Positions 1 through 64,000 of a stretch of 64,000 nucleotides of DNA are shown piece by piece; positions within the stretch are counted from its first letter, which is position 1; the number at the start of each line of letters is the position of its first letter. The stretch is from assembly GCF_003149085.1 (NCBI RefSeq), contig NZ_QGDT01000011.1, positions 124,001 to 188,000 of the forward strand, in the 5' to 3' direction. The notes under the pieces are model-generated. The model was not told the origin of the DNA, ran no database searches, and worked only from the letters and a program-made list of their open reading frames with translations. The position numbers and the translations under genes are program-made. This DNA is from Dyadobacter jejuensis. GTDB taxonomy: Bacteria > Bacteroidota > Bacteroidia > Cytophagales > Spirosomataceae.

Positions 1-1032
1 TTCCTGACCACCCAACCCGTGAAGCGGATTTTGCTCCCCGATACCTTGGGCGTATTGACTCCCAAAGAGTCTTACGAATATACCAAGGCCGTAGTGGACC
101 GCTATCCTGGTACCCATTTCGAATTCCATGCCCATAACGACTACGACCTCAGCACGGCCAATGTGATGGAGGCGATCAGGGCGGGAGCACATGGGCTGCA
201 TGTGACCGTCAATGGAATGGGGGAAAGAGCCGGGAATGCCCCTTTGGCCAGCGCAATAGCGGTGATCAAGGATTTTATGCCCGAAATCGAAACTTCTGTC
301 GTCGAGAAATCCCTTTATTCGATCAGCAAACTTATAGAGAACTTCTCGGGTATACGCATTCCTTCCAACAAGCCCATTACCGGCGAAAGTGTCTTTACCC
401 AAACGGCGGGAATCCATGCCGATGGCGACAAGAAAAACAACCTCTATTTCAGCAAACTGATGCCGGAGCGGTTTGGACGCCTGCGCCTATATGCCTTAGG
501 AAAGACCTCCGGAAAGGCTAATATAGAAAACAACCTAAAGGACCTGGGCATCACCCTCACCGACATTGACCTTAAGAAAGTCACTCAACGAATCATAGAG
601 CTGGGGGACAAAAAAGAGGTAGTGACCCCAGAAGACCTCCCCTATATCATTTCCGATGTGCTCGACAGCAGCGCTATCGAGGAGAAGGTGGTCGTTCAAA
701 ATTACGTGCTTACACATTCTAAAAACCTTAAGCCCTCGGCAACGGTCCAGATCAGCTTTGGAGAGGAGCTATTTGAAGAGATCGCGCAAGGCGACGGGCA
801 GTACGACGCCTTTATGAATGCGGTTAAAAAAGTATATAGCAAAAAATGTATCGAACTCCCCATGCTGCTAGACTACGCAGTGCGCATACCGCCAGGAGGA
901 AATACCGATGCCCTTTGCGAGACCATCATTACCTGGAGCATCAAAGGCAAGGAGACCAAGACCCGCGGGTTAGACTCCGACCAGACGGTGTCGGCCATTA
1001 AGGCCACCCAGAAAATGCTCAATATTATTTAA
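1..1032 (+). CDS. LeuA-type alpha-isopropylmalate synthase with C-terminal regulatory domain (5' truncated by window edge)
   Basis: The frame is open from base 1, so the true start lies outside the window; the GTG at 19 is only internal. The visible 343 residues cover the end of the TIM-barrel lyase domain, with the metal-binding HAHND motif and the GMGERAGN signature. About 110 C-terminal residues follow that resemble the LeuA allosteric (dimer) domain, ending in a conserved-looking DSDQTVSAIKAT tail. Family role: condensation of acetyl-CoA with 2-ketoisovalerate. A citramalate synthase role cannot be excluded from sequence alone. leuB follows after 58 bp on the same strand, so the two are probably one operon. 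It differs from the second leuA at 2434, which lacks the regulatory domain. Confidence 0.85.
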   Translation, partial: FLTTQPVKRILLPDTLGVLTPKESYEYTKAVVDRYPGTHFEFHAHNDYDLSTANVMEAIRAGAHGLHVTVNGMGERAGNAPLASAIAVIKDFMPEIETSVVEKSLYSISKLIENFSGIRIPSNKPITGESVFTQTAGIHADGDKKNNLYFSKLMPERFGRLRLYALGKTSGKANIENNLKDLGITLTDIDLKKVTQRIIELGDKKEVVTPEDLPYIISDVLDSSAIEEKVVVQNYVLTHSKNLKPSATVQISFGEELFEEIAQGDGQYDAFMNAVKKVYSKKCIELPMLLDYAVRIPPGGNTDALCETIITWSIKGKETKTRGLDSDQTVSAIKATQKMLNII

Positions 1033-1090
1033 ATTTGGGATTCCCCAATATTAACGTTCACGACCAACCAGTATCTATTTAGAATAAAAA

Positions 1091-2161
1091 ATGAAAAAAC
1101 ACATATTAATCGTACCCGGCGACGGTATCGGACAAGAAGTAACGGCAGTAGGTAAGAAAGTTTTAGAAAGAATTGCCGAAAAATTCAATCATGAGTTTAC
1201 ATACGACGAGGCCCTCATAGGCCATGTAGCCATAGAAGCCACCGGCAACCCGCTACCCGATGAGACCCTAGAAAAAATGCGCGCTTCAGACGCCGTTTTA
1301 TTCGGTGCGGTAGGGCATCCCAAATACGATAACGACCCTTCGGCTAAGGTACGCCCCGAACAAGGACTACTAAAAATGCGCAAGGAACTAGGCTTATACG
1401 CTAACCTACGCCCTATTAAATTGTTCGATGAGTTGCTAAGCGCCTCTTCCATCAAGCCTGAAATCCTAAAAGGATCGGACATACTATTCTTTAGAGAGCT
1501 AACTGGCGATATCTACTTTGGAGAAAAAGGTCGCAAGAACGATGGAGATACCGCTTACGACATAGCCGAATACAGCAAATATGAGGTAGAGCGCATTGCT
1601 CGACGTGCATTTGAAGCCGCCATGACCCGCGGCAAGCGTCTGTGCTCAGTTGACAAAGCGAATGTTTTAGAATCGAGCCGCCTTTGGAGAGAAGTGGTTC
1701 AGGCCATCGCTCCCGAATATCCTGAGGTTACCGTAGAGCATATCTTTGTGGATGCCGCCGCCATGATGCTCATCAAGGACCCTAAGCGTTTCGACGTAGT
1801 GGTAACTGCCAACCTATTTGGCGATATCCTTACCGACGAAGCCAGCCAAATAGCCGGCTCCATGGGCATGCTTGCCTCGGCATCGGTAGGCGACAGCACG
1901 GGAGTTTATGAACCGATCCACGGCTCGGCACACGACATTACCGGCAAAGGAGTGGCTAACCCCTTAGCTTCAGTGCTTTCGGCTGCCTTACTATTAGATA
2001 TCTCCTTCGGGCTAAAAGACGAATCTAATGCCATTATTGCGGCAGTAGACCAATTGCTGAAAGATGGATTCAGAACCCGCGATATCGCTGACGCCAACAC
2101 CCCGGCCGACAAAATCCTCAATACCGAGGCTGCTGGAGAAGAATTATTAAAACGGCTCTAA
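1091..2161 (+). CDS. leuB: 3-isopropylmalate dehydrogenase
   Basis: 356 residues, normal length for LeuB. It oxidises and decarboxylates 3-isopropylmalate to 2-ketoisocaproate with NAD+ in the cytoplasm, the third leucine step. Visible signatures are PGDGIGQE (residues 9-16), the FRELTGDIYFG loop, VDKANVLESS with the catalytic lysine, TANLFGDILTDEAS with metal-binding aspartates, and YEPIHGSAHDITGKG that binds the adenine part of NAD. The ATG at 1091 follows an A-rich leader rather than a strong Shine-Dalgarno, typical of Bacteroidota. It is probably co-transcribed with the gene before it. The following 272-bp gap holds a separate promoter and attenuator for leuA. Confidence 0.96.
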   Translation: MKKHILIVPGDGIGQEVTAVGKKVLERIAEKFNHEFTYDEALIGHVAIEATGNPLPDETLEKMRASDAVLFGAVGHPKYDNDPSAKVRPEQGLLKMRKELGLYANLRPIKLFDELLSASSIKPEILKGSDILFFRELTGDIYFGEKGRKNDGDTAYDIAEYSKYEVERIARRAFEAAMTRGKRLCSVDKANVLESSRLWREVVQAIAPEYPEVTVEHIFVDAAAMMLIKDPKRFDVVVTANLFGDILTDEASQIAGSMGMLASASVGDSTGVYEPIHGSAHDITGKGVANPLASVLSAALLLDISFGLKDESNAIIAAVDQLLKDGFRTRDIADANTPADKILNTEAAGEELLKRL

Positions 2162-2187
2162 TTTTATCGAAGTTTTGCCAAATATTA

Positions 2188-2218
2188 TTTGTTTGAAATA
2201 AAACTTATGCTTTCTTTG
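2188..2218 (+). promoter_or_regulatory. Candidate promoter for the leu leader/leuA transcript
   Basis: A TTTG at 2188-2191 is followed by 19 bp and then TTTCTTTG at 2211-2218. The Bacteroidota consensus is TTTG, about 19-21 bp, then TAnnTTTG; the -7 box here has one mismatch (A to T). Transcription would start near 2225, about 40 nt before the leader peptide start at 2264. The position is right for the attenuator, but the promoter is inferred only. Confidence 0.5.
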
Positions 2219-2263
2219 CAGAAGAAAATCGCAAGCAGCGAAATTTCGCAAACAGATAAAACT

Positions 2264-2314
2264 ATGAATTATCCCGAATCTCAGCAGACTGATCTCCTCC
2301 TAAATCTTTTTTAA
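2264..2314 (+). CDS. leuL: Leucine leader peptide (16 residues, MNYPESQQTDLLLNLF)
   Basis: ATG at 2264, stop TAA at 2312-2314. Four of the last six codons before the stop are for leucine: CTC CTC CTA, AAT, CTT, TTT. It lies between leuB and leuA, directly upstream of an RNA that can fold as either antiterminator or terminator. This is the arrangement of classic amino-acid leader peptides: shortage of charged tRNA-Leu stalls the ribosome at 2294-2308, before the antiterminator arm at 2316. The peptide itself is not expected to have another function. No clear Shine-Dalgarno is visible, as is usual in this phylum. Confidence 0.8.
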   Translation: MNYPESQQTDLLLNLF

Positions 2315-2375
2315 GAAGAGAAAGGCCTTGTGATGATTCGACCCAAAACCCTTTCTCTTAATAGGAAAGGGTTTT
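2306..2375 (+). promoter_or_regulatory. Ribosome-dependent leucine attenuator (protector, antiterminator, terminator)
   Basis: The terminator is a perfect 11-bp stem, AAAACCCTTTC (2345-2355) with GAAAGGGTTTT (2365-2375), followed by a T-rich tail. The antiterminator is a perfect 10-bp pairing of AAGAGAAAGG (2316-2325) with CCTTTCTCTT (2350-2359), which shares 2350-2355 with the terminator, so only one can form. A weaker protector pairing, CTTTTTT (2306-2312) with GAGAAAG (2318-2324), would hide the antiterminator arm when there is no translation. A ribosome at the stop codon (2312-2314) would cover 2316-2325 and allow termination. One stalled at the first Leu codons would leave it free. The regulated gene is leuA at 2434. 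Confidence 0.8.
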
Positions 2376-2433
2376 ATATTGCCTGATAAATTTCGTAAAT
2401 TAGTTATCCATTACATATTCACCATACCCAGCA

Positions 2434-3588
2434 ATGAGTCAGAGAGTTCAAATCTTCGATACCACCTTAAGAGATGGCGAGCAGGTGCCCGGCAGCCAGT
2501 TAACCACCGATGAAAAAATCGTTGTAGCCCGGCAACTCGAAAAGCTGGGTGTTGACGTGATCGAGGCCGGTTTCCCGGTATCGAGCCCTGGTGACTTCCG
2601 CTCGGTGGTCGAAATTTCCAAAGCCGTTCGCGAACCCATTATCTGTGCGTTGTCCAGAGCCGTAACAGGCGACATCGACGCCGCAGCCGATGCCTTGCAA
2701 TACGCACAAAGAGGCCGTATCCATACGGGCATAGGCTCCTCGGATATTCACATACAGCACAAGTTCAACACCACCCGAGAAAAGATCCTTGAACGTGCCG
2801 TTGCTGCTACCAAATATGCCAAAAGCAAGGTAGAAGACGTGGAGTTCTATTGTGAAGATGCCGGCCGTGCCGATTTGGTATTCCTAGCCCAATTGGTAGA
2901 AGCCGTTATTGGAGCCGGGGCCACGGTGGTCAATATCCCCGATACGACGGGCTATTGCTTGCCCGATGAGTACGGTGGGAAGATTAAATATATCTTCGAA
3001 AATGTAAGCAATATCCATAAAGCCATTATCTCCATCCACTGCCATAACGACTTAGGACTAGCCACTGCCAACTCCATAGCGGGTATCAGCCAGGGAGCCC
3101 GCCAAGTAGAGGTTACCCTCAACGGCATCGGCGAGCGTGCCGGCAACACCTCTTTAGAAGAAGTGGTGATGGCCCTTAAGGTGCATCCCGAACTAGGATT
3201 GGAAACGGGCGTAAACACCCAAGAGATATTCCCTACCAGCCAGCTGGTATCCAAAATGATGCGTATGCCCGTACAGGCCAATAAGGCTATCGTTGGGCGC
3301 AACGCCTTCGCCCATTCGTCGGGAATACACCAAGATGGCTTCCTAAAGCATAATCTTAATTATGAGATCATGAACCCTCAGGACGTGGGTGTCGACAAAT
3401 CGGACATCGTACTGACGGCCCGCAGCGGTCGCCATGCCCTGAAACACCGTCTGGAGCTATTGGGCTTTTCTTATGAAAAACAGGCTGTAGACGAGCTATA
3501 TGCAAGGTTCTTAGAGGTAGCCGATATCAAAAAAGAAGTGAACGACGCCGACCTAGTAGACCTTTCAAAAGCCTATGCCGCCGTTTAA
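2434..3588 (+). CDS. leuA: 2-isopropylmalate synthase, short form without regulatory domain
   Basis: 384 residues. It commits 2-ketoisovalerate and acetyl-CoA to leucine synthesis. DTTLRDGEQ (9-17), HCHND (202-206) and GIGERAGN (231-238) give the DRE-TIM metallolyase core with the metal-binding histidines. The protein stops about 130 residues short of the usual 510-520, and no C-terminal leucine-binding domain is visible. This suggests that feedback by leucine is weak or absent, leaving the upstream attenuator as the main control; that part is inference. A hairpin terminator follows at 3677. Confidence 0.93.
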
Positions 3589-3676
3589 ATAGAACAGGAT
3601 AACCTCCTGAAAATGAATTTGATCTTTTGGATATTATTTTGTATCATTACATATTCAATAACATCCATCAGATTAC

Positions 3677-3711
3677 AAAAAGCCCTCGGTGATTCTGACT
3701 AAGGGCTTTTT
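3677..3711. terminator. Bidirectional terminator between leuA and purU
   Basis: AAAAAGCCCT (3677-3686) pairs with AGGGCTTTTT (3702-3711) over a 15-nt loop. A T-run follows on the + strand and the matching A-run precedes it. It sits between the convergent leuA and purU and could end both transcripts. Confidence 0.8.
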
Positions 3712-3718
3712 TTTGTGC

Positions 3719-4552
3719 CTATAAAATAATGGTACGGTTCTGATGAATAAAAACCCGATCGTTGAATACCAGTTTGAGGGCCTTTGAAAGTACACTCTTT
3801 TCGGTTTCTTTTCCGAGCGTAGCCATATCGGAGGCCGTCTGACGGTGATCCACCGACTTTACATCCTGAGCAATAATGGGCCCTTCGTCGAGGTGGTTAT
3901 TGACGAAATGCGCCGTAGCACCTATAATCTTCACCCCTCTTTCATAAGCCTGTCGATAGGGATTGGCCCCAATAAAGGCAGGCAAAAATGAATGATGTAT
4001 ATTAACAATCCGATTAGGAAACTGATCCACAAAAGTTGGAGTAATGATACGCATGTACTTGGCCAACACCAAAAATTCGGGGCGGTACACGTCCAGCGTC
4101 CTTAATATCGCTTCTTCGTGCTCCTCCCGGGTCCTATTTTCATGGGTAATGTAATGGAAAGGAATACCAAACTTGCTGACCAGAGGTTGTAGGATATTAT
4201 AATTGCTCACCACGGCTAGTATATTGGCATCCAATTCGTCGAAGGCATACCGGATCAGCAAATCTCCCAAGCAATGGTGCTCTTTGGTTACCATTACCAC
4301 GATGTCCTTTTTCTTGTTCGGGTTAATTCGCAGGTTCAGTCCCTCAGGAAGCTCCTTCTTAAGTATCTGCAACAAATCCGCTACTACCACATCCCCGCTA
4401 AAGGCCGTACGCATAAAAAAATAACCCGAAGGGCTTACATATTCGTCGTTGCGAATGACATTCTGATTGTGCTCAAATAGAATTCTTGTAACCTGGTAAA
4501 TAAGCCCCTTATGATCGGGGCCATCCATCAGCAAGATATGGTGCTCTGCCAT
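3719..4552 (-). CDS. purU: Formyltetrahydrofolate deformylase
   Basis: 277 residues, usual length. It hydrolyses 10-formyl-THF to formate and THF, which balances one-carbon units for purine synthesis. An N-terminal ACT domain covers about residues 1-80 (DGPDHKGLIYQVTRIL). The formyltransferase fold follows, with VNIHHSFLPAF and LDEGPIIAQD supplying the catalytic Asn184, His186 and Asp222. It is a single gene, convergent with leuA and divergent from msrC. The ACT domain in the family senses methionine or glycine. Confidence 0.95.
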   Translation of the reverse strand: MAEHHILLMDGPDHKGLIYQVTRILFEHNQNVIRNDEYVSPSGYFFMRTAFSGDVVVADLLQILKKELPEGLNLRINPNKKKDIVVMVTKEHHCLGDLLIRYAFDELDANILAVVSNYNILQPLVSKFGIPFHYITHENRTREEHEEAILRTLDVYRPEFLVLAKYMRIITPTFVDQFPNRIVNIHHSFLPAFIGANPYRQAYERGVKIIGATAHFVNNHLDEGPIIAQDVKSVDHRQTASDMATLGKETEKSVLSKALKLVFNDRVFIHQNRTIIL

Positions 4553-4735
4553 TTAATAACTTTCTTTTGGTACATACTATCTACCAAAATAACGGCTTTT
4601 TATGGGGAATTGAAGTACAATTACAGTACTTTTTGAATATAATTGAGATCCACGCTTATTAAATCCTCACAGATGTCCTGCCTTACGGCACTTTTGTTGA
4701 GCTTGCATTGTTGACAGGCAAACAATTCCATTCCA

Positions 4736-5221
4736 ATGGCAGAAGTACTGATTATCCCCAAGGGGGAAGCACGCAAATATATATATGAGGCCATTCGCCC
4801 ACAAATAGAGGCACTCATATCCGACGAGCCCGATTTGATAGCCAATTTGGCTAATATAGCGGCGGTTCTAAAGGAGGCCTTCGATTTCTTTTGGGTAGGT
4901 TTTTATATTGCCAAAGAGGGGGAGCTCGTACTAGGCCCTTTCCAAGGCCCCATCGCATGCACGCGCATTAAGCCCAATAAGGGCGTTTGTGGCACGTCTT
5001 ACTCTCAAAAACAAACCATCTTGGTGCCCGATGTCGATCAGTTTCCAGGCCATATCGCTTGTAACTCCGCATCCAAATCTGAGATTGTACTTCCTGTTTT
5101 CGACGCCAAGGGCGAAGTAGCCATGATACTGGATGTGGATAGCGACCGACTGGCCGATTTCACCCAAGAGGATGCTACTGGCCTACAATCGATTTTGGAC
5201 TTATTAGAAAGAAAACGCTAA
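4736..5221 (+). CDS. msrC: GAF-domain free methionine-(R)-sulfoxide reductase
   Basis: 161 residues, one GAF domain. It reduces free methionine-R-sulfoxide in the cytoplasm using thioredoxin. The three family cysteines are present with canonical spacing: Cys75 (GPIACTRI), Cys85 (GVCGTS) and Cys109 (GHIACNSASKSEIVLPV). These spacings match those in the E. coli enzyme, so it is probably active. The ATG at 4736 begins the family-like MAEV start. It converges with the isomerase gene at 5247, leaving only 25 bp between them, and I see no clear terminator there. Confidence 0.92.
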   Translation: MAEVLIIPKGEARKYIYEAIRPQIEALISDEPDLIANLANIAAVLKEAFDFFWVGFYIAKEGELVLGPFQGPIACTRIKPNKGVCGTSYSQKQTILVPDVDQFPGHIACNSASKSEIVLPVFDAKGEVAMILDVDSDRLADFTQEDATGLQSILDLLERKR

Positions 5222-5246
5222 CAAGTTCTGTTAGGAGTTTGCCCTG

Positions 5247-6173
5247 TTATTTTAGATACCTCTCCCTGAATAGCTGCATCATATGGACATTGATACCCCA
5301 TTGGTCGGCCACGGGTAAGTTGGTATAGGGCATCGTGGGCAAATACGCCGGTGGCCCAAATTCGGTGAGCACCGTAAGGGGCTCATTATTTTGTATTTTG
5401 TAGGCCACTACCGTATCCCACCAGTCCAAATGTGCCTTCATTGCCGTAGCCCACTCGGGAGCACGAGGATCGCTCACCTGCGGGCCTTCCTGGTGCCCCA
5501 CTCGGGCATGAATATGAATGGTCCGCTCCAATGCCAGCTTAACGGCCTCAGGCTGATCGGCCAACAAGCTTTCGTGTACATTGCACCAGTGCGAGATATC
5601 GAGGGTAATCTTCATGGCTGGATTCTCCTCCAAAAATCTTTTGGCAATATGAGCCGCAAAAAGCATGCGGCTTCTATGGGTTTCGTGGGCAATAGGGATG
5701 CCGGTCTTGGCCGATACCTCTAGGGTATGGTCAATAAGCGCTTGGTTTTCTTCAAAGCTAAAGTAATCGCGGCCACTGTGGCAATTAATATACAGTGGCT
5801 TGCGCTCCGACTGTGTGGCGGCTTCATTTACTCCCTTTCTAAAAGCCTCGAAGTGCTTCTTAAAATCAGCATCATGGCTACCACATAAATAACCAATTTC
5901 TAGATCGTATTTCTTAATGGCAGCAAATAATTCTTTGCGCCTTTCTTGCCCACTTTGCCACCACATCTCTATGCCATCGTAGCCTTCCTGTTTTACTGCA
6001 GCACAAAACGCATCGACGGTCCCTTTGAACCCCCAGTTGGTCCCCAGCACTTTTAAGGAAAGCTTTTTACCTGAATGGTTTTCGAAAGGAGTCTCCGCTC
6101 CCATGGCCTGCAAAGCCGATAGGGCGCCCCCTCCGGCCAAAGTAGTTGCCATAAAGTTACGTCGGTTCATCAT
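5247..6173 (-). CDS. Exported sugar phosphate isomerase/epimerase-like TIM-barrel protein
   Basis: 308 residues. The N-terminus MMNRRNFMATTLAGGG... is a Tat-type signal (RRNF, then a hydrophobic AlaGly-rich stretch and AMGAE cleavage-like site). The rest reads as an AP-endonuclease-2/xylose-isomerase TIM barrel: GYDGIEMW, INCHSG, AHETHRSR, TLDISHW, IHIHARVGH and TEFGPP supply likely metal-binding Glu, Asp and His residues. Substrate unknown. It is the last gene of a leftward four-gene cluster (12019 to 5247) with gaps of 35-49 bp. The context suggests sugar conversion in the periplasm. Confidence 0.82.
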   Translation of the reverse strand: MMNRRNFMATTLAGGGALSALQAMGAETPFENHSGKKLSLKVLGTNWGFKGTVDAFCAAVKQEGYDGIEMWWQSGQERRKELFAAIKKYDLEIGYLCGSHDADFKKHFEAFRKGVNEAATQSERKPLYINCHSGRDYFSFEENQALIDHTLEVSAKTGIPIAHETHRSRMLFAAHIAKRFLEENPAMKITLDISHWCNVHESLLADQPEAVKLALERTIHIHARVGHQEGPQVSDPRAPEWATAMKAHLDWWDTVVAYKIQNNEPLTVLTEFGPPAYLPTMPYTNLPVADQWGINVHMMQLFRERYLK

Positions 6174-6208
6174 ACTATTTTCGTTTAAAAAAGCCTTTCG
6201 AAATGGGT

Positions 6209-7711
6209 TTACTGGGCTTTTTTCTGATCTAATTTAGAGTAAATGGAATCCCCGGCCGTCACGAAGGCAGCGATAGACTCCTCGCTCATGCCATTATTAA
6301 TAACAACTTGAGGATGCTCCTTCGCTAGCAATTTTATGACACTATCCGTAACTTCCGTTTGCCATACATATAAGGACCGCAACCTTTTCATTTCTACGGC
6401 CGACTTAATACCCTGATCGGACACTTTCGTGCCTACCAGATTGATATATTCTAATTTGGGCAGGGCCTTTATTCCGGCCAATCCGGCATCGGTAATTCCC
6501 GTATATTCTAGGTGTAGCTTATTGAGGTTTTTTAATTTACTTATTTGCGCTACCCCCTTATCACTCAAACTCGTACGACCCAATTTCAACCAGGCAACCT
6601 GATCGGCCAGAGGCATGAGTAGGGCCATTTGTTGGTCATTAAAACTGGGTACATTTACGGCACTCACTTCTAGAAGGTTTTGTCCAGCGGAAATGGTACG
6701 CACGATCAAACCCGCCTGGGTAAGCTTAGCAATGGCCTGAGGGTCCCCAGCCTTTACTTCCAGGCCGTCTATGGCCGATGCTTCGGCTACCGATCCGGCG
6801 GCAGCGGCACCTCCCGACTGTAAGGCAGCCAACAAGGGTTTTACGGGATCGGACACGGTAAGTTCGGCTACTTTTTTGTCGGCCGGAGCTCCTTGGTCTA
6901 TCCACCAGGAGAGCAGGGTGATCTGCTCGGTAGTCAGCTGCGGCTTCCCTTTGGGGGGCATGTGGTTGTCGTCACTCTCGGGCAATAGGCACCGCTTGAT
7001 CATATCACTCTCTCCACCCTTTCCTGCTACCATGATGGGTCCATTCTCTCCCCCTTTCACAAGCATGGCATATTCGTCCATGCGTAAGTCTCCTTTTTTC
7101 TTGGAGGCATTATGGCATTGGGTACAGCGGGCTTCGAGGATGGGTTGTACGATATCCTGGTAAACGACGGCCTGTTGAATATCTGCAATGGGCTGAATTT
7201 CTCCTTTTTTGGTGTTCAAAGGCTCCATTCCTGCCAGGGTACGGAATGGCTCGGGCGTGTACTGGGTCAGGTAGTCGTCGCCATGGGTGAGTGATCCGCC
7301 ATGATGCCCCGCCGTAAGTGTGAGCACAGTGGCCAGGGCAAATGCTGGCAAATAGAATAAGGGTCCAAAAGGAATTCGCTCGCCTATAAAGTCGGACTTC
7401 ACCAACCAGGCGATCCAGGCAAAAGCGGCCACGCCTATCCCTTGCCATTTATGGTCGCTTAGCAGGGCTTCGTCGTAGCCTCCACTCAGCGACAACAGAT
7501 AGCCTGCAATACATGAAAATGTAGCACCCACTGCCGCCCAAAATAGTACAAATGAAATGGTACTTTCATTGACCTGTATGCGGCCCATTCGCCGGCCTAC
7601 CTCGAGCAAGGCCGCTATCAGCAAAAACCCAATGGGCAAATGAACCAAAATAGGGTGAAATCGACCGATAAAAGTAGCCCATCCCGAATCCTGAAAAAAA
7701 GAAAAGTCCAT
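6209..7711 (-). CDS. Membrane c-type cytochrome with DUF2231-like N-terminus and leucine-rich repeats
   Basis: 500 residues. About four membrane segments lie in residues 18-140 (HPILVHLPIGFLL, FWAAVGATFSC, GIGVAAFAWIAWL, LPAFALATVLTL), resembling DUF2231. A planctomycete-type cytochrome c domain follows, with heme motif CTQCH at 196-200 and a distal HMPPKGKP methionine. Residues from about 300 to the end are leucine-rich repeats (LAGIKALPKLEYINLVGTKV), a probable binding surface. It may pass electrons from the PSD1 protein to the membrane; that is inference. Third gene of the cluster. Confidence 0.8.
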   Translation of the reverse strand: MDFSFFQDSGWATFIGRFHPILVHLPIGFLLIAALLEVGRRMGRIQVNESTISFVLFWAAVGATFSCIAGYLLSLSGGYDEALLSDHKWQGIGVAAFAWIAWLVKSDFIGERIPFGPLFYLPAFALATVLTLTAGHHGGSLTHGDDYLTQYTPEPFRTLAGMEPLNTKKGEIQPIADIQQAVVYQDIVQPILEARCTQCHNASKKKGDLRMDEYAMLVKGGENGPIMVAGKGGESDMIKRCLLPESDDNHMPPKGKPQLTTEQITLLSWWIDQGAPADKKVAELTVSDPVKPLLAALQSGGAAAAGSVAEASAIDGLEVKAGDPQAIAKLTQAGLIVRTISAGQNLLEVSAVNVPSFNDQQMALLMPLADQVAWLKLGRTSLSDKGVAQISKLKNLNKLHLEYTGITDAGLAGIKALPKLEYINLVGTKVSDQGIKSAVEMKRLRSLYVWQTEVTDSVIKLLAKEHPQVVINNGMSEESIAAFVTAGDSIYSKLDQKKAQ

Positions 7712-7760
7712 CGATAATAATTATTAAGTATATCTATTTATTATACGCTCCTTGGGTATA

Positions 7761-9227
7761 TCAAGCAAGAATTGACTTAACAACCTTGCCTTCGGTATCG
7801 GTAAGCCTGAAGTTACGGCCCTGGAAAGGATAGGTAAACCGCTCATGGTCAAAGCCCATCAGGTGTAAAATCGTAGCTTGAAGGTCGTGGACATGTACCC
7901 GATCTTTGACGCCATAATACCCCAATTCGTCCGTTTCACCATGCGTAAAGCCCTTTTTCACACCCCCTCCGGCCATCCAGACCGTAAAAGCATCGAGGTG
8001 GTGATCTCTACCCATGTAGGGCATTACTAATCCATTTCTATTTTCCTGCATGGGCGTCCTACCAAACTCCCCTCCCCATACTACTAAAGTATCCTCGAGC
8101 AAGCCCCTCATTTTGAGGTCTTGGAGTAGAGCGGCTACGGGCTGGTCGGTCTGGCGACATTTTTCATGCAGGCCGCCCCCCACATTATCGGCGGCACTGG
8201 TTCCGTGACCGTCCCAGCCCCAGTCGAAGAGCTGAACGAATCGGACATCATTCTCGATCAGCTTACGAGCCAGTAGGCAATTTAAGGCGAAAGAACCCTC
8301 TCCAGGCTTCACTCCGTACATATCACGAATATATTGAGGCTCTTTGGACACATCCATCACCTCGGGCACCGACATTTGCATTCGAAAGGCCATTTCGTAC
8401 TGACTGATCCGGGTGAGGATCTCCGGATCCTGCACCTGCTCATAGGTCTGCCGGTTAATTTCATTGATAGCCTCTATCGTATTTTTACGCATATCCCTAC
8501 TAATACCATTGGGGTCGGACACATACAGGACGGGATCGCCTCCGGTACGGCACTGTACCCCTTGGTATACCGAGGGCAGAAACCCACTCCCCCAAATACT
8601 TTTGCCAGCATCGGGCTGTTTTCCCCCAGAGGTGAGCACTATAAAGCCAGGAAGGTTATTATTCTCGGAGCCTAGGCCATAGGCCGCCCAGGCTCCCAGG
8701 CTAGGACGACCAAGCCGGGCCCCACCAGTATGCATCAGTAGCTGAGCGGGAGCATGGTTGAACTGATCGGTATGCATGGACTTGATAAAGGTAAGGTCGT
8801 CGGCTAAGTCATGCATATACGGGACATAGTCGGACATCCAAGCTCCTGACTCTCCGAATTGTTTAAACTTCCCCTGCGGCCCGAGCATCTTGGGAACCCC
8901 TTGTATAAAGGCGAATTTCTTGCCCTCCAAAAATTCGGCAGGGCAGTCGACCCCATCGTATTTTACGAGCTCAGGCTTATAATCGAAAAGTTCGAGCTGA
9001 GAAGGAGCACCGGCCATATGGATATATATGACCCGCTTGGCTGTAGGGCGAAAGTGAGGAACCTTACCACCCGCTACCTGGGCAGTCTTACTGGCGCCCG
9101 AGTCACAGGACCCCAATAGGGATCCGAGTCCCAAGGCTCCTAGTCCAAAGCCACAGTTCCTAAGAAAATGACGACGGGTTTGCTGCTCTACACGCCTATA
9201 TTCTAATTCCTTTATCAGTTTTTCCAT
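7761..9227 (-). CDS. DUF1501 protein, Tat-exported, probable lipoprotein
   Basis: 488 residues. The N-terminal TRRHFLRNCGFGLGALGLG is a twin-arginine signal, and LLGSC directly after it is a lipobox-like site. The body matches DUF1501, an alkaline-phosphatase/sulfatase-fold relative: HMAGAPSQLELFDYKP, MHTDQFNHAPAQLLMHTGG, FDWGWDGHG, WGGEFGRTP and GRDHH carry the metal-type Asp and His residues. The catalytic activity of DUF1501 is not established as far as I know. It is second in the cluster, 35 bp after the PSD1 gene, and these two families are usually found side by side. Confidence 0.87.
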   Translation of the reverse strand: MEKLIKELEYRRVEQQTRRHFLRNCGFGLGALGLGSLLGSCDSGASKTAQVAGGKVPHFRPTAKRVIYIHMAGAPSQLELFDYKPELVKYDGVDCPAEFLEGKKFAFIQGVPKMLGPQGKFKQFGESGAWMSDYVPYMHDLADDLTFIKSMHTDQFNHAPAQLLMHTGGARLGRPSLGAWAAYGLGSENNNLPGFIVLTSGGKQPDAGKSIWGSGFLPSVYQGVQCRTGGDPVLYVSDPNGISRDMRKNTIEAINEINRQTYEQVQDPEILTRISQYEMAFRMQMSVPEVMDVSKEPQYIRDMYGVKPGEGSFALNCLLARKLIENDVRFVQLFDWGWDGHGTSAADNVGGGLHEKCRQTDQPVAALLQDLKMRGLLEDTLVVWGGEFGRTPMQENRNGLVMPYMGRDHHLDAFTVWMAGGGVKKGFTHGETDELGYYGVKDRVHVHDLQATILHLMGFDHERFTYPFQGRNFRLTDTEGKVVKSILA

Positions 9228-9262
9228 TGCAATAGCCTCATTAATGTTTAAGCTTCTGATTC

Positions 9263-12019
9263 TTATTCCTTGGTGACCACCGTATCCAAATTGAGCATCA
9301 CATTGGCCGACACCGACAACGCCGCCAATTCCGGAGTCTTTGTGGCCCCATAGACCAAAATGCTGTCCACCTCAGCGGGATTTTTGCGGTAGGCCGTCAA
9401 AGCCTGATGATATACTTTCTCGAGCACCTTCAGGCTCTGTTCTTCTATAGGCTGAAAGGTCAGAAGCTGATAACCTTCCTTCAGTTGTTCCCGAGGCGTT
9501 TTCCCTTTTTGATTCATCAGGGTTGCCAGCCGCTCAGATGCCTCCATATAGACGGGATCATTTAGCGTTACCAAGGCTTGTAAAGGAGTATTGGTCCGGA
9601 TACGCCGCGATTGGCAGAACTCCCTACTTGGCGCATCGAAGGTGGTCATAGAGGGATAGGGCGAGGTGCGCTTCCAGTAGGTATAGAGTGCCCTGCGGTA
9701 GCGGTCTTCGCCCTCACTTAATAGCCACCTTTCTCCACTGTAGGGCGACTGCCATATGCCATCGGGCTGGGGTGGCATCACACTGGGACCATACATTTTT
9801 TTGGACAATAGCCCACTGATGGCCAAAGCCTGGTCGCGGACCTGTTCGGCACTCAGCCGTACCCGTGGGCCGCGAGAAAGCCAATAATTATAGGGATCCT
9901 TTTCTAGTTGTTCCTGATTGGTTTGGGAGCTCTGCTGGTAGGTGGCCGAAAGCACAATTCTCTTTAGCAGGGTCTTGACACTCCACCCGTCGTCTTCCAT
10001 AAAGCTTACTGCCAGCCAATCGAGAAGTTGCTGGTGGGTAGGAGGACTCCCTTGAGAACCAAAATCCTCAACCGTTTCTACGATACCGTATCCGAAGATC
10101 TGCTCCCAGAATCGGTTGACAATGACCCGGGCGGTAAGTGGATGGTTGCGACTTACCAGCCACTGAGCCATACCAAGCCTATTTTTGGGAGCTTCGGCTG
10201 GTAAGTCGGGAAACAAGCCGGGTACTCCAGGCTGCACTTCCGGTCCTTTTACTAGCCAATTGCCACGTTCAAATACATGAGTCTTCCTAGCCAAATCCCC
10301 CTTTCCATCCCATAATATGGGCATTTCTTCTACCCGCTTGGCCACTAAGCTTACGTACTGCCTAAGGACCTGCTCATAACCTGGCTCCTGAGCTCCTGGG
10401 AGTGGCTGCTGGAACGACACCCACTTAATTTGCACCCACCGATCCGGGGTCTTAGGGCTTGTCATTGTAAAATACAAATCATGCTTCCCATCCTGCGGGG
10501 ACATAGGCAATATGAGGACACTATCGCGACAGGGCTTAGTAAGCCTCACCTGGGCACGCACAGGCCCGTCTACCGCCCCAGTCCGTACCTGTAAGGTAGG
10601 TCCCTCGGCGCCGGTACTCACCGAGAGCATTAAAGAAGTCTTGCCAGTAAGCGTCACTCTTTTCAGCCTAGCCGAACTGCTTTGTTTTAATCCTAAATAT
10701 TTCCCATCTATCATGGTGGCGTTAACCAGGCTGTCAAAATCATGGGAATTCACCTTAGGCTCCATGACATATAGAAACTCAGCAAATTCTTTTTTTACGC
10801 CTGCATCATGACCTTCTATCCAGGAAAGCACTTCCTGGACCCTCAGGGAGTCGTCGGATGGATAAATACGCAATGCGGGCGACTCGGTGGGGACATCCTC
10901 ATCGCGGGTGTTATTGAAAAACGCCATGTACTTATAGTACTCCTCATGAGAAATAGGGTCGTATGGGTGGCTATGGCACTGCACACAAGCGAAGGTAGTG
11001 CCGGTCCATACCTCCCAGGTCGTGTTGACCCGGTCTATTTGTGCGGCCACCCTAAACTCCTCATCGACGGTACCTCCTTCATCGTTATTCATCGTATTGC
11101 GGTGAAAACCCGTTGCCACCAGATTTTCGCGAGAAGGCAAATTCGCCGACTCGGCAGGAAGCAAATCCCCTGCCAGCTGCTCAATGGTGAAAGTATCGAA
11201 GGGCTTATCGGCATTAAAGGCCTTCACCACATAGTCGCGGTAGCGCCAAATATTCCGGGGACCATCTTTCTCATACCCCTTCGTATCGGCATAGCGTGCC
11301 AGATCCATCCACATGGCGGCCCAGCGCTCCCCAAAACTAGGAGCTGCCAGCAGGCCATCCACCAACCGTTCATAGGCATCGTCGGAGTCGTCGGCTACAA
11401 AGTCGGCCACCTGTTGGGGAGTAGGCGGCAAGCCTGTAAGGTCCAAACTAACCCGGCGAATTAGCGTGGCCTTGTCCGCCTTCTCCGAAGGAGACAGCCC
11501 TTCTTTCCGGAGTCGGTCGAGCACAAAGTAATCGATCGCATTTTGAGGCCAGCTCGAAGTGTTGAGGTCTAGCAGGCCAAAAAGATTGCTGAGGTTTCGG
11601 AGGCTGGGGAGCTCGGGACGATCTACCTTTTTATAGGCCCAATGTCTTTCCCAGGTGGCCCCCTGGTCGATCCACCGTTTCAGAATGTCCACATCTTCCT
11701 GGGCTAAAGGCTCCGCATTTTTGGGCATCCGGTCGTCGGGGTCGCTGGTTTCTATGCGTCGTATCATTTCGCTGGCATGGGCATTGCCCCGTACCACCGC
11801 AGGCTTTCCCGACTTCCCGGGCTGCAACATATCCTCTTCGAACAAGAAGCTAACATCCCCCGCTTTTTTTACTCCTCCATGACAACCTATACAATGTTTG
11901 TTAAGGATGGGCTTCACCTCGGCATTATAGTCGACTTTAGAACCGAATATCCCGTCCCAACTAAAATAGGAAACCAGTAAAATACCCGCTCCAAAAGCGA
12001 TAAAAATAGATTTTCTCAT
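9263..12019 (-). CDS. PSD1 / planctomycete cytochrome c protein (DUF1549-DUF1553)
   Basis: 918 residues. An N-terminal membrane anchor or signal (residues 4-20) precedes a cytochrome c domain with CIGCH at 43-47 and a distal methionine in DRMPK near residue 98. The DUF1549 region ([36 protein letters not shown]) contains a second Cxx[17 protein letters not shown]1553 follows ([43 protein letters not shown]). It is first in the leftward cluster. Function of the family is unknown; two hemes suggest an oxidation outside the cytoplasm. A CAAAnnTA (minus-strand TATTTTTG) lies 78 bp upstream. Confidence 0.88.
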
Positions 12020-12341
12020 GGACTACCTTTTAATAAATGAATGTAGGGCTCGTTTAGGAAATGAATAGCCCATATACTTTATTATATATTATATGGCAAA
12101 AATACAACCAAATAAAGGGTTTTGATAATCAAACCCTTTGAATTTGTTCTGCAAGTCGATTGAATGAAGGATCGTACCCATCAATAACCCAGTTGAATAG
12201 GTAGGGGCCAGGATACGCGAAGAATTCAGTAAAAAAGCGAAAGCGCTTAAATCTACTCCAAAATTTAAAATAAAAATTTTATATCATGCTGGCAGCCACT
12301 ATAATGGGTGGCGAACAGTCGCCCTAGGGGATCGAATACCC
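12020..12341. promoter_or_regulatory. Intergenic region with candidate promoter and hairpin before the PSD1 cluster
   Basis: No gene seen. On the minus strand, TATTTTTG at 12097-12104 fits the -7 consensus for the PSD1 cluster, about 70 nt ahead of its start after initiation; no good -33 box at normal spacing was found. A near-perfect palindrome (12114-12139, one bulged T) lies just upstream. It could end the GH95 transcript or bind a regulator. A small GCCAC/GTGGC hairpin (12296-12314) lies right behind the GH95 stop. Confidence 0.35.
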
Positions 12342-14639
12342 TTATTTGGAAAGGCTTAATATGGCCCAGCCCCCGGCTTTACAGTTCAATTCTATGAAAC
12401 CTTCGTTGGAGTCGTTCTCTTTTACACCATGGGCACTTTCGACCTTCCAATCTGCAGCATCTAATTTCAATACGGCAACACCATCCTTTTCGGCCCAAAT
12501 TTTTATCCATGATAGCTCGCCATCTCGTTTTTTAGCACTCACCAAAAACGCCCCTTCGGCCCTCAATTTTTCAAAAGAAACATTTTGCCAATCGGCCGGA
12601 ACAGCCGGCAATACTTCAATAAAACCGGCATAACTCTGTAGTAGCATCTCTTGCAACCCGGCCGCAAAAGCGAAATTCCCTTCGAGGGTAAAAGGCCGAT
12701 ATGTATACTTGGACAATCCTGATTTGGTCTGATCGCCATTGACATGAAAACTATTGGGCAAACAAAATGCCTTAGCAAAAGTGGATAATGCCTTAGCTGC
12801 ACCGACCCCATCTTTGGCCCTAGCCTTTAGGTTGGCCAACCAAGAATAGGAATACCCACACCAATAATCGGGCCCGACACGATCCAATTGCTCGATCGTA
12901 TTCTTAATAATAGTCTGTGCTCTTGGCCCGTCCTCCCACTTAATAAGCCCCAAGGGGTGTATTGCCATCAGGTGCGAAAAATGCCGATGCGATTGGTTAT
13001 AAGCCATACTGGGGGCAAACATCAGTTCATGATTTTCGGTAATAGCAAATTCACCAAACTCCGACAACAAGCTTTGCCACTTTTCGGCCTCCTCCATCTT
13101 ACCCAGCTCAATGGCTAGTTCAGCTCCTTCGGACAATACCGTTTTCATCAGGGCCAGGTCATAATTGGTATTCTCAGCGAACCAGGCGTCCAAACTGTTG
13201 TCATTTATTTCGGGACTTGAGCTTATCGGCAGCTTACGGAGCCCGTTGCTATCGGGCTCGGTAATATTCCCAAGAAATTTACACACTTCACTCACCCACG
13301 GATAGGCCCGATGGGCCAGCAACTCACGATCCATACTGTAGCGCCATTGCAAATAATAATGGTGAGCCAACCACGCCGATACCGTCGGAGAGAGCGAATA
13401 CTGTATCCACCCGCCCATTTCCGTACCATCGAGGGTGGTAACACCGGGTACGGCCAGCCCATCGACGCCAAAGTACAGTTTGGTATACCGCTTATAATTT
13501 TCAAAATTCTCGTCTAGGTGATCCAAATAACCCAATGCATCGTCCAGATGATTGCCACTATAAGCCGGCCAATAGCTCAACTGGGTGTTCAGGTCGTGGT
13601 GGAAATCGCCTTTCCATGGTGGAATGCGACCATTGTCGGCGGTCCAGACGGCTTGCAAAGATATAGGCGGCGCACCACGACGGGCTGCCGAGCCAAATTT
13701 ATACTGTTCCAAATACCATTGTTTCTCGATCGTCGCATCCGGCACACGGATGGCCGATTTGGCCCAAAACTGCTTCCACCAATTTTGGTGTGCGTTCAAG
13801 TCGGCTTGGTAACTTCTTTTCCATGCACTGGCTACATATTCGGCTGATGTTTTTTGTTGGGGCTTATCCAAATATTGTGAAGAAATACTCCAATTACCTT
13901 CGATCATGCCCTTTTGAGGCTTTTTCCATTGGACCGTTATCGTATATACAAAGCCACCGTAGCCTTCTTGGGTATAGGTAATGCTGTTATTGCCTTTTTC
14001 AATCGTACCCTGTTTATAGCCCAATCTGCGCAAATCATTGCCTTCGACGGAGTTGGCAAGGGCATTTTCATCGAATGCTCCTTGGTATTGCGGAGCTACC
14101 AAGACTGGCTCGAAGCTTTCTGTAACATTTTCAAAACGAAACCATCCAACTGGCTCTTTGGCATGTACGAAAGTCGTTAGCTTCAAACCACTTTTCCAAA
14201 GCACCGTACTTTGTGCATCTGCCAAGCTTAAGTGGACAGAGGCAACTTTCTCTGAGGGGGAGATTTCAAATTCCAAAGCGCCACCCGGAATTTTGGAAGG
14301 AGCGGGTTCCTGGTCATAAGGGCCGTCGAGATAGTTTTGCACGGGTTTGTAATCTTTCTTAGCCACCTGCTGCTGCACCCATTTGAAACTAAATTCATCC
14401 CGATGCAAACCGGCCATCGGACGTAAATCCCATATATCTGCCCGATCCAATGAAAACCGTAATTTCCCTTCCTTCTGCCAGATCAACGCCCCTACCATGC
14501 CATTCCCCAGCGGAATTCCCTCATCCCAGGTAGTAGCCAACGCGTCGAAATGGAGGTTGTGGGATTGAGTGGGTTGGGCGTTAAGTCCATTGTAAATAAC
14601 CGTAAAAACGAATGATAGTTTTAAGGCGGTTTTAATCAT
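12342..14639 (-). CDS. GH95-like glycoside hydrolase (alpha-L-fucosidase/galactosidase type), secreted
   Basis: 765 residues with an N-terminal signal peptide ending near GLNAQ (about 21). The N-terminal domain reads WDEGIPLGNGMVGALIWQ and SLDRADIWD, as in GH95 and related clans. An (alpha/alpha)6 barrel follows: DFHHDLNTQLSYWPAYSGNH, SPTVSAWLAHHYYLQWRYS, and a C-terminal beta domain with EVLPAVPADW. Family members remove fucose or galactose from plant or algal polysaccharides; the exact substrate is not readable. It is transcribed toward the PSD1 cluster but separated by 322 bp, so it is a neighbour rather than a sure operon member. Confidence 0.75.
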   Translation of the reverse strand: MIKTALKLSFVFTVIYNGLNAQPTQSHNLHFDALATTWDEGIPLGNGMVGALIWQKEGKLRFSLDRADIWDLRPMAGLHRDEFSFKWVQQQVAKKDYKPVQNYLDGPYDQEPAPSKIPGGALEFEISPSEKVASVHLSLADAQSTVLWKSGLKLTTFVHAKEPVGWFRFENVTESFEPVLVAPQYQGAFDENALANSVEGNDLRRLGYKQGTIEKGNNSITYTQEGYGGFVYTITVQWKKPQKGMIEGNWSISSQYLDKPQQKTSAEYVASAWKRSYQADLNAHQNWWKQFWAKSAIRVPDATIEKQWYLEQYKFGSAARRGAPPISLQAVWTADNGRIPPWKGDFHHDLNTQLSYWPAYSGNHLDDALGYLDHLDENFENYKRYTKLYFGVDGLAVPGVTTLDGTEMGGWIQYSLSPTVSAWLAHHYYLQWRYSMDRELLAHRAYPWVSEVCKFLGNITEPDSNGLRKLPISSSPEINDNSLDAWFAENTNYDLALMKTVLSEGAELAIELGKMEEAEKWQSLLSEFGEFAITENHELMFAPSMAYNQSHRHFSHLMAIHPLGLIKWEDGPRAQTIIKNTIEQLDRVGPDYWCGYSYSWLANLKARAKDGVGAAKALSTFAKAFCLPNSFHVNGDQTKSGLSKYTYRPFTLEGNFAFAAGLQEMLLQSYAGFIEVLPAVPADWQNVSFEKLRAEGAFLVSAKKRDGELSWIKIWAEKDGVAVLKLDAADWKVESAHGVKENDSNEGFIELNCKAGGWAILSLSK

Positions 14640-14703
14640 AGCGATTGTACTGTTTCAAATGTCTGAAGTCATTTAAGTCCTCCACTCAGGAAAAATTACT
14701 CTG

Positions 14704-14990
14704 TTAATTTTTAAGACCAGCTTGTTCAGAAAACATAAGTACCTCTAATTCATATCTTTGAATATAGGGGATAAAATTTGTATTCCATTCAAAATCCTCC
14801 TGAATAGCCCCTCCTGAATAGCCGTTTCAATATGGTCGATTTGAAATGAGGCCTTTGTAAATTTGGGGAAATTATTTGATAGCTTATAAAAATCGATGAA
14901 AGTTGTTACGATAATATGGCCTTGGGCCAGTGAATTGATAATCAATGCGGGAGTAAAACGGCCCTTTGAAGCATTTAACTTTTCGATGCA
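14704..14990 (-). pseudogene. Fragment of a DUF4276 family gene broken by a 14-bp duplication
   Basis: A minus-strand frame reads ...ASKGRFTPALIINSLAQ then GHIIVTTFIDFYKLSNNFPKF, which matches the DUF4276 core (VTT-IDFYGLP-DFP). At 14796-14823 the sequence CCTCCTGAATAGCC occurs twice in tandem. Taking out one copy restores the frame to QEDFEW then NFIPYIQRYELEVLMFSE, which matches the DUF4276 motif FIPYIQLHEFEALLFS. Both the N-terminus (a TAG lies upstream in frame) and the last ~100 residues are missing, so this is a remnant. DUF4276 genes are often paired with AAA ATPases in anti-phage loci (family knowledge); no partner remains here. Confidence 0.7.
14796..14823. repeat. Perfect tandem duplication, 2 x 14 bp
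   Basis: CCTCCTGAATAGCC at 14796-14809 is repeated at 14810-14823 with no gap. The unit length is not a multiple of three, so it shifts the reading frame of the DUF4276 fragment in which it lies. Confidence 0.95.
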
Positions 14991-15170
14991 CGGTGTCTTG
15001 GGAAGCTATCCGCTACGCTTCCAACAAACACCCCAACAAAACTTACCCATTCAGGTTTAGGTAGGAGCTATGGGGCCCTGTTATGATTATCCTATAAAAA
15101 CAGAGAATATCATTAGCCCTTCATCTTCAAATAGTTATTTTTCTAAAATCACTTAATTATAACCCACTAT

Positions 15171-15527
15171 TCAATAAAAGGCATCCTCCACATGGCGAAT
15201 ATCCAGATGGCCATTGGGCAGGATCAGAATGGCGATAATATCGAAGCGTACATCGTACTGCCAGTCGACATCGAATATATAATGCTCGGCGGCTTTCATG
15301 ATCAGCTTCGCTTTGGTATAGTTCACAAACTCCTCGGGCATTCCAAAGCCCGTGCCGCTCCGGGTTTTCACCTCTACAAAAACCAACATTTTGTCTTTTT
15401 CTGCGATCAGATCGATCTCCATATGTTGGTAGGTATAGTTCTTTTCAATAATCTGGTACCCTTGTTTCTCCATAAACTCGGCGGCACGTTCTTCGCCCCA
15501 GCGTCCGGTATCGTTATGTGTGGCCAT
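15171..15527 (-). CDS. yraN: YraN family (UPF0102) nuclease-fold protein
   Basis: 118 residues, the usual length for UPF0102. GRWGEERAAEFMEKQGYQIIEKNY, the EIDLIA motif and FVEVKTR form the PD-(D/E)xK-like core (Glu-Asp, then Glu-x-Lys), and KAKLIMKAAEHYI follows. The role is unknown; a link to DNA processing is proposed for the family. It is divergent from lipB, with about 100 bp between them. Confidence 0.93.
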   Translation of the reverse strand: MATHNDTGRWGEERAAEFMEKQGYQIIEKNYTYQHMEIDLIAEKDKMLVFVEVKTRSGTGFGMPEEFVNYTKAKLIMKAAEHYIFDVDWQYDVRFDIIAILILPNGHLDIRHVEDAFY

Positions 15528-15631
15528 AGGTTCTCAATTAAAATTAGACATTACTGCTTGTCCCTGTTAACTTTGAAATAAAATAACATTTTTGGTGTAC
15601 CCCATGGGGATACGACTTCGAACCGATATCA

Positions 15632-16363
15632 ATGAATACGCTGATAAATAAAAAAGTAACCTTTCAAGACCTGGGTGTAATAGACTATCAGCAAGCTTGG
15701 GACTTACAGGAAAAAATATTTGCCGATACTATCTCTATAAAAACTGGGAATAGGGGGTTAGCACCCGAAGACCAACGGCCAACCCCGAACCATCTGCTAT
15801 TCTGTCAACATCCGCATGTATATACGCTGGGGAAAAGCGGAAAATCCGAGCATCTCTTGCTCGATGAGGCGACCCTATCCCAGAAACATGCTACGTTTTA
15901 TAAGATTAACCGGGGTGGGGACATCACCTATCACGGGCCAGGCCAACTGATTGCCTACCCTATACTAGACCTTGATAATTTCTTTACCGATATCCACAAA
16001 TACTTACGTTTTATGGAGGAGGCCGTCATCCGAACCCTGGCGGTATACGGGCTCGTGGCAGGTCGAATAGAGGGGCTTACGGGCGTATGGCTCGACCCTG
16101 TAGAACAAATTAACCCTCGGAAAATATGTGCCTTAGGGGTTAAAACCAGCAGGTGGGTCACTATGCATGGGTTGGCCCTCAATGTCAACACCGACCTGTC
16201 GTATTTTGGAAATATCGTCCCTTGTGGCATATCCGATAAAGCGGTAACCTCCCTCCAGCGGGAATTGGGGCATGAAATTGACTTAACGGAAATCAGTACT
16301 ATATTAAAAAACCAATTGGGGATCCTCTTCGAGATGCAGTGGGATGCCATAGATTCAGAATGA
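15632..16363 (+). CDS. lipB: Lipoyl(octanoyl) transferase
   Basis: 243 residues. It moves octanoate from acyl carrier protein to the E2 and GcvH lipoyl domains. Signatures: FCQHPHVYTLGKSG, the substrate-binding NRGGDITYHGPGQLIAYPILDL, then KICALGVKTSRWVTMHGLALN with the conserved lysine and FGNIVPCGISDKAVTSL with the catalytic cysteine. A TAACTTTG -7 box lies at 15568-15575. The stop overlaps the ATG of the next gene (ATGA), so they are translationally coupled. Confidence 0.95.
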   Translation: MNTLINKKVTFQDLGVIDYQQAWDLQEKIFADTISIKTGNRGLAPEDQRPTPNHLLFCQHPHVYTLGKSGKSEHLLLDEATLSQKHATFYKINRGGDITYHGPGQLIAYPILDLDNFFTDIHKYLRFMEEAVIRTLAVYGLVAGRIEGLTGVWLDPVEQINPRKICALGVKTSRWVTMHGLALNVNTDLSYFGNIVPCGISDKAVTSLQRELGHEIDLTEISTILKNQLGILFEMQWDAIDSE

Positions 16364-16773
16364 AAAAGGACATCATATTTCACCCAGTCGACGGGATCCA
16401 GGTGGCGATCGTTCGCCAATACAATGAGTTGAATCAAGCTACATGGGATGTGATCCTGATTAACAAAAAAAACGTCCCTATTTCGAACGTATTCGTTACC
16501 TCCCAAGGCTATAGCGCCCCAGAGCAACAGCGTAAAGAGGCTAAGAAGACCTCTACCTTACGTCACTTTTTCCCCGAAATCGCCCCCGGCGGTCATGTAG
16601 TGGTCGAGCCGATCATGGAGGCACTCTTCCACCTCTACAACCAGTACTGGGTAAGTTTTTTTGTGGACAATCAAGTTTACGACAAAAAATTCATCTTCGT
16701 TCCCGATAGCATTGTGGAGGATCATATGGTCCGGATCCCCACTTTAGGATTAGAGGGAATTCTTCACGAATAA
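16360..16773 (+). CDS. Conserved-looking protein of unknown function coupled to lipB
   Basis: 137 residues from the ATG at 16360, which overlaps the lipB stop by 4 bp; a longer in-frame start at 16339 lies inside lipB and is less likely. No signal peptide or membrane segment. The sequence has a beta-rich pattern (WDVILINKKNVPISNVFVTSQGY, APGGHVVVEPI, WVSFFVDNQVYDKKFIFVPDSI). I do not recognise a domain. The overlap suggests co-expression with lipB, but a role in lipoylation is only a guess. Confidence 0.75.
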   Translation: MKKDIIFHPVDGIQVAIVRQYNELNQATWDVILINKKNVPISNVFVTSQGYSAPEQQRKEAKKTSTLRHFFPEIAPGGHVVVEPIMEALFHLYNQYWVSFFVDNQVYDKKFIFVPDSIVEDHMVRIPTLGLEGILHE

Positions 16774-16792
16774 GCACCCGAATCGACACCAT

Positions 16793-18088
16793 ATGAGCAC
16801 ATCGAATCAGGTAACCCTCAAAGATGCTATTTCTATAGGAATAGGCGGTATGGTCGGTGGAGGTATTTTCGCCGTTTTGGGCTTGGCTGTATCCTTGGCT
16901 CAGGGCGGGACACCCCTGGCTTTTTTGTTTGCAGGAGGCATCGCCTTGCTCACCTCTTACAGTTATGTTAAGCTTTCTATGACTTTTCCAGACCGAGGTG
17001 GGACGGTAAAATTTATAAACCAAGGCTTCGGAAAGGGCACTTTTAGTGGAGGCATCAATAATCTGCTCTGGGTGAGTTATATCATTATGCTATCTCTATA
17101 CGCTTCGGCTTTTGGTTCCTATGCTCCTAATCTATGGGGCCTCACCAAGGATACCGTTATAGACAGCCATATTTATCAGAGTGCTGTCGTGATTTTGGCC
17201 ACCTTTATCAATTATTACAGCATCAGGGTAGTAGGAAAAATAGAATCCTACGCCGTCATCATCAAATTATTGATACTGCTAGGATTTGTAGCTATAGGAG
17301 CCTATGGACTATTTGGGAACGATCATATAACCCAGTTGGCTATTTCGAGCTGGGAAAGTCCTTTGAGTCTTGTGACCGGAGGAATGGTTATTTTTGTGGC
17401 CTATGAGGGCTTTTAACTCATAGCCAATGCAGCCCCCGACATCGTAGAGCCAGAAAAGAATATCCCAAAGGCCTACTACTACTCCATCGTTTTTGTTATC
17501 TTCCTTTATGTTGTCATCGCTATTATTACAGTAGGTTCTTTACCATTCGACAAAATAGCCCAAGCCGAAGATTATGTGCTGGCAGAAGCCGCAAAACCCA
17601 TGCTAGGCACTACAGGGTTCACCATCATCACCATAGCGGCCCTGATCTCCACCTTTTCGGCCATCAATGCTTCCCTATATGGAGGTAGCCGGGTTAGCTA
17701 TGAGATTGCCGAAGACGATGAACTTCCTCATGGGCTAACCAGTAACTTATGGAACCAACCCCTCGGGCTATTCATTACGGCGGTATGTACCTTGCTCATC
17801 GTCAATACCCTTCACTTAGAAAGTATTTCAACTGCAGGAAGTGTCGGCTTCTTGCTTATATTTTCGGCTGTTAACTTTACGGGCTATCGGCTTGCCGACA
17901 AGATCTCCGCCAAAAAGGGGATCCCCTTGCTCGGCTTTGTACTCACGCTGCTAGCCGCACTCACCCTAATCCTTCAACAATTTGGTGCCAACCGTACGGG
18001 GATTCTTATTTCCTTAGGAATTGTGGTGTTCTGTTTTGCTTTGGAGTTCGCCTATAAGCGGTTCGAGGCTAAGAAAAAAAATAGATAG
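16793..18088 (+). pseudogene. APC-family amino acid permease interrupted by an in-frame TAA
   Basis: The reading frame runs for 431 residues with one internal stop, TAA at 17414-17416. Upstream is the APC N-terminus (SIGIGGMVGGGIFAVLGLA) and transmembrane segments up to VAYEGF. After the stop the same frame continues LIANAAPDIVEPEKNIPKA and further membrane segments to KKKNR. The family motif is YEGFELIANAA, so GAA probably became TAA by one base change. No other damage is seen, so this is recent inactivation, readthrough or a sequence error. The second half alone has no good start. It converges with nadD. Confidence 0.85.
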
Positions 18089-18103
18089 CCGATTCCCTGT
18101 ATC

Positions 18104-18676
18104 CTAAATATAGAACTTTTTAAGCTTTATGAGTTGCTCCACCTCCTCGGGAACGAGGTATTTTATAGATTGACCAGACTGAATTCGTTGCCGCAAATAA
18201 GTGGCCGAAATATCCATCAAGGGAGCTTCAATAAACTGTACGGAGGGGTGGTCTTTGAAGAGATGAGGTTTGGAGTTTGGCCTTGGATAAACATATAACC
18301 CCACATATTCGAGGATTTTATCGTGGTTTTTCCAGTTAGGGAATTGGGCCAGATTGTCCTCGCCCATTATTAGCCTAAACTCATGCTGGGGAAACTTTTC
18401 TTGAATCCTCACCAGGGTGTCTATCGTGTAGCTAGGCTTGGGCATATGAAACTCGACATCGCTAGCCTTAAGTAGGCTGTTGTCGCTAATAGCCCGGGCG
18501 ACGAGGTCGAATCGATCAAACTCGTGCAACAAGGATTTGCTTTTTTTAAAAGGATTTTGCGGACTCACCACAAACCAAACCTGTTCTAGGTCCGTGGCTG
18601 TCGCCATGGTATTGGCAATAATCAGATGTCCAATATGGATGGGATTGAAGGACCCAAAGAAAAGGCCAATTTTCAT
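18104..18676 (-). CDS. nadD: Nicotinate (nicotinamide) mononucleotide adenylyltransferase
   Basis: 190 residues. It makes NaAD from NaMN and ATP in NAD synthesis. The nucleotidyltransferase motif GLFFGSFNPIHIGHLIIANTM (residues 4 on) holds the GxFxPxHxGH signature, and ISATYLRQRI near the C-terminus is the second ATP-binding motif (usually ISSTxIR). It lies 12 bp after gmk in a leftward block with gmk and the anti-sigma/sigma genes. Confidence 0.95.
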   Translation of the reverse strand: MKIGLFFGSFNPIHIGHLIIANTMATATDLEQVWFVVSPQNPFKKSKSLLHEFDRFDLVARAISDNSLLKASDVEFHMPKPSYTIDTLVRIQEKFPQHEFRLIMGEDNLAQFPNWKNHDKILEYVGLYVYPRPNSKPHLFKDHPSVQFIEAPLMDISATYLRQRIQSGQSIKYLVPEEVEQLIKLKKFYI

Positions 18677-18688
18677 AAGCAGTGGTGT

Positions 18689-19261
18689 TTAAGGAGTCGA
18701 GATGAAATCCAACACCAATTTTTCGGCCTGTTGCAAGGCCAGTTCCAGGTCGTCGTTCACCAAAACCACGTCAAACTTATCCTCAAAGCTCAGTTCGTAA
18801 CGCACCTTACCCAGGCGGGTCTCTAGTGACTTATCATCCTCCGTTCCGCGACCACTTAGCCTACGAATGATTTCTTCTTCTGAGGACACCTTTACGAATA
18901 TTGCCAAGGCATCGTCCCGATAGGTTTCTTTGATTTTGAGGCCTCCTTTTACGTCGACGTCGAACAGTACATGCTTGCCATTGGCCCAGATACGCTCTAT
19001 TTCCGACTTAAAGGTGCCATAATAATTTCCGGCATATACCTCCTCCCATTCTGCAAATTCGTTCAGACCAATCTTGGTTCTAAATTCATGCTTGGGGATA
19101 AAATAATAATCCTGCCCATCCACCTCATGTTCCCGTTTGGGACGGGTAGCGGCCGACACCGAAAAAGAGAGTAATTCTGGGAATTTATTCAATAAATGAC
19201 GGACTACCGTCGTCTTTCCGGAGCCGGAAGGGGCAGAAAAAATGATAAGCTTACCTTTCAC
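18689..19261 (-). CDS. gmk: Guanylate kinase
   Basis: 190 residues. It phosphorylates GMP to GDP. P-loop APSGSGKTTVVRHLL is at about 10-24. SVSAATRPKREHEVDGQDYYF is the GMP-binding segment, followed by FAEWEEVYAGNYYGT and VLFDVDVKGG. Full length. Ten bases separate it from the anti-sigma gene upstream, so it is probably in the same transcript, and nadD follows. Confidence 0.96.
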   Translation of the reverse strand: MKGKLIIFSAPSGSGKTTVVRHLLNKFPELLSFSVSAATRPKREHEVDGQDYYFIPKHEFRTKIGLNEFAEWEEVYAGNYYGTFKSEIERIWANGKHVLFDVDVKGGLKIKETYRDDALAIFVKVSSEEEIIRRLSGRGTEDDKSLETRLGKVRYELSFEDKFDVVLVNDDLELALQQAEKLVLDFISTP

Positions 19262-19271
19262 GCGAACAGTC

Positions 19272-19562
19272 TTAACTGTTTATTTTTGAAATAATTGTAT
19301 TCAATATATTTTTGGGACAGGGCTTCTTCGCGATCTTATCCGCCAGGGAGGTTTTTATACATTTCTCGAGGTTATAGGACTCGATGCAGGGAATACATTT
19401 ATCGATATTCTCCCTAAAATGATCCTTCTCAGCCTCCGTCGCCTGGTCATCCAAAATAGCCTGAATCACCTTCATACACTCGGCATGATGCTCACACTTC
19501 GTCTTCATCTGGGGGGTACTCGCTTCATCTGTCACTGAAGGCGTTTTGATTGACTCATTCAT
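19272..19562 (-). CDS. Small cysteine-rich putative anti-sigma factor
   Basis: 96 residues, no membrane segment. Cysteines are clustered: KCEHHAEC, DHFRENIDKCIPC and KKPC. The His-x7-Cys-x2-Cys group resembles the zinc site of soluble anti-sigma factors. It lies 80 bp downstream of an ECF sigma gene on the same strand, the usual pairing. A redox- or metal-responsive role is inference from the cysteines. The N-terminal 20 residues are Ser/Thr-rich and probably unstructured. Confidence 0.7.
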   Translation of the reverse strand: MNESIKTPSVTDEASTPQMKTKCEHHAECMKVIQAILDDQATEAEKDHFRENIDKCIPCIESYNLEKCIKTSLADKIAKKPCPKNILNTIISKINS

Positions 19563-19641
19563 CTCAATAGGATAATAAATAATGGTATATATGCTCGCTT
19601 GTACCCTATAACCGAATTGCTTACATAAAAAGTTTCAAAAC

Positions 19642-20229
19642 TTATGAATCATATCCCATTGTACTGGCATAGCTTCTTAGTTTTTCTTTCAATAAATTAC
19701 GGGCACGGTGTAACCGAGAGCGAACAGTCCCTATCGGAATGTCGAGTATTTTGGCCATTTCCTCGTAGGTAAATCCTTCTATGTCGCATAGGATAATCAC
19801 CGTACGGAAATCGACCGGAAGGGCATTTAAGGCATTGGCTACCTCATCCCCTATCAGCTCCTGAACGGCATCGGCCCGCAGGTCGACGGTATAGGTGGTG
19901 TCGGAGGCTTCTTCAGAATTATACGTAGTCTCTACTTCCTGATAATCGACTTTAGAAGGCTCCTTACTCTTCTTACGATAGTCATTGATAAAGCTATTTT
20001 TTAGTATCCGGAACAGCCATGCTTTTGCATTCGTACCTTGTTCGAAGGACTTGATAAACCGAAACGCCTTGAGGTACGTGTCTTGTACCAAGTCGTTAGC
20101 ATCATCCTCGTCCATCGTAAGACGAAAGGCGAAGTTATACATCGAATCGATATGAGGCATGAACTCCCGGTTGAAAATCTTATAGCGAAGATCATCCGTA
20201 TTATCATTCTTGGCAGGTGTTTCTGACAT
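19642..20229 (-). CDS. ECF-type RNA polymerase sigma factor
   Basis: 195 residues from the ATG at 20229 (MSETPAK). An upstream in-frame ATG at 20289 would add 20 residues that do not look like the family. Region 2 reads FAFRLTMDEDDANDLVQDTYLKAFRFI, then GTNAKAWLFRILKNSFINDYRK. Region 4 reads LPVDFRTVIILCDIEGFTYEEMAKILDIPIGTVRSRLHRAR, the DNA-binding helix-turn-helix. It is paired with the cysteine-rich gene downstream. The acidic linker between the regions is longer than usual. Confidence 0.93.
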   Translation of the reverse strand: MSETPAKNDNTDDLRYKIFNREFMPHIDSMYNFAFRLTMDEDDANDLVQDTYLKAFRFIKSFEQGTNAKAWLFRILKNSFINDYRKKSKEPSKVDYQEVETTYNSEEASDTTYTVDLRADAVQELIGDEVANALNALPVDFRTVIILCDIEGFTYEEMAKILDIPIGTVRSRLHRARNLLKEKLRSYASTMGYDS

Positions 20230-20430
20230 GGCAACGATCATAGAAATGCTGAATTTACAAAGATTAATAACAGCTCCAAACCATAGCATCTAAAAATTGA
20301 CAAATGGTTGGTCAGGCGGTCCCTCCGTCCGAATTTTGATGAAGAATAAGGTACACCTACTTCAGCAATAATTAAATGTACCTACATCAAATACCGAGCC
20401 AACGGGGGCAAATCCCGCCATAATGTCATA

Positions 20431-20934
20431 CTAACGTTTAGAAAAAAGTTCCAGTATTAAAATAAATACGAAAGTTAGCGCGGTGCTCGCTACGATACGG
20501 ACCAAAGAATAAAGAATCATTCCAACATCGTTGATTTCCAGTAGAAACAACACTGCTGAATGAATAAAAATAAGCGGCAACATATAGCCGGTAAACGAAA
20601 AGAATCCCTGGGACCTAATGCCAATCTCCAGCCGATCGTCCCCCTTACTCTCCATTTGGTAATGCAACAGAAAGGGCCTCAAATAGGCTACCAAGACCGT
20701 AGCCGCTGCATGCATCCCCAAGGTATTTGAAAATACATCGACGAGTATCCCCACCAAAAAGCCAATCAGCAAAAGATAAAGCCTGTCGGTTTCGATAGGT
20801 AGCAACAGGATGATTCCTATATAAACGAAAGAGAAGGCATAATTGAATAACACCAAGTTGCGCATGAATAGTATCTGCAATACCAGGTAAATAAGTACCA
20901 GTTGGCTGGCTTGGATAATTTGGCGTAAATTCAT
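20431..20934 (-). CDS. mreD: Rod shape-determining protein MreD
   Basis: 167 residues, about five membrane segments (IIQASQLVLIYLVLQILF, YIGIILLLPI, LLIGFLVGILVDVFSNTLGMHAAATVLVAYLRPF and two more). The GILVDVFSNTLGMHAA motif is typical of MreD. It overlaps mreC by 4 bp (ATGA). It works with MreC and MreB in the elongasome. The usual next genes, PBP2 and rodA, are not downstream here. Confidence 0.92.
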   Translation of the reverse strand: MNLRQIIQASQLVLIYLVLQILFMRNLVLFNYAFSFVYIGIILLLPIETDRLYLLLIGFLVGILVDVFSNTLGMHAAATVLVAYLRPFLLHYQMESKGDDRLEIGIRSQGFFSFTGYMLPLIFIHSAVLFLLEINDVGMILYSLVRIVASTALTFVFILILELFSKR

Positions 20935-21770
20935 TTAGGTTCTTCAATGCTACGTCTTAGCCCCAGTTGTTCCTCAAGTTGATTATTTTTTACCACATAT
21001 ACATACGATAAATTGGCGAAATCGGTTGCTAGGTCTAGAACAATATTATAAAACGTCTGATTTTGATCTACTTCAATCGTCCTTACTCTCCCCACCATAA
21101 TCCCCGCTGGGAAGACGGCGTTTTGGTCGGAAGTAACGGCGGAGTCTCCTTTAATGATCTTGGTATATTTCGAGATATCGATCAAATCGATTTGGGACGG
21201 AACCTTGCCCGACCATTTGGCATAGCCGATCTCATCGCTTCTCAAAAGTTTGGTAGAGACCATAAACTGAGAGTGCAATATAGAAGTAATGATGGAGTAG
21301 TTTTCTGAACAAGTCTGCACTTTCCCAACCACCCCGGTAGCCGAAATTACCCCCATTCCCGGCTCTAAGCCATCCTTGCTGCCCTTATCGATGGTTATAA
21401 AATTGTTTTGATAATGGGTCTCACTATCTACTACTTTAGCGACGGTATACGAGAAGCGGTCGGCGAAGGTAGAATCGGGCAAATAACCGGAAGGCGCATG
21501 AGATGGGTTCTGCTGAGCGAGCAGGGTCACCTGAGCACGCAGCTGGGCGTTTTCTAGGGCCAAGTCCGCATTGATTTCACCTAGACGGGTATATTCCCGC
21601 ACCGTATTGGAGAGGTTGAGGGTCTTGGCCACATAACTATTGGCGGTATTGAAATAGGTAGCGCCCCAATAATTATTATTTCGCACAACGAGCCACATGC
21701 TGAGCACCTCCAGCAAGATAAATACCAGAAAAAACCGATTTCGAATGATGAAATCAACGAGTTGGAGCAT
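20931..21770 (-). CDS. mreC: Rod shape-determining protein MreC
   Basis: 279 residues. An N-terminal membrane anchor (FIIRNRFFLVFILLEVLSMWLV) is followed by a coiled coil (YTRLGEINADLALENAQLRAQV) and a periplasmic beta domain with ITIDKGSKDGLEPGMGVIS and GVVGKVQTCSENYSIITSILH. It links the MreB filament to peptidoglycan enzymes. It lies between mreB and mreD; a strong hairpin stands in the mreB-mreC gap. Confidence 0.94.
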   Translation of the reverse strand: MLQLVDFIIRNRFFLVFILLEVLSMWLVVRNNNYWGATYFNTANSYVAKTLNLSNTVREYTRLGEINADLALENAQLRAQVTLLAQQNPSHAPSGYLPDSTFADRFSYTVAKVVDSETHYQNNFITIDKGSKDGLEPGMGVISATGVVGKVQTCSENYSIITSILHSQFMVSTKLLRSDEIGYAKWSGKVPSQIDLIDISKYTKIIKGDSAVTSDQNAVFPAGIMVGRVRTIEVDQNQTFYNIVLDLATDFANLSYVYVVKNNQLEEQLGLRRSIEEPK

Positions 21771-21789
21771 GGGCTACGCGAATCAGCAG

Positions 21790-21823
21790 TGGGGACAAAG
21801 GACCAATATGCCCTTTGTCCCCA
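21790..21823 (-). other. Intercistronic hairpin between mreB and mreC
   Basis: TGGGGACAAAGG (21790-21801) pairs perfectly with CCTTTGTCCCCA (21812-21823) around a 10-nt loop. No T-run follows in either direction, so it is unlikely to be an intrinsic terminator. It may protect or divide the mreB message from mreCD; this is inference. Confidence 0.7.
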
Positions 21824-21837
21824 CGAACAATGCAGTA

Positions 21838-22863
21838 CTACGAAATTAAAACGGGTTTGTACAATTCCAAATTTTTCAAAACCTCACCAGTACCTCGTAC
21901 AACGGCCTTTAATGGGTCCTCAGCTACATGTACAGGCAGTTTGGTTTTTTGGGCAATACGGCGATCCAAGCCGTGAATCAGGGCCCCACCACCAGTCAGG
22001 TATATCCCATTTTTGAATATATCGGCAGAGAGTTCTGGCGGCGCAATCTCCAGTGCCTTCATCACCCCTTCTTCTATTTTCGAAATTGATTTATCCAAGG
22101 AGTAAGCGATCTCACTGTAGGTGACGCGTATTTCTTTAGGAATACCCGTCATCAGGTCACGCCCTCTGATGAGGTAGTCCTCCAAAGGCACTTCCAGCTC
22201 GGGCGATGCCGACCCAATAGCCATCTTAATGAGTTCGGCGGAGCGCTCCCCGATCAGTAAATTATGTTCTCTACGCATGTAATCGACGATGTCGCGGGTA
22301 AATACATCCCCGGCAATCCTTACGGACTGTTCACATACGATTCCAGAAAGGGCGATAACGGCGATTTCGGTCGTTCCTCCACCGATATCGACGATCATCA
22401 CCCCGTTGGGCTGGGTGATATCGATCCCTATCCCAATGGCAGCCGCAATAGGCTCATGCACCATATATACCTCCTTGGCACCCGCATGTTCACAGGAATC
22501 TTTTACCGCACGCTTTTCTACCTCGGTAATTCCGGAAGGTATACATACCACCATCCGATGCGAAGGAGTAAAAAACCGACTGCCAGTATCTATCATTTTG
22601 ATAAGCCCCCTGATCATCATTTCGGCAGCTGTAAAATCGGCAATCACTCCATCTTTTAAGGGGCGGATCGTTTTTATATTTTCATTGGTTTTTTCATGCA
22701 TTTGCATGGCCGTATGCCCTATAGCAAGCACTTTGCCGGTGGACTTATCCATCGCAATGATTGAAGGCTCATCTACTACCACCGTGTCCTTATAAATAAT
22801 CAGCGTATTGGCAGTTCCAAGGTCAATGGCTATATCACTTGTCAAAAAATCAAACAATCCCAT
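21838..22863 (-). CDS. mreB: Rod shape-determining protein MreB (actin-like)
   Basis: 341 residues, normal length. It forms filaments under the inner membrane that guide cell-wall elongation. Visible: the ATP phosphate-1 motif SDIAIDLGTANTLIY (9-23), VVCIPSGITEVEKRAV, VDIGGGTTEIAVI (phosphate 2) and LTGGGALIHGLDRRIA (adenosine motif). It is first gene of mreBCD on the minus strand, driven by the promoter at 22908-22937. Confidence 0.97.
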   Translation of the reverse strand: MGLFDFLTSDIAIDLGTANTLIIYKDTVVVDEPSIIAMDKSTGKVLAIGHTAMQMHEKTNENIKTIRPLKDGVIADFTAAEMMIRGLIKMIDTGSRFFTPSHRMVVCIPSGITEVEKRAVKDSCEHAGAKEVYMVHEPIAAAIGIGIDITQPNGVMIVDIGGGTTEIAVIALSGIVCEQSVRIAGDVFTRDIVDYMRREHNLLIGERSAELIKMAIGSASPELEVPLEDYLIRGRDLMTGIPKEIRVTYSEIAYSLDKSISKIEEGVMKALEIAPPELSADIFKNGIYLTGGGALIHGLDRRIAQKTKLPVHVAEDPLKAVVRGTGEVLKNLELYKPVLIS

Positions 22864-22907
22864 ATATATACTTAAAATATTTTAACTCGTCCAGAATAAA
22901 AAGTACG

Positions 22908-22937
22908 CAAAATTACAGATTATTACCCACAAACAAA
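22908..22937 (-). promoter_or_regulatory. Candidate promoter of mreBCD
   Basis: On the minus strand, TTTG (22934-22937), 18 bp, then TAATTTTG (22908-22915), a match to the Bacteroidota TTTG / TAnnTTTG consensus. Initiation near 22901 would give a leader of about 38 nt. Confidence 0.55.
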
Positions 22938-23042
22938 GGCATTTAAAAAATTTAGCACAGCGGGTCTTTTAATCAAATTATAAGGACCTTAGGCAGCTAT
23001 GGTTCCAAGAATTTGTAAAACCTGCGTACCTTTGTTTTTACT

Positions 23043-24545
23043 ATGGGAATCAAAGCACTTTTAAGCCAACCCTTGGCTCAATATATCGTCAATCAACAGA
23101 AAATTTGGATGGCCAATAGTCTTCAAGTTCAAGAAAACTGGAGGCAAAAATTGGTACATACCAGTCTTAAAACGAAATTTGGTAAAGATCATTTCTTTAA
23201 AGATATTAAAAACTATTCTGACTTTAAAGAAGCCGTCCCCATTCACGATTATGAGGACCTCAAAGGCTATATTGAGTTACTAAAAGCGGGAGAACCCGAC
23301 ATACTATGGCCGGGTAAGCCCTTGTATTTCGCCAAAACTTCGGGGACTACCTCAGGCACCAAATACATCCCCATTACCCGCGACTCGATCTCCAACCATA
23401 TCGACTCGGCTCGTAATGCCATTTTGAATTATGTGGCTGAGACCAACAATTCGGCCTTCCTCGACAAAAAGCTGATATTTTTGTCGGGTAGCCCTACCCT
23501 AACCGAAACGGGAGGAATACTCACGGGCAGGCTGTCGGGAATCTCTAACCACCATGTGCCGGGCTACCTCAAGTCGAACCAGCTCCCATCCTATACCACC
23601 AACTGCATCGAAGATTGGGAAGAAAAGCTTGAAAAAATTATTGACGAGACCCTCGGCCAGCCCATGTCGTTGATTTCGGGGATACCTCCATGGGTACAAA
23701 TGTATTTTGACAGAATCATAGCCCGAACCGGTCGGCCTATCAAGGATGTTTTTCCAGACTTTTCGTTGTTCATCTATGGAGGGGTCAATTTTGAGCCGTA
23801 CCGCGCCAAGCTTTACGAATCTATAGGAAAGCCCATCGATTCCATAGAGCTTTATCCCGCTTCCGAAGGCTTTCTGGCTTACCAGGATATGCAAAATGAA
23901 CCGGGAATGTTACTGCTATTAAACACAGGAATTTTCTTTGAGTTTATACCAGTAGAAAATTACTACGACGAAAAACCAGTCCGGCTTTCTATAGAAGAAG
24001 TTGAGATTGGCAAGAACTATGCCCTAATCATCAATAGCAATGCCGGCCTATGGGGATATTCTATAGGCGATACGGTCAAATTTGTCTCTAAAGACCCTTA
24101 CCGGATCGTTGTAACGGGGCGTATCAAACATTTTATATCGGCTTTTGGGGAGCATGTTATTGGCGAAGAAATAGAGAAGGCCTTGCAATACGCCATGTCC
24201 AGACAACCCGGAGTAGAAGTAGTAGAATGTACCGTTGCCCCGATGGTCACCCCGTCGGAGGGGCTTCCCTACCACGAATGGCTCATAGAATATGCCCGCG
24301 AACCGGAACATCCCGAACAGTTTGCTGCCGACCTAGATCGTAAACTTGCCGAGCTAAATACCTATTACGACGACTTAATAACGGGAAGTATACTCAAGCC
24401 CCTGGTCATAAAAAAACTACGCAGCAATGCCTTTATCGACTACATGCGCTCCAAAGGGAAACTAGGAGGACAAAACAAGGTCCCCCGACTCTCCAACGAC
24501 CGAGCCATTGCCGATGAGCTAATCCGTATCGGCGGCCTGGCCTAA
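23043..24545 (+). CDS. GH3 auxin-responsive-family acyl-adenylating enzyme
   Basis: 500 residues. The ANL-type adenylation motif FAKTSGTTSGTKYIPITRDS lies near residue 98. FIYGGVNFEPYR, ELYPASEGFLAYQ and GLWGYSIGDTVKFVS followed by TGRIKHFISAFGEHV are the later adenylation motifs of the GH3 fold. Plant GH3 enzymes join amino acids to acyl acids. Bacterial members occur widely in Bacteroidota with unknown substrates. A TACCTTTG -7 box sits at 23027-23034, almost touching the start, giving a very short leader. dxr follows after 46 bp. Confidence 0.9.
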   Translation: MGIKALLSQPLAQYIVNQQKIWMANSLQVQENWRQKLVHTSLKTKFGKDHFFKDIKNYSDFKEAVPIHDYEDLKGYIELLKAGEPDILWPGKPLYFAKTSGTTSGTKYIPITRDSISNHIDSARNAILNYVAETNNSAFLDKKLIFLSGSPTLTETGGILTGRLSGISNHHVPGYLKSNQLPSYTTNCIEDWEEKLEKIIDETLGQPMSLISGIPPWVQMYFDRIIARTGRPIKDVFPDFSLFIYGGVNFEPYRAKLYESIGKPIDSIELYPASEGFLAYQDMQNEPGMLLLLNTGIFFEFIPVENYYDEKPVRLSIEEVEIGKNYALIINSNAGLWGYSIGDTVKFVSKDPYRIVVTGRIKHFISAFGEHVIGEEIEKALQYAMSRQPGVEVVECTVAPMVTPSEGLPYHEWLIEYAREPEHPEQFAADLDRKLAELNTYYDDLITGSILKPLVIKKLRSNAFIDYMRSKGKLGGQNKVPRLSNDRAIADELIRIGGLA

Positions 24546-24591
24546 TAACCCTTATTATCTGCCTAAATTAAACTCAAGAGCCTAGCAAAAC

Positions 24592-25761
24592 ATGAATAAA
24601 AAAGGAATAGCCATACTTGGATCGACTGGATCGATAGGAACCCAGGCGCTGGAAGTAATCGCCGCCAACCGAAGTTTATTTCGGGTAGAAGTCCTCACGG
24701 CCCATTCCAATGCCCGGCTTTTGATACAACAAGCACAGAAATTTAAGCCTAAAACGGTGGTAATTGGCTCCGAAAAGGCATATCAACTGGTTTATTCCGC
24801 CTTAGCCGAATTGCCCATAAAGGTCCTATGTGGCAGCGAAGCCTTGGCTGAGGTAGTGGAGCACCCTGGTATCGATATTGTTCTTACCGCCATGGTAGGC
24901 TACTCGGGCCTGTTACCGACTATTCGGGCCATCGAAGCGGGCAAGGATATTGCCCTAGCCAACAAGGAAACCCTGGTGGTTGCTGGAGCCCTGATTACCC
25001 GCTTGGCCAAGGAGAAAGGGGTACGCATTCTCCCTGTAGACTCGGAGCATTCCGCCATTTTCCAGTGCCTGGTAGGAGAGGCCGAAAATTCTATTGAGAA
25101 AATTATACTGACAGCCTCTGGTGGTCCGTTCAGAGGGAAGGACAGGGCCTACCTCGCCGGGGTCACGAAGGCCCAAGCGCTGAAACACCCTAATTGGACC
25201 ATGGGAGCGAAAATCACCATCGATTCGGCCACCCTGATGAACAAGGGATTGGAGGTCATAGAAGCCAAGTGGCTGTTCGACTTAGCCGACAGCCAGATCG
25301 AGGTCATTGTGCACCCTCAGAGCATCATACACTCTTTGGTACAATTCGACGACGGAAGCATGAAGGCCCAAATGGGGCTTCCCGACATGAAATTACCCAT
25401 ACAATACGCCCTGGGGTACCCCCGCAGGTTACCGTCAGATTTCCCAAGATTCAATTTCCTGGATTACCCGACATTAACTTTCGAAAAACCAGACATGGAG
25501 ACCTTCCAAAACCTTGAATTGGCCTTTTTGGCATTAAAAAAAGGAGGGAACTTGGCTTGTATTCTGAATGCTGCGAACGAAATAGCCGTAGAAGCGTTTT
25601 TAGAAGACAGGATCGGTTTTTTAGAGATCTCTGATATTATAGTAACGGCCATGGCCAAGGTCCCCTTCGTGAAGGATCCTTCTATAGAGGATTATGTTCA
25701 GACCGACGCCGCCACTAGAGACTTGGCCCTCTCACTTATTGCTAATAGTACTGTATCATGA
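24592..25761 (+). CDS. dxr: 1-deoxy-D-xylulose 5-phosphate reductoisomerase
   Basis: 389 residues. It converts DXP to MEP with NADPH, second step of the MEP isoprenoid pathway; dxs is in this window at 53467. N-terminal GSTGSIGTQALEVI binds NADPH. IDIVLTAMVGYSGLLPTIRAIEAGKDIALANKETLV and PVDSEHSAIFQCL hold active-site Lys, Asp and Glu. SGGPFRG, then SATLMNKGLEVIEAKWLF and EVIVHPQSIIHSLVQ complete the site. Stop and the next start overlap (ATGA). Confidence 0.97.
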   Translation: MNKKGIAILGSTGSIGTQALEVIAANRSLFRVEVLTAHSNARLLIQQAQKFKPKTVVIGSEKAYQLVYSALAELPIKVLCGSEALAEVVEHPGIDIVLTAMVGYSGLLPTIRAIEAGKDIALANKETLVVAGALITRLAKEKGVRILPVDSEHSAIFQCLVGEAENSIEKIILTASGGPFRGKDRAYLAGVTKAQALKHPNWTMGAKITIDSATLMNKGLEVIEAKWLFDLADSQIEVIVHPQSIIHSLVQFDDGSMKAQMGLPDMKLPIQYALGYPRRLPSDFPRFNFLDYPTLTFEKPDMETFQNLELAFLALKKGGNLACILNAANEIAVEAFLEDRIGFLEISDIIVTAMAKVPFVKDPSIEDYVQTDAATRDLALSLIANSTVS

Positions 25762-26207
25762 AAAGTGAAATTGTTAAGTACCTGTCCGTAGCCTTTGCAA
25801 GTGCCCTGAAGTTTTTTGGGGGGCCTATTACCGGTGTGGTTTTGGAGCTTAACTGGATTGAAACCGCCCTCGCCTCGGCTACCGGGATGATGGCAATGGT
25901 TTTTTTACTTACCTATGTAGGCAAGTGGATTCAACAATTCATTGAAAGGTATCGTAAAGCCCCCAACAAGAGATTTACAAAATCGAATAGAATGGCCGTG
26001 CGAATCTGGAAGAAGTTTGGAATTATAGGGATAGCCTTCTTAACACCTCCCCTCTTTACCCCCATTTTTGGTCCACTGTTAGCGGTAGGGTTTAAAGTCC
26101 CCAAGAATGCCATCTTCCTCTGGATGACCATCAGCGCTATTCTCTGGGGATTCGGAATATCCTTTATCGCCCATAAAATGACCTATTTCCAAAACTGGAT
26201 CCGGTAA
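25758..26207 (+). CDS. Small integral membrane protein of unknown function, coupled to dxr
   Basis: 149 residues, about four membrane segments (LSVAFASALKFFGGPITGVVL, SATGMMAMVFLLTYVGKWI, FGIIGIAFLTPPLFTPIFGPLLAVGF, AIFLWMTISAILWGFGISFI) with a basic loop RYRKAPNKRFTKSNRMAVRIWKK between the second and third. The pattern is like small export or DedA-like proteins, but I cannot name a family. It overlaps dxr by 4 bp. Confidence 0.8.
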   Translation: MKSEIVKYLSVAFASALKFFGGPITGVVLELNWIETALASATGMMAMVFLLTYVGKWIQQFIERYRKAPNKRFTKSNRMAVRIWKKFGIIGIAFLTPPLFTPIFGPLLAVGFKVPKNAIFLWMTISAILWGFGISFIAHKMTYFQNWIR

Positions 26208-26239
26208 TTATCACGAGGGAGAAACCCCTTATAAATGCC

Positions 26240-26274
26240 AAAGGCCAGAATACCTCTAAAGTATTCTGGCCTTT
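26240..26274. terminator. Bidirectional terminator
   Basis: A perfect 14-bp stem (26240-26253 with 26261-26274), 7-nt loop, with A-rich and T-rich ends. It separates the dxr operon from the convergent tpiA. Confidence 0.9.
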
Positions 26275-26294
26275 TGTCTTTTTCGAACAAGCGC

Positions 26295-27056
26295 TTAGCG
26301 CGCCTTGATAATTTCGGTAAAGTCTCTAGACTTCAAAGAGGCTCCACCCACAAGTCCACCATCGATATCGGGGGCTGCAAAAAGTTCGGGAGCACTACTT
26401 GCCGACACGCTTCCACCATACAATATTGATAGTTGGTCGGCCACTTCCTGTCCATACTTTTCGCTCACATGGCTCCGTAACGCCGCATGCATTTCCTGAG
26501 CCTGTTCGGCAGAAGCGGTGAGACCAGTACCAATGGCCCAAATAGGCTCATAGGCTATTACTACAGAGAGGATTTGTTCCTTCGACAGATGGAATAGCCC
26601 TGCGGTAAGCTGGTTTTTCACGAAGCCAATATAATCTTCATTTTGTCTTTGCTCTAAAGACTCTCCACAGCAAAAAATTGGAGCGATATCATGAGCCAAA
26701 GCCACATTTACCTTTTCGGCCAAAATGGCATCGGTTTCATTAAAATATTGTCTGCGTTCGCTATGACCTATCAAAACATACTTCACCCCTATCGACTGAA
26801 GCATAGGCGCCGAGATCTCTCCGGTGTAGGCTCCTGAAAGCTTGTCTGAGACATTCTGTGCCGCTACCGAAAAGTTGGGGGCATCTGCTATATATTTCTG
26901 AATGGTGGTCAGATACAAAGCCGGAGGACATAGGATAACCTGGGCATCGCCAGTAACCTCGTCCTTAGCCATATTCACGATCTCGGAGGTCAGCGCCACG
27001 GCTTCCTCCATCGTTTTATTCATCTTCCAATTACCGGCAACTATTTTATTTCGCAT
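26295..27056 (-). CDS. tpiA: Triose-phosphate isomerase
   Basis: 253 residues, normal length. It interconverts DHAP and GAP in glycolysis. Catalytic Lys in AGNWKMNKT (12), His in IGHSERR (loop 4), Glu in AYEPIWAIGTG (loop 6), and the phosphate-binding YGGSV and DGGLVGGASL. Alone on the minus strand; divergent from the protease gene and its RNA leader. Confidence 0.97.
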   Translation of the reverse strand: MRNKIVAGNWKMNKTMEEAVALTSEIVNMAKDEVTGDAQVILCPPALYLTTIQKYIADAPNFSVAAQNVSDKLSGAYTGEISAPMLQSIGVKYVLIGHSERRQYFNETDAILAEKVNVALAHDIAPIFCCGESLEQRQNEDYIGFVKNQLTAGLFHLSKEQILSVVIAYEPIWAIGTGLTASAEQAQEMHAALRSHVSEKYGQEVADQLSILYGGSVSASSAPELFAAPDIDGGLVGGASLKSRDFTEIIKAR

Positions 27057-27204
27057 ATTTAAATTTTATTGTGGTAAATTCTCCTTCAGCACAACAAAAT
27101 TATCATAATTTCAGGAGATACCTTATTTAAATTTTACTATATCAAAAATCTCTGAAAAACTTGCACTTTTAAAGAATTTTTTGTGTTTATTATAGGTAGA
27201 AAAG

Positions 27205-27300
27205 CGTAAATTTACGTTCTGGCCGATGGACTCCATCGCCAGGCAGCGAGGCATAGTCTTAGAAAGGCTTTCGACTATGCCGAAAAATAAGGTAAAGCCT
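27205..27300 (+). ncRNA. Candidate structured RNA: bulged hairpin plus H-type pseudoknot
   Basis: Three parts can be read. A DNA palindrome CGTAAATTTACG (27205-27216) partly fits a -7 box. Hairpin 1 pairs CTGG-c-CGATGG (27219-27229) with CCATCG-CCAG (27233-27242): ten pairs, one bulged C, a 3-nt loop. Hairpin 2 pairs GGCATAGTC (27250-27258) with GACTATGCC (27273-27281). Its loop carries AGGCTTT (27265-27271), which can pair fully with AAAGCCT (27294-27300) across the A-rich linker GAAAAATAAGGT. An alternative pairing GAGGC (27248-27252) with GCCTC (27297-27301) would compete, so a switch is possible. It lies 33 nt ahead of the protease start. It could be a riboswitch-like 5' UTR or a small RNA. 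It is not one of the RNA families I know. Confidence 0.5.
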
Positions 27301-27333
27301 CTAACAAAATTTTAAGACGAAAAGTAAGCCGCA

Positions 27334-28602
27334 ATGAGAACTTTTACATGGATCTGGCTGGCCATTCTACTATTCGCGACCACCGCCTACGCTACAACTG
27401 AGGAATCGAATCCCAAGGTGTCGGAAGAGAAATACGGGTACTTCTTAGAAAAAGACCGTAAGACTGCTCGAATACCCTTTGAGTTGCATTCGAATCTCAT
27501 ATTGTTGTATCTTAAAATAAACGATACAGACTCCCTCCGGTTTATCTTGGATACCGGCGTAAGTTCCATTATTGTCACCGACCCACATGTACTTCGGCCC
27601 GACAGGCTCCAACTTACTAGGAGGGTCGACTTGGCTGGGGCAGGAGAAGGCGAGAAAGTTTCGGCACATGTGGCTATAGACAATAGCCTCGTCATGGGTA
27701 AGCTACGCGCCAACCACCAGAATATAGTGGTGTTGGAAGAAGATTTCCTTCGGTTGTCCGAATATGTTGGCGTGCCTATACACGGGATTTTTGGGTATGA
27801 GATTTTCAATAATTTTGTAGTCACCATCGACTTTGCCAAGCGGGAACTACTGCTTACCAAGCATGACCACTACAAGTACAAACGCTCGAAAGGAGAAAAA
27901 TACCCCTTGGTCATAGAAAATACCAAGCCCTTTACCGATGCCGTCACCCTGTTTGCCGATGGGCGCGAGCGCCCCATCCGGGTACTCATCGATACCGGTG
28001 CTGGCCATGCCTTACTGGTCAATAACATGCCCAATGAAACACTACGTTTGCCCGAAAAAGTGATTCGGGCCCAGTTGGGCAGAGGGCTTAATGGGGTCAT
28101 CAATGGCAACCTAGGCCGGGTGGAGCGCATCAGGCTCGGAAAATTTGAGCTCGATAACATTTTAGCCTCCTTTCCCGACTCCCTGGCTTTCGCCTCTAAG
28201 TTGCACAACAGCTCGGAACGGCAGGGCAATATTGGCTGCGAGCTCCTCAGGCGCTTCACCGTGACCATGAATTACAAAGAAGGATATATGGTGCTGAAGC
28301 CCATAAAAAGCAAAATCAAGGAAAAGTTTGAACATGACATGAGTGGCTTAGAGATTGTAGCGGAGGGCCGCACCTTACAAAACTACTATGTAAACCACGT
28401 TACTGCCGACTCCCCCGCCGACCATGCAGGGCTAATGACCGGGGATCAACTCCTCTTTATCGACGATCAAGCGGCAGGAGAAATTCATATTAGCGAAATA
28501 TATAAACTGCTACAACTAGGCGATGGCCGAAAGATCGATTTCCTTGTCAAACGCAATGGTGATATTTTTTTCACAAGGATTACCCTAAAAAGAATGATTT
28601 AA
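27334..28602 (+). CDS. Retropepsin-like aspartyl protease with C-terminal PDZ domain
   Basis: 422 residues. Signal peptide in residues 1-21 (FTWIWLAILLFATTAYA). Two aspartyl protease half-sites: FILDTGVSSIIV (about 69-80) and VLIDTGAGHALLV (about 220-232), both with Asp-Thr-Gly. The last 90 residues form a PDZ domain (YYVNHVTADSPADHAGLMTGDQLLFIDD). So it is an exported, probably periplasmic protease with an unknown substrate. The candidate structured RNA lies immediately upstream. Confidence 0.85.
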   Translation: MRTFTWIWLAILLFATTAYATTEESNPKVSEEKYGYFLEKDRKTARIPFELHSNLILLYLKINDTDSLRFILDTGVSSIIVTDPHVLRPDRLQLTRRVDLAGAGEGEKVSAHVAIDNSLVMGKLRANHQNIVVLEEDFLRLSEYVGVPIHGIFGYEIFNNFVVTIDFAKRELLLTKHDHYKYKRSKGEKYPLVIENTKPFTDAVTLFADGRERPIRVLIDTGAGHALLVNNMPNETLRLPEKVIRAQLGRGLNGVINGNLGRVERIRLGKFELDNILASFPDSLAFASKLHNSSERQGNIGCELLRRFTVTMNYKEGYMVLKPIKSKIKEKFEHDMSGLEIVAEGRTLQNYYVNHVTADSPADHAGLMTGDQLLFIDDQAAGEIHISEIYKLLQLGDGRKIDFLVKRNGDIFFTRITLKRMI

Positions 28603-28632
28603 GTATTTTTAGGCAAATCACTAATTTGAATC

Positions 28633-29286
28633 TTGGAACGCCTAATTACCACCGCCGATGGCTCACATTCTTTAATGAGCCCCCTATTTAACCAACAATA
28701 TCATTCACTTCAAGGAGCACTAACCGAATCGATACATATCTATATCAACCTGGGTCTGCAAAGCAAAATACCGTCCCCGCATCCCATTTCTATCTTTGAA
28801 ATGGGCTTCGGGACGGGGCTCAATGCCCTACTGGCCTGGCAGCTTGCCGAGACGACTCAGACGCCCGTTCATTATACGACCGTGGAGGCTTACCCCATTA
28901 CCCTAGCAGAAGCCCGGCAACTCAACTATCCGAGCCTTACCAACACCGAGGACTTCCTAGCCTTACACCAAGCCGGCTGGGGCGAAGACATCCCCCTTTC
29001 GCCTTATTTTACCTTTAGAAAAGAGAACAGGACCCTCCAAGAGCTAAGCCATAGGCGGCAATATGAAGTCATATTTTATGATGCTTTTGATCCTCGGGCA
29101 CAGCCAGAACTTTGGACCACCGAAATTTTTACTAACATTGCGGCTCAAACAGCCCCAAACGGTGTACTAGTCACCTACTCTTCGAAAGGCATCGTAAAAA
29201 GAGCCCTTCAAGCAGCAGGATTCCTAGTAACCAAGCACCGAGGGCCTGGAAAAAAGTTTCATGTTTTAAAAGCGGTAAAAATTTAA
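28633..29286 (+). CDS. mnmD: tRNA 5-aminomethyl-2-thiouridine methyltransferase (MnmD)
   Basis: 217 residues. It matches the methyltransferase half of MnmC as a separate protein: TADGSHSLMSPLFNQQYHSLQGALTES, the SAM-binding IFEMGFGTGLNALLAW, and IFYDAFDPRAQPELWT. It completes the mnm5s2U34 wobble modification. The start is TTG at 28633. A TGA lies two codons upstream, and the first ATG (28675) would cut off the conserved TADGSH motif, so TTG is preferred. Confidence 0.9.
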   Translation: MERLITTADGSHSLMSPLFNQQYHSLQGALTESIHIYINLGLQSKIPSPHPISIFEMGFGTGLNALLAWQLAETTQTPVHYTTVEAYPITLAEARQLNYPSLTNTEDFLALHQAGWGEDIPLSPYFTFRKENRTLQELSHRRQYEVIFYDAFDPRAQPELWTTEIFTNIAAQTAPNGVLVTYSSKGIVKRALQAAGFLVTKHRGPGKKFHVLKAVKI

Positions 29287-29298
29287 ATAATCAATTCG

Positions 29299-29877
29299 AT
29301 GGCATTACAAGAAATGATCCAAAATGAATTGCAGGAGGCCCAAAAAGTATTGAATGCCTTCCTTTCAGATCCAATTCAGACAGAGAAAATTGAAGCTGCA
29401 GCCAGGCTAATGGCCCAGGCCATTCAAAATAATAGAAAAATTATTTCTGCCGGCAATGGAGGTTCTCATTGCGACGCCATGCATTTTGCAGAAGAACTTA
29501 CAGGACGCTATCGAGAAAATAGAAGGGCTTTGCCTGCCATCGCCATATCGGATGTCAGTCATATCAGCTGCGTAAGCAACGATTTCGGCTATGAATTTAT
29601 ATTTTCAAGATACCTAGAAGCCATGGGCCAACAGGGGGACGTTTTTCTGGGACTGAGCACCAGTGGTAATTCGGCAAATATTATCGAGGCCGTAAAAACG
29701 GCTAAAGAACGGGGCATGAAAACCATTATTTTATCGGGCAAAGACGGTGGTACACTCGCCGGAATGGCCGATATCGAAATACGGGTACCTCATTTCGGAT
29801 ATGCCGACCGCATCCAAGAAATACATATTAAGATCATTCACATTTTTATGCTTTTAATAGAAAAGCTAGTGGTATAA
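29299..29877 (+). CDS. gmhA: Phosphoheptose isomerase (sedoheptulose 7-phosphate isomerase)
   Basis: 192 residues, SIS domain. It converts sedoheptulose 7-phosphate to D-glycero-manno-heptose 7-phosphate for LPS inner core. [22 protein letters not shown] (from about 51) with its conserved Ser and His/Glu, [16 protein letters not shown], and [15 protein letters not shown] at the C-terminus are family signatures. It is 12 bp after mnmD. Confidence 0.95.
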
Positions 29878-29907
29878 CCAGATACATTAGATCACACTAA
29901 CAACCCC

Positions 29908-30348
29908 ATGAAAGTAAGACCGTCAGCCGTCATAGTCCATGACCAGAAAGTGTTAACCATGCGCTACCAGTACCAAGGTACCGAGGTACTGGCACTTCCC
30001 GGAGGCAACCCCGACCCTGGAGAAAACCTTCCCGAAGCCTTAGCACGCGAATTGCAAGAGGAGTTGGGCATAGCCGTTCAAATAGGCCCTATGATGCTTT
30101 GTGGTGAGGTGATTTGGACCGAGGTGAACCGACACACCTTGCATACCGTATTTGCTATCAAGGAATTAGTAGGCGAACCCGAGCTTAACCCCGACCAAAC
30201 CACGGCCTTGTCGCTGGAATGGATTCCAATCCAAGAGCTAACCCAACATTTGCTCTATCCTAACTTTGGTGCCCTCCTCCAGAAATGCCTTCAGGAGGGT
30301 CAGTTATTGGGCTATGTAGGCCCCGCTTTGCAGCCCTATCTCCCTTGA
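29908..30348 (+). CDS. NUDIX hydrolase
   Basis: 146 residues. The Nudix box is GGNPDPGENLPEALARELQEELGI (from about 33), matching Gx5Ex7REUxEExGU. The substrate cannot be told. It is 30 bp after gmhA and probably in the same operon. A terminator follows. Confidence 0.92.
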   Translation: MKVRPSAVIVHDQKVLTMRYQYQGTEVLALPGGNPDPGENLPEALARELQEELGIAVQIGPMMLCGEVIWTEVNRHTLHTVFAIKELVGEPELNPDQTTALSLEWIPIQELTQHLLYPNFGALLQKCLQEGQLLGYVGPALQPYLP

Positions 30349-30430
30349 GGAAGAACATCTCACCCTATCCAAAAATTGGATTTAAATTGGGATAAATACT
30401 ACAGTTAAAATTTTTCCGAAAATACCAGTA

Positions 30431-30462
30431 GCCAGAAACGAATATATATGGTCGTTTCTGGC
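30431..30462 (+). terminator. Intrinsic terminator after the NUDIX gene
   Basis: GCCAGAAACGA (30431-30441) pairs with TCGTTTCTGGC (30452-30462), followed by ATTTTTATT. Confidence 0.88.
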
Positions 30463-30545
30463 ATTTTTATTAGATAATTCCCTTTCCAATTTCTAAAAAA
30501 CAGAAACAAACTGTACTTTTGCATTTTTTAAAGGCAACTGTGTAA

Positions 30546-33500
30546 ATGGAAAACGAAAAGAAGGAAAAACTGTCGGACTTCCTTATACGGCGGGCGGATA
30601 AAGATCGACTTTCAAGAGGTCGGTCTATTTATAGTAGTGGGGCACTTAAAGTTTCTAAACTAGAATATCTTGGAACCGGTACGGCCGAATTTAAGATCAA
30701 AAGTGATTACTCGATTCACTACTTCCAAATCCAAATTAGGGATTTTTTAACTCCACAAATTATAGCTGAGTGTACCTGCAACGACAATAGTCAAGGCCTG
30801 TGCAAGCATCGCGTCGCTAGTATATTGTATATCCTCGACAAAATGCCCATTATCAAGCAGATCGTCTACGAAATGCAGGATACAGAGGTGGAAATGGCCG
30901 ACTTGCGGGATTATGTACTGAGAGGCTTGGTATTGGACGAAACCTGGAAGAACCGTGACCAGATCAATAACGTCGAGGTTAATATAGCCAAAGAAGGCCA
31001 TGCCGAATGCGAGGTGGTAGTAGAAGAGCAGCGCTTTCAGGTGAACTTGATTCGTCAGAAAGGAACCCGTGTTTTACAGACCTCCTGCTCTTGCAACCAA
31101 GAACTATGGGTGCCCCTCTGTGAGCATAAACTAGCGGCTCTGCTAAAGATACGGTCTGAACTCGGCGATCGTGCCTTCGAGGTCATGCGCGACTTTTCTG
31201 AGGACAAGGCCAAGCTATTGGAAGAGTATGGCTACAGCCTGGAAGACGATTTTAAGGATAAGTTCGATTTCAAAATCGACGAAAGTGGTGATTTGTCCAT
31301 AATCAAGCTTGACCCATCCATCCAAAAGGTGGGAAAATACCAAGATTGGGCGGAGTTACGCTATCAAATTCTTCCTTATCAATCAGACGAATTTGAAGTA
31401 TCTAACCCCGAAGGTAATTCTGAGGAAGACGATCGAATGACTTTCTTCTCCTTTTGGCCGAAGGGCGTCGACAAACTCATGGACTTTGGTTTTGGAGTGT
31501 TTTCTGCGAAGTATAACGATAAAACCGACAAACTAACCACCATCCGGACCATTGCCGGAGGCAGTAGCCAATATTACTCTGCCGATGAAGTTCCGGTACT
31601 TTCTGAGGCCGAAGCGCGCCTGGTGCGACTTTCCAGAAGCTTAGAAGACGGTCTTCAGAAATTTACCCGTAAAAAAGGCTGGACCTATAATGCCTTCCTT
31701 AACTATGACGACGTGACTCCGATGCAAAAGTCGGATGCACGAAACTATACGGGAAAACAGGTACAAAGGATCTTTCATGACCTGGCCGACCAAAAGATAT
31801 TCATCACAGAGAACGATAACGTAACCAATAATAACCAGCTAGAGAGCATATCCATTCACCGGACTCCCGCAAAGCTATTCTTTGCCCTCACCGAGGACAG
31901 CGAGTTCGTGACCCTGCGCCCCCTAGTCGAAATAGTACCAGGCTCCCCACAAAACTTAGAGGAAGTAACCAGCTTCGACAGTTTTTGGCTGGGCGTATAC
32001 CGCAACAAGCTTCTGTATCGCTGGGCGGGGCTCAGTGATGCCGAAATGGTACATTATCTAAGAAATAACGGATATAAAATCAGAGTACGCAAAGAGCATT
32101 CCGAGGACTTCCTCACGGAGTGGGTCATCCCCGTGACCAAGCAATTTGACGTCATGTTCCAGACCCGTCATGAGCTACTTAAAAAACCGTTAGAATTTGA
32201 AAAACCTCAGATTTACCTCAAGGAGGACGACGCCAATCTACTGATTGTACCTACCTACCTGTACAAAGGTCCTGAGGGAAGTGAAGAGGAGATCCTAGAA
32301 TTTCATCATAATCAGAAGAGAACCCAAGCGGGCTTCGAGGACGGAAAAATAACCGTCTTAGAGCGGAATCATAGCCAAGAAAATGAAATTTGGAAATGGC
32401 TGAAGGGCCTAAATCCCGATTTTGCGGCCCAAGACGACGATTCATTCCTGTACGTACCCTTCGACCAGGTTATGAAAGATGGGTGGTTGTATCAATTCGT
32501 TGAAGCTATTCAAGAGAAGGGGTATGATCTGTTAGGCTTTAAAGACCTAAAAAAAATGCGCTTTAACCCCAACCGCGGGAAAGTGCAGGTAACGGCATCA
32601 TCTGGAATCGACTGGTTCGATATGCAGGTCTTAATCAGCTTTGGCGATCAGATCGTATCCATGGGCGACGCTAAAAAAGCCCTGCTCAAAAAGCAAAATT
32701 TCGTTCAACTTAAGGATGGTACCTTAGGGGTAATTCCCGAAGAGTGGATCAAGAAGCTGGAACCCATACTGAAGTTTGGGCGGGTTAACGGCAACGGCAT
32801 ACACCTTTCTAAGATCCACTTCTCGCTAATAGAATCCCTAATTGCCGAAATTGACGACGAAGACATTGCGAACGAGTTAAAAGAGAAAAAGCAAAAGCTT
32901 TTAAACTTTAAAGAGATCCCGAATGTCGTTCTTCCTCCTAACATCAAGGCCACTTTACGGCATTATCAGGAAGAGGGATATAAATGGATGAATTTCTTAG
33001 ACGAATTCCGTTGGGGAGGCTGCTTAGCCGACGATATGGGTCTTGGTAAAACCTTGCAGATCCTTACCTTCATTCAGCAGCAGAAAAACCTGCATCCTAC
33101 CGCCACCAACCTGGTAGTAGTGCCCACCACCCTGATCTTTAACTGGCAGGCAGAAGCAGAGAAATTCACCCCTGAGCTTAAACTCTATGTGCACCGTGGT
33201 ATGACGCGCCGGAAGGACATCGATTTCTTTACGGAATATGACGTCATCCTGACCACCTATGGCACCATGCGTAGCGATGTTCAGCTACTTCGTAACCTGA
33301 CCTTCCACTACATCATATTGGACGAGGCTCAGGCCATTAAAAACCCCGATTCCCTTACTTCCAAAGCCTCTCGGTTATTGGTTGCCAACAACCGATTGAC
33401 CATGACAGGGACCCCGGTCGAAAATAATACCTTCGACTTGTATGCCCAGTTCGAATTCTTGAACCCTGGTATGCTGGGTAATGCCGATTTTTTCAGGTCG

Positions 33501-34337
33501 GAATATGCCACGCCAATCGACAAATATCAGGACAAAGAAAAGTCAGAAGAACTACGCCGGCTGGTGTATCCTTTTATGCTTAAGCGTACCAAAGAAGAAG
33601 TGGCTACCGACTTACCCGACAAAACAGAAACGATTTTGTTCTGCGAAATGGGTAAGAAGCAGCGTAAGGTTTACGATCATTTTAGAGAAAAATACCGGGC
33701 CGAAATTGCAGAAAAGCTGGCCACAGAAGGGCTTAACAAGAGTAGTTTCCTAATTTTGGAAGCCCTCCTTAAGTTGCGTCAGATATGTGACTCCCCCGCC
33801 ATATTGTCGGGAGACGAAGACCATGGTAGCGAATCGGCTAAGCTGGAGGAGATTGTGAGGGAAATTGAAGAGAACGCCTCCAACCATAAAATACTTATTT
33901 TTAGCCAGTTCCTCGGCATGCTCGATCTCATCAAAACCCATCTGGAAAAGGTACATATTACCTATGAATACCTCGATGGACAGACCGTCGACCGGGCTAG
34001 CAGGGTCAATCGCTTTCAGAACGACCAAAGCTGTAGGGTATTCTTGATGAGTCTAAAAGCGGGAGGCGTGGGACTTAACCTTACTGAAGCCGACTACGTG
34101 TACCTCGTGGACCCTTGGTGGAACCCAGCCGTGGAAAGACAGGCCATTGACCGTACCCACCGTATCGGCCAACAAAAGAAAGTATTTGCCTATAAAATGA
34201 TCTGTAAAGATACGATTGAAGAGAAAATTTTACTCCTTCAACAACGTAAACAAGATCTTGCAGAAGACTTGGTAGGTGGGGAATCCGGATTCATTAAAAA
34301 GCTGACTCAGGACGATATCATGTCGTTATTCAACTAA
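30546..34337 (+). CDS. SNF2-family helicase with two SWIM zinc fingers
   Basis: 1263 residues. Two CxC...CxH SWIM motifs lie at about 77-89 (CTCNDNSQGLCKH) and 181-193 (CSCNQELWVPLCEH). A long middle region of 550 residues follows, then the Swi2/Snf2 ATPase: Walker A LADDMGLGKT (about 827-836), DEAQ box (about 926), TMTGTPVENN, and C-terminal helicase motifs FSQFLGMLDLI, LMSLKAGGVGLNLTEADYV and DRTHRIGQ. It probably remodels protein-DNA or RNA polymerase complexes. A TACTTTTG -7 box sits at 30514-30521. No modification or nuclease partner is beside it, so a defence role is not supported. Confidence 0.93.
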   Translation: MENEKKEKLSDFLIRRADKDRLSRGRSIYSSGALKVSKLEYLGTGTAEFKIKSDYSIHYFQIQIRDFLTPQIIAECTCNDNSQGLCKHRVASILYILDKMPIIKQIVYEMQDTEVEMADLRDYVLRGLVLDETWKNRDQINNVEVNIAKEGHAECEVVVEEQRFQVNLIRQKGTRVLQTSCSCNQELWVPLCEHKLAALLKIRSELGDRAFEVMRDFSEDKAKLLEEYGYSLEDDFKDKFDFKIDESGDLSIIKLDPSIQKVGKYQDWAELRYQILPYQSDEFEVSNPEGNSEEDDRMTFFSFWPKGVDKLMDFGFGVFSAKYNDKTDKLTTIRTIAGGSSQYYSADEVPVLSEAEARLVRLSRSLEDGLQKFTRKKGWTYNAFLNYDDVTPMQKSDARNYTGKQVQRIFHDLADQKIFITENDNVTNNNQLESISIHRTPAKLFFALTEDSEFVTLRPLVEIVPGSPQNLEEVTSFDSFWLGVYRNKLLYRWAGLSDAEMVHYLRNNGYKIRVRKEHSEDFLTEWVIPVTKQFDVMFQTRHELLKKPLEFEKPQIYLKEDDANLLIVPTYLYKGPEGSEEEILEFHHNQKRTQAGFEDGKITVLERNHSQENEIWKWLKGLNPDFAAQDDDSFLYVPFDQVMKDGWLYQFVEAIQEKGYDLLGFKDLKKMRFNPNRGKVQVTASSGIDWFDMQVLISFGDQIVSMGDAKKALLKKQNFVQLKDGTLGVIPEEWIKKLEPILKFGRVNGNGIHLSKIHFSLIESLIAEIDDEDIANELKEKKQKLLNFKEIPNVVLPPNIKATLRHYQEEGYKWMNFLDEFRWGGCLADDMGLGKTLQILTFIQQQKNLHPTATNLVVVPTTLIFNWQAEAEKFTPELKLYVHRGMTRRKDIDFFTEYDVILTTYGTMRSDVQLLRNLTFHYIILDEAQAIKNPDSLTSKASRLLVANNRLTMTGTPVENNTFDLYAQFEFLNPGMLGNADFFRSEYATPIDKYQDKEKSEELRRLVYPFMLKRTKEEVATDLPDKTETILFCEMGKKQRKVYDHFREKYRAEIAEKLATEGLNKSSFLILEALLKLRQICDSPAILSGDEDHGSESAKLEEIVREIEENASNHKILIFSQFLGMLDLIKTHLEKVHITYEYLDGQTVDRASRVNRFQNDQSCRVFLMSLKAGGVGLNLTEADYVYLVDPWWNPAVERQAIDRTHRIGQQKKVFAYKMICKDTIEEKILLLQQRKQDLAEDLVGGESGFIKKLTQDDIMSLFN

Positions 34338-34353
34338 ATAATAATACGGTATT

Positions 34354-34395
34354 AAAAAAAAGGTGCATCCAAAATTGCTGGATGCACCTTTTTTT
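34354..34395 (+). terminator. Intrinsic terminator after the SNF2 gene
   Basis: A-run plus GGTGCATCC pairs with GGATGCACC plus T-run (34354-34370 with 34380-34395), 9-nt loop, long T-tail. Confidence 0.93.
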
Positions 34396-34474
34396 AGTTT
34401 CTTGGTGTGTGTATAGCGGTGCCCAGCTCTGAGCTTGGGTAATTAATTTATCAAACAAAAGCCAAAAATTCCGG

Positions 34475-34640
34475 TTATTGTTTCGATGAGCCAGCTCGAG
34501 CTATTCCCTCATCCAAATTGGCCAAGGCCATGGAAGGAAGCTTGCTATCTGCTCCAATGGCCTTCTCTTTCGATTTTTTTTCGATCAAACAAAGGCCAAA
34601 TAATACGAGAGCAATTATAAAAGTTAATATATGTTTCATC
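34475..34640 (-). pseudogene. Possible small exported protein with a frameshift
   Basis: From the ATG at 34640 the minus strand reads MKHILTF. One base shift at the T5 run (34620-34624) then opens a clean frame reading FIIALVLFGLCLIEKKSKEK and ending ARAGSSKQ at the TAA at 34475. The joined 54 residues would have a hydrophobic N-terminal anchor and a polar tail. In the sequence as given the ATG frame stops after 33 codons. So this is a decayed small gene, a sequence error, or coincidence. Positive-strand ORFs over the same place look random. Confidence 0.35.
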
Positions 34641-34808
34641 TTAGTTATATTCTTTATCGTGTGTAAGCTGATTACAAAACTACCACTTAGAGTTAAAACA
34701 GACCAGAATAGTTGGAATAAGAAATCGTAAAAAATGCGTATTCTTATTTAACGGTTTCTTTTCTCAGTAAAAATCTATGCCATAGGTTACTGGAATGAAG
34801 TTAATTGG

Positions 34809-34841
34809 AAAAATACTATTATGATAAGAGATAGTATTTTT
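34809..34841. terminator. AT-rich perfect inverted repeat, possible bidirectional terminator
   Basis: AAAAATACTAT (34809-34819) pairs with ATAGTATTTTT (34831-34841), with an 11-nt loop, in a gene-poor region of low GC. The A/T ends would suit termination in both directions. Confidence 0.55.
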
Positions 34842-35016
34842 AAAATTCAACCCTTCAATTTGTAATTATGCTTATAAAATACTTAGTTTTTCTAATGCAA
34901 CGTTAAAAAACGCCGCAATAAGTAGGCTTTCTCTTATTCCAATTCAAAAATTAGCAAAAAGAAAAAGTACAATTGTTATTTTTCTTTAGATTCAAAACCA
35001 CCATTAAAGTCACTAG

Positions 35017-35100
35017 TTAATTCTGTAAATAATCCTCAATTTTTAAAGCCAACCGCTTCCTTAAATCGGTATCCTCTGTTGACACATTGAGCCTCAGCAC
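35017..35100 (-). pseudogene. C-terminal gene remnant (27 codons)
   Basis: The minus strand reads VLRLNVSTEDTDLRKRL then ALKIEDYLQN and stops at 35017. A neighbouring frame just upstream reads KWEGTDGAVL and would join smoothly, which suggests a frameshift. The amphipathic helical ending is protein-like. It vaguely recalls the LRLNVEA tail of phosphomannomutases, but I cannot assign it. The rest of 34396-35170 is AT-rich and holds nothing else I can support. Confidence 0.3.
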
Positions 35101-35170
35101 AATACGGCGCCGTCAGTCCCTTCCCATTTAAAAAAAAAGAATAATACTAGGACCCATTTTGGAATAAGTA

Positions 35171-35563
35171 CTAGAGGGGTCTGTCCTGATAGGTTATTTC
35201 CGTAAGCAAGCCTACGGCATTAAACTTCAAAATAGCTTTGGGGGCATTGGATTTGACCTTCATATCCCCACATTGGGGTCCTGATTCCAAAAAATACACA
35301 TACAGTTTTATATTACGTTCTCCCAACTGGTGAATATCAGGACGGCCTAGCAAGGCGCCTATATCGTCAATAAATCGACCTTTTAATTGTTCCTCTTCTC
35401 CCTTAAAGGCTTCTACGAGTTGGCTGCGTTCATTATTGCACCCTCCCCGGTCGGCACGCCAGGCTTTGAGGTTAAGCCCTCCTAATGTGTCGGGAGGTGA
35501 GGAGCATCCCAGCATTACCGTTATGAGGATAGCCCCCATCGTCTTCAAATATATCCCTTTCAT
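35171..35563 (-). CDS. Small lipoprotein of unknown function
   Basis: 130 residues. N-terminal lipoprotein signal with lipobox MLGC (Cys about 20) followed by SSPPDT. The mature part has two more cysteines (RGGCNNER and GPQCGDM) that could form a disulphide. LLGRPDIHQLGERNIKLYVYFLESGPQC resembles small Bacteroidota lipoproteins that I cannot name. Alone in its transcription unit; a divergent gene at 35722 follows. Confidence 0.75.
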   Translation of the reverse strand: MKGIYLKTMGAILITVMLGCSSPPDTLGGLNLKAWRADRGGCNNERSQLVEAFKGEEEQLKGRFIDDIGALLGRPDIHQLGERNIKLYVYFLESGPQCGDMKVKSNAPKAILKFNAVGLLTEITYQDRPL

Positions 35564-35721
35564 CGTTTTACAATAGTTCCTTTATACTTTCATCCGACAG
35601 CGCCCTAGGTACCGAGCTGCATCCACGCGCTCATCAAGCTAACGCAACACATTTTTAATAAACCTATGCAACCTATCTGAATGAAACATTATCTTTAGAA
35701 AATCAAATAATCTTAAAGCAC

Positions 35722-36150
35722 ATGAAACGATTCTTAGTCCTTTTCTTACTGATGGGCGTTATGGCCCAAGCAAAAGCATCCTTCCCAGCTGCCGTAGATG
35801 CCACTGCGTGCACCCAAGAATTCTTCCAAGCCATGTTAGAAGAAAATAACGATCAACTCAGCAATTTAATGACGTCCGATTTTAGTATCATCTCCATGAA
35901 TGGCCAACATGTGGACCGGGAAACACTCCTACAAGCCATAGCACAAGGCTATGTAACCATCGACAGCGGCATGCTATCCGCACTTCAAACAAAAAACCTC
36001 AACAACGTTGGGGTGGTCACTGGCTCTTGGCGTGTCAAAGCCTCTATTGAGAACAATAACTATATGGGTGAGCTTAGCTTTATGACCGTCTGTGTGCAAG
36101 AAGCAGGCAAATGGAAGGTTTCGGCCGTACAGCTAACCCCATCGCGTTAA
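35722..36150 (+). CDS. Exported NTF2/SnoaL-like protein (DUF4440 type)
   Basis: 142 residues. Signal peptide 1-19 (FLVLFLLMGVMAQAKA). The mature part has the NTF2 pattern: FFQAMLEENNDQLSNLMTSDFSIISMNGQHVDRETLLQAI, then VVTGSWRVKA and SFMTVCVQEAGKWKVSAVQLTP. A catalytic or binding role is not visible. Followed by a strong terminator. Confidence 0.8.
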   Translation: MKRFLVLFLLMGVMAQAKASFPAAVDATACTQEFFQAMLEENNDQLSNLMTSDFSIISMNGQHVDRETLLQAIAQGYVTIDSGMLSALQTKNLNNVGVVTGSWRVKASIENNNYMGELSFMTVCVQEAGKWKVSAVQLTPSR

Positions 36151-36164
36151 TATACCAAACATAG

Positions 36165-36198
36165 GAAGAGGCTGACCATCGTACTGGTCAGCCTCTTC
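36165..36198. terminator. Terminator between NTF2-like gene and AraC gene
   Basis: A perfect 14-bp stem (36165-36178 with 36185-36198), 6-nt loop, followed by GCTTTAATAT. It lies between convergent genes. Confidence 0.85.
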
Positions 36199-36217
36199 GC
36201 TTTAATATCTACAACCC

Positions 36218-37147
36218 TTAGACGTTCATCAGCGACTCTCTGCGGCGCATCTTGCCCGCGGGAATCCCGAACATCATCTTAAAGCGTCGGCAGAAATAAG
36301 CCGTGTCTTTATAGCCTACATCGGAACCGATAGCACGTATGCTCTTCTTAGAAGTACGCAACAGGTCTACGGCCTTTTCCATACGCTGGTATTCGATATA
36401 ATCCTGTGGATTGATACCAGTCAACATCTTGAAGTACTGCCCTACATAGTCCTCCGATACATTGGCTACATTGGCCAACACCTTGTTGGACAAGTCACCG
36501 CCTAGATTATCTTTGATATAAGCGAAAATGTCGATCAAACGAGGGTCTTTAAAATAAGTACTGTTGGTAACCAATTGCTCTACAAACAACTTATTTTTGA
36601 GGATATAACGAATAATCTCGATCACAACTTCTTCCGTCTTAATCTTGATAATCCGGCCTTTACCAGGGGTATCAAGCATATCTTCGGCCAGGATTTGATT
36701 GATGGTAGTGGCAATTTGATCGTCTCTTTTGATCAGGAATGGAGGAACGTCCAAAGAAGTGAAGAAGTTGACGGTATCAAAAACCTTAGCTTCAAAGGAG
36801 ATAAGTCCGAACGAATTGGGCAATTTCCCTATCAATGCCGGATCGTGTCCTGCTTCAATATAATTATCCCGGTTGGTCATAAACTCTTCGTTGGAAACCG
36901 CCTTAGCCGATTGGCTACTACCATAGGTAACCGTAGCATGCTTTCCACCTGGGATAAAAAGCATATCTCCTTCCTCAACTTTCTGAGGTTCTTCACCCCC
37001 AAACGACACCTCACCATCGTACAAAATTGTAAGAGAATTTTGTACATCGTAAAAATTTTTGATGGTAATAGGCTGTAAAATCCTGATATGACGTGCCTTA
37101 ACGAATTTAACGCCCAAGGACTCAATAATTTTGTTATAATCTTCCAT
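36218..37147 (-). CDS. AraC-family transcriptional regulator with cupin sensor domain
   Basis: 309 residues. The N-terminal half is cupin-like (LTILYDGEVSFGGEEPQKVEEGDMLFIPGGKHATVTYG). The C-terminal ~100 residues are the double helix-turn-helix of AraC: LANVANVSEDYVGQYFKMLTGINPQDYIEYQRMEKAVDLL and IRAIGSDVGYKDTAYFCRRFKMMFGIPAGKMRR. The effector is unknown. Direct repeats at its promoter suggest autoregulation. The upstream neighbour is an acyl-CoA dehydrogenase gene on the same strand. Confidence 0.93.
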   Translation of the reverse strand: MEDYNKIIESLGVKFVKARHIRILQPITIKNFYDVQNSLTILYDGEVSFGGEEPQKVEEGDMLFIPGGKHATVTYGSSQSAKAVSNEEFMTNRDNYIEAGHDPALIGKLPNSFGLISFEAKVFDTVNFFTSLDVPPFLIKRDDQIATTINQILAEDMLDTPGKGRIIKIKTEEVVIEIIRYILKNKLFVEQLVTNSTYFKDPRLIDIFAYIKDNLGGDLSNKVLANVANVSEDYVGQYFKMLTGINPQDYIEYQRMEKAVDLLRTSKKSIRAIGSDVGYKDTAYFCRRFKMMFGIPAGKMRRRESLMNV

Positions 37148-37191
37148 AGCTCTAATATATTTGATAGCGAAATTGCCGGTTTGTTCTATTT

Positions 37192-37228
37192 TTGTACAAA
37201 TCTAATAAATTGTACAAAACTAATACAA
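37192..37228 (-). promoter_or_regulatory. AraC-gene promoter overlapped by two direct repeats
   Basis: TTGTACAAATCTAATA (37192-37207) and TTGTACAAAACTAATA (37210-37225) match at 15 of 16 positions, with an 18-bp period. On the minus strand a TTG (37226-37228), 21 bp, and TAGATTTG (37197-37204) form a candidate promoter. The repeats cover the -7 box and spacer, which fits a site for AraC binding to repress or adjust its own expression. Confidence 0.55.
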
Positions 37229-37320
37229 GTAAAAAAAGACAATTTTTTAAAAAAAATGATATTTTGGCCTGAATTTAATCCAAGTTTTAAGAAAAGGAAG
37301 ATTACAACCCCTTTTTTGCC

Positions 37321-38460
37321 CTATTTTAAGATTTCACGGGCGATCACCAGTTTCTGAATTTCGGAGGTACCTTCATAAATCTGTGTAATCTTAGCATCCC
37401 GCATATGGCGTTCCACATGGTACTCTTTCACATAGCCATAGCCCCCATGGATTTGGACCGCCTCCGTAGTCACCCACATGGCCACCTCCGAGGCAAATAA
37501 CTTGGCCATAGCCGCCTCGTTAATATAATTCTTCCCACTGTCTTTCATCCAGGCTGCTTTGTAAACGAGTTGTCGGGCCGCTTCAATGCGGGTAGCCATT
37601 TCAGCGAGTTTAAATTGTATCCCCTGATGCTCACTAATGGGTTTGCCGAATGTACGCCGTTGTTTGGCGTACTGAAGCGACAACTCATAGGCCCCCGCCG
37701 CAATCCCTAGGGCCTGAGCCGCTATACCGATCCTTCCCCCATTAAGGGTGTTCATGGCAAACTTAAACCCAAATCCGTCTTCTCCTATTCGTTTACTTTT
37801 GGGCACCTTCACATCGGAAAACAGTAAAGAGTGGGTATCGGAGGCCCGAATCCCCATTTTATCTTCCTTCCTGCCTACCACGAACCCCGGCAACCCTTTA
37901 TCGACCAAGAACACATTGATGCCCCTATGCCGCTTGGCGGGGTGGGTCTGCGCTATTACCAGGCATACTTCCGATATATTACCATTGGTTATCCAATTCT
38001 TAGTTCCGTTAATCAGATAATGGTCGTCCATTTCTACAGCCATGGTATGCTGTGAGGTCGCATCGGACCCCGCCTCGGGCTCCGAAAGGCAGAAGGCCCC
38101 TAGTTTAGTACCGGTGGCTAGGTCGGGCAAATAGGCCCTTTTCTGCTCCTCAGTACCATATGCTTCTATTCCCCAACAAACCAACGAGTTGTTGACCGAC
38201 ATGATCACCCCAGCGGAAGCGTCGACCTTGCAGATTTCTTCCATGGCAATTACATAAGACAAGGTATCCATTCCCCCCCCACCATATTGCTCGGGGACCA
38301 TCATGCCCATGAAGCCCATTTGCCCCATCTTCCTTAAGCTATCTTTATCGAAAGTTTGAGAATTATCGCGCTCAATAATACCCGGAAGTAACTCTACCCG
38401 GGCGAAGTCGCGGGCGGCCTGTTGAATGGCCACTTGTTCCTGATTCAAAATATATTCCAT
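37321..38460 (-). CDS. Acyl-CoA dehydrogenase
   Basis: 379 residues, standard length. FAD flavoprotein oxidising acyl-CoA in fatty-acid or branched-chain catabolism. Signatures: GAFCLSEPEAGSDA, NGTKNWITNG, RRTFGKPISEHQGIQFKLAEM and the C-terminal QIYEGTSEIQKLVIAREIL, which contains the catalytic Glu. It resembles the short-chain/butyryl-CoA group; the chain length cannot be told. Confidence 0.94.
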   Translation of the reverse strand: MEYILNQEQVAIQQAARDFARVELLPGIIERDNSQTFDKDSLRKMGQMGFMGMMVPEQYGGGGMDTLSYVIAMEEICKVDASAGVIMSVNNSLVCWGIEAYGTEEQKRAYLPDLATGTKLGAFCLSEPEAGSDATSQHTMAVEMDDHYLINGTKNWITNGNISEVCLVIAQTHPAKRHRGINVFLVDKGLPGFVVGRKEDKMGIRASDTHSLLFSDVKVPKSKRIGEDGFGFKFAMNTLNGGRIGIAAQALGIAAGAYELSLQYAKQRRTFGKPISEHQGIQFKLAEMATRIEAARQLVYKAAWMKDSGKNYINEAAMAKLFASEVAMWVTTEAVQIHGGYGYVKEYHVERHMRDAKITQIYEGTSEIQKLVIAREILK

Positions 38461-38657
38461 CTCCTAAACTAGTTCAGAATGTTTACCGTTTAAATCCTGT
38501 CACAAAATAGAATATTAATAGGTAGTATGCAAGCATACCAAATCGGTTTGATCCAAAAGCTAAATCCATGGAGCCAAACCAAAAAAACTTGTTTAGTTTT
38601 GTGATATCATTCTAAGTACTAAAGCTAAAATCTTCATCAGCCAGTATCACCATCAAA

Positions 38658-39923
38658 ATGTCAATCAATACGGTTTTCTTAATCAAGATGATCATCAATA
38701 TAGGCCTAACGTTAGGCCTATTTTGGACTATCAGCCAACGTACACGTTTCAAAAAATGGCAATTATCTCAGGATAAATTGGTTTTTAGCCTTGGCTTTGT
38801 CGCACTTAGGTTAATCCCCTGGATCGCCATTTTCTTGGTAATCCATGAAGAGCCACGAGGGGATATCCCTTTCTTTTTTTACAAAGCCGAAGCCGCCAAA
38901 TTAGGAGGATTCGTATACCGCGACTTTTGGTCCTACCACGCGCCTTTATTCGCTTACATCATCAGCATCCCCGTCTGGATATGGCACAACTCCCGCGCCA
39001 TTGTCCTGTTTATGGTACTGATGGAAGGCGCCATCCTATGGCTCACCTACACGACCTATAAGCGCCGGTCCGAATATGCCCTGCAATATGCGATCATTTA
39101 CCTTTTGTTGCCTGCGGCTTTTATGTACATCCTCGTAGACGGCCAAGAGGAGGTATGGTTCTGGGGGGCAGGGTTATTATTATGGCGTATCACACTTTAT
39201 CACAAGACCAATATCGAAGTCAAACTCGGACTCTTGTATGCGGCCACCCTGCTTACCATCAAGGTAACTTTTATATTCCTGTTACCAGCCGTGCTGATAC
39301 TGGTGGCTAGGCCCATGCGAATGCTGCTGGTGATGGCTGCCATAGGACTACCGGCGGTGGGTTTTCTGTACTGGCAGGTTGGAGACCTTTTTTTGATGCC
39401 TATTCAGCATACCGAACAGCTGATGACCCCCAATTTGTTTTCCATCACCAGGCCAATCATTGAACTCTTTGTACATATCAACGAAAAGAACACGCCCCTA
39501 ATCAACTGGTTTGGGTTATTATTCACTACCTTTATTCCCGCTATTTTCGCTTATAAGGGCCGTAAGCGACCGATTAGTGAAATACTCCCAGCGGTGTTCA
39601 CCTCGAGCTTTATTTGCATGATGATCTTCCAAGCCAGCGCTATGGGAGCCTATTTAATGGCCTACCTGATGGTGCTGTTATTCGAAATTATAGACATTCG
39701 CAAAACCCTACATATCGTCGTTCTTGTGGCCCTCAACTGGCTTACGGTGGTTCAACCGTTTGTATGGGTTACCCAAGGGCAGCCGGCCTATACTTCTTTT
39801 GGGATGTTTGCCAACCCCACTTACCTTTTCGAATATACCCTTCAGGTACTAAATGTCGCCTGTTTGATTTGGGCCTTGTATAAGACCTACCAACATATTG
39901 ATCCAAAACCCGCCTTGACATGA
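38658..39923 (+). CDS. Polytopic membrane protein, GT-C glycosyltransferase-like (paralogue 1)
   Basis: 421 residues, about ten membrane segments. An early loop carries the acidic residue and the motif GGFVYRDFWSYHAPLFAYI (about 89-107), a pattern seen in GT-C enzymes that use polyprenyl-phosphate sugars. No signal peptide. It overlaps the next gene by 4 bp (ATGA). The donor, acceptor and product are unknown. Promoter box TAGTTTTG at 38594-38601. Confidence 0.7.
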   Translation: MSINTVFLIKMIINIGLTLGLFWTISQRTRFKKWQLSQDKLVFSLGFVALRLIPWIAIFLVIHEEPRGDIPFFFYKAEAAKLGGFVYRDFWSYHAPLFAYIISIPVWIWHNSRAIVLFMVLMEGAILWLTYTTYKRRSEYALQYAIIYLLLPAAFMYILVDGQEEVWFWGAGLLLWRITLYHKTNIEVKLGLLYAATLLTIKVTFIFLLPAVLILVARPMRMLLVMAAIGLPAVGFLYWQVGDLFLMPIQHTEQLMTPNLFSITRPIIELFVHINEKNTPLINWFGLLFTTFIPAIFAYKGRKRPISEILPAVFTSSFICMMIFQASAMGAYLMAYLMVLLFEIIDIRKTLHIVVLVALNWLTVVQPFVWVTQGQPAYTSFGMFANPTYLFEYTLQVLNVACLIWALYKTYQHIDPKPALT

Positions 39924-41173
39924 ACATCGTCTATGGAAAATTAGCCATCAGTTTGGCCTGTACCCTCCTGATCATCGTCATGCTAGTACGGCGTAAAGCC
40001 ATCACTGCCTGGCTCGACGGGCAATCTAGCAAAGTGGTGCTTACAGCTGGCTGGCTCTTATTTCGGCTGCTTCCCTTCGTGGGCGTGTACCTAATCGCCG
40101 GCCTCTCTACCACTTCCGATGTCAACGGGTTCTGGGACGAAGGCAGTAAGGCCTCCCTGGGTCAGATCGTCTACCGGGACTTTTGGTCGCCCTATTCCCC
40201 CCTTTATGCCTACTTTTTAGGGGCATTCCTAAAGCTTTGGTACGACCCCAAAATGATCGTGCTGACCATGGCCCTCATGGATGGAGTAGCACTCTGGCTT
40301 TCCTTTATTTTTTACCGACCACTGGTTACTCAAGGTAATCTCCTTTTCAAAGCCATGGTATACCTGTTGTTTCCAGGTTCTTTGGTCCTGTGTATTATAG
40401 GGGCACAGGAGGATGTATGGATGTGGCTTTTTGTCGTATTGGCCTATTTGGTACAAAAACGTACAGGAAAAGTGACTTGGTATGCCGTAATATTGGCGAT
40501 AGGCTTGTTGACTACCAAGGCTATTTTTGTGCTAATCCTATTTCCCTTATTTCTTATAGAAAAAGAGAAAATCCGTTTCCTTGTACCCATGGCCGCCATC
40601 GGCCTACTTTCCTTGGCTATCTTATACCCGCTGGTAGGCTGGGAGTTCATGCAGCCCTTAGACGAAGCCAAAACGCTTCGCGCACCCAATATTCCCGCTG
40701 TGATTAACCCCTGGTTCGCTAACCAGATAGGCGTTGGAGAGAAATTCTGGAATTGGATCGGATTGCTCCTGTCCCTAGGCCTAGGTAGCTGGACGGCGTT
40801 GCGCTTCCAAAACAAAAGCTTTCAATACATGCTTTCGCGCACTTGGGTGGTGCTGTTTGCCACCATGATGATCGTCCAACAAAGTGCTTACAGCAATTAT
40901 ATCTTCCTATTCCTGATCCCGCTCATGTACGGCGTGGTCGACTGGACTAGCAAAAAGCAGGTGGCCCTCCTTCTGATTTACAACATTTTGTGCGTCGTGC
41001 ATCCATCTATCTGGTGGCGGTTAGATATGCCCAAATACCATTCTCTAAACGACATCGTAGCCACCCAGACGAGTCTGATGGATTATAGCTTGCAACTCTG
41101 CATCATCGTCCTTACGGGTTATTTTATCAGACTGGCCTTCCGGGAGTCCAATGTTATGGTACAGCAGCATTAA
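39920..41173 (+). CDS. Polytopic membrane protein, GT-C glycosyltransferase-like (paralogue 2)
   Basis: 417 residues. It shares the layout of the gene before it: N-terminal segment, LFRLLPFVGVYL (versus LRLIPWIAIFL), GQIVYRDFWSPYSPLYAYF (versus GGFVYRDFWSYHAPLFAYI), ALMDGVALWL (versus VLMEGAILWL) and QEDVWMW (versus QEEVWFW). The two clearly arose by tandem duplication and have diverged. They may act on successive sugars of one envelope glycan. Confidence 0.7.
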   Translation: MNIVYGKLAISLACTLLIIVMLVRRKAITAWLDGQSSKVVLTAGWLLFRLLPFVGVYLIAGLSTTSDVNGFWDEGSKASLGQIVYRDFWSPYSPLYAYFLGAFLKLWYDPKMIVLTMALMDGVALWLSFIFYRPLVTQGNLLFKAMVYLLFPGSLVLCIIGAQEDVWMWLFVVLAYLVQKRTGKVTWYAVILAIGLLTTKAIFVLILFPLFLIEKEKIRFLVPMAAIGLLSLAILYPLVGWEFMQPLDEAKTLRAPNIPAVINPWFANQIGVGEKFWNWIGLLLSLGLGSWTALRFQNKSFQYMLSRTWVVLFATMMIVQQSAYSNYIFLFLIPLMYGVVDWTSKKQVALLLIYNILCVVHPSIWWRLDMPKYHSLNDIVATQTSLMDYSLQLCIIVLTGYFIRLAFRESNVMVQQH

Positions 41174-41211
41174 ATATTTCGGGAGCCTATAGGCTCCTCA
41201 TAGCAAGGCGG

Positions 41212-41257
41212 TTAACGACCAAGAGCCGGGAATTACTCCCCGGCTCTTGGTCGTTAA
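41212..41257. terminator. Long perfect inverted repeat between convergent genes
   Basis: A 19-bp perfect stem (41212-41230 with 41239-41257) and 8-nt loop, containing AGAGCCGGG / CCCGGCTCT. No T-run, so termination is inferred from position between the GT-C pair and serS. Confidence 0.75.
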
Positions 41258-41274
41258 TCCAATAATATGCATTC

Positions 41275-42567
41275 CTACTCTATCACCTCGAAGCCACAGT
41301 AAGGTACGAGTACCGCTGGTACTTTCACCGTACCGTCGGCCTGTTGATTATTCTCCAGCATAGCAGCAAGGATACGTGGCAAGGCCAGGGCCGATCCATT
41401 GAGCGTATGCAAGGGATGGGTCTTTTTATCGGCGTTTTTATAGCGTAGTTTCAGCCTAGTGGCCTGGTAAGTTTCAAAGTTGGACACCGAGCTACACTCT
41501 AGCCAACGCTCCTGCCCCGCCGACCATACTTCAAAGTCGAAGGTTAAAGCGGAAGTGAAGCCCATATCGCCAGCACATAGGCGAAGCACCCGATAGGGAA
41601 GCTCAAGGTTTTCGAGCAAGCTTTGCACATGAGCTACCATAGCATCTAGAGCGGCATAGGAGTCTTCAGGTTTTACAACCTGTACAATCTCCACTTTGTC
41701 GAACTGATGCAAGCGGTTGAGCCCCCGTACATGAGCGCCCCAGCTCCCTGCCTCCCTGCGGAAACAAGGCGTATGGGCCGTTATCTTTATGGGTAAGTCG
41801 GCCTCGGTCAACATCACGTCCCTGAAAAGGTTGGTAAGGGGGACTTCGGCAGTAGGTACCAAATAGAGATCGTCGGCGGTAGCATGGTACATTTGGCCCT
41901 CCTTGTCGGGAAGTTGCCCTGTACCGAAGCCCGAATCCTCATTGACCAAAATCGGTGGCTGTACCTCCATATAACCGGCCTTAGCGGCTTCGTCTAAGAA
42001 GTAGGCAATCATTGCCCTTTGGAGGCGAGCCGCTTTGCCTTTATACACCGGAAAGCCCGCTCCCGTGATCTTATTTCCCAACTCAAAGTCGATGATGGGT
42101 CCTTGTGCTTGGCCCAGCTTTTTGATCAGCTCCCAGTGAGGCAAAGCGCCTGAGGGTAAGGTGGGCTTAACCCCGCCCTCTTGAACGGTCACGTTATCGT
42201 CGGCAGTACGTCCTTCGGGTACCGACTCATGTGGCAAGTTAGGAAGCTTTACTAGCTCAATATGAAGCTCCTGCTCCACGGCTTTATGCTGCTCATCTAG
42301 GCTCTTAGACCTTTCTTTCAAATCCGCTGTTTCGGCCTTTGCAGCCTCAGCCAGTTCCCTTAGCCCCGACTTCATGAGTCCTCCAATCTCCTTCGCTTTG
42401 GCATTGGAAGCGGCCAGCACATCGTCCAACTCCTGTTGTAGGGCTCTTCTTTTTTTGTCGAGTTCCAATACCAGCTCTACCACCTGCTGGGCCTCATGGA
42501 AGCCCCGTTTTTGTAGGCCAGCAATGGTTAACTCGGTATGTTCACGTATAAATGCTGTTTGTAACAT
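41275..42567 (-). CDS. serS: Seryl-tRNA synthetase
   Basis: 430 residues. N-terminal tRNA-binding coiled coil (about 30-110), then class II catalytic motifs: motif 2 FRREAGSWGAHVRGLNRLHQFDKVEIV and motif 3 HTLNGSALALPRILAAMLEN. YLVPTAEVPLTNL binds serine/ATP. Last gene of the leftward ribH-lysC-serS run. Confidence 0.97.
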   Translation of the reverse strand: MLQTAFIREHTELTIAGLQKRGFHEAQQVVELVLELDKKRRALQQELDDVLAASNAKAKEIGGLMKSGLRELAEAAKAETADLKERSKSLDEQHKAVEQELHIELVKLPNLPHESVPEGRTADDNVTVQEGGVKPTLPSGALPHWELIKKLGQAQGPIIDFELGNKITGAGFPVYKGKAARLQRAMIAYFLDEAAKAGYMEVQPPILVNEDSGFGTGQLPDKEGQMYHATADDLYLVPTAEVPLTNLFRDVMLTEADLPIKITAHTPCFRREAGSWGAHVRGLNRLHQFDKVEIVQVVKPEDSYAALDAMVAHVQSLLENLELPYRVLRLCAGDMGFTSALTFDFEVWSAGQERWLECSSVSNFETYQATRLKLRYKNADKKTHPLHTLNGSALALPRILAAMLENNQQADGTVKVPAVLVPYCGFEVIE

Positions 42568-42640
42568 GGTGGATGTTCCGCAGCACTGGGCTACGGACTA
42601 TTTAAATGTGATTGTTTAAAACATTAGCCCGTCGATTGAC

Positions 42641-43999
42641 TCAGGGAGCCGTAAAAATGTCCTTCATGGCATCTTCATAAAAGAACAAACGCTCATTGAG
42701 AACATTCAAAGCTTCGGCCTTATACTTGGAGTGGATCAACAAGGAAAGGTTGTGTTCGGAAGCTCCATAGGAAATCATTCGAATGGGGATATTCTTCATA
42801 GCATCGAGCACTTTCATGGCAATTCCTTCTTTGTCGGCACTAAAGTTACCTACAATACAGATGATGTTCTGATCCCGGTCGTGTTCCTCCAAGTCCGCAA
42901 ACTCGCGTAGTTCGGCGGTAATGGCCTCTAAATTGGTATCGTTATCGATGGTTACCGACACCGATACCTCCGAAGTGGTGATCATGTCGACAGGCGTTTT
43001 ATACTTTTCGAAAATCTCAAACACCCTCCTTAAGAACCCATAGGCATTGAGCATGCGGGTAGAGTGGATATAGATGGCGGTGATATTATCTTTGGCGGCA
43101 ATAGCCTTAATCTCCCGATCGCTCGACTGGTTGGCTATCAGAGTGCCCGGGGCTTCTGGTTGCATGGTATTTTTGAGCCTTACCGGGACGTGCCGCAGCT
43201 TAGCGGGCGTAATGGTGCTAGGGTGCAATATTTTCGCCCCAAAATAAGCCAATTCTGCCGCCTCTTCGAAAGTCAGTTCTCGAATAGGAAAGGTTCTTTT
43301 CACGATCCGAGGGTCATTATTATGCATCCCGTCTATGTCGGTCCATATCTGAATTTCTTCGGCCCGTATAGCCCCGCCAATTAGCGAAGCCGTATAGTCC
43401 GACCCCCCTCTTTTGAGGTTATCGACTTCCTCCCTTGGGTTACGACAGATAAATCCTTGGGTGACGATAATTTTCTTATCGGCATGTTGCTCCAGCATAG
43501 CCGTTAACCTGGTTTCAATTTCGAGCATTTCCGGCTCTCCATCGGCATCGATACGCATAAACTCCAAGGCTGGAAACAATACGGAAGAGTCGCCTTGTTC
43601 CGACAAATAGGCTTGAAACATTTTGGTACTCAAAAGCTCTCCTTCGGCTACAAGCTCCTTCTCATGCTTAGGAGCGAAAGGCCTGATACCGATCAGAGAA
43701 CGAATGTATCCAAATTCACTTTCTACGACCTTCTTCCCCTTTTCAAGTCCGGCCTCGGTGGTATAAAGTTCTTCTAAAAATGCATCGTAGTGTTTCCTAA
43801 GCGCCTCGAGCTGCTCAAAAGCACTGTCGGTTTCATTAGCCTTAGCGGCTTCACCTATGGCGATAAGGGCATTGGTACTACCCGACAAGGCGGATAATAC
43901 CACAATTTTACGACTTGAATCGTCGACCAGCAGTTGGCGGATCGAATGCATGCGTTCCGGCTTTCCTACCGAAGTTCCACCAAATTTCCAGACTTGCAT
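42641..43999 (-). CDS. lysC: Aspartate kinase (monofunctional)
   Basis: 452 residues. It phosphorylates aspartate, opening the Lys/Thr/Met pathway. WKFGGTSVGKPERM is the ATP/aspartate motif, VTQGFICRNPREEVDNLKRGGSDYTASLIGGAI the nucleotide-binding part. Two ACT domains follow (KTPVDMITTSEVSVSVTID and IICIVGNFSADKEGIAMKVLDAMKNIPIRMISYGAS), so feedback control is expected. No homoserine dehydrogenase is fused. 45 bp after ribH. Confidence 0.93.
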   Translation of the reverse strand: MQVWKFGGTSVGKPERMHSIRQLLVDDSSRKIVVLSALSGSTNALIAIGEAAKANETDSAFEQLEALRKHYDAFLEELYTTEAGLEKGKKVVESEFGYIRSLIGIRPFAPKHEKELVAEGELLSTKMFQAYLSEQGDSSVLFPALEFMRIDADGEPEMLEIETRLTAMLEQHADKKIIVTQGFICRNPREEVDNLKRGGSDYTASLIGGAIRAEEIQIWTDIDGMHNNDPRIVKRTFPIRELTFEEAAELAYFGAKILHPSTITPAKLRHVPVRLKNTMQPEAPGTLIANQSSDREIKAIAAKDNITAIYIHSTRMLNAYGFLRRVFEIFEKYKTPVDMITTSEVSVSVTIDNDTNLEAITAELREFADLEEHDRDQNIICIVGNFSADKEGIAMKVLDAMKNIPIRMISYGASEHNLSLLIHSKYKAEALNVLNERLFFYEDAMKDIFTAP

Positions 44000-44044
44000 A
44001 TTGGGATATTGATTTTATGATTTCCTTGTTATACTAATTACCTT

Positions 44045-44539
44045 TTAAGCGAGCACCTTGTCTTTGAGGCCTACCATTTTGATAGCCGTCATAGCCGCCT
44101 CGTCGCCCTTATTACCATGCACCCCACCGGCTCTATCTACGGCCTGTTCCATGGTGTTGGGAGTAAGCACCCCAAAAATAATTGGCTTATTATTGGCAAT
44201 ACTGGCATTGGTAATCCCCTGGGCCACCGCATGGTTGATATAATCGTTATGCTTAGTTTCCCCCTGAATGACCACCCCAAGGGCGATTACGGCGTCGATG
44301 TCGGCACGCTGGGCAAACCAATGCGCGGCCACAGAGAGCTCAAAACTACCTGGCACATTCCCTCTTACAAGCAGGTCAGGGGAGGCACCATAGGCTATCA
44401 GTGTTTGATAAGCCCCTTCATACAACTTTTCAGTTATTTCTGAATTCCACTCCGCCACTACTAAGGCAAACTTCTTGTTGCTAATATTGGGGAGGTCGTC
44501 AATTGAAAAGACACTTAAATTTTTATCGGCTGTAGACAT
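44045..44539 (-). CDS. ribH: 6,7-dimethyl-8-ribityllumazine synthase
   Basis: 164 residues. It joins ribulose-derived butanone phosphate with the pyrimidine precursor in the penultimate riboflavin step. VVAEWNSEITEKLYEGA, VPGSFELSVAAHWFA, ALGVVIQGETKHNDYINHAVAQGI (His at the active site) and FGVLTPNTMEQAVDRAGG are visible. It lies only 36 nt after the terminator at 44576, so a separate promoter or partial readthrough is needed. Confidence 0.96.
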   Translation of the reverse strand: MSTADKNLSVFSIDDLPNISNKKFALVVAEWNSEITEKLYEGAYQTLIAYGASPDLLVRGNVPGSFELSVAAHWFAQRADIDAVIALGVVIQGETKHNDYINHAVAQGITNASIANNKPIIFGVLTPNTMEQAVDRAGGVHGNKGDEAAMTAIKMVGLKDKVLA

Positions 44540-44575
44540 ATTTTTTTACTAATAAAATGTTTAAAAAAACAAAAA

Positions 44576-44605
44576 AAGGATAAAACCGTCGTCGGCTTTA
44601 TCCTT
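44576..44605 (-). terminator. Terminator after the TPR gene, just ahead of ribH
   Basis: On the minus strand AAGGATAAA (44605-44597) pairs with TTTATCCTT (44584-44576), 12-nt loop, followed by a long T-rich tail. The ribH ATG comes 36 nt later. Confidence 0.85.
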
Positions 44606-44632
44606 CCTTATAGAGACATTAATGAAACTTCA

Positions 44633-45334
44633 TTATTTGCCGACTTGTCCCTCTATTAATCCCATGTATTTCTTGGCATTCACCACCTCAGATGATAATG
44701 GGAATTCTTCCACTACACGTTTATAGCTGGCTAAAGCGCTCGAAAAATCATTGGCTTTTTCTTGAGCCAAAGCGAGTTTCATTAAATATACGGGTGTAAA
44801 GTATTGATTCGTCTTATAATCGGAAGCCTTTTTATAGTTGGCCACCGCTTCGGAAAACTGATTTTTCTCCATGTAAGCGTCCCCAATAAGGGCTTTCGCA
44901 CGCGCTTGTACCAGCAAGTCGGAAGAGCTAAACGACTCCAGGTGACTGATGGCCTCGTCGAACTTACCTTGTTTCAAGAGGGCTACACCTGCATAAAAAT
45001 TAGCCAAATTGCTGGCATCCGTACCTTTATAGCCATCTGCAATAGATAGCAAACCTTCATTTCCTCCACTCCCATTAAGGGCAGCTTGCAAAGAATCGGC
45101 TTCAAAATCGTAAACTACTGTCGAAAGAGCCGCTTGCGCAGTTTCTTCCTGACCATCTATATAATACCGGTATCCTCCAAAGGCCACTATCGCCAACAAT
45201 ATGGCCCCACCTAACCCTACAACTACCTTCCGGTTTTTTACAAAGAAGTCCTCAGCCTTGTTAATCTGGCTGGCTAGTACTTCTGGGTTTTCTATTATTT
45301 CAAGCCCGGAAGGATCCGTATTTTTCTTGCTCAT
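44633..45334 (-). CDS. Membrane-anchored TPR protein (YfgM-like)
   Basis: 233 residues from the ATG at 45334 (MSKKNTDP); an earlier ATG at 45361 adds nine unlikely residues. One membrane segment (VVVGLGGAILLAIVAFGGYRYY, about 38-59), then periplasmic tetratricopeptide repeats: ANFYAGVALLKQGKFDEAISHLESF, AKALIGDAYMEKNQFSEAVANYKKA and ALAQEKANDFSSALASYKRVVEEFP. This resembles YfgM/BamD-like assembly helpers; no partner is known here. Confidence 0.85.
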   Translation of the reverse strand: MSKKNTDPSGLEIIENPEVLASQINKAEDFFVKNRKVVVGLGGAILLAIVAFGGYRYYIDGQEETAQAALSTVVYDFEADSLQAALNGSGGNEGLLSIADGYKGTDASNLANFYAGVALLKQGKFDEAISHLESFSSSDLLVQARAKALIGDAYMEKNQFSEAVANYKKASDYKTNQYFTPVYLMKLALAQEKANDFSSALASYKRVVEEFPLSSEVVNAKKYMGLIEGQVGK

Positions 45335-45365
45335 ATCAATTAATTCAATTTTGGAGTGCAAAGTT

Positions 45366-45512
45366 ATGAAAACTTTATTAAGTCAAAACATGTTAGCGCA
45401 CAATTCTTTAGAGCAAATAGCATACAAATCAACCCATTGTCCAAATTGTGGCCTGTCCAAGCAGGCTCAATCGTCCCACTTCCGCCGTACCCTACGCTCT
45501 AAAAACGTATAG
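45366..45512 (+). CDS. Possible 48-residue protein with CPNCG knuckle
   Basis: ATG at 45366, TAG at 45510. It includes THCPNCGLSK and a basic end FRRTLRSKNV. The frame is also open further upstream across the TPR gene, so it may be chance. The following hairpin begins at its stop. Weak support only. Confidence 0.2.
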   Translation: MKTLLSQNMLAHNSLEQIAYKSTHCPNCGLSKQAQSSHFRRTLRSKNV

Positions 45513-45547
45513 ACTGTGCAATAAGTACGACTTAAAGCACAGTCTAT
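45509..45547. terminator. Hairpin downstream of glyA
   Basis: ATAGACTGTGC (45509-45519) pairs with GCACAGTCTAT (45537-45547), 17-nt loop. It stands 25 bp after the glyA stop on the minus strand. No T-run. Confidence 0.55.
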
Positions 45548-45571
45548 CAAATTAATATCGCCTTTCAAGCT

Positions 45572-46876
45572 CTAAACGTATAATGGAAACTGCTTCATCC
45601 AGGTATTGATCTCGGTTTTGGCCGAAGCTATTTTAGCCTCCTGATCGTGGTTCATCAAAACCATGTCGATAAGATCCACGATACGTGCCATATCCGACTC
45701 TACCATACCACGGGTGGTAATAGCAGCCGTTCCTACCCGAATACCGGAGGTTACCATAGGGGATTTATCATCGAAGGGCACCATATTCTTATTGATGGTA
45801 ATATCCGCCTTAATAAGGGTATTCTCTGCTAACCGCCCTGTCAATCCATAATCGACACCATTTTTGGTGCGCAAATCGATTAGCATTAAGTGGTTATCGG
45901 TTCCACCCGAAATAATTTTATATCCTTTATCTATGAATGCAGTAGCCATAGCCTGAGCATTTTTAGCTACTTGAGTGGCATAATTGGCATAGCCATCGGT
46001 AAGTGCCTCCCCAAAAGCGATGGCTTTGGCAGCGATAATATGTTCTAATGGCCCCCCTTGCGTTCCAGGAAATACTCCTGAATCCAAAAGTGAGGACATC
46101 ATCCGTACTTTACCTTTGGCGGTCGTAATTCCGAATGGGTTTTCAAAGTCATTGCGCATCATAATGACCCCGCCACGAGGACCTCTCAGGGTTTTGTGCG
46201 TTGTGGTGGTCACGATATGACAATGATCGAAGGGATCATTGAGTAGCCCCTTGGCGATGAGCCCCGCAGGGTGCGAAATATCAGCGAGTAACAAGGCTCC
46301 CACTTGGTCGGCAATGTTTCTTAGCCGTGCATAGTCCCAGTCGCGGCTATAAGCCGAAGCACCACAAATGAGCAACTTAGGCTTTTCTTGTAAAGCTTGC
46401 TTTTCTACTTTATCCCAGTCTATCAGCCCGGTTTCGGCCTCTACACCATAAAATACAGGCTGGAAGTATTTACCCGAAATGTTGACCGGTGACCCATGAG
46501 AAAGGTGCCCGCCGTGAGCTAGATTGAAACCCATGATTTTATCGCCAGGATTCAAACATGCCAAGAAAACGGCCGTATTGGCTTGTGCTCCTGAATGCGG
46601 CTGCACATTGGCCCAAGTAGCTCCAAATAAGGACTTTAACCGGTCAATGGCTATTTGCTCTATTTCATCAACTACCTCACAGCCGCCATAATAACGCTTC
46701 CCTGGAAGGCCTTCGGCATATTTATTAGTAAGCACACTTCCTGCTGCTTCCATTACCTGAGGGGAAGTAAAGTTTTCAGAAGCAATCAGTTCGATACCAG
46801 ACTCTTGTCTGTGTTGCTCTTTATTGATCAGATCAAAAATAGTTGTGTCACGTTCAACGCTTGTGAGTGTAGACAT
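45572..46876 (-). CDS. glyA: Serine hydroxymethyltransferase
   Basis: 434 residues. PLP enzyme making glycine and 5,10-methylene-THF from serine. [55 protein letters not shown] and the PLP lysine in [15 protein letters not shown] are present. A minus-strand TATTTTTG -7 box lies at 46918-46925. Confidence 0.97.
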
Positions 46877-47144
46877 GGGATTGACGGGATGTTAAATGAT
46901 ATGGTACTTCAAAGTGCAAAAATACATGCATTTCTTGGGGTTTTAAAATTCCCCCTTAGAATTATTCATAGTAACCTCAGTGGATTATCATCCCCATATA
47001 ATAGATTGAGCCTCTATATGCCTTTATTAATTAGCGTACCGACTGGTTATTTTTAAATTTTTTTAATAATATTCGAATTGAATCGTATTTTTGTGTTGCC
47101 ATTACCTTTTTATCTCTCAGCCCATAGAAGGTAAACCACTAAAA

Positions 47145-49178
47145 ATGGCTGAAATAGAGCAAAAACTATTCTTAAATCTCAGATACAACCATCATCTCTC
47201 AAAATTTATGGACGAACAAGTGCTTGACCCGCAAACCATCTTAATGCAAACGGCCAATAATCCCACGAGTGGTACGATTGGACAACCCATTACCTATGAG
47301 AAAATTGCGACACGGATCTTCGCCAACTCCAAGGAGGCCTCTGGTGCCGTAGCCAAGGAGATTGCGGATTTGATTCGTAAAAAGCAAAAAGAAGGCAAGT
47401 CCTGCGTGCTGGGGTTAGCCACTGGCTCCTCCCCCAAGACCGTCTATGCGCAGCTGATACGCATGCACAAAGAAGAGGGGCTTAGCTTTAAAAACGTGAT
47501 TTCATTCAATCTGGATGAGTACTATCCTATGGAGCCCGACTCCATACATAGTTACCACCGTTTCATGAAAGAACAACTATTCGACCATGTAGATATCCCC
47601 AAGGAGAATTACTATCTCCCCTCGGGCACTTTACCTGCAGAATCGATACCCGATTTTTGCACCTCTTACGAAAATAAAATAAACGCCTTAGGAGGATTGG
47701 ACTTCCAATTATTAGGTATAGGAGGCAATGGCCACGTTGGCTTTAACGAACCCGGTGCACTCATCAACTCCCGTACACGGCTCATCACCCTCGACCACTC
47801 TACCCGTGCAGCTGCAGCCATGGAATTCGGCGGCCTTCATAAGGTTCCTCGTAAGGCGATCACCATGGGGATTACCCCTATCCTAAATGCCCGACGCATC
47901 GTTTTGCTCGCATGGGGTGAACGTAAAGCCGGGGTTATTCGCCAGTCTGTAGAAGGCCCAGTAACGGAGCATGTTCCCGCTTCTTACTTACAAGCACACC
48001 CCAATGTTTCCTTTGTAGTTGATGAAAGTGCAGCCTCCGAGCTTACCAGAGTGAAGACCCCTTGGGCGGTAGATACCGTAGTATGGGACAACGCCATGGT
48101 GAAGAAGGCCGTTAGCCATTTGTCCACCACACTACGTAAGCCTATCCTAAAGCTTACCGACAAGGACTATAACGACCATGGGATGAGTGACTTGCTAGCG
48201 CAGCATGGCTCTAGCTATGAAATTAATATCAATGTATTTAATCAGCTGCAACACACCATCACAGGCTGGCCAGGTGGAAAACCCAACGCCGACGACAGCA
48301 ATCGTCCAGAGCGCGCCGAGCCTGCCAAAAAACGGGTGTTGATATTTAGCCCCCACCCCGACGACGACATCATCTCTATGGGTGGTACCTTCCAGCGCCT
48401 GGTAGACCAAGGTCATGAGGTTCATGTAGCCTACCAAACTTCTGGAAATATTGCCGTTGCCGACGACGAAGCACTTCGGTTTATGGAGTTTGCCTTAGAC
48501 TTTGACCAAAACTTCGATATTGCCAATACCAAAACTAAGAAACTCTTCGAAGAAGCTAAGAATTTCCTACGCCATACCAAAGATAGTGAGATCGACACCC
48601 CAGAGATCCGTGAGGTAAAGGGGATCATTCGGCGGGGAGAAGCCAAGGCCACCTGCCGGTTTGTTGGAATTCCAACCTCTCAGGCTCATTTCCTTAATAT
48701 GCCTTTCTACGAAACAGGTACCGTACAAAAAAGTCCTATTTCGGATGCCGACATCAAAATTATTGAGGAGATTATAGAGGAGATCAAGCCACATCAGATC
48801 TATGCAGCTGGCGACTTTGCCGATCCTCATGGTACACATAAAGTGTGCTGGGACGCCATAGAAGCGGCACTGGAGCGCTCTAAGCACAAGAAGTTCATGG
48901 AAGACTGCTGGGTATGGCTGTACCGTGGCGCTTGGGCCGAATGGGACATCTACGAAATCGAAATGGCTGTGCCTATGAGTCCCGATCAAGTATTGAAAAA
49001 ACGCCAAGGAATATTTAAACACCAATCTCAAAAAGATGGTGTGGTGTTCCAAGGGGAAGACTCCAGGGAGTTCTGGCAGAGAGCCGAAGAGCGTAACCGG
49101 GGCACCGCCCAACTTTACGATGACTTGGGCCTTGCCGAATACGAGGCCATGGAGGCTTTTGTAAGATGGAAGTTCTAG
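47145..49178 (+). CDS. nagB: Glucosamine-6-phosphate deaminase fused to a PIG-L (LmbE) deacetylase domain
   Basis: 677 residues from the ATG at 47145. An upstream TTG (47091) overlaps a TATTTTTG -7 box (47086-47093), so it is not the start; an ATG at 47208 is also possible. The N-terminal half is NagB: GLATGSSPKTVYAQL, FNLDEYYPM with catalytic Asp/Glu, and GIGGNGHVGFNEPG with the active-site His. The C-terminal ~280 residues begin LIFSPHPDDDIISMGGTF, the zinc motif of PIG-L/LmbE deacetylases. The pair could deacetylate and then deaminate amino sugars. This fusion is known in Bacteroidota. Confidence 0.93.
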   Translation: MAEIEQKLFLNLRYNHHLSKFMDEQVLDPQTILMQTANNPTSGTIGQPITYEKIATRIFANSKEASGAVAKEIADLIRKKQKEGKSCVLGLATGSSPKTVYAQLIRMHKEEGLSFKNVISFNLDEYYPMEPDSIHSYHRFMKEQLFDHVDIPKENYYLPSGTLPAESIPDFCTSYENKINALGGLDFQLLGIGGNGHVGFNEPGALINSRTRLITLDHSTRAAAAMEFGGLHKVPRKAITMGITPILNARRIVLLAWGERKAGVIRQSVEGPVTEHVPASYLQAHPNVSFVVDESAASELTRVKTPWAVDTVVWDNAMVKKAVSHLSTTLRKPILKLTDKDYNDHGMSDLLAQHGSSYEININVFNQLQHTITGWPGGKPNADDSNRPERAEPAKKRVLIFSPHPDDDIISMGGTFQRLVDQGHEVHVAYQTSGNIAVADDEALRFMEFALDFDQNFDIANTKTKKLFEEAKNFLRHTKDSEIDTPEIREVKGIIRRGEAKATCRFVGIPTSQAHFLNMPFYETGTVQKSPISDADIKIIEEIIEEIKPHQIYAAGDFADPHGTHKVCWDAIEAALERSKHKKFMEDCWVWLYRGAWAEWDIYEIEMAVPMSPDQVLKKRQGIFKHQSQKDGVVFQGEDSREFWQRAEERNRGTAQLYDDLGLAEYEAMEAFVRWKF

Positions 49179-49206
49179 GCTAATCGGCCATATTATCGTT
49201 AAAAAT

Positions 49207-49236
49207 AAAGGAGGGTTGTTACGACAGCCCTCCTTT
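49207..49236 (+). terminator. Intrinsic terminator after nagB
   Basis: AAAGGAGGG (49207-49215) pairs with CCCTCCTTT (49228-49236); an inner TGT/ACA extends the stem. TCTAATTTTT follows. Confidence 0.9.
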
Positions 49237-49310
49237 CTAATTTTTACAAAACATAAAATATGGGGTAAGAGAAAAATAATCCGGAAACCTTCATGACAGA
49301 CTCTCCTCCA

Positions 49311-49475
49311 TTAGAGCTCGATATCCTCCCATAATCGTGTGGTCATTTTCTCGACCATCCTCACTATTCCCTCTACTGCACCAAAAACAATACAAAGGGG
49401 TAAAATAATAGGTAAAAAAATAAACCATTGGAGGGCCATGGTAAAATTGAACTTTTTAACAATTGGTGCTTTCAT
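49311..49475 (-). CDS. 54-residue single-pass membrane protein
   Basis: ATG at 49475, TAA at 49311. It begins MKAPIVKKFNFTMALQ, continues with the membrane stretch WFIFLPIILPLCIVFGAVEG, and ends RLWEDIEL. Positive residues before and acidic ones after suit one anchor with the N-terminus inside. A good promoter (49538-49569) lies upstream, with a 5' UTR of about 60 nt. No family recognised. Positive-strand frames here look random. Confidence 0.6.
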   Translation of the reverse strand: MKAPIVKKFNFTMALQWFIFLPIILPLCIVFGAVEGIVRMVEKMTTRLWEDIEL

Positions 49476-49537
49476 ATGCTTCTTGAAATCGGCTGGTTAA
49501 CGTGCCTTAAATTTTTTAGTTATAAAGATCAATATTA

Positions 49538-49569
49538 CAAATATAAAATCACATTTAATAAAAATATCA
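49538..49569 (-). promoter_or_regulatory. Candidate promoter of the 54-residue protein
   Basis: On the minus strand a TTG, about 21 bp, then TATATTTG (49538-49545), an exact TAnnTTTG match in an AT-rich stretch. Confidence 0.45.
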
Positions 49570-49701
49570 ATAAAAAATATAACTATAATGGACAAAAAAT
49601 GACAAGCTGTCCAAAAGACCTGACTTCGGATTACGATTAAAACTACAGCTCTTGAAAAAAATTTGTTATTTTGTTATAGCTTACTAATTCAATAGAACAT
49701 C

Positions 49702-51591
49702 ATGCCATCTACGGACATCATTCAACTACTACCAGACTCCATAGCGAACCAAATCGCAGCCGGCGAGGTGGTACAGCGCCCCTCATCGGTGGTTAAGGAA
49801 CTTCTGGAAAATGCCATTGATGCTCATGCAAGCCATATACAGGTTATACTCAGAGAAGCAGGCAGAACCCTCATACAAATCATCGATAACGGGATCGGGA
49901 TGTCCCAAACCGACGCACGTCTGTCTTTCGAACGCCACGCTACCTCCAAAATAAGACTATCCGAGGACCTTTTCAAGATCAGAACGATGGGGTTTCGAGG
50001 AGAGGCCTTAGCCTCTATTGCTGCCGTAGCGCAGGTAGAACTAAAAACCAAAACCAATGATGATGAGCTAGGCACACTCATTCGGATTGAGGCCTCAGAA
50101 ATAAAATCCCAAGAAGCGGTGGCCTGCGAAACAGGCACGAGTTTTTCTGTTAAAAACCTCTTCTTTAATGTGCCAGCCCGAAGGAATTTCCTAAAATCGA
50201 ACGCTGTAGAAATGAGGCATGTGCTGGATGAATTCCAAAGGATAGCCCTGGCGCACCCCGATGTTAGCCTATCGTTGTATCATAATGACTCGGAGGTGTT
50301 TAACCTGCCATCGGGGAAACTCGTAAGAAGGATTATTGATATATTTGGAAAGAGTTACCGCGAACAGCTGGCCTTTTGCCAAGAAGAAACGTCTTATATC
50401 AACGTCAGAGGCTTCATTGGCAAACCCGAATTTGCCAGAAAGACTCGAGGCGAACAATACTTTTTCGTTAACGACAGGTATATCAAGCATAATTATATGC
50501 ACCATGCCGTATTGAACGCCTTCGATGGTACCATTGCCGACGGCAGTCACCCTTTCTACGTTCTGTTTATAGAGATCGATCCGGCACATATCGATATAAA
50601 CATTCACCCAACAAAAACCGAAATCAAATTTGATGACGAAAAGTCGGTATATGCTATTGTTATGGCCGCTGTTAAAAAGGCCGTGGGCGTATACAACCTG
50701 TCACAATCTATTGACTTCGAAGACAATATCAATTTCTTAACCAACACATCAGGCACCGAGCCTAGCCCCAGTAGCAGCCCCAAGGCCGTAACACCCGACT
50801 GGGCCGCCCAGTCGAGCAAACCGTCGGAAGGGCACTCCAAAAGCAACTTAACGAACTGGAACAAACTTTTCGAAGGCCTTCAGAGTGCCGAAGGAGGAAA
50901 AAGCGAAATAAACGCCTTTGAGACCGGGTCGAGTCCCGCTTCTAGGCCTTCGGCCTATTTGGAACAATCCCGAACCGTGGCCAGCAAAGTGAATAGGATG
51001 GCCTCGGAAACGATTACCCCGCCCGAAAACGACGCAATCATTTTCCAGCTGCATAACCGGTATATACTGTCGCAGGTCAAAGATGGCATTATGCTCATAG
51101 ACCAAAAAGCCGCCTATGAACGCATCCTATTCGAGCGATACAGAAGAATGCTCACCAACCGCAATGGGGCTTGCCAACAATTACTTTTTCCAAAAACGGT
51201 TCGGATCTCGCCTTCCGACATGCAGCTGGTTCAAGAAACCCGCCAGGAGATCAGAAGCCTAGGCTTCGAGTTCGACGACTTTGGTCCCAACCAGCTCATC
51301 ATTAGAGGAATCCCCGCCGACCTCCCCGAAGAGAGCGAGCAGGATTTGTTCGAAGAACTTTTAGAACAGTTAAAACAGAGCTACTCCGACCTAAAGTTGA
51401 ACAAACTCGAGAGTCTGTCTCGCTCCTTGGCACGGAGATTTTCTGTACGCTATGCCGTCAAACTGTCCACGCTTGAAATACATACGCTGATCAATCAATT
51501 ATTCGCTTCTACAGACCCCAACCGTACCCCTGGAGGAGAAACCATTATCGTACTGCTGACCATGGATAAGCTAGCTACCATCTTTAAATAG
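49702..51591 (+). CDS. mutL: DNA mismatch repair protein MutL
   Basis: 629 residues. GHKL ATPase: ASVVKELLENAIDAHA, IIDNGIGM and TMGFRGEALASIAAV, then TGTSFSVKNLFFNVPARRNFLKS. A poorly conserved linker (about 345-440, Ser/Pro-rich) leads to the C-terminal dimer domain. The C-terminal part reads FEEL rather than the DQHAx2E endonuclease motif; DQKAAYERILFERY is the matching place (Lys for His), so nuclease activity is doubtful. Followed by the rhomboid pair. Confidence 0.95.
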   Translation: MPSTDIIQLLPDSIANQIAAGEVVQRPSSVVKELLENAIDAHASHIQVILREAGRTLIQIIDNGIGMSQTDARLSFERHATSKIRLSEDLFKIRTMGFRGEALASIAAVAQVELKTKTNDDELGTLIRIEASEIKSQEAVACETGTSFSVKNLFFNVPARRNFLKSNAVEMRHVLDEFQRIALAHPDVSLSLYHNDSEVFNLPSGKLVRRIIDIFGKSYREQLAFCQEETSYINVRGFIGKPEFARKTRGEQYFFVNDRYIKHNYMHHAVLNAFDGTIADGSHPFYVLFIEIDPAHIDINIHPTKTEIKFDDEKSVYAIVMAAVKKAVGVYNLSQSIDFEDNINFLTNTSGTEPSPSSSPKAVTPDWAAQSSKPSEGHSKSNLTNWNKLFEGLQSAEGGKSEINAFETGSSPASRPSAYLEQSRTVASKVNRMASETITPPENDAIIFQLHNRYILSQVKDGIMLIDQKAAYERILFERYRRMLTNRNGACQQLLFPKTVRISPSDMQLVQETRQEIRSLGFEFDDFGPNQLIIRGIPADLPEESEQDLFEELLEQLKQSYSDLKLNKLESLSRSLARRFSVRYAVKLSTLEIHTLINQLFASTDPNRTPGGETIIVLLTMDKLATIFK

Positions 51592-51665
51592 AAAGGTTGC
51601 AGGCCATTTGAAACAATTTTCACTGATCCAAGGTTATTAATAATATTTTATTCTCGCACAAACCC

Positions 51666-52454
51666 ATGATGCAAAGTCTTACTCCCACAGTCAAAAACCT
51701 ACTCATCATCAATATTGTTGTATTTATCTTAAATACGTATGTTATCAATTTGACCAATGGGTTTGCCCTCCGATCCTTACTCTCCCCAGAGTTTGCCCCA
51801 CACCAGTTTGTAACCTACATGTTCCTACATGGAGGGATTACGCATTTATTCGGTAACATGTTTGGACTCTTCATGTTTGGCCCTATGTTGGAGCGCATGT
51901 GGGGATCCAAAAAATTCCTTATTTTCTATATGGTCACTGGTGTTGGAGCTGGATTGTTATTTTCTGGAATCGACTACTTCGAAAATAGCCAGATAAAAGA
52001 AGCCGCCGCCTTGTATACCGAATACCCCAGCCCCGAAGGTATGGTGGATTTTTTGAGCCAACATGCTAAGGGACTTTACCAGGCCAGCCTAGAATTTTTG
52101 AACAAATTTGAAGAAAATCCCAATGATTCTTCTTATATTCAGTACAGTATTCAAATAGTTCAAGGCTATTATAACCAACTCATCAACATACCTATGGTTG
52201 GTGCCTCTGGAGCTATTTTCGGGATATTGATGGCATTCGGGATGTTGTTTCCCAATACTGAACTTTTTTTACTTTTCTTTCCGTTTCCCATCAAGGCAAA
52301 GTATTTTGTTACTTTTTACGGGCTTTATGAGTTATATGCGGGGATTCAGAACAACCAATCTGACAATGTCGCTCACTTTGCCCACGTCGGCGGTATGTTA
52401 TTTGCATATATACTTTTGCGCTACTGGAACACACAGAGAACCAATTTTTACTAA
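51666..52454 (+). CDS. Rhomboid intramembrane serine protease (1)
   Basis: 262 residues. HGGITHLFGNMFGLFMFG, GASGAIFGIL (nucleophile Ser181) and VAHFAHVGGM (His240) give the rhomboid dyad. A ~65-residue hydrophilic insert (about 105-172) lies between membrane segments. Six segments in total. It cleaves membrane-protein substrates that are unknown here. Three bases separate it from the second rhomboid. Confidence 0.92.
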   Translation: MMQSLTPTVKNLLIINIVVFILNTYVINLTNGFALRSLLSPEFAPHQFVTYMFLHGGITHLFGNMFGLFMFGPMLERMWGSKKFLIFYMVTGVGAGLLFSGIDYFENSQIKEAAALYTEYPSPEGMVDFLSQHAKGLYQASLEFLNKFEENPNDSSYIQYSIQIVQGYYNQLINIPMVGASGAIFGILMAFGMLFPNTELFLLFFPFPIKAKYFVTFYGLYELYAGIQNNQSDNVAHFAHVGGMLFAYILLRYWNTQRTNFY

Positions 52455-52457
52455 AAG

Positions 52458-53375
52458 ATGAGCCACCTTGTTGACGACATAAAAAGAGAGTTTTCCAAAT
52501 CGGAAAACGCATTGGTCAAAATTATCCTTACGAACACTGCCGTTTTTTTGGTGCTTTTATTGGCCAAAATCATCCTTACCTTGTCTCAAGCGTCAGGTAT
52601 TTATGCCTGGGTTTTGCAACAACTTCAACTACCTGCCGACTTGTCGGTACTGGCCGTTAAGCCCTGGACTATCATCACCTACTTTTTTACCCATGAGGAT
52701 ATTTTTCATATCCTCTTCAATATGCTCTTTTTGTACTGGTTTGGCCGGTTGATAGACGAATACCTCGGCGCCAAAAGAGTAGTAGCTCTATACATGCTGG
52801 GGGGAGTAACTGGTGGCTTGGTCTATATTGTTATTTATAACCTACTGCCGTACTTTCAAAATCACATCCAAGGGTCTGGTATGTTGGGGGCTTCTGCAGC
52901 GGCATTCTCAGTGGCTGTAGGCGCATCCACCTTGCTCCCCAATTATACTTTTAACCTGATATTTCTAGGGCCCATACGCATCAAGTTCATCGCCCTTTTC
53001 TATATCATTCTTTCCTTGGCTCAAACCATCGGCCCCAATGCGGGTGGCAACCTTGCCCATTTGGGCGGGGCTTTAATAGGCTTTATCTTCATCAAAATGC
53101 TTCAAAATGGTACGGATTTGGGTAGGCCTATCTATGCTGCCATGGACTTCTACTCCAATTTGTTTAAAAAGAAACCCACCATGAAAGTGACTTATCGGCA
53201 AAAACAAGTCCACAGAACACCCAATGTTTATGCCGAAACAAGTGCTAGCCCCAGTGTAGAAGCACCTAACCAAGGGGAGATAGACCATATCTTAGATAAA
53301 ATTGGCAAATCAGGTTACGAAAGCCTGACCAAAGAAGAGAAACAAAAACTGTTTAAAGCCAGCCAACAAAAATAA
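52458..53375 (+). CDS. Rhomboid intramembrane serine protease (2)
   Basis: 305 residues. FTHEDIFHILFNMLFLYWFGR, GASAAAFSVAVG (Ser146) and NLAHLGGALIGF (His201) are present. A cytoplasmic tail from ~225 carries a basic stretch and a closing helix (EIDHILDKIGKSGYESLTKEE) common to Bacteroidota rhomboids. The dyad is intact in both, so both are probably active. Confidence 0.92.
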   Translation: MSHLVDDIKREFSKSENALVKIILTNTAVFLVLLLAKIILTLSQASGIYAWVLQQLQLPADLSVLAVKPWTIITYFFTHEDIFHILFNMLFLYWFGRLIDEYLGAKRVVALYMLGGVTGGLVYIVIYNLLPYFQNHIQGSGMLGASAAAFSVAVGASTLLPNYTFNLIFLGPIRIKFIALFYIILSLAQTIGPNAGGNLAHLGGALIGFIFIKMLQNGTDLGRPIYAAMDFYSNLFKKKPTMKVTYRQKQVHRTPNVYAETSASPSVEAPNQGEIDHILDKIGKSGYESLTKEEKQKLFKASQQK

Positions 53376-53466
53376 AGTATAAAGAAAATTTATGATTTCC
53401 TTACTTTTGCAGGGAAATGTCCATTTTACACATGGAATTCACATCATAGAATAGCCTAAGTATATT

Positions 53467-55401
53467 ATGCTGATAACCCCTGGAAAACTACTTGCCCAAA
53501 TCGATTCGCCGGCCGACCTCAGAAAACTCGATCGGTCGCAATTACCCCAGGTTTGTAACGAATTAAGGCAATATATTATCGATAATGTATCGGTTTACGG
53601 GGGGCATTTTGGTGCAAGTTTAGGGGTGGTAGAGCTGAGTGTAGCCCTACATTATGTCTTTAACACCCCCGACGACCAGCTCGTATGGGATGTGGGACAT
53701 CAGGCTTACGGCCATAAAATATTATCGGGACGCCGCGACAACTTCCAAACCAACCGGGTATATGGCGGGCTGTCAGGATTCCCAAAACGGAAAGAAAGCC
53801 TCTACGATGCTTTTGGCGTAGGGCATTCCTCCACATCCATATCGGCAGCACTGGGTATGGCTGTAGCCTCAGCCATCGAAAAAAACTATCAGAGACAACA
53901 TATTGCCATCATCGGCGATGGCGCCATGACGGCCGGACTGGCCTTCGAAGGGATGAACCATGCTGGAGCTACTGACTCCAACTTGCTCATTATCCTGAAT
54001 GATAACTGTATGGCCATAGACCCCAATGTGGGGGCCTTAAAGGAATATCTTACCGATATTACCACCTCCCATACTTACAATAAGTTGCGGGATGAAGTCT
54101 GGAACTTACTAGGCAAAATGAGTACTTTTGGCAAAAGTGCACAGGAGGTAGTATCGAAAGTGGAGGCCGTGATGAAAACGGCCATATTGCGGCAAAGCAA
54201 CCTATTCGAATCCTTAGGACTGCGCTACTTTGGCCCTATAGATGGCAACGACATTGGCCACCTGACAGAGGTCCTTAACGATTTGAAAGATATTCCCGGA
54301 CCTAAACTGCTGCACTGCCTTACCGTAAAGGGAAAGGGGTATGGCCCGGCAGAAAAAGACCAGACCAAATGGCATGCTCCGGGAGTATTCGACAAAATTA
54401 CCGGTGAGATAAAGAAAAAAGTGTACGATGGGCCACAACCCCCAAAATACCAAGAAGTATTTGGACACACCTTGGTAGAGTTGGCCGAAAAAAATGAGAA
54501 AATAGTAGGAGTAACCCCTGCTATGCCCTCCGGATCGTCGCTCAATATTATGATGAAAGCCATGCCCGACAGGGCCTTCGACGTAGGAATAGCCGAGCAG
54601 CATGCCGTTACTTTTTCTGCCGGAATGGCTACCAGAGGAAATGTAGTGTTTTGTAACATCTACTCCACCTTTATGCAGCGCGCCTACGACCAGGTTATTC
54701 ACGACGTATGCATCCAGGAGCTTCCCGTCATATTCTGCTTGGATAGGGCCGGCTTAGTAGGAGCCGACGGTCCCACCCACCATGGCCTGTACGATATGGC
54801 CTATATGCGTTGTATACCCAATATGGTAGTGGCCTCCCCTATGAATGAGCAGGAGCTGCGAAATATGATGTATACAGCTCAGGGAGAGAAATTCCAGGCC
54901 GGCAAACACGCCTTTACGATTCGTTATCCCAGAGGCAACGGCGTGATGCCCCAGTGGAAAACACCGCTCAAAGAGATTCAGATTGGAACAGGACGACTAA
55001 TCCAGCCTGGCAAGGATATTGCTATACTCACCATAGGTCCACTAGGTAACTTTGTATCGACAGCCAGTGAAATCCTCGAAAAAGAAGGAATAGAATTGGC
55101 CCATTACGATATGCGTTTCCTCAAACCCCTGGACGAAACGCTCCTCTCCGATGCCCTTCAAAAGTATGATAAAATTATTACCCTAGAGGATGGTTGCTTA
55201 CAAGGAGGTTTTGGAAGTGCGGTCATCGAATATATGGTCGAACATGGATACACCAATCGCTTAAAAAGACTGGCCGTTGCCGATACCATTATTGAACATG
55301 GCGAACCTAATGAATTGTATAGAGAATGTGGACTAGATACAGCAGGGATCGTGAGTGCCACTTTGGAGTTGCTTCAAGCTACTCCCGTTCAAGCACACTA
55401 A
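53467..55401 (+). CDS. dxs: 1-deoxy-D-xylulose-5-phosphate synthase
   Basis: 644 residues. It makes DXP from pyruvate and GAP with thiamine diphosphate, first step of the MEP pathway. WDVGHQAYGHKILSGRRD, VGHSSTSISAALGMA, the ThDP motif IIGDGAMTAGLAFEGMNHAG ... NDNCMAIDPNVG, and the transketolase part RAGLVGADGPTHHGLYDMAYMRCIPNM are clear. A TACTTTTG -7 box lies at 53402-53409. Confidence 0.97.
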   Translation: MLITPGKLLAQIDSPADLRKLDRSQLPQVCNELRQYIIDNVSVYGGHFGASLGVVELSVALHYVFNTPDDQLVWDVGHQAYGHKILSGRRDNFQTNRVYGGLSGFPKRKESLYDAFGVGHSSTSISAALGMAVASAIEKNYQRQHIAIIGDGAMTAGLAFEGMNHAGATDSNLLIILNDNCMAIDPNVGALKEYLTDITTSHTYNKLRDEVWNLLGKMSTFGKSAQEVVSKVEAVMKTAILRQSNLFESLGLRYFGPIDGNDIGHLTEVLNDLKDIPGPKLLHCLTVKGKGYGPAEKDQTKWHAPGVFDKITGEIKKKVYDGPQPPKYQEVFGHTLVELAEKNEKIVGVTPAMPSGSSLNIMMKAMPDRAFDVGIAEQHAVTFSAGMATRGNVVFCNIYSTFMQRAYDQVIHDVCIQELPVIFCLDRAGLVGADGPTHHGLYDMAYMRCIPNMVVASPMNEQELRNMMYTAQGEKFQAGKHAFTIRYPRGNGVMPQWKTPLKEIQIGTGRLIQPGKDIAILTIGPLGNFVSTASEILEKEGIELAHYDMRFLKPLDETLLSDALQKYDKIITLEDGCLQGGFGSAVIEYMVEHGYTNRLKRLAVADTIIEHGEPNELYRECGLDTAGIVSATLELLQATPVQAH

Positions 55402-55509
55402 ATAGGGATCGAAATGGGGGCTGGCTACTGTACCTGCCTGCCCACAACACTCCGTGAGCACTGGAACTTGGAACGCAAATAGGTGCTCAACCGTTAAAAG
55501 GAATAGATC

Positions 55510-56247
55510 ATGTCTGCAGAATTCCGAAAAAGAGCTAAAAACTTACTGCTGCTCGATATCGAAACCGTATGTAACCCGGCTTCTTATCAGGAGTTACCCG
55601 AACGTCTTCAGCCTTTATGGATCAAAAAAGCGGCGAGCCTTGCGCGAAGAGACGAGGAGCCTCCCAGCCCCGAAGAACTATTCTATGATCGTGGAGCGAT
55701 CTATTCCGAATTTGGAAAGATAGTTTGTATCGCCTTTGGAGCCTTTTATTGGAACGAAAAAGAGGAGATGAATTTTAAAGTCCGGTCCATATCCGGGCAT
55801 GATGAAAAAAAAGTCCTCGAAGAATTTAAAATACTAGTAGAAAAATATCCCCCACACGAACTCATCTTATGCGCCCATAATGGCAAGGAATTTGATTTCC
55901 CCTTTATATGCCGGCGTATGCTCATCAATGATATGATTATCCCCAAAGCCTTGCAACTGGCGGGCAAGAAACCTTGGGAAATACTACATCAAGACACCAT
56001 GGAGCTGTGGAAGTTTGGCGATTATAAAAGCTATACTTCCCTTGATCTGCTTGCGGCGGTTTTTAATATTCCTGGTAGCAAAAACGAAATGAGCGGCGCA
56101 TTGGTAAGCCAGGTGTATTATGAAGAAAAAAACCTTGAAAAAATAAGCCGTTACTGCCGCGAAGATGTGGTGGTGCTGGGCCAAATCTACCTAAAATTGC
56201 ATAGTATGCCTCTGATAGATCCCGATCATATATCCCGCATACCATAG
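55510..56247 (+). CDS. DEDDy-type 3'-5' exonuclease (RNase H-like)
   Basis: 245 residues. ExoI LLLDIETVCNP (Asp, Glu), ExoII CAHNGKEFDFPFICRRML (Asp) and ExoIII YCREDVVVLGQIYL (Tyr-x3-Asp) make the DEDDy set. It resembles the PolB-type exonucleases called 'predicted 3'-5' exonuclease related to polysaccharide biosynthesis'. Substrate unknown. Between dxs and rnr on the same strand. Confidence 0.87.
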   Translation: MSAEFRKRAKNLLLLDIETVCNPASYQELPERLQPLWIKKAASLARRDEEPPSPEELFYDRGAIYSEFGKIVCIAFGAFYWNEKEEMNFKVRSISGHDEKKVLEEFKILVEKYPPHELILCAHNGKEFDFPFICRRMLINDMIIPKALQLAGKKPWEILHQDTMELWKFGDYKSYTSLDLLAAVFNIPGSKNEMSGALVSQVYYEEKNLEKISRYCREDVVVLGQIYLKLHSMPLIDPDHISRIP

Positions 56248-56342
56248 CCAAGCAGTACGAGCATTTAAATAAAATTGAGACTATCTCAGCTTTAATGCGA
56301 AATTTAGCAAAACACGCTATACGCATACCCTAAAAAACCAAG

Positions 56343-58682
56343 ATGAAAAAGAAAAAAATTAATAAAGATAATAGGAATACAAAAGTGGCTCATAAGCCAC
56401 ACCATATTCTCTCGTCTGTAGACGAACTGAAGGCCGACATTGCAGCCTTCTTTGACCTAAACGCTGACCATACCTTCAGGCCCTACGACATTCACGATCA
56501 GTTTGGGGTGTCAGACCGAAAAATCCGTCAGCTTTTCAATGAAATTCTCCATGAACTGGAAGCTGATAAGCAGATCTTAGTGGCTGCCGATGGGAGCTAT
56601 AGGAGTAACCTGAACCAAAAAGAAGATACTACCCTGACCGGGCGTGTCGATAGAGTAAATAAGTCCTTCGCCTTTGTGGTGGTAGAAGGCCGCGAGGATG
56701 ACATATATGTAGACAGCGAACTGCTTAATTCTGCATGGGACGGGGATATCGTTCGGGTGCAGCCCCTAAGTAAAAACTTAGGACGTGGAAAGGCGATTAG
56801 AGGAGAGGCAGGTACCAAGCGCACCGAAGGGCGTGTAACGGAAATCGTCGAAAGAAAAAACACCGGCATTGTGGGGATTGTAGAAATAACGCCCCGATAT
56901 GCCCTAATACAGCCCGATAATAAGAAACTATTTGACCCCATATATTTGGAGGTAGACGAACTAAAAGAAGCAGAAGAAGGCGATAAAGTGATCGTTGGGG
57001 TGAAGGTGTGGCCCACCCGCCGCAGCCAGGCAGAAGGAGAGATCCTTCAGGTGCTAGGGAAAGCCGGAACCAACGATGTAGAAATGCACGCTATTCTCGC
57101 CGAATACGGTCTTCCGTACCATTTCCCTGAGGAGGTAGAGGCAGAAGCAGAAAAAATTCCTCTGACGATCAGCAAAAAGGAAATTGCCAATCGAAAAGAC
57201 TTGCGTCAAGTGCTGACCTTTACCATTGACCCTGCCGATGCTAAAGACTTCGACGATGCCCTTTCCTTACAATATCTTGAAAATGGCCATTTGGAGGTGG
57301 GCGTTCATATTGCCGATGTTTCTCATTACGTAAAACCCAACACCGAGCTGGAAAAAGAGGCTTACCGTCGGGCCACATCGGTCTATTTGGTCGACAGGAC
57401 CGTCCCCATGCTGCCCGAAAAGCTCTCTAATAACCTATGTTCCTTGCGGCCCAACGAAGACAGACTGGCCTTTTCTGCTATTTTCGAGCTTACTCCTCGG
57501 GGCCGGATCGTACAGGAATGGTTTGGCCGTACGGTCATTCATTCCGATCGGCGCTTTGCCTATGAAGAAGCTCAAGCCGTGCTCGATTCTGGAGAAGGGG
57601 ATTACCCTACCGAATTAGCCGACCTTAACAAATTGGCGAAGGTTTTTCGTAAAGAACGTTTCCGCAAAGGAGCTATTAATTTCGAAACCCCTGAAGTACG
57701 TTTTAAACTCGATGAAAATGGTAAACCATTGGGTATCTATAAAAAAGAACGCTTTGACGCCCATAAACTCATTGAAGAATTTATGCTTTTGGCCAACAAA
57801 CGCGTGGCTGAGTACGTCTATGGATTGTCGAAAGGGACCCCAAAGAACACGATGATCTACCGCGTTCATGAGGCTCCAGATCCCGATCGATTAAAAACAT
57901 TCGCAAATTTCGTCGCCAAACTTGGACATAAACTGGAAGTCGATGAAGAAACGAAGATTGCCAAATCGATGAACGGTATGTTACAAGAAGTGGAAGGGAC
58001 CCCCGAACAGAATCTCATCGAACAATTGGCGGTAAGAACCATGGCCAAGGCCCGCTATAGCGTGGAAGATCTGGGTCATTTTGGCCTTGCTTTCAAACGC
58101 TATTCCCATTTTACCTCACCAATTCGCCGGTACCCCGACGTCATGGCCCACCGCCTGTTACAACATTATCTGGACGGAGGTAAGTCGGTCGACAAAACTC
58201 TATATGAAGATGCCTGCAGGCATTCCTCCGACCGCGAGCGCCTCGCTTCCGAGGCAGAAAGAGCCTCCATCAAATACAAACAGGTGGAGTATATGGGCCT
58301 TATGGACCATGATATCGAATATGAGGGGATTATCTCTGGCGTTACCGAATTTGGTATCTTCGTAGAAATCACCTCCACCGCTTCCGAAGGCCTCATCAGA
58401 ATGACCGACCTGGGCGACGACTATTATGAACTAGACAAAGAAAACTATAGGATAATAGGCCAAAGGACCAAAAAAATATATGCCTTTGGGGATAAGGTCA
58501 TGGTGAAAGTAAAAGAGACCAATTTGGCCCGTAGAAGCATGGACCTGTACCTAGCAGGTAGTACTCCCTCTGGCCGTCGGCCCCAGCAACAGGGAAGCCG
58601 CCCTAGTAGAAAGCCCCGTAACGCTTCCACTACTTCGCCAAAGCCAGCCTCACGACGTAGCGGAAGGCGTAGACGCCGGTAA
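56343..58682 (+). CDS. rnr: Ribonuclease R
   Basis: 779 residues. N-terminal helix-turn-helix region, cold-shock domains (GRVDRVNKSFAFVVVEGREDDIYV), RNB catalytic domain (TIDPADAKDFDDALSLQ with its Asp cluster, HSDRRFAYEEAQ, YSHFTSPIRRYPDVMAHR) and an S1 domain (EGIISGVTEFGIFVEITSTASEGLIRMTDL). A basic Arg/Ser/Pro tail ends the protein, likely an RNA-binding extension. It degrades structured RNA. A terminator follows. Confidence 0.96.
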   Translation: MKKKKINKDNRNTKVAHKPHHILSSVDELKADIAAFFDLNADHTFRPYDIHDQFGVSDRKIRQLFNEILHELEADKQILVAADGSYRSNLNQKEDTTLTGRVDRVNKSFAFVVVEGREDDIYVDSELLNSAWDGDIVRVQPLSKNLGRGKAIRGEAGTKRTEGRVTEIVERKNTGIVGIVEITPRYALIQPDNKKLFDPIYLEVDELKEAEEGDKVIVGVKVWPTRRSQAEGEILQVLGKAGTNDVEMHAILAEYGLPYHFPEEVEAEAEKIPLTISKKEIANRKDLRQVLTFTIDPADAKDFDDALSLQYLENGHLEVGVHIADVSHYVKPNTELEKEAYRRATSVYLVDRTVPMLPEKLSNNLCSLRPNEDRLAFSAIFELTPRGRIVQEWFGRTVIHSDRRFAYEEAQAVLDSGEGDYPTELADLNKLAKVFRKERFRKGAINFETPEVRFKLDENGKPLGIYKKERFDAHKLIEEFMLLANKRVAEYVYGLSKGTPKNTMIYRVHEAPDPDRLKTFANFVAKLGHKLEVDEETKIAKSMNGMLQEVEGTPEQNLIEQLAVRTMAKARYSVEDLGHFGLAFKRYSHFTSPIRRYPDVMAHRLLQHYLDGGKSVDKTLYEDACRHSSDRERLASEAERASIKYKQVEYMGLMDHDIEYEGIISGVTEFGIFVEITSTASEGLIRMTDLGDDYYELDKENYRIIGQRTKKIYAFGDKVMVKVKETNLARRSMDLYLAGSTPSGRRPQQQGSRPSRKPRNASTTSPKPASRRSGRRRRR

Positions 58683-58700
58683 CACCATACTCAACCAGAC

Positions 58701-58740
58701 GACAGGGACTCCAAATCATACCATTTTGGGAGTCCCTGTC
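58701..58740 (+). terminator. Terminator after rnr
   Basis: GACAGGGACTCC (58701-58712) pairs with GGAGTCCCTGTC (58729-58740), 16-nt loop, then GTCATTTTGG. Confidence 0.8.
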
Positions 58741-58818
58741 GTCATTTTGGTGTCTATTACATTAGAATTACGAACATACTCCCTTTACCTTGGTGTTGAC
58801 ACCATAACTGCTACCAAT

Positions 58819-59724
58819 ATGATTCTTAAGAAACCCCTCCTTTGCCTCTTCTTTAGTTGCTTCGTTTTCGGACTTTTTGAAGCCTGTTCTACCAGTAAAA
58901 AGTTAGATAAAGAAGAGTGGGTCTCGTTGTTTAACGGCCAAGATCTAACCGGGTGGGATGTTAAAATTGCAGGATACGAGGTCAACGATAATTATAAAAA
59001 TACTTTTGTGGTTCAAGACAGCATGATCCGTGTCAATTATATGGAGTATGATACCTTTACCACCCAGTACGGACACTTGTATTATCACCAACCCTACTCG
59101 TACTATAAGCTGAGAATGCAGTACCGGTTTACTGGAGAACAGGTGCCTGGAGGAGCCTCTTGGAACGTTAGAAACTCTGGTATAATGCTCCATTCTCAAT
59201 CGGCCCAAAGCCTGGGGAAAGACCAAGACTTCCCTATCTCCCTGGAAATGCAATTCCTAGGGGGACTCGGATCCGGAGAACGCTCCACCGGTAACCTATG
59301 TACTCCGGGAACTATTGTCGACATCAATGGCCAACTTGCCGAAGCCCATTGCATTAGCTCCAGCTCCCAGACCTATCACGGCGACCAATGGGTACAGGCC
59401 GAAGCCATCATGCTGGGCGATTCCCTGGCCCACTTTCTGATAGAAGGGGATACCGTCCTCACCTTTACCCATGCGCGTATTGGAGGAGGCTATGTAAGCA
59501 ACCGCCATGACTTTAAGTCGGGCAAGGTGGCCAATGAAGCCGAATGGCTAAAAAAGGATAACAGCCCACTCTCCACGGGTCATATTGCCTTACAGGCAGA
59601 AAGCCACCCCATCGACTTTAAAAATATTGAGCTTCTTAATCTAGAAGGCTGCATGAACCCCGAAGCCATTAATTATAAACCGTATTATATCAAGTCGGAC
59701 CCCGCTAGCTGCCAATTTCAATAA
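58819..59724 (+). CDS. DUF1080 lipoprotein (3-keto-disaccharide hydrolase family)
   Basis: 301 residues from the ATG at 58819; an earlier ATG (58726) lies in the rnr terminator. Lipobox FEAC near residue 22, then SLFNGQDLTGW, the typical DUF1080 opening. ASWNVRNSGIMLHSQ, FPISLEMQFLGG and GHIALQAESHPIDFKNIEL complete the beta-sandwich. The final tail GCMNPEAINYKPYYIKSD is shared by Cytophagales homologues. The family includes a 3-ketodisaccharide hydrolase; activity here is inferred. It may act with the PSD1 cluster. Confidence 0.85.
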   Translation: MILKKPLLCLFFSCFVFGLFEACSTSKKLDKEEWVSLFNGQDLTGWDVKIAGYEVNDNYKNTFVVQDSMIRVNYMEYDTFTTQYGHLYYHQPYSYYKLRMQYRFTGEQVPGGASWNVRNSGIMLHSQSAQSLGKDQDFPISLEMQFLGGLGSGERSTGNLCTPGTIVDINGQLAEAHCISSSSQTYHGDQWVQAEAIMLGDSLAHFLIEGDTVLTFTHARIGGGYVSNRHDFKSGKVANEAEWLKKDNSPLSTGHIALQAESHPIDFKNIELLNLEGCMNPEAINYKPYYIKSDPASCQFQ

Positions 59725-59986
59725 GCCTCCCCCTCCTTGTACTATTTTTCTTTTCTACTTTTATCCACGTAGAAGTGGCTCCGCATGGAGAATGTATAGC
59801 ATTTTGAATAGTAATTTAGAAATATGAATAGAGAACTATCTAGACAATTATGGAGATAATATTATTACATACTAGAATTTTTTGTTATATTGACATTATT
59901 TAATACCTATTACTGCCATTATCACGAGGAATAGCAACGGATTAAAAATAGATCCAGTATTATCCTTGGGATGATGAGATAGGTTA

Positions 59987-60027
59987 CCAGTATTTTAATT
60001 TCAGAATTACTGAAATTAAAATACTGG
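59987..60027. repeat. Perfect 18-bp inverted repeat with flanking direct repeats
   Basis: CCAGTATTTTAATTTCAG (59987-60004) pairs with CTGAAATTAAAATACTGG (60010-60027), 5-nt loop. GGATTAAAAATAGATC (59939-59954) recurs as a near copy with a 2-base insert at 60026-60043. No gene is in range, so the role is unknown. Confidence 0.75.
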
Positions 60028-60352
60028 ATTATAAAAATAGATCAAATCGAGTTTACCACATTTTAACAAATAGGCGTTTTGGTGGCCTCATAGTTCCAAA
60101 TCATTGAATTTAAAGTAATTGAACGGCAAGGTATTTAAAATGAAGCGCCCCATACAATGCTTCAAACCCTGGTTTCACCCCAATGTACTTGATATCTAAA
60201 ATTAACAACACTAATTTTATTTTATCAAACAGCACTACATATAGTAATAACCAGAGCAAGCCCTATGTTTTTGATTAAACTATAGACCTATCTCTTTCAA
60301 AATCGACAGAAGTTACCTAACAATATTCAATTACCCCTCCTCAACCCCCTAT

Positions 60353-60381
60353 CAAAACCCCATCAATAGTATGGGGTTTTG
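60353..60381 (+). terminator. Terminator-like hairpin ahead of gldG
   Basis: CAAAACCCCAT (60353-60363) pairs with ATGGGGTTTTG (60371-60381), 7-nt loop, followed by GTTTTTAAA. It is upstream of the gldG promoter box, so it may insulate gldG from upstream transcription. Confidence 0.8.
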
Positions 60382-60510
60382 GTTTTTAAAGACTAGTCAC
60401 TTAGCCCGTTTAGAGGCCTAAGACAGAGGGAGTCGACAGGAATAGGGATCAATCATCGGTAATTTTTCATAATTTTGAGGCTGATACTAAATATTGTAAC
60501 AGCCTATTCG

Positions 60511-62163
60511 ATGAAAAACAAGCTTGCACGAACGGTATTCCTTTTTTCCCTTTTATTAGGCTCGAACTGGCTAGCTTTTCAAAGCAACCTCCAGTGGGAC
60601 CTTACCGAAGACCAGCGGTACTCCATATCTGACGCCACCAAATCCTTATTGGAAAGCATGGAAGAAGACGTACAGGTCAATGTATACTTATCGGGTTCCT
60701 TTCCCCCAGGGTTCGAAAGACTAGAGGCGGCGACCCATCAAACTTTGGAAGCCTTTAAAAAATACTCTCGTGGCCATGTGCAATTTCAATTCAGCGATCC
60801 CTCGGAGGCCAACAGTGAGAGCCAGAGACAGCAACAATACCAGAGCCTTATAGAGCAAGGATTAACTCCTACCAATCTATTTGCAAACGAGGAGGGCAAG
60901 CGTACCGAAAAAATAATTTTCCCAGGGGCTATCGTACATATGGATTCGTTAGCGATTCCCGTGCAGCTGCTCAAAGGCAATAAGGCCTCTACCTCCGAGG
61001 AACAGCTCAACCAATCGTATGAGGGCGTCGAATTTGAGCTTGCTTCGGCAATACGTACCCTGCAGAATCCGGTACGCAAAAAAGTAGGGCTCATCGTGAG
61101 CCATACCCTCATCCCCCCTGCGCGGCTCAGCGACCTAATCGCCAGTGTACAGCTCCAATACGATGTTTTTATGGACATCAACAACCCCGAGTCTTATGAA
61201 GGACTCGACGCACTGCTCATCCTAAAACCTGACAGCGCCTTTTCCGACTCGGAACTCTATAAACTAGATCAATATATTGTAAATGGAGGAAACGCCCTAT
61301 TTTTTACTGACGGTGCAAAGGTAGATAGCGTAAGCTTGGAAGGGACCTATGCCCAACCCTTATTGCTCAACTTAGATCCGCTCTTTTTTAAATGGGGAGT
61401 ACGTCTCAATTATGACCTTGTAAAAGACCTTAACAGCAGCTCTATTTTACTCAACACCGGCCAAATGGGCGAAAAGCCCCAGTTAGAACCGCTTCCTTGG
61501 CGCTTTTATCCGTTGCTCAATCGGTTTGGCGATCATGTTATTACGCGGAATCTTAATGCTGTTTCCACACATTTTCTGAGCACCATCGATACCGTTGGAG
61601 GGGATGCCAACATCCGGAAGACTCCTTTACTAATGACCTCCGACTATACGCAGACGCTCACCACACCGGCTTTGGTAGGATATAATGAGGCTCGCAAACA
61701 GCCCGAACCTAGGGAATACCAAGGGGGGGCCAAAATTGCCGGTATACTGTTGGAGGGAACATTTACCTCCTTATTTCAAAATCGTATCTTGCCCAACGAT
61801 CCCCGATCCAAGACCTTCACGGCTGTAGGCGCACCAGGAAGGGTGATCATATGCTCCGATGGGGATATGGTCGTCAATGATATAGATTACAAAAGGAATG
61901 CGCCGCTCCCCTTGGGGTACGATCGGCTAACGGGAAACACCTATGGTAATAAGGATTTCGCACTACTGGCTCTAGACTACCTCACCGACTCCCAAGGACT
62001 CATATCGGCCAGGAACAAGCAGGTAGCTATCAGGCCACTGGACCGGATTAAGGTCCAGGAAGACCGACGAGGCTGGCAAATTCTAAACATTCTGGCCCCA
62101 CTGTTGCTGCTCGCTATTTTTGGAGCCATCAGAACGGTGCTCCGTGCTCGAAAATTTACGTAA
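60511..62163 (+). CDS. gldG: Gliding motility ABC transporter substrate-binding-like protein GldG
   Basis: 550 residues from the ATG at 60511. The TTG at 60475 lies in the -7 box and is rejected. An N-terminal anchor (KLARTVFLFSLLLGSNWLAF), a start pattern DLTEDQRYSISDATKSLLESMEEDVQVNVYLSG, an ABC-type unknown domain, and a C-terminal segment (ILNILAPLLLLAIFGAI) fit GldG. It acts with GldF/GldA in gliding. dnaN follows after 109 bp, as in many Bacteroidota. Confidence 0.9.
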   Translation: MKNKLARTVFLFSLLLGSNWLAFQSNLQWDLTEDQRYSISDATKSLLESMEEDVQVNVYLSGSFPPGFERLEAATHQTLEAFKKYSRGHVQFQFSDPSEANSESQRQQQYQSLIEQGLTPTNLFANEEGKRTEKIIFPGAIVHMDSLAIPVQLLKGNKASTSEEQLNQSYEGVEFELASAIRTLQNPVRKKVGLIVSHTLIPPARLSDLIASVQLQYDVFMDINNPESYEGLDALLILKPDSAFSDSELYKLDQYIVNGGNALFFTDGAKVDSVSLEGTYAQPLLLNLDPLFFKWGVRLNYDLVKDLNSSSILLNTGQMGEKPQLEPLPWRFYPLLNRFGDHVITRNLNAVSTHFLSTIDTVGGDANIRKTPLLMTSDYTQTLTTPALVGYNEARKQPEPREYQGGAKIAGILLEGTFTSLFQNRILPNDPRSKTFTAVGAPGRVIICSDGDMVVNDIDYKRNAPLPLGYDRLTGNTYGNKDFALLALDYLTDSQGLISARNKQVAIRPLDRIKVQEDRRGWQILNILAPLLLLAIFGAIRTVLRARKFT

Positions 62164-62272
62164 AATCACGGCATCTCCCATATTTTTGCTACTTTTGTTC
62201 CCTACAAAACAGCAAGCAAAGAGTCTGCCCTAGTTATAATCAATTTAATTTTAAACACTTACGTCACGAATT

Positions 62273-63400
62273 ATGAAGTTTGTCGTTTCGTCATCAGTAC
62301 TTCTGAAACAATTGTCAGCTATAAATGGTGTCGTTTCTACGAACCCTATTGTACCCATACTTGAGAATTTTCTTTTAACCCTGGAAGGAAATAATCTGAG
62401 TGTTACGGCCTCAGACTTACAGACGGTTATCATTACCGAAATAGTGGTGGAGTCCGTTGAAAAAGGAGCCATAGCTATTCCGGCAAAATTACTCCTGGAT
62501 ACACTCCGGGGTTTGCCAGAGCAACCTATTACCTTACAGGTAAATAATGAAACGTTTGGCATAGAAATTATCACCGACAATGGTCGCTACAAGCTCTCTG
62601 GCGAAAACCCGATCGATTTCCCGAAGACGCCAATCGTTAACCGCGGTCAGTCGGTAGAGCTATCGTCCACCGCCATATCGGCAGCTATAGCCAATACCCT
62701 GTTCGCTACCAGTACCGACGACCTGCGCCCGGCAATGACGGGGGTATTCGTACAATTAGGGGCTGAAAACGCCACTTTTGTTGCCACCGACGGTCATAGG
62801 CTAGTTCGTTATCGCCGCACGGATATCAAATCGGATATGGACACTTCCATGATTATCCAAAGAAAGGCCCTGAACATGCTAAAATCATGTCTGCCTGCCG
62901 AAGAGGTACCCGTTAGTGCTGAATTTACGGCTTCTAACGCCTTCTTTAGCTTTGGCAATATCCGTATGATTTGCCGGTTAATAGACGAACGATTCCCGGA
63001 CTATGAAAATGCCATACCGGCTCATAACCCAAATACCCTGACGATCAACCGCATGGATATACTGAACTCTCTAAGGAGAATTTCAATATATTCGAACAGA
63101 ACAACCCATCAGGTGAGACTAAAAATGACGTTGAACGACTTAGTGGTGTCGGCGGAAGACCTAGACTATGCCAATGAGGCCAGCGAAAAGCTGATGTGTG
63201 AATACAATGGAGAAGATATGGAAATAGGCTTCAATGCGAAATTCCTCGTCGAAGTACTAGGCAATCTGACAAGTAAAGTCCTTACCTTCGAATTGTCTGC
63301 ACCTAACCGAGCCGGATTGATCATCCCCGAAGACCAGGAAGATAATGAAGACATCCTGATGCTGGTAATGCCTGTAATGCTCAACTCTTACGCGCAGTAG
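62273..63400 (+). CDS. dnaN: DNA polymerase III beta subunit (sliding clamp)
   Basis: 375 residues, three clamp domains: MKFVVSSSVLLKQLSAINGVV, LRPAMTGVFVQLGAENATFVATDGHRLVRY and FNAKFLVEVLGNL, ending LMLVMPVMLNSY. It is a ring that tethers polymerase III. Two adjacent -7-type boxes precede it: TATTTTTG (62181-62188) and TACTTTTG (62190-62197). A terminator follows. Confidence 0.97.
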   Translation: MKFVVSSSVLLKQLSAINGVVSTNPIVPILENFLLTLEGNNLSVTASDLQTVIITEIVVESVEKGAIAIPAKLLLDTLRGLPEQPITLQVNNETFGIEIITDNGRYKLSGENPIDFPKTPIVNRGQSVELSSTAISAAIANTLFATSTDDLRPAMTGVFVQLGAENATFVATDGHRLVRYRRTDIKSDMDTSMIIQRKALNMLKSCLPAEEVPVSAEFTASNAFFSFGNIRMICRLIDERFPDYENAIPAHNPNTLTINRMDILNSLRRISIYSNRTTHQVRLKMTLNDLVVSAEDLDYANEASEKLMCEYNGEDMEIGFNAKFLVEVLGNLTSKVLTFELSAPNRAGLIIPEDQEDNEDILMLVMPVMLNSYAQ

Positions 63401-63422
63401 CTAATAAGCGTCTCTAGAATAC

Positions 63423-63462
63423 CAAAACCGCCGCTTCCCTTCCATGGAGAGCGGCGGTTTTG
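63423..63462 (+). terminator. Terminator after dnaN
   Basis: CAAAACCGCCGCT (63423-63435) pairs with AGCGGCGGTTTTG (63450-63462), 14-nt loop. GC-rich stem. Confidence 0.85.
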
Positions 63463-63511
63463 TGCCGTTAGGCCTCTTTCCTTTTTACCTGCCAAAGATA
63501 CTATTCTTGTA

Positions 63512-63565
63512 TACGAAACAAGTCGTACTATTTTTTCAACATACGACTCCTTTCGTATAACTTTG
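63512..63565 (+). promoter_or_regulatory. Two BlaI-type operators and -7 box before the blaI-like gene
   Basis: Operator 1 is TACGAAACAAGTCGTA (63512-63527). Operator 2 is TACGACTCCTTTCGTA (63542-63557), whose reverse complement TACGAAAGGAGTCGTA matches operator 1 at 14 of 16 positions. Each has TACGA-N6-TCGTA symmetry, and they begin exactly 30 bp apart, so they face the same side of the helix. A TAACTTTG -7 box (63558-63565) directly follows operator 2. The repressor would block its own promoter; this is inferred. Confidence 0.75.
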
Positions 63566-63603
63566 TAGCACATTCCGAATGCGCTTATCCTAATCCTTGA
63601 ATC

Positions 63604-63966
63604 ATGTATATAAAACCCACTGAAGCAGAACTCGAGATTCTTAACTTTTTATGGGCTCACGGGCCATCGACAGTTCGGCAAGTGCATACCGCATTAGCCG
63701 AAACCAAGGCGGTAGGGTATACCACTACGCTCAAGCTCATGCAAATCATGCATGACAAGGGTTTTCTATATCGTACCGAAAAAGGACGGTCTCATATCTA
63801 TGTAGCCCTTTTGGGACAGGAGGAAACCCAGGAAATTCTGATGAATCGACTGATCCAAACGGCTTTCCAAGGCTCCAATATGGCTGGCCTCAATCTACTA
63901 TTAAAAAATACACGACTGTCCGAGAAAGACTGGCAAGAACTACAAAAAATAGGACCTGGCACCTAG
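63604..63966 (+). CDS. BlaI/MecI/CopY-family transcriptional repressor
   Basis: 120 residues, full length. Winged helix: KPTEAELEILNFLWAHGPSTVRQVHTALAETKAVGYTTTLKLMQIMHDKGFLYR, with dimer segment LLLKNTRLSEKDWQELQKI. In this family a BlaR1/M56 sensor protease usually follows; the gene would start after 63966 and be outside the window. The operators upstream suit autorepression. Confidence 0.92.
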   Translation: MYIKPTEAELEILNFLWAHGPSTVRQVHTALAETKAVGYTTTLKLMQIMHDKGFLYRTEKGRSHIYVALLGQEETQEILMNRLIQTAFQGSNMAGLNLLLKNTRLSEKDWQELQKIGPGT

Positions 63967-64000
63967 TCAGCCCGTCTTGTATCCACCAAGAGTAAGCTGT

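Follow-up and report, generated by a model that had tools for sequence, protein, structure and literature searches.

A probable leucine attenuator upstream of a short leuA gene in Dyadobacter

The gap between leuB and leuA in Dyadobacter contains a leader that, judged from its sequence and at a rough probability of 0.87, is a classical ribosome-mediated leucine transcription attenuator, and this leader with its hairpins is predicted, very probably, to turn leuA off when leucine is plentiful. What can be seen directly is the leader with its excess of Leu, a pair of exclusive helices conserved in relatives, and where the stop codon lies, and from these we infer ribosome stalling, termination and the response to leucine. 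The window analyzed is a 64-kb stretch (C11:124001–188000) of a 5.76-Mb genome of the Spirosomataceae, for which the nearest named relative is D. tibetensis (95% identity of the short LeuA); positions are those of the window unless a contig or locus is named.

The leuA leader and the genes around it

The leader peptide, MNYPESQQTDLLLNLF, is encoded on the forward strand at 2264–2314, running from an ATG at 2264 through 16 codons to a TAA stop at 2312–2314, and codons 11–16 are CTC CTC CTA AAT CTT TTT, with the presumed regulatory Leu codons at 11–13 and 15. The 5′ arm of the antiterminator (AAGAGAAAGG, 2316–2325, forward strand) begins at the second base past the stop codon and pairs at ten of ten positions with a 3′ arm that is kept in relatives (CCTTTCTCTT, 2350–2359); the duplex has a predicted energy of −12.6 kcal/mol (z −3.5), and none of 200 shuffles was as good. 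The intrinsic terminator (2345–2380, forward strand, −14.2 kcal/mol) pairs AAAACCCTTTC at 2345–2355 with GAAAGGGTTTT at 2365–2375 at all eleven positions, followed by ATATT. Bases 2350–2355 belong to both the 3′ arm of the antiterminator and the 5′ arm of the terminator, and the two helices are thus mutually exclusive. The initial annotation had described a 16-codon leader with four Leu codons among its last six sense codons, perfect 10-bp antiterminator and 11-bp terminator helices with bases in common, and an antiterminator arm starting 2 nt after the stop, and direct reading bears out each of these. Upstream is a putative Bacteroidota-type promoter (2188–2218, forward strand) resembling TTTG / TAnnTTTG, with TTTG at 2188–2191 separated by 19 nt from TTTCTTTG at 2211–2218; a TTTGCAG block is also present at this position in Dyadobacter relatives.

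Transcription would start from this promoter between leuB and leuA. With charged Leu-tRNA available, a ribosome would finish the 16 codons and, positioned at the stop codon, would cover the antiterminator arm 2 nt downstream, such that the terminator could form and leuA would not be transcribed. A shortage of Leu-tRNA would make the ribosome stall at CUC CUC CUA or at CUU, upstream of the stop, leaving the arm exposed to capture 2350–2359, which would block the terminator and allow transcription of leuA. An operator-like palindrome ahead of the leader (see below) probably adds a second layer at the level of DNA.

The gene under this predicted control (2434–3588, forward strand) encodes a short 2-isopropylmalate synthase of 384 residues, which scores 601.9 bits against NF002086 (above the cut-off of 532), contains domains PF00682 and PF22617, and belongs to the cognate leucine pathway. 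It closes a cluster that starts with ilvD, ilvB, ilvN, ilvC and ilvA and continues through an AraC-type regulator to leuC, leuD, a long paralogue of LeuA, leuB and finally the short leuA. Inserted ahead of leuC, after ilvA and the AraC-type regulator and in reverse orientation, is a pair of AbiEii toxin-like and AbiEi antitoxin-like genes (L132:8129–9750). The long paralogue has the citramalate synthase CimA as its best match (676 bits, below the model cut-off of 950) and contains the LeuA allosteric domain PF08502, which a domain search did not find in the short LeuA. The lack of this domain from the short enzyme raises the possibility that transcriptional control may replace its feedback inhibition. 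A short inverted repeat 3′ of leuA (AAAGCCCT and AGGGCTTTTTTTT, within 3675–3715) is probably the leuA terminator, in which case leuA would form its own transcription unit.

The whole leader RNA has a predicted folding energy of −35.3 kcal/mol (z −4.0). We also scanned with a detector that requires a terminator, a mini-ORF ending just upstream of it with at least four Leu codons among its last ten, and, close to the leader stop, an antiterminator with an energy of at most −10 kcal/mol. Over both strands of the window the leuA leader is the sole match, and there is none in 470 dinucleotide-shuffled 64-kb strands. A reading in which the hairpin serves only as intrinsic terminator to a leuC-leuD-cimA-leuB unit, with the mini-ORF and antiterminator arm present by coincidence, draws on the strength of the terminator, its position ~185 nt downstream of leuB, and the strong conservation of its stem. 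It is nonetheless very improbable, as the coincidental combination is missing from the shuffled strands, the stretch from leuB to the leader holds promoter- and operator-like elements, the hairpin is only 58 nt upstream of leuA, and the Leu-rich ORF ending at an antiterminator arm is seen again in many distinct loci, as described in the next section.

Leaders of relatives at leuA and ilvD

Among the leuA upstream regions gathered from 106 distinct loci, 74 have a mini-ORF ending just before a terminator. Almost all of these are in Spirosomataceae genera (e.g. Dyadobacter, Telluribacter, Rhabdobacter, Runella, Spirosoma and Rudanella), and at least two (L126 and L128) are from outside the family. 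Complementarity of the antiterminator to the terminator arm has a mean z of −2.7 and reaches p < 0.05 against shuffles for 56 of the 74; in a few Spirosoma-type leaders it is no better than shuffles. Counted from the first base of the stop, the antiterminator arm begins at a median distance of 5 nt. In the 64 distinct leaders, Leu accounts for 28.5% of residues in frame and for 9.7 and 6.8% in the other frames, compared with ~10% in proteins of the window, and 61 of the 64 peptides contain at least three Leu residues; in the rare cases with several candidate ORFs, the choice of leader was biased to those rich in Leu, Ile and Val. UUA and UUG make up 26 of the 270 Leu codons in the leaders (10%), as against 35% in genes of the window.

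The initial annotation had proposed conserved Leu codons and covarying stems in relatives as a check, and both are seen: Leu-rich leaders are kept as the peptide sequences diverge, and the stems retain their core pairs with some compensatory changes. RNAalifold run on an unguided MAFFT alignment recovers only five pairs, because the antiterminator arm slides in the alignment, and pairs were instead counted by register over 39 non-redundant sequences. By this count the core pairs of the antiterminator are kept in 34–39 of the 39 and those of the terminator in 38–39. Position +1 of the antiterminator is paired in every sequence, as A-U in 20, G-U in 8 and G-C in 11, and positions −8 and −7 of the terminator are variously A-U, G-U, G-C, C-G and U-A. 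The stem core CCCTTTC is almost invariant across the leuA relatives, so covariation is modest and by itself constitutes modest evidence.

A second attenuator of the same layout is found in the same cluster 17 kb upstream of leuA, at ilvD (L135:1538–1640, corresponding to C11:109686–109788; the element overall spans C11:109649–109800). Its leader (L135:1538–1582) encodes MFKIIPLPVVTVTH, rich in Ile, Val and Leu, and one example from a relative is MKFILIVPVLILVTR. The antiterminator and terminator are formed from CCTCACTC and GAGTGAGG, and the stem sequence is unrelated to that of leuA. Thirty ilvD loci have the matching layout, which Dyadobacter and Runella share with further genera of the family, with a median distance of 0 nt between the stop codon's first base and the antiterminator arm and with Leu, Ile and Val each contributing ~18% of leader residues. 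The ratio of Leu to Ile plus Val differs between the leuA and ilvD leader sets with a Fisher p of 1.4e-20, a value that ignores kinship and overstates the case since related sequences are not independent; the difference also stands between genera. A different stem combined with Ile/Val/Leu leaders argues for amino-acid-specific stalling of the ribosome, and two unrelated RNAs that each carry codons for the end products of the gene downstream would be hard to explain by anything other than ribosome-mediated attenuation.

The initial annotation also listed a plausible protector pairing in the leuA leader, and this is not confirmed: the pairing is no better than in shuffled sequences, either here (z 0.0) or over 68 relatives (mean z −0.07), a result compatible with the presence as well as the absence of a helix. 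At ilvD, the relatives have a protector hairpin in excess over shuffles (mean z −1.6). This (1:2) helix is common in the enterobacterial model and unnecessary for Leu-dependent switching, and we took it as optional. The RNA-family search that had been proposed did not recognize the leader either: no Rfam model reaches its gathering threshold in the window, relaxing the cut-off to E = 10 adds matches at chance level alone, with T-box and amino-acid leader families not among them, and eight related loci gave no leader matches. Could the leader RNA sense leucine without being translated, as a riboswitch, a T-box or a protein-bound LEU element of the kind proposed for Actinobacteria? The unsupported protector helix at leuA is compatible with this, as is the similar, attenuator-like leuA leader of Streptomyces coelicolor, which when mutated departed from the classical model (PMC1262725). 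The Rfam result counts against it, as does a leader frame that is conserved in amino-acid composition and not in sequence and that turns to Ile, Val and Leu at ilvD, and we regard translation-free sensing as highly unlikely.

A comparable leader is missing from 38 of 40 leuA upstream regions of taxa that lie outside the family and share its order, class or phylum, and the remaining two, both from one family, have Ile/Leu-rich leaders. In these two loci of another family of the class (L255 and L256), the leuA leaders begin MNQAFIHILLCGIIILL and MFIHILLSGIIILL and are followed by a terminator; a simple scan of the two did not find an antiterminator. In Larkinella, Fibrisoma and Chitinophaga, leuA directly follows leuB, there is no promoter in the gap, and the attenuator is absent. 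A departure of another type is seen in Dyadobacter arcticus DSM 102865 (L064): ~200 nt ahead of leuA the Leu codons are still followed by antiterminator and terminator, and there is neither the palindrome nor an in-frame ATG before the Leu codons. A deletion has apparently removed the palindrome together with the leader start, and this strain is predicted to be a natural variant that lacks leucine control. A pattern search for His leaders (CAYCAYCAYCAY) gave 58 matches, which is not above the control.

A palindrome shared by leuA and ilvD

Between the promoter and the leader start of leuA is a perfect 12-bp palindrome, GCGAAATTTCGC (2238–2249), a putative operator. A search of the genome finds exactly two copies, this one and another at ilvD (L135:1501–1512), likewise placed after the promoter and ahead of the leader, compared with ~0.3 expected by chance by our own estimate. 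The more general form GCGW6CGC is present upstream of 83 of 106 leuA and 43 of 52 ilvD genes and occurs once in the whole 64-kb window. It is also found at 11 leuA and 19 ilvD loci without a detected attenuator, and this, with its rarity in the window, suggests that it is probably a DNA operator independent of the attenuators. We considered whether it might act as an RNA hairpin; its GCG and CGC ends are fixed and do not covary, which speaks against this. The palindrome is probably an operator for a regulator of branched-chain amino acid genes, as a candidate assignment from its placement.

Two candidate binding proteins were rejected. One is an XRE-family (ScfR/RamB-like) regulator, for which there is no palindrome upstream of the homologue in the two Dyadobacter loci that were read in the right orientation for this check (L217 and L220). 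The other is the AraC/ExsA_N-type regulator of the cluster, which is conserved in three Dyadobacter and has no link to the palindrome. Other genera of the family have the palindrome ahead of an XRE-type (ScfR/RamB-like) regulator gene (L167:2535–2546 and L177:1957–2103), in the first case between that gene and malate synthase, which suggests a wider or different palindrome regulon in the L167 genus. Spirosoma leuA has a second palindrome, GCGTATTTACGC, 5 bp upstream of GCGAAATTTCGC.

The presence of GCGW6CGC at loci without a detected attenuator makes it the more widespread element, and a regulator bound to it could be the main control, with the attenuator a minor or decayed fine-tuner. We consider this unlikely, as the anatomy of the attenuator is clearly constrained across genera and both layers can work jointly, as in the established pair of CodY and a Leu-rich attenuator in the ilv leader at ilvD of Staphylococcus aureus (PMC5794164). 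A fuller proposal, to which we give roughly even odds, is a two-layer circuit in the Spirosomataceae with one repressor acting on GCGAAATTTCGC at the ilvD and leuA promoters only, and with each gene having an attenuator of its own (Ile/Val/Leu and Leu, respectively), that of leuA replacing the allosteric domain.

Known attenuators and the meaning of the leuA leader

The enterobacterial leu attenuator (leuL; Leu_leader in Rfam) precedes leuA and consists of a short Leu-rich leader, a stop codon beside the antiterminator arm, and mutually exclusive antiterminator and terminator helices. The Dyadobacter leader has the same parts and layout and also precedes leuA, but differs in having neither a match to a covariance model nor a supported protector helix, and in controlling a lone short leuA instead of a leuABCD operon. 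The ilvD sister resembles the enterobacterial multivalent attenuators of the ilvGMEDA or ilvB type in its Ile, Val and Leu codons and in the protector hairpin supported in its relatives, whereas the leuA element, in the same cluster and 17 kb downstream of ilvD, has predicted Leu-only sensing. The mechanism and its parts are already known from classical attenuation; what may be new is the pairing of two attenuators with one shared operator-like site. Lopatovskaya et al. in 2010 reportedly made a comparative study of attenuation across bacteria, which may contain an earlier prediction of this element; we found no comparative alignment of a Bacteroidota leucine attenuator in the literature searched.

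The S. aureus ilv leader is alike in combining a cis-acting Leu attenuator with a trans-acting DNA-binding layer (here putative) at branched-chain genes, and unlike in that S. aureus has the pair at ilvD and relies on CodY, and here leuA has an attenuator of its own, with the putative operator GCGAAATTTCGC for the trans-acting layer. Within the Bacteroidota, transcript maps have prompted suggestions of leader-peptide attenuation, in Flavobacterium psychrophilum (PMC9723704) ahead of operons for amino-acid biosynthesis and in Bacteroides thetaiotaomicron (PMC7366714) for some of the 5′ UTRs that bear sORFs; the portions of these two reports that we draw on describe neither a leuA nor an ilvD element.

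The comparisons presented here are solid evidence of classical leucine attenuation in the Bacteroidota, a phylum for which it has so far been little described and was suggested from transcript maps. Two attenuators of differing amino-acid specificity, joined by a common palindrome in one cluster, constitute a natural pair for tests of codon specificity. If the reading is true, leucine control of a short LeuA that lacks the allosteric domain works at the level of RNA.
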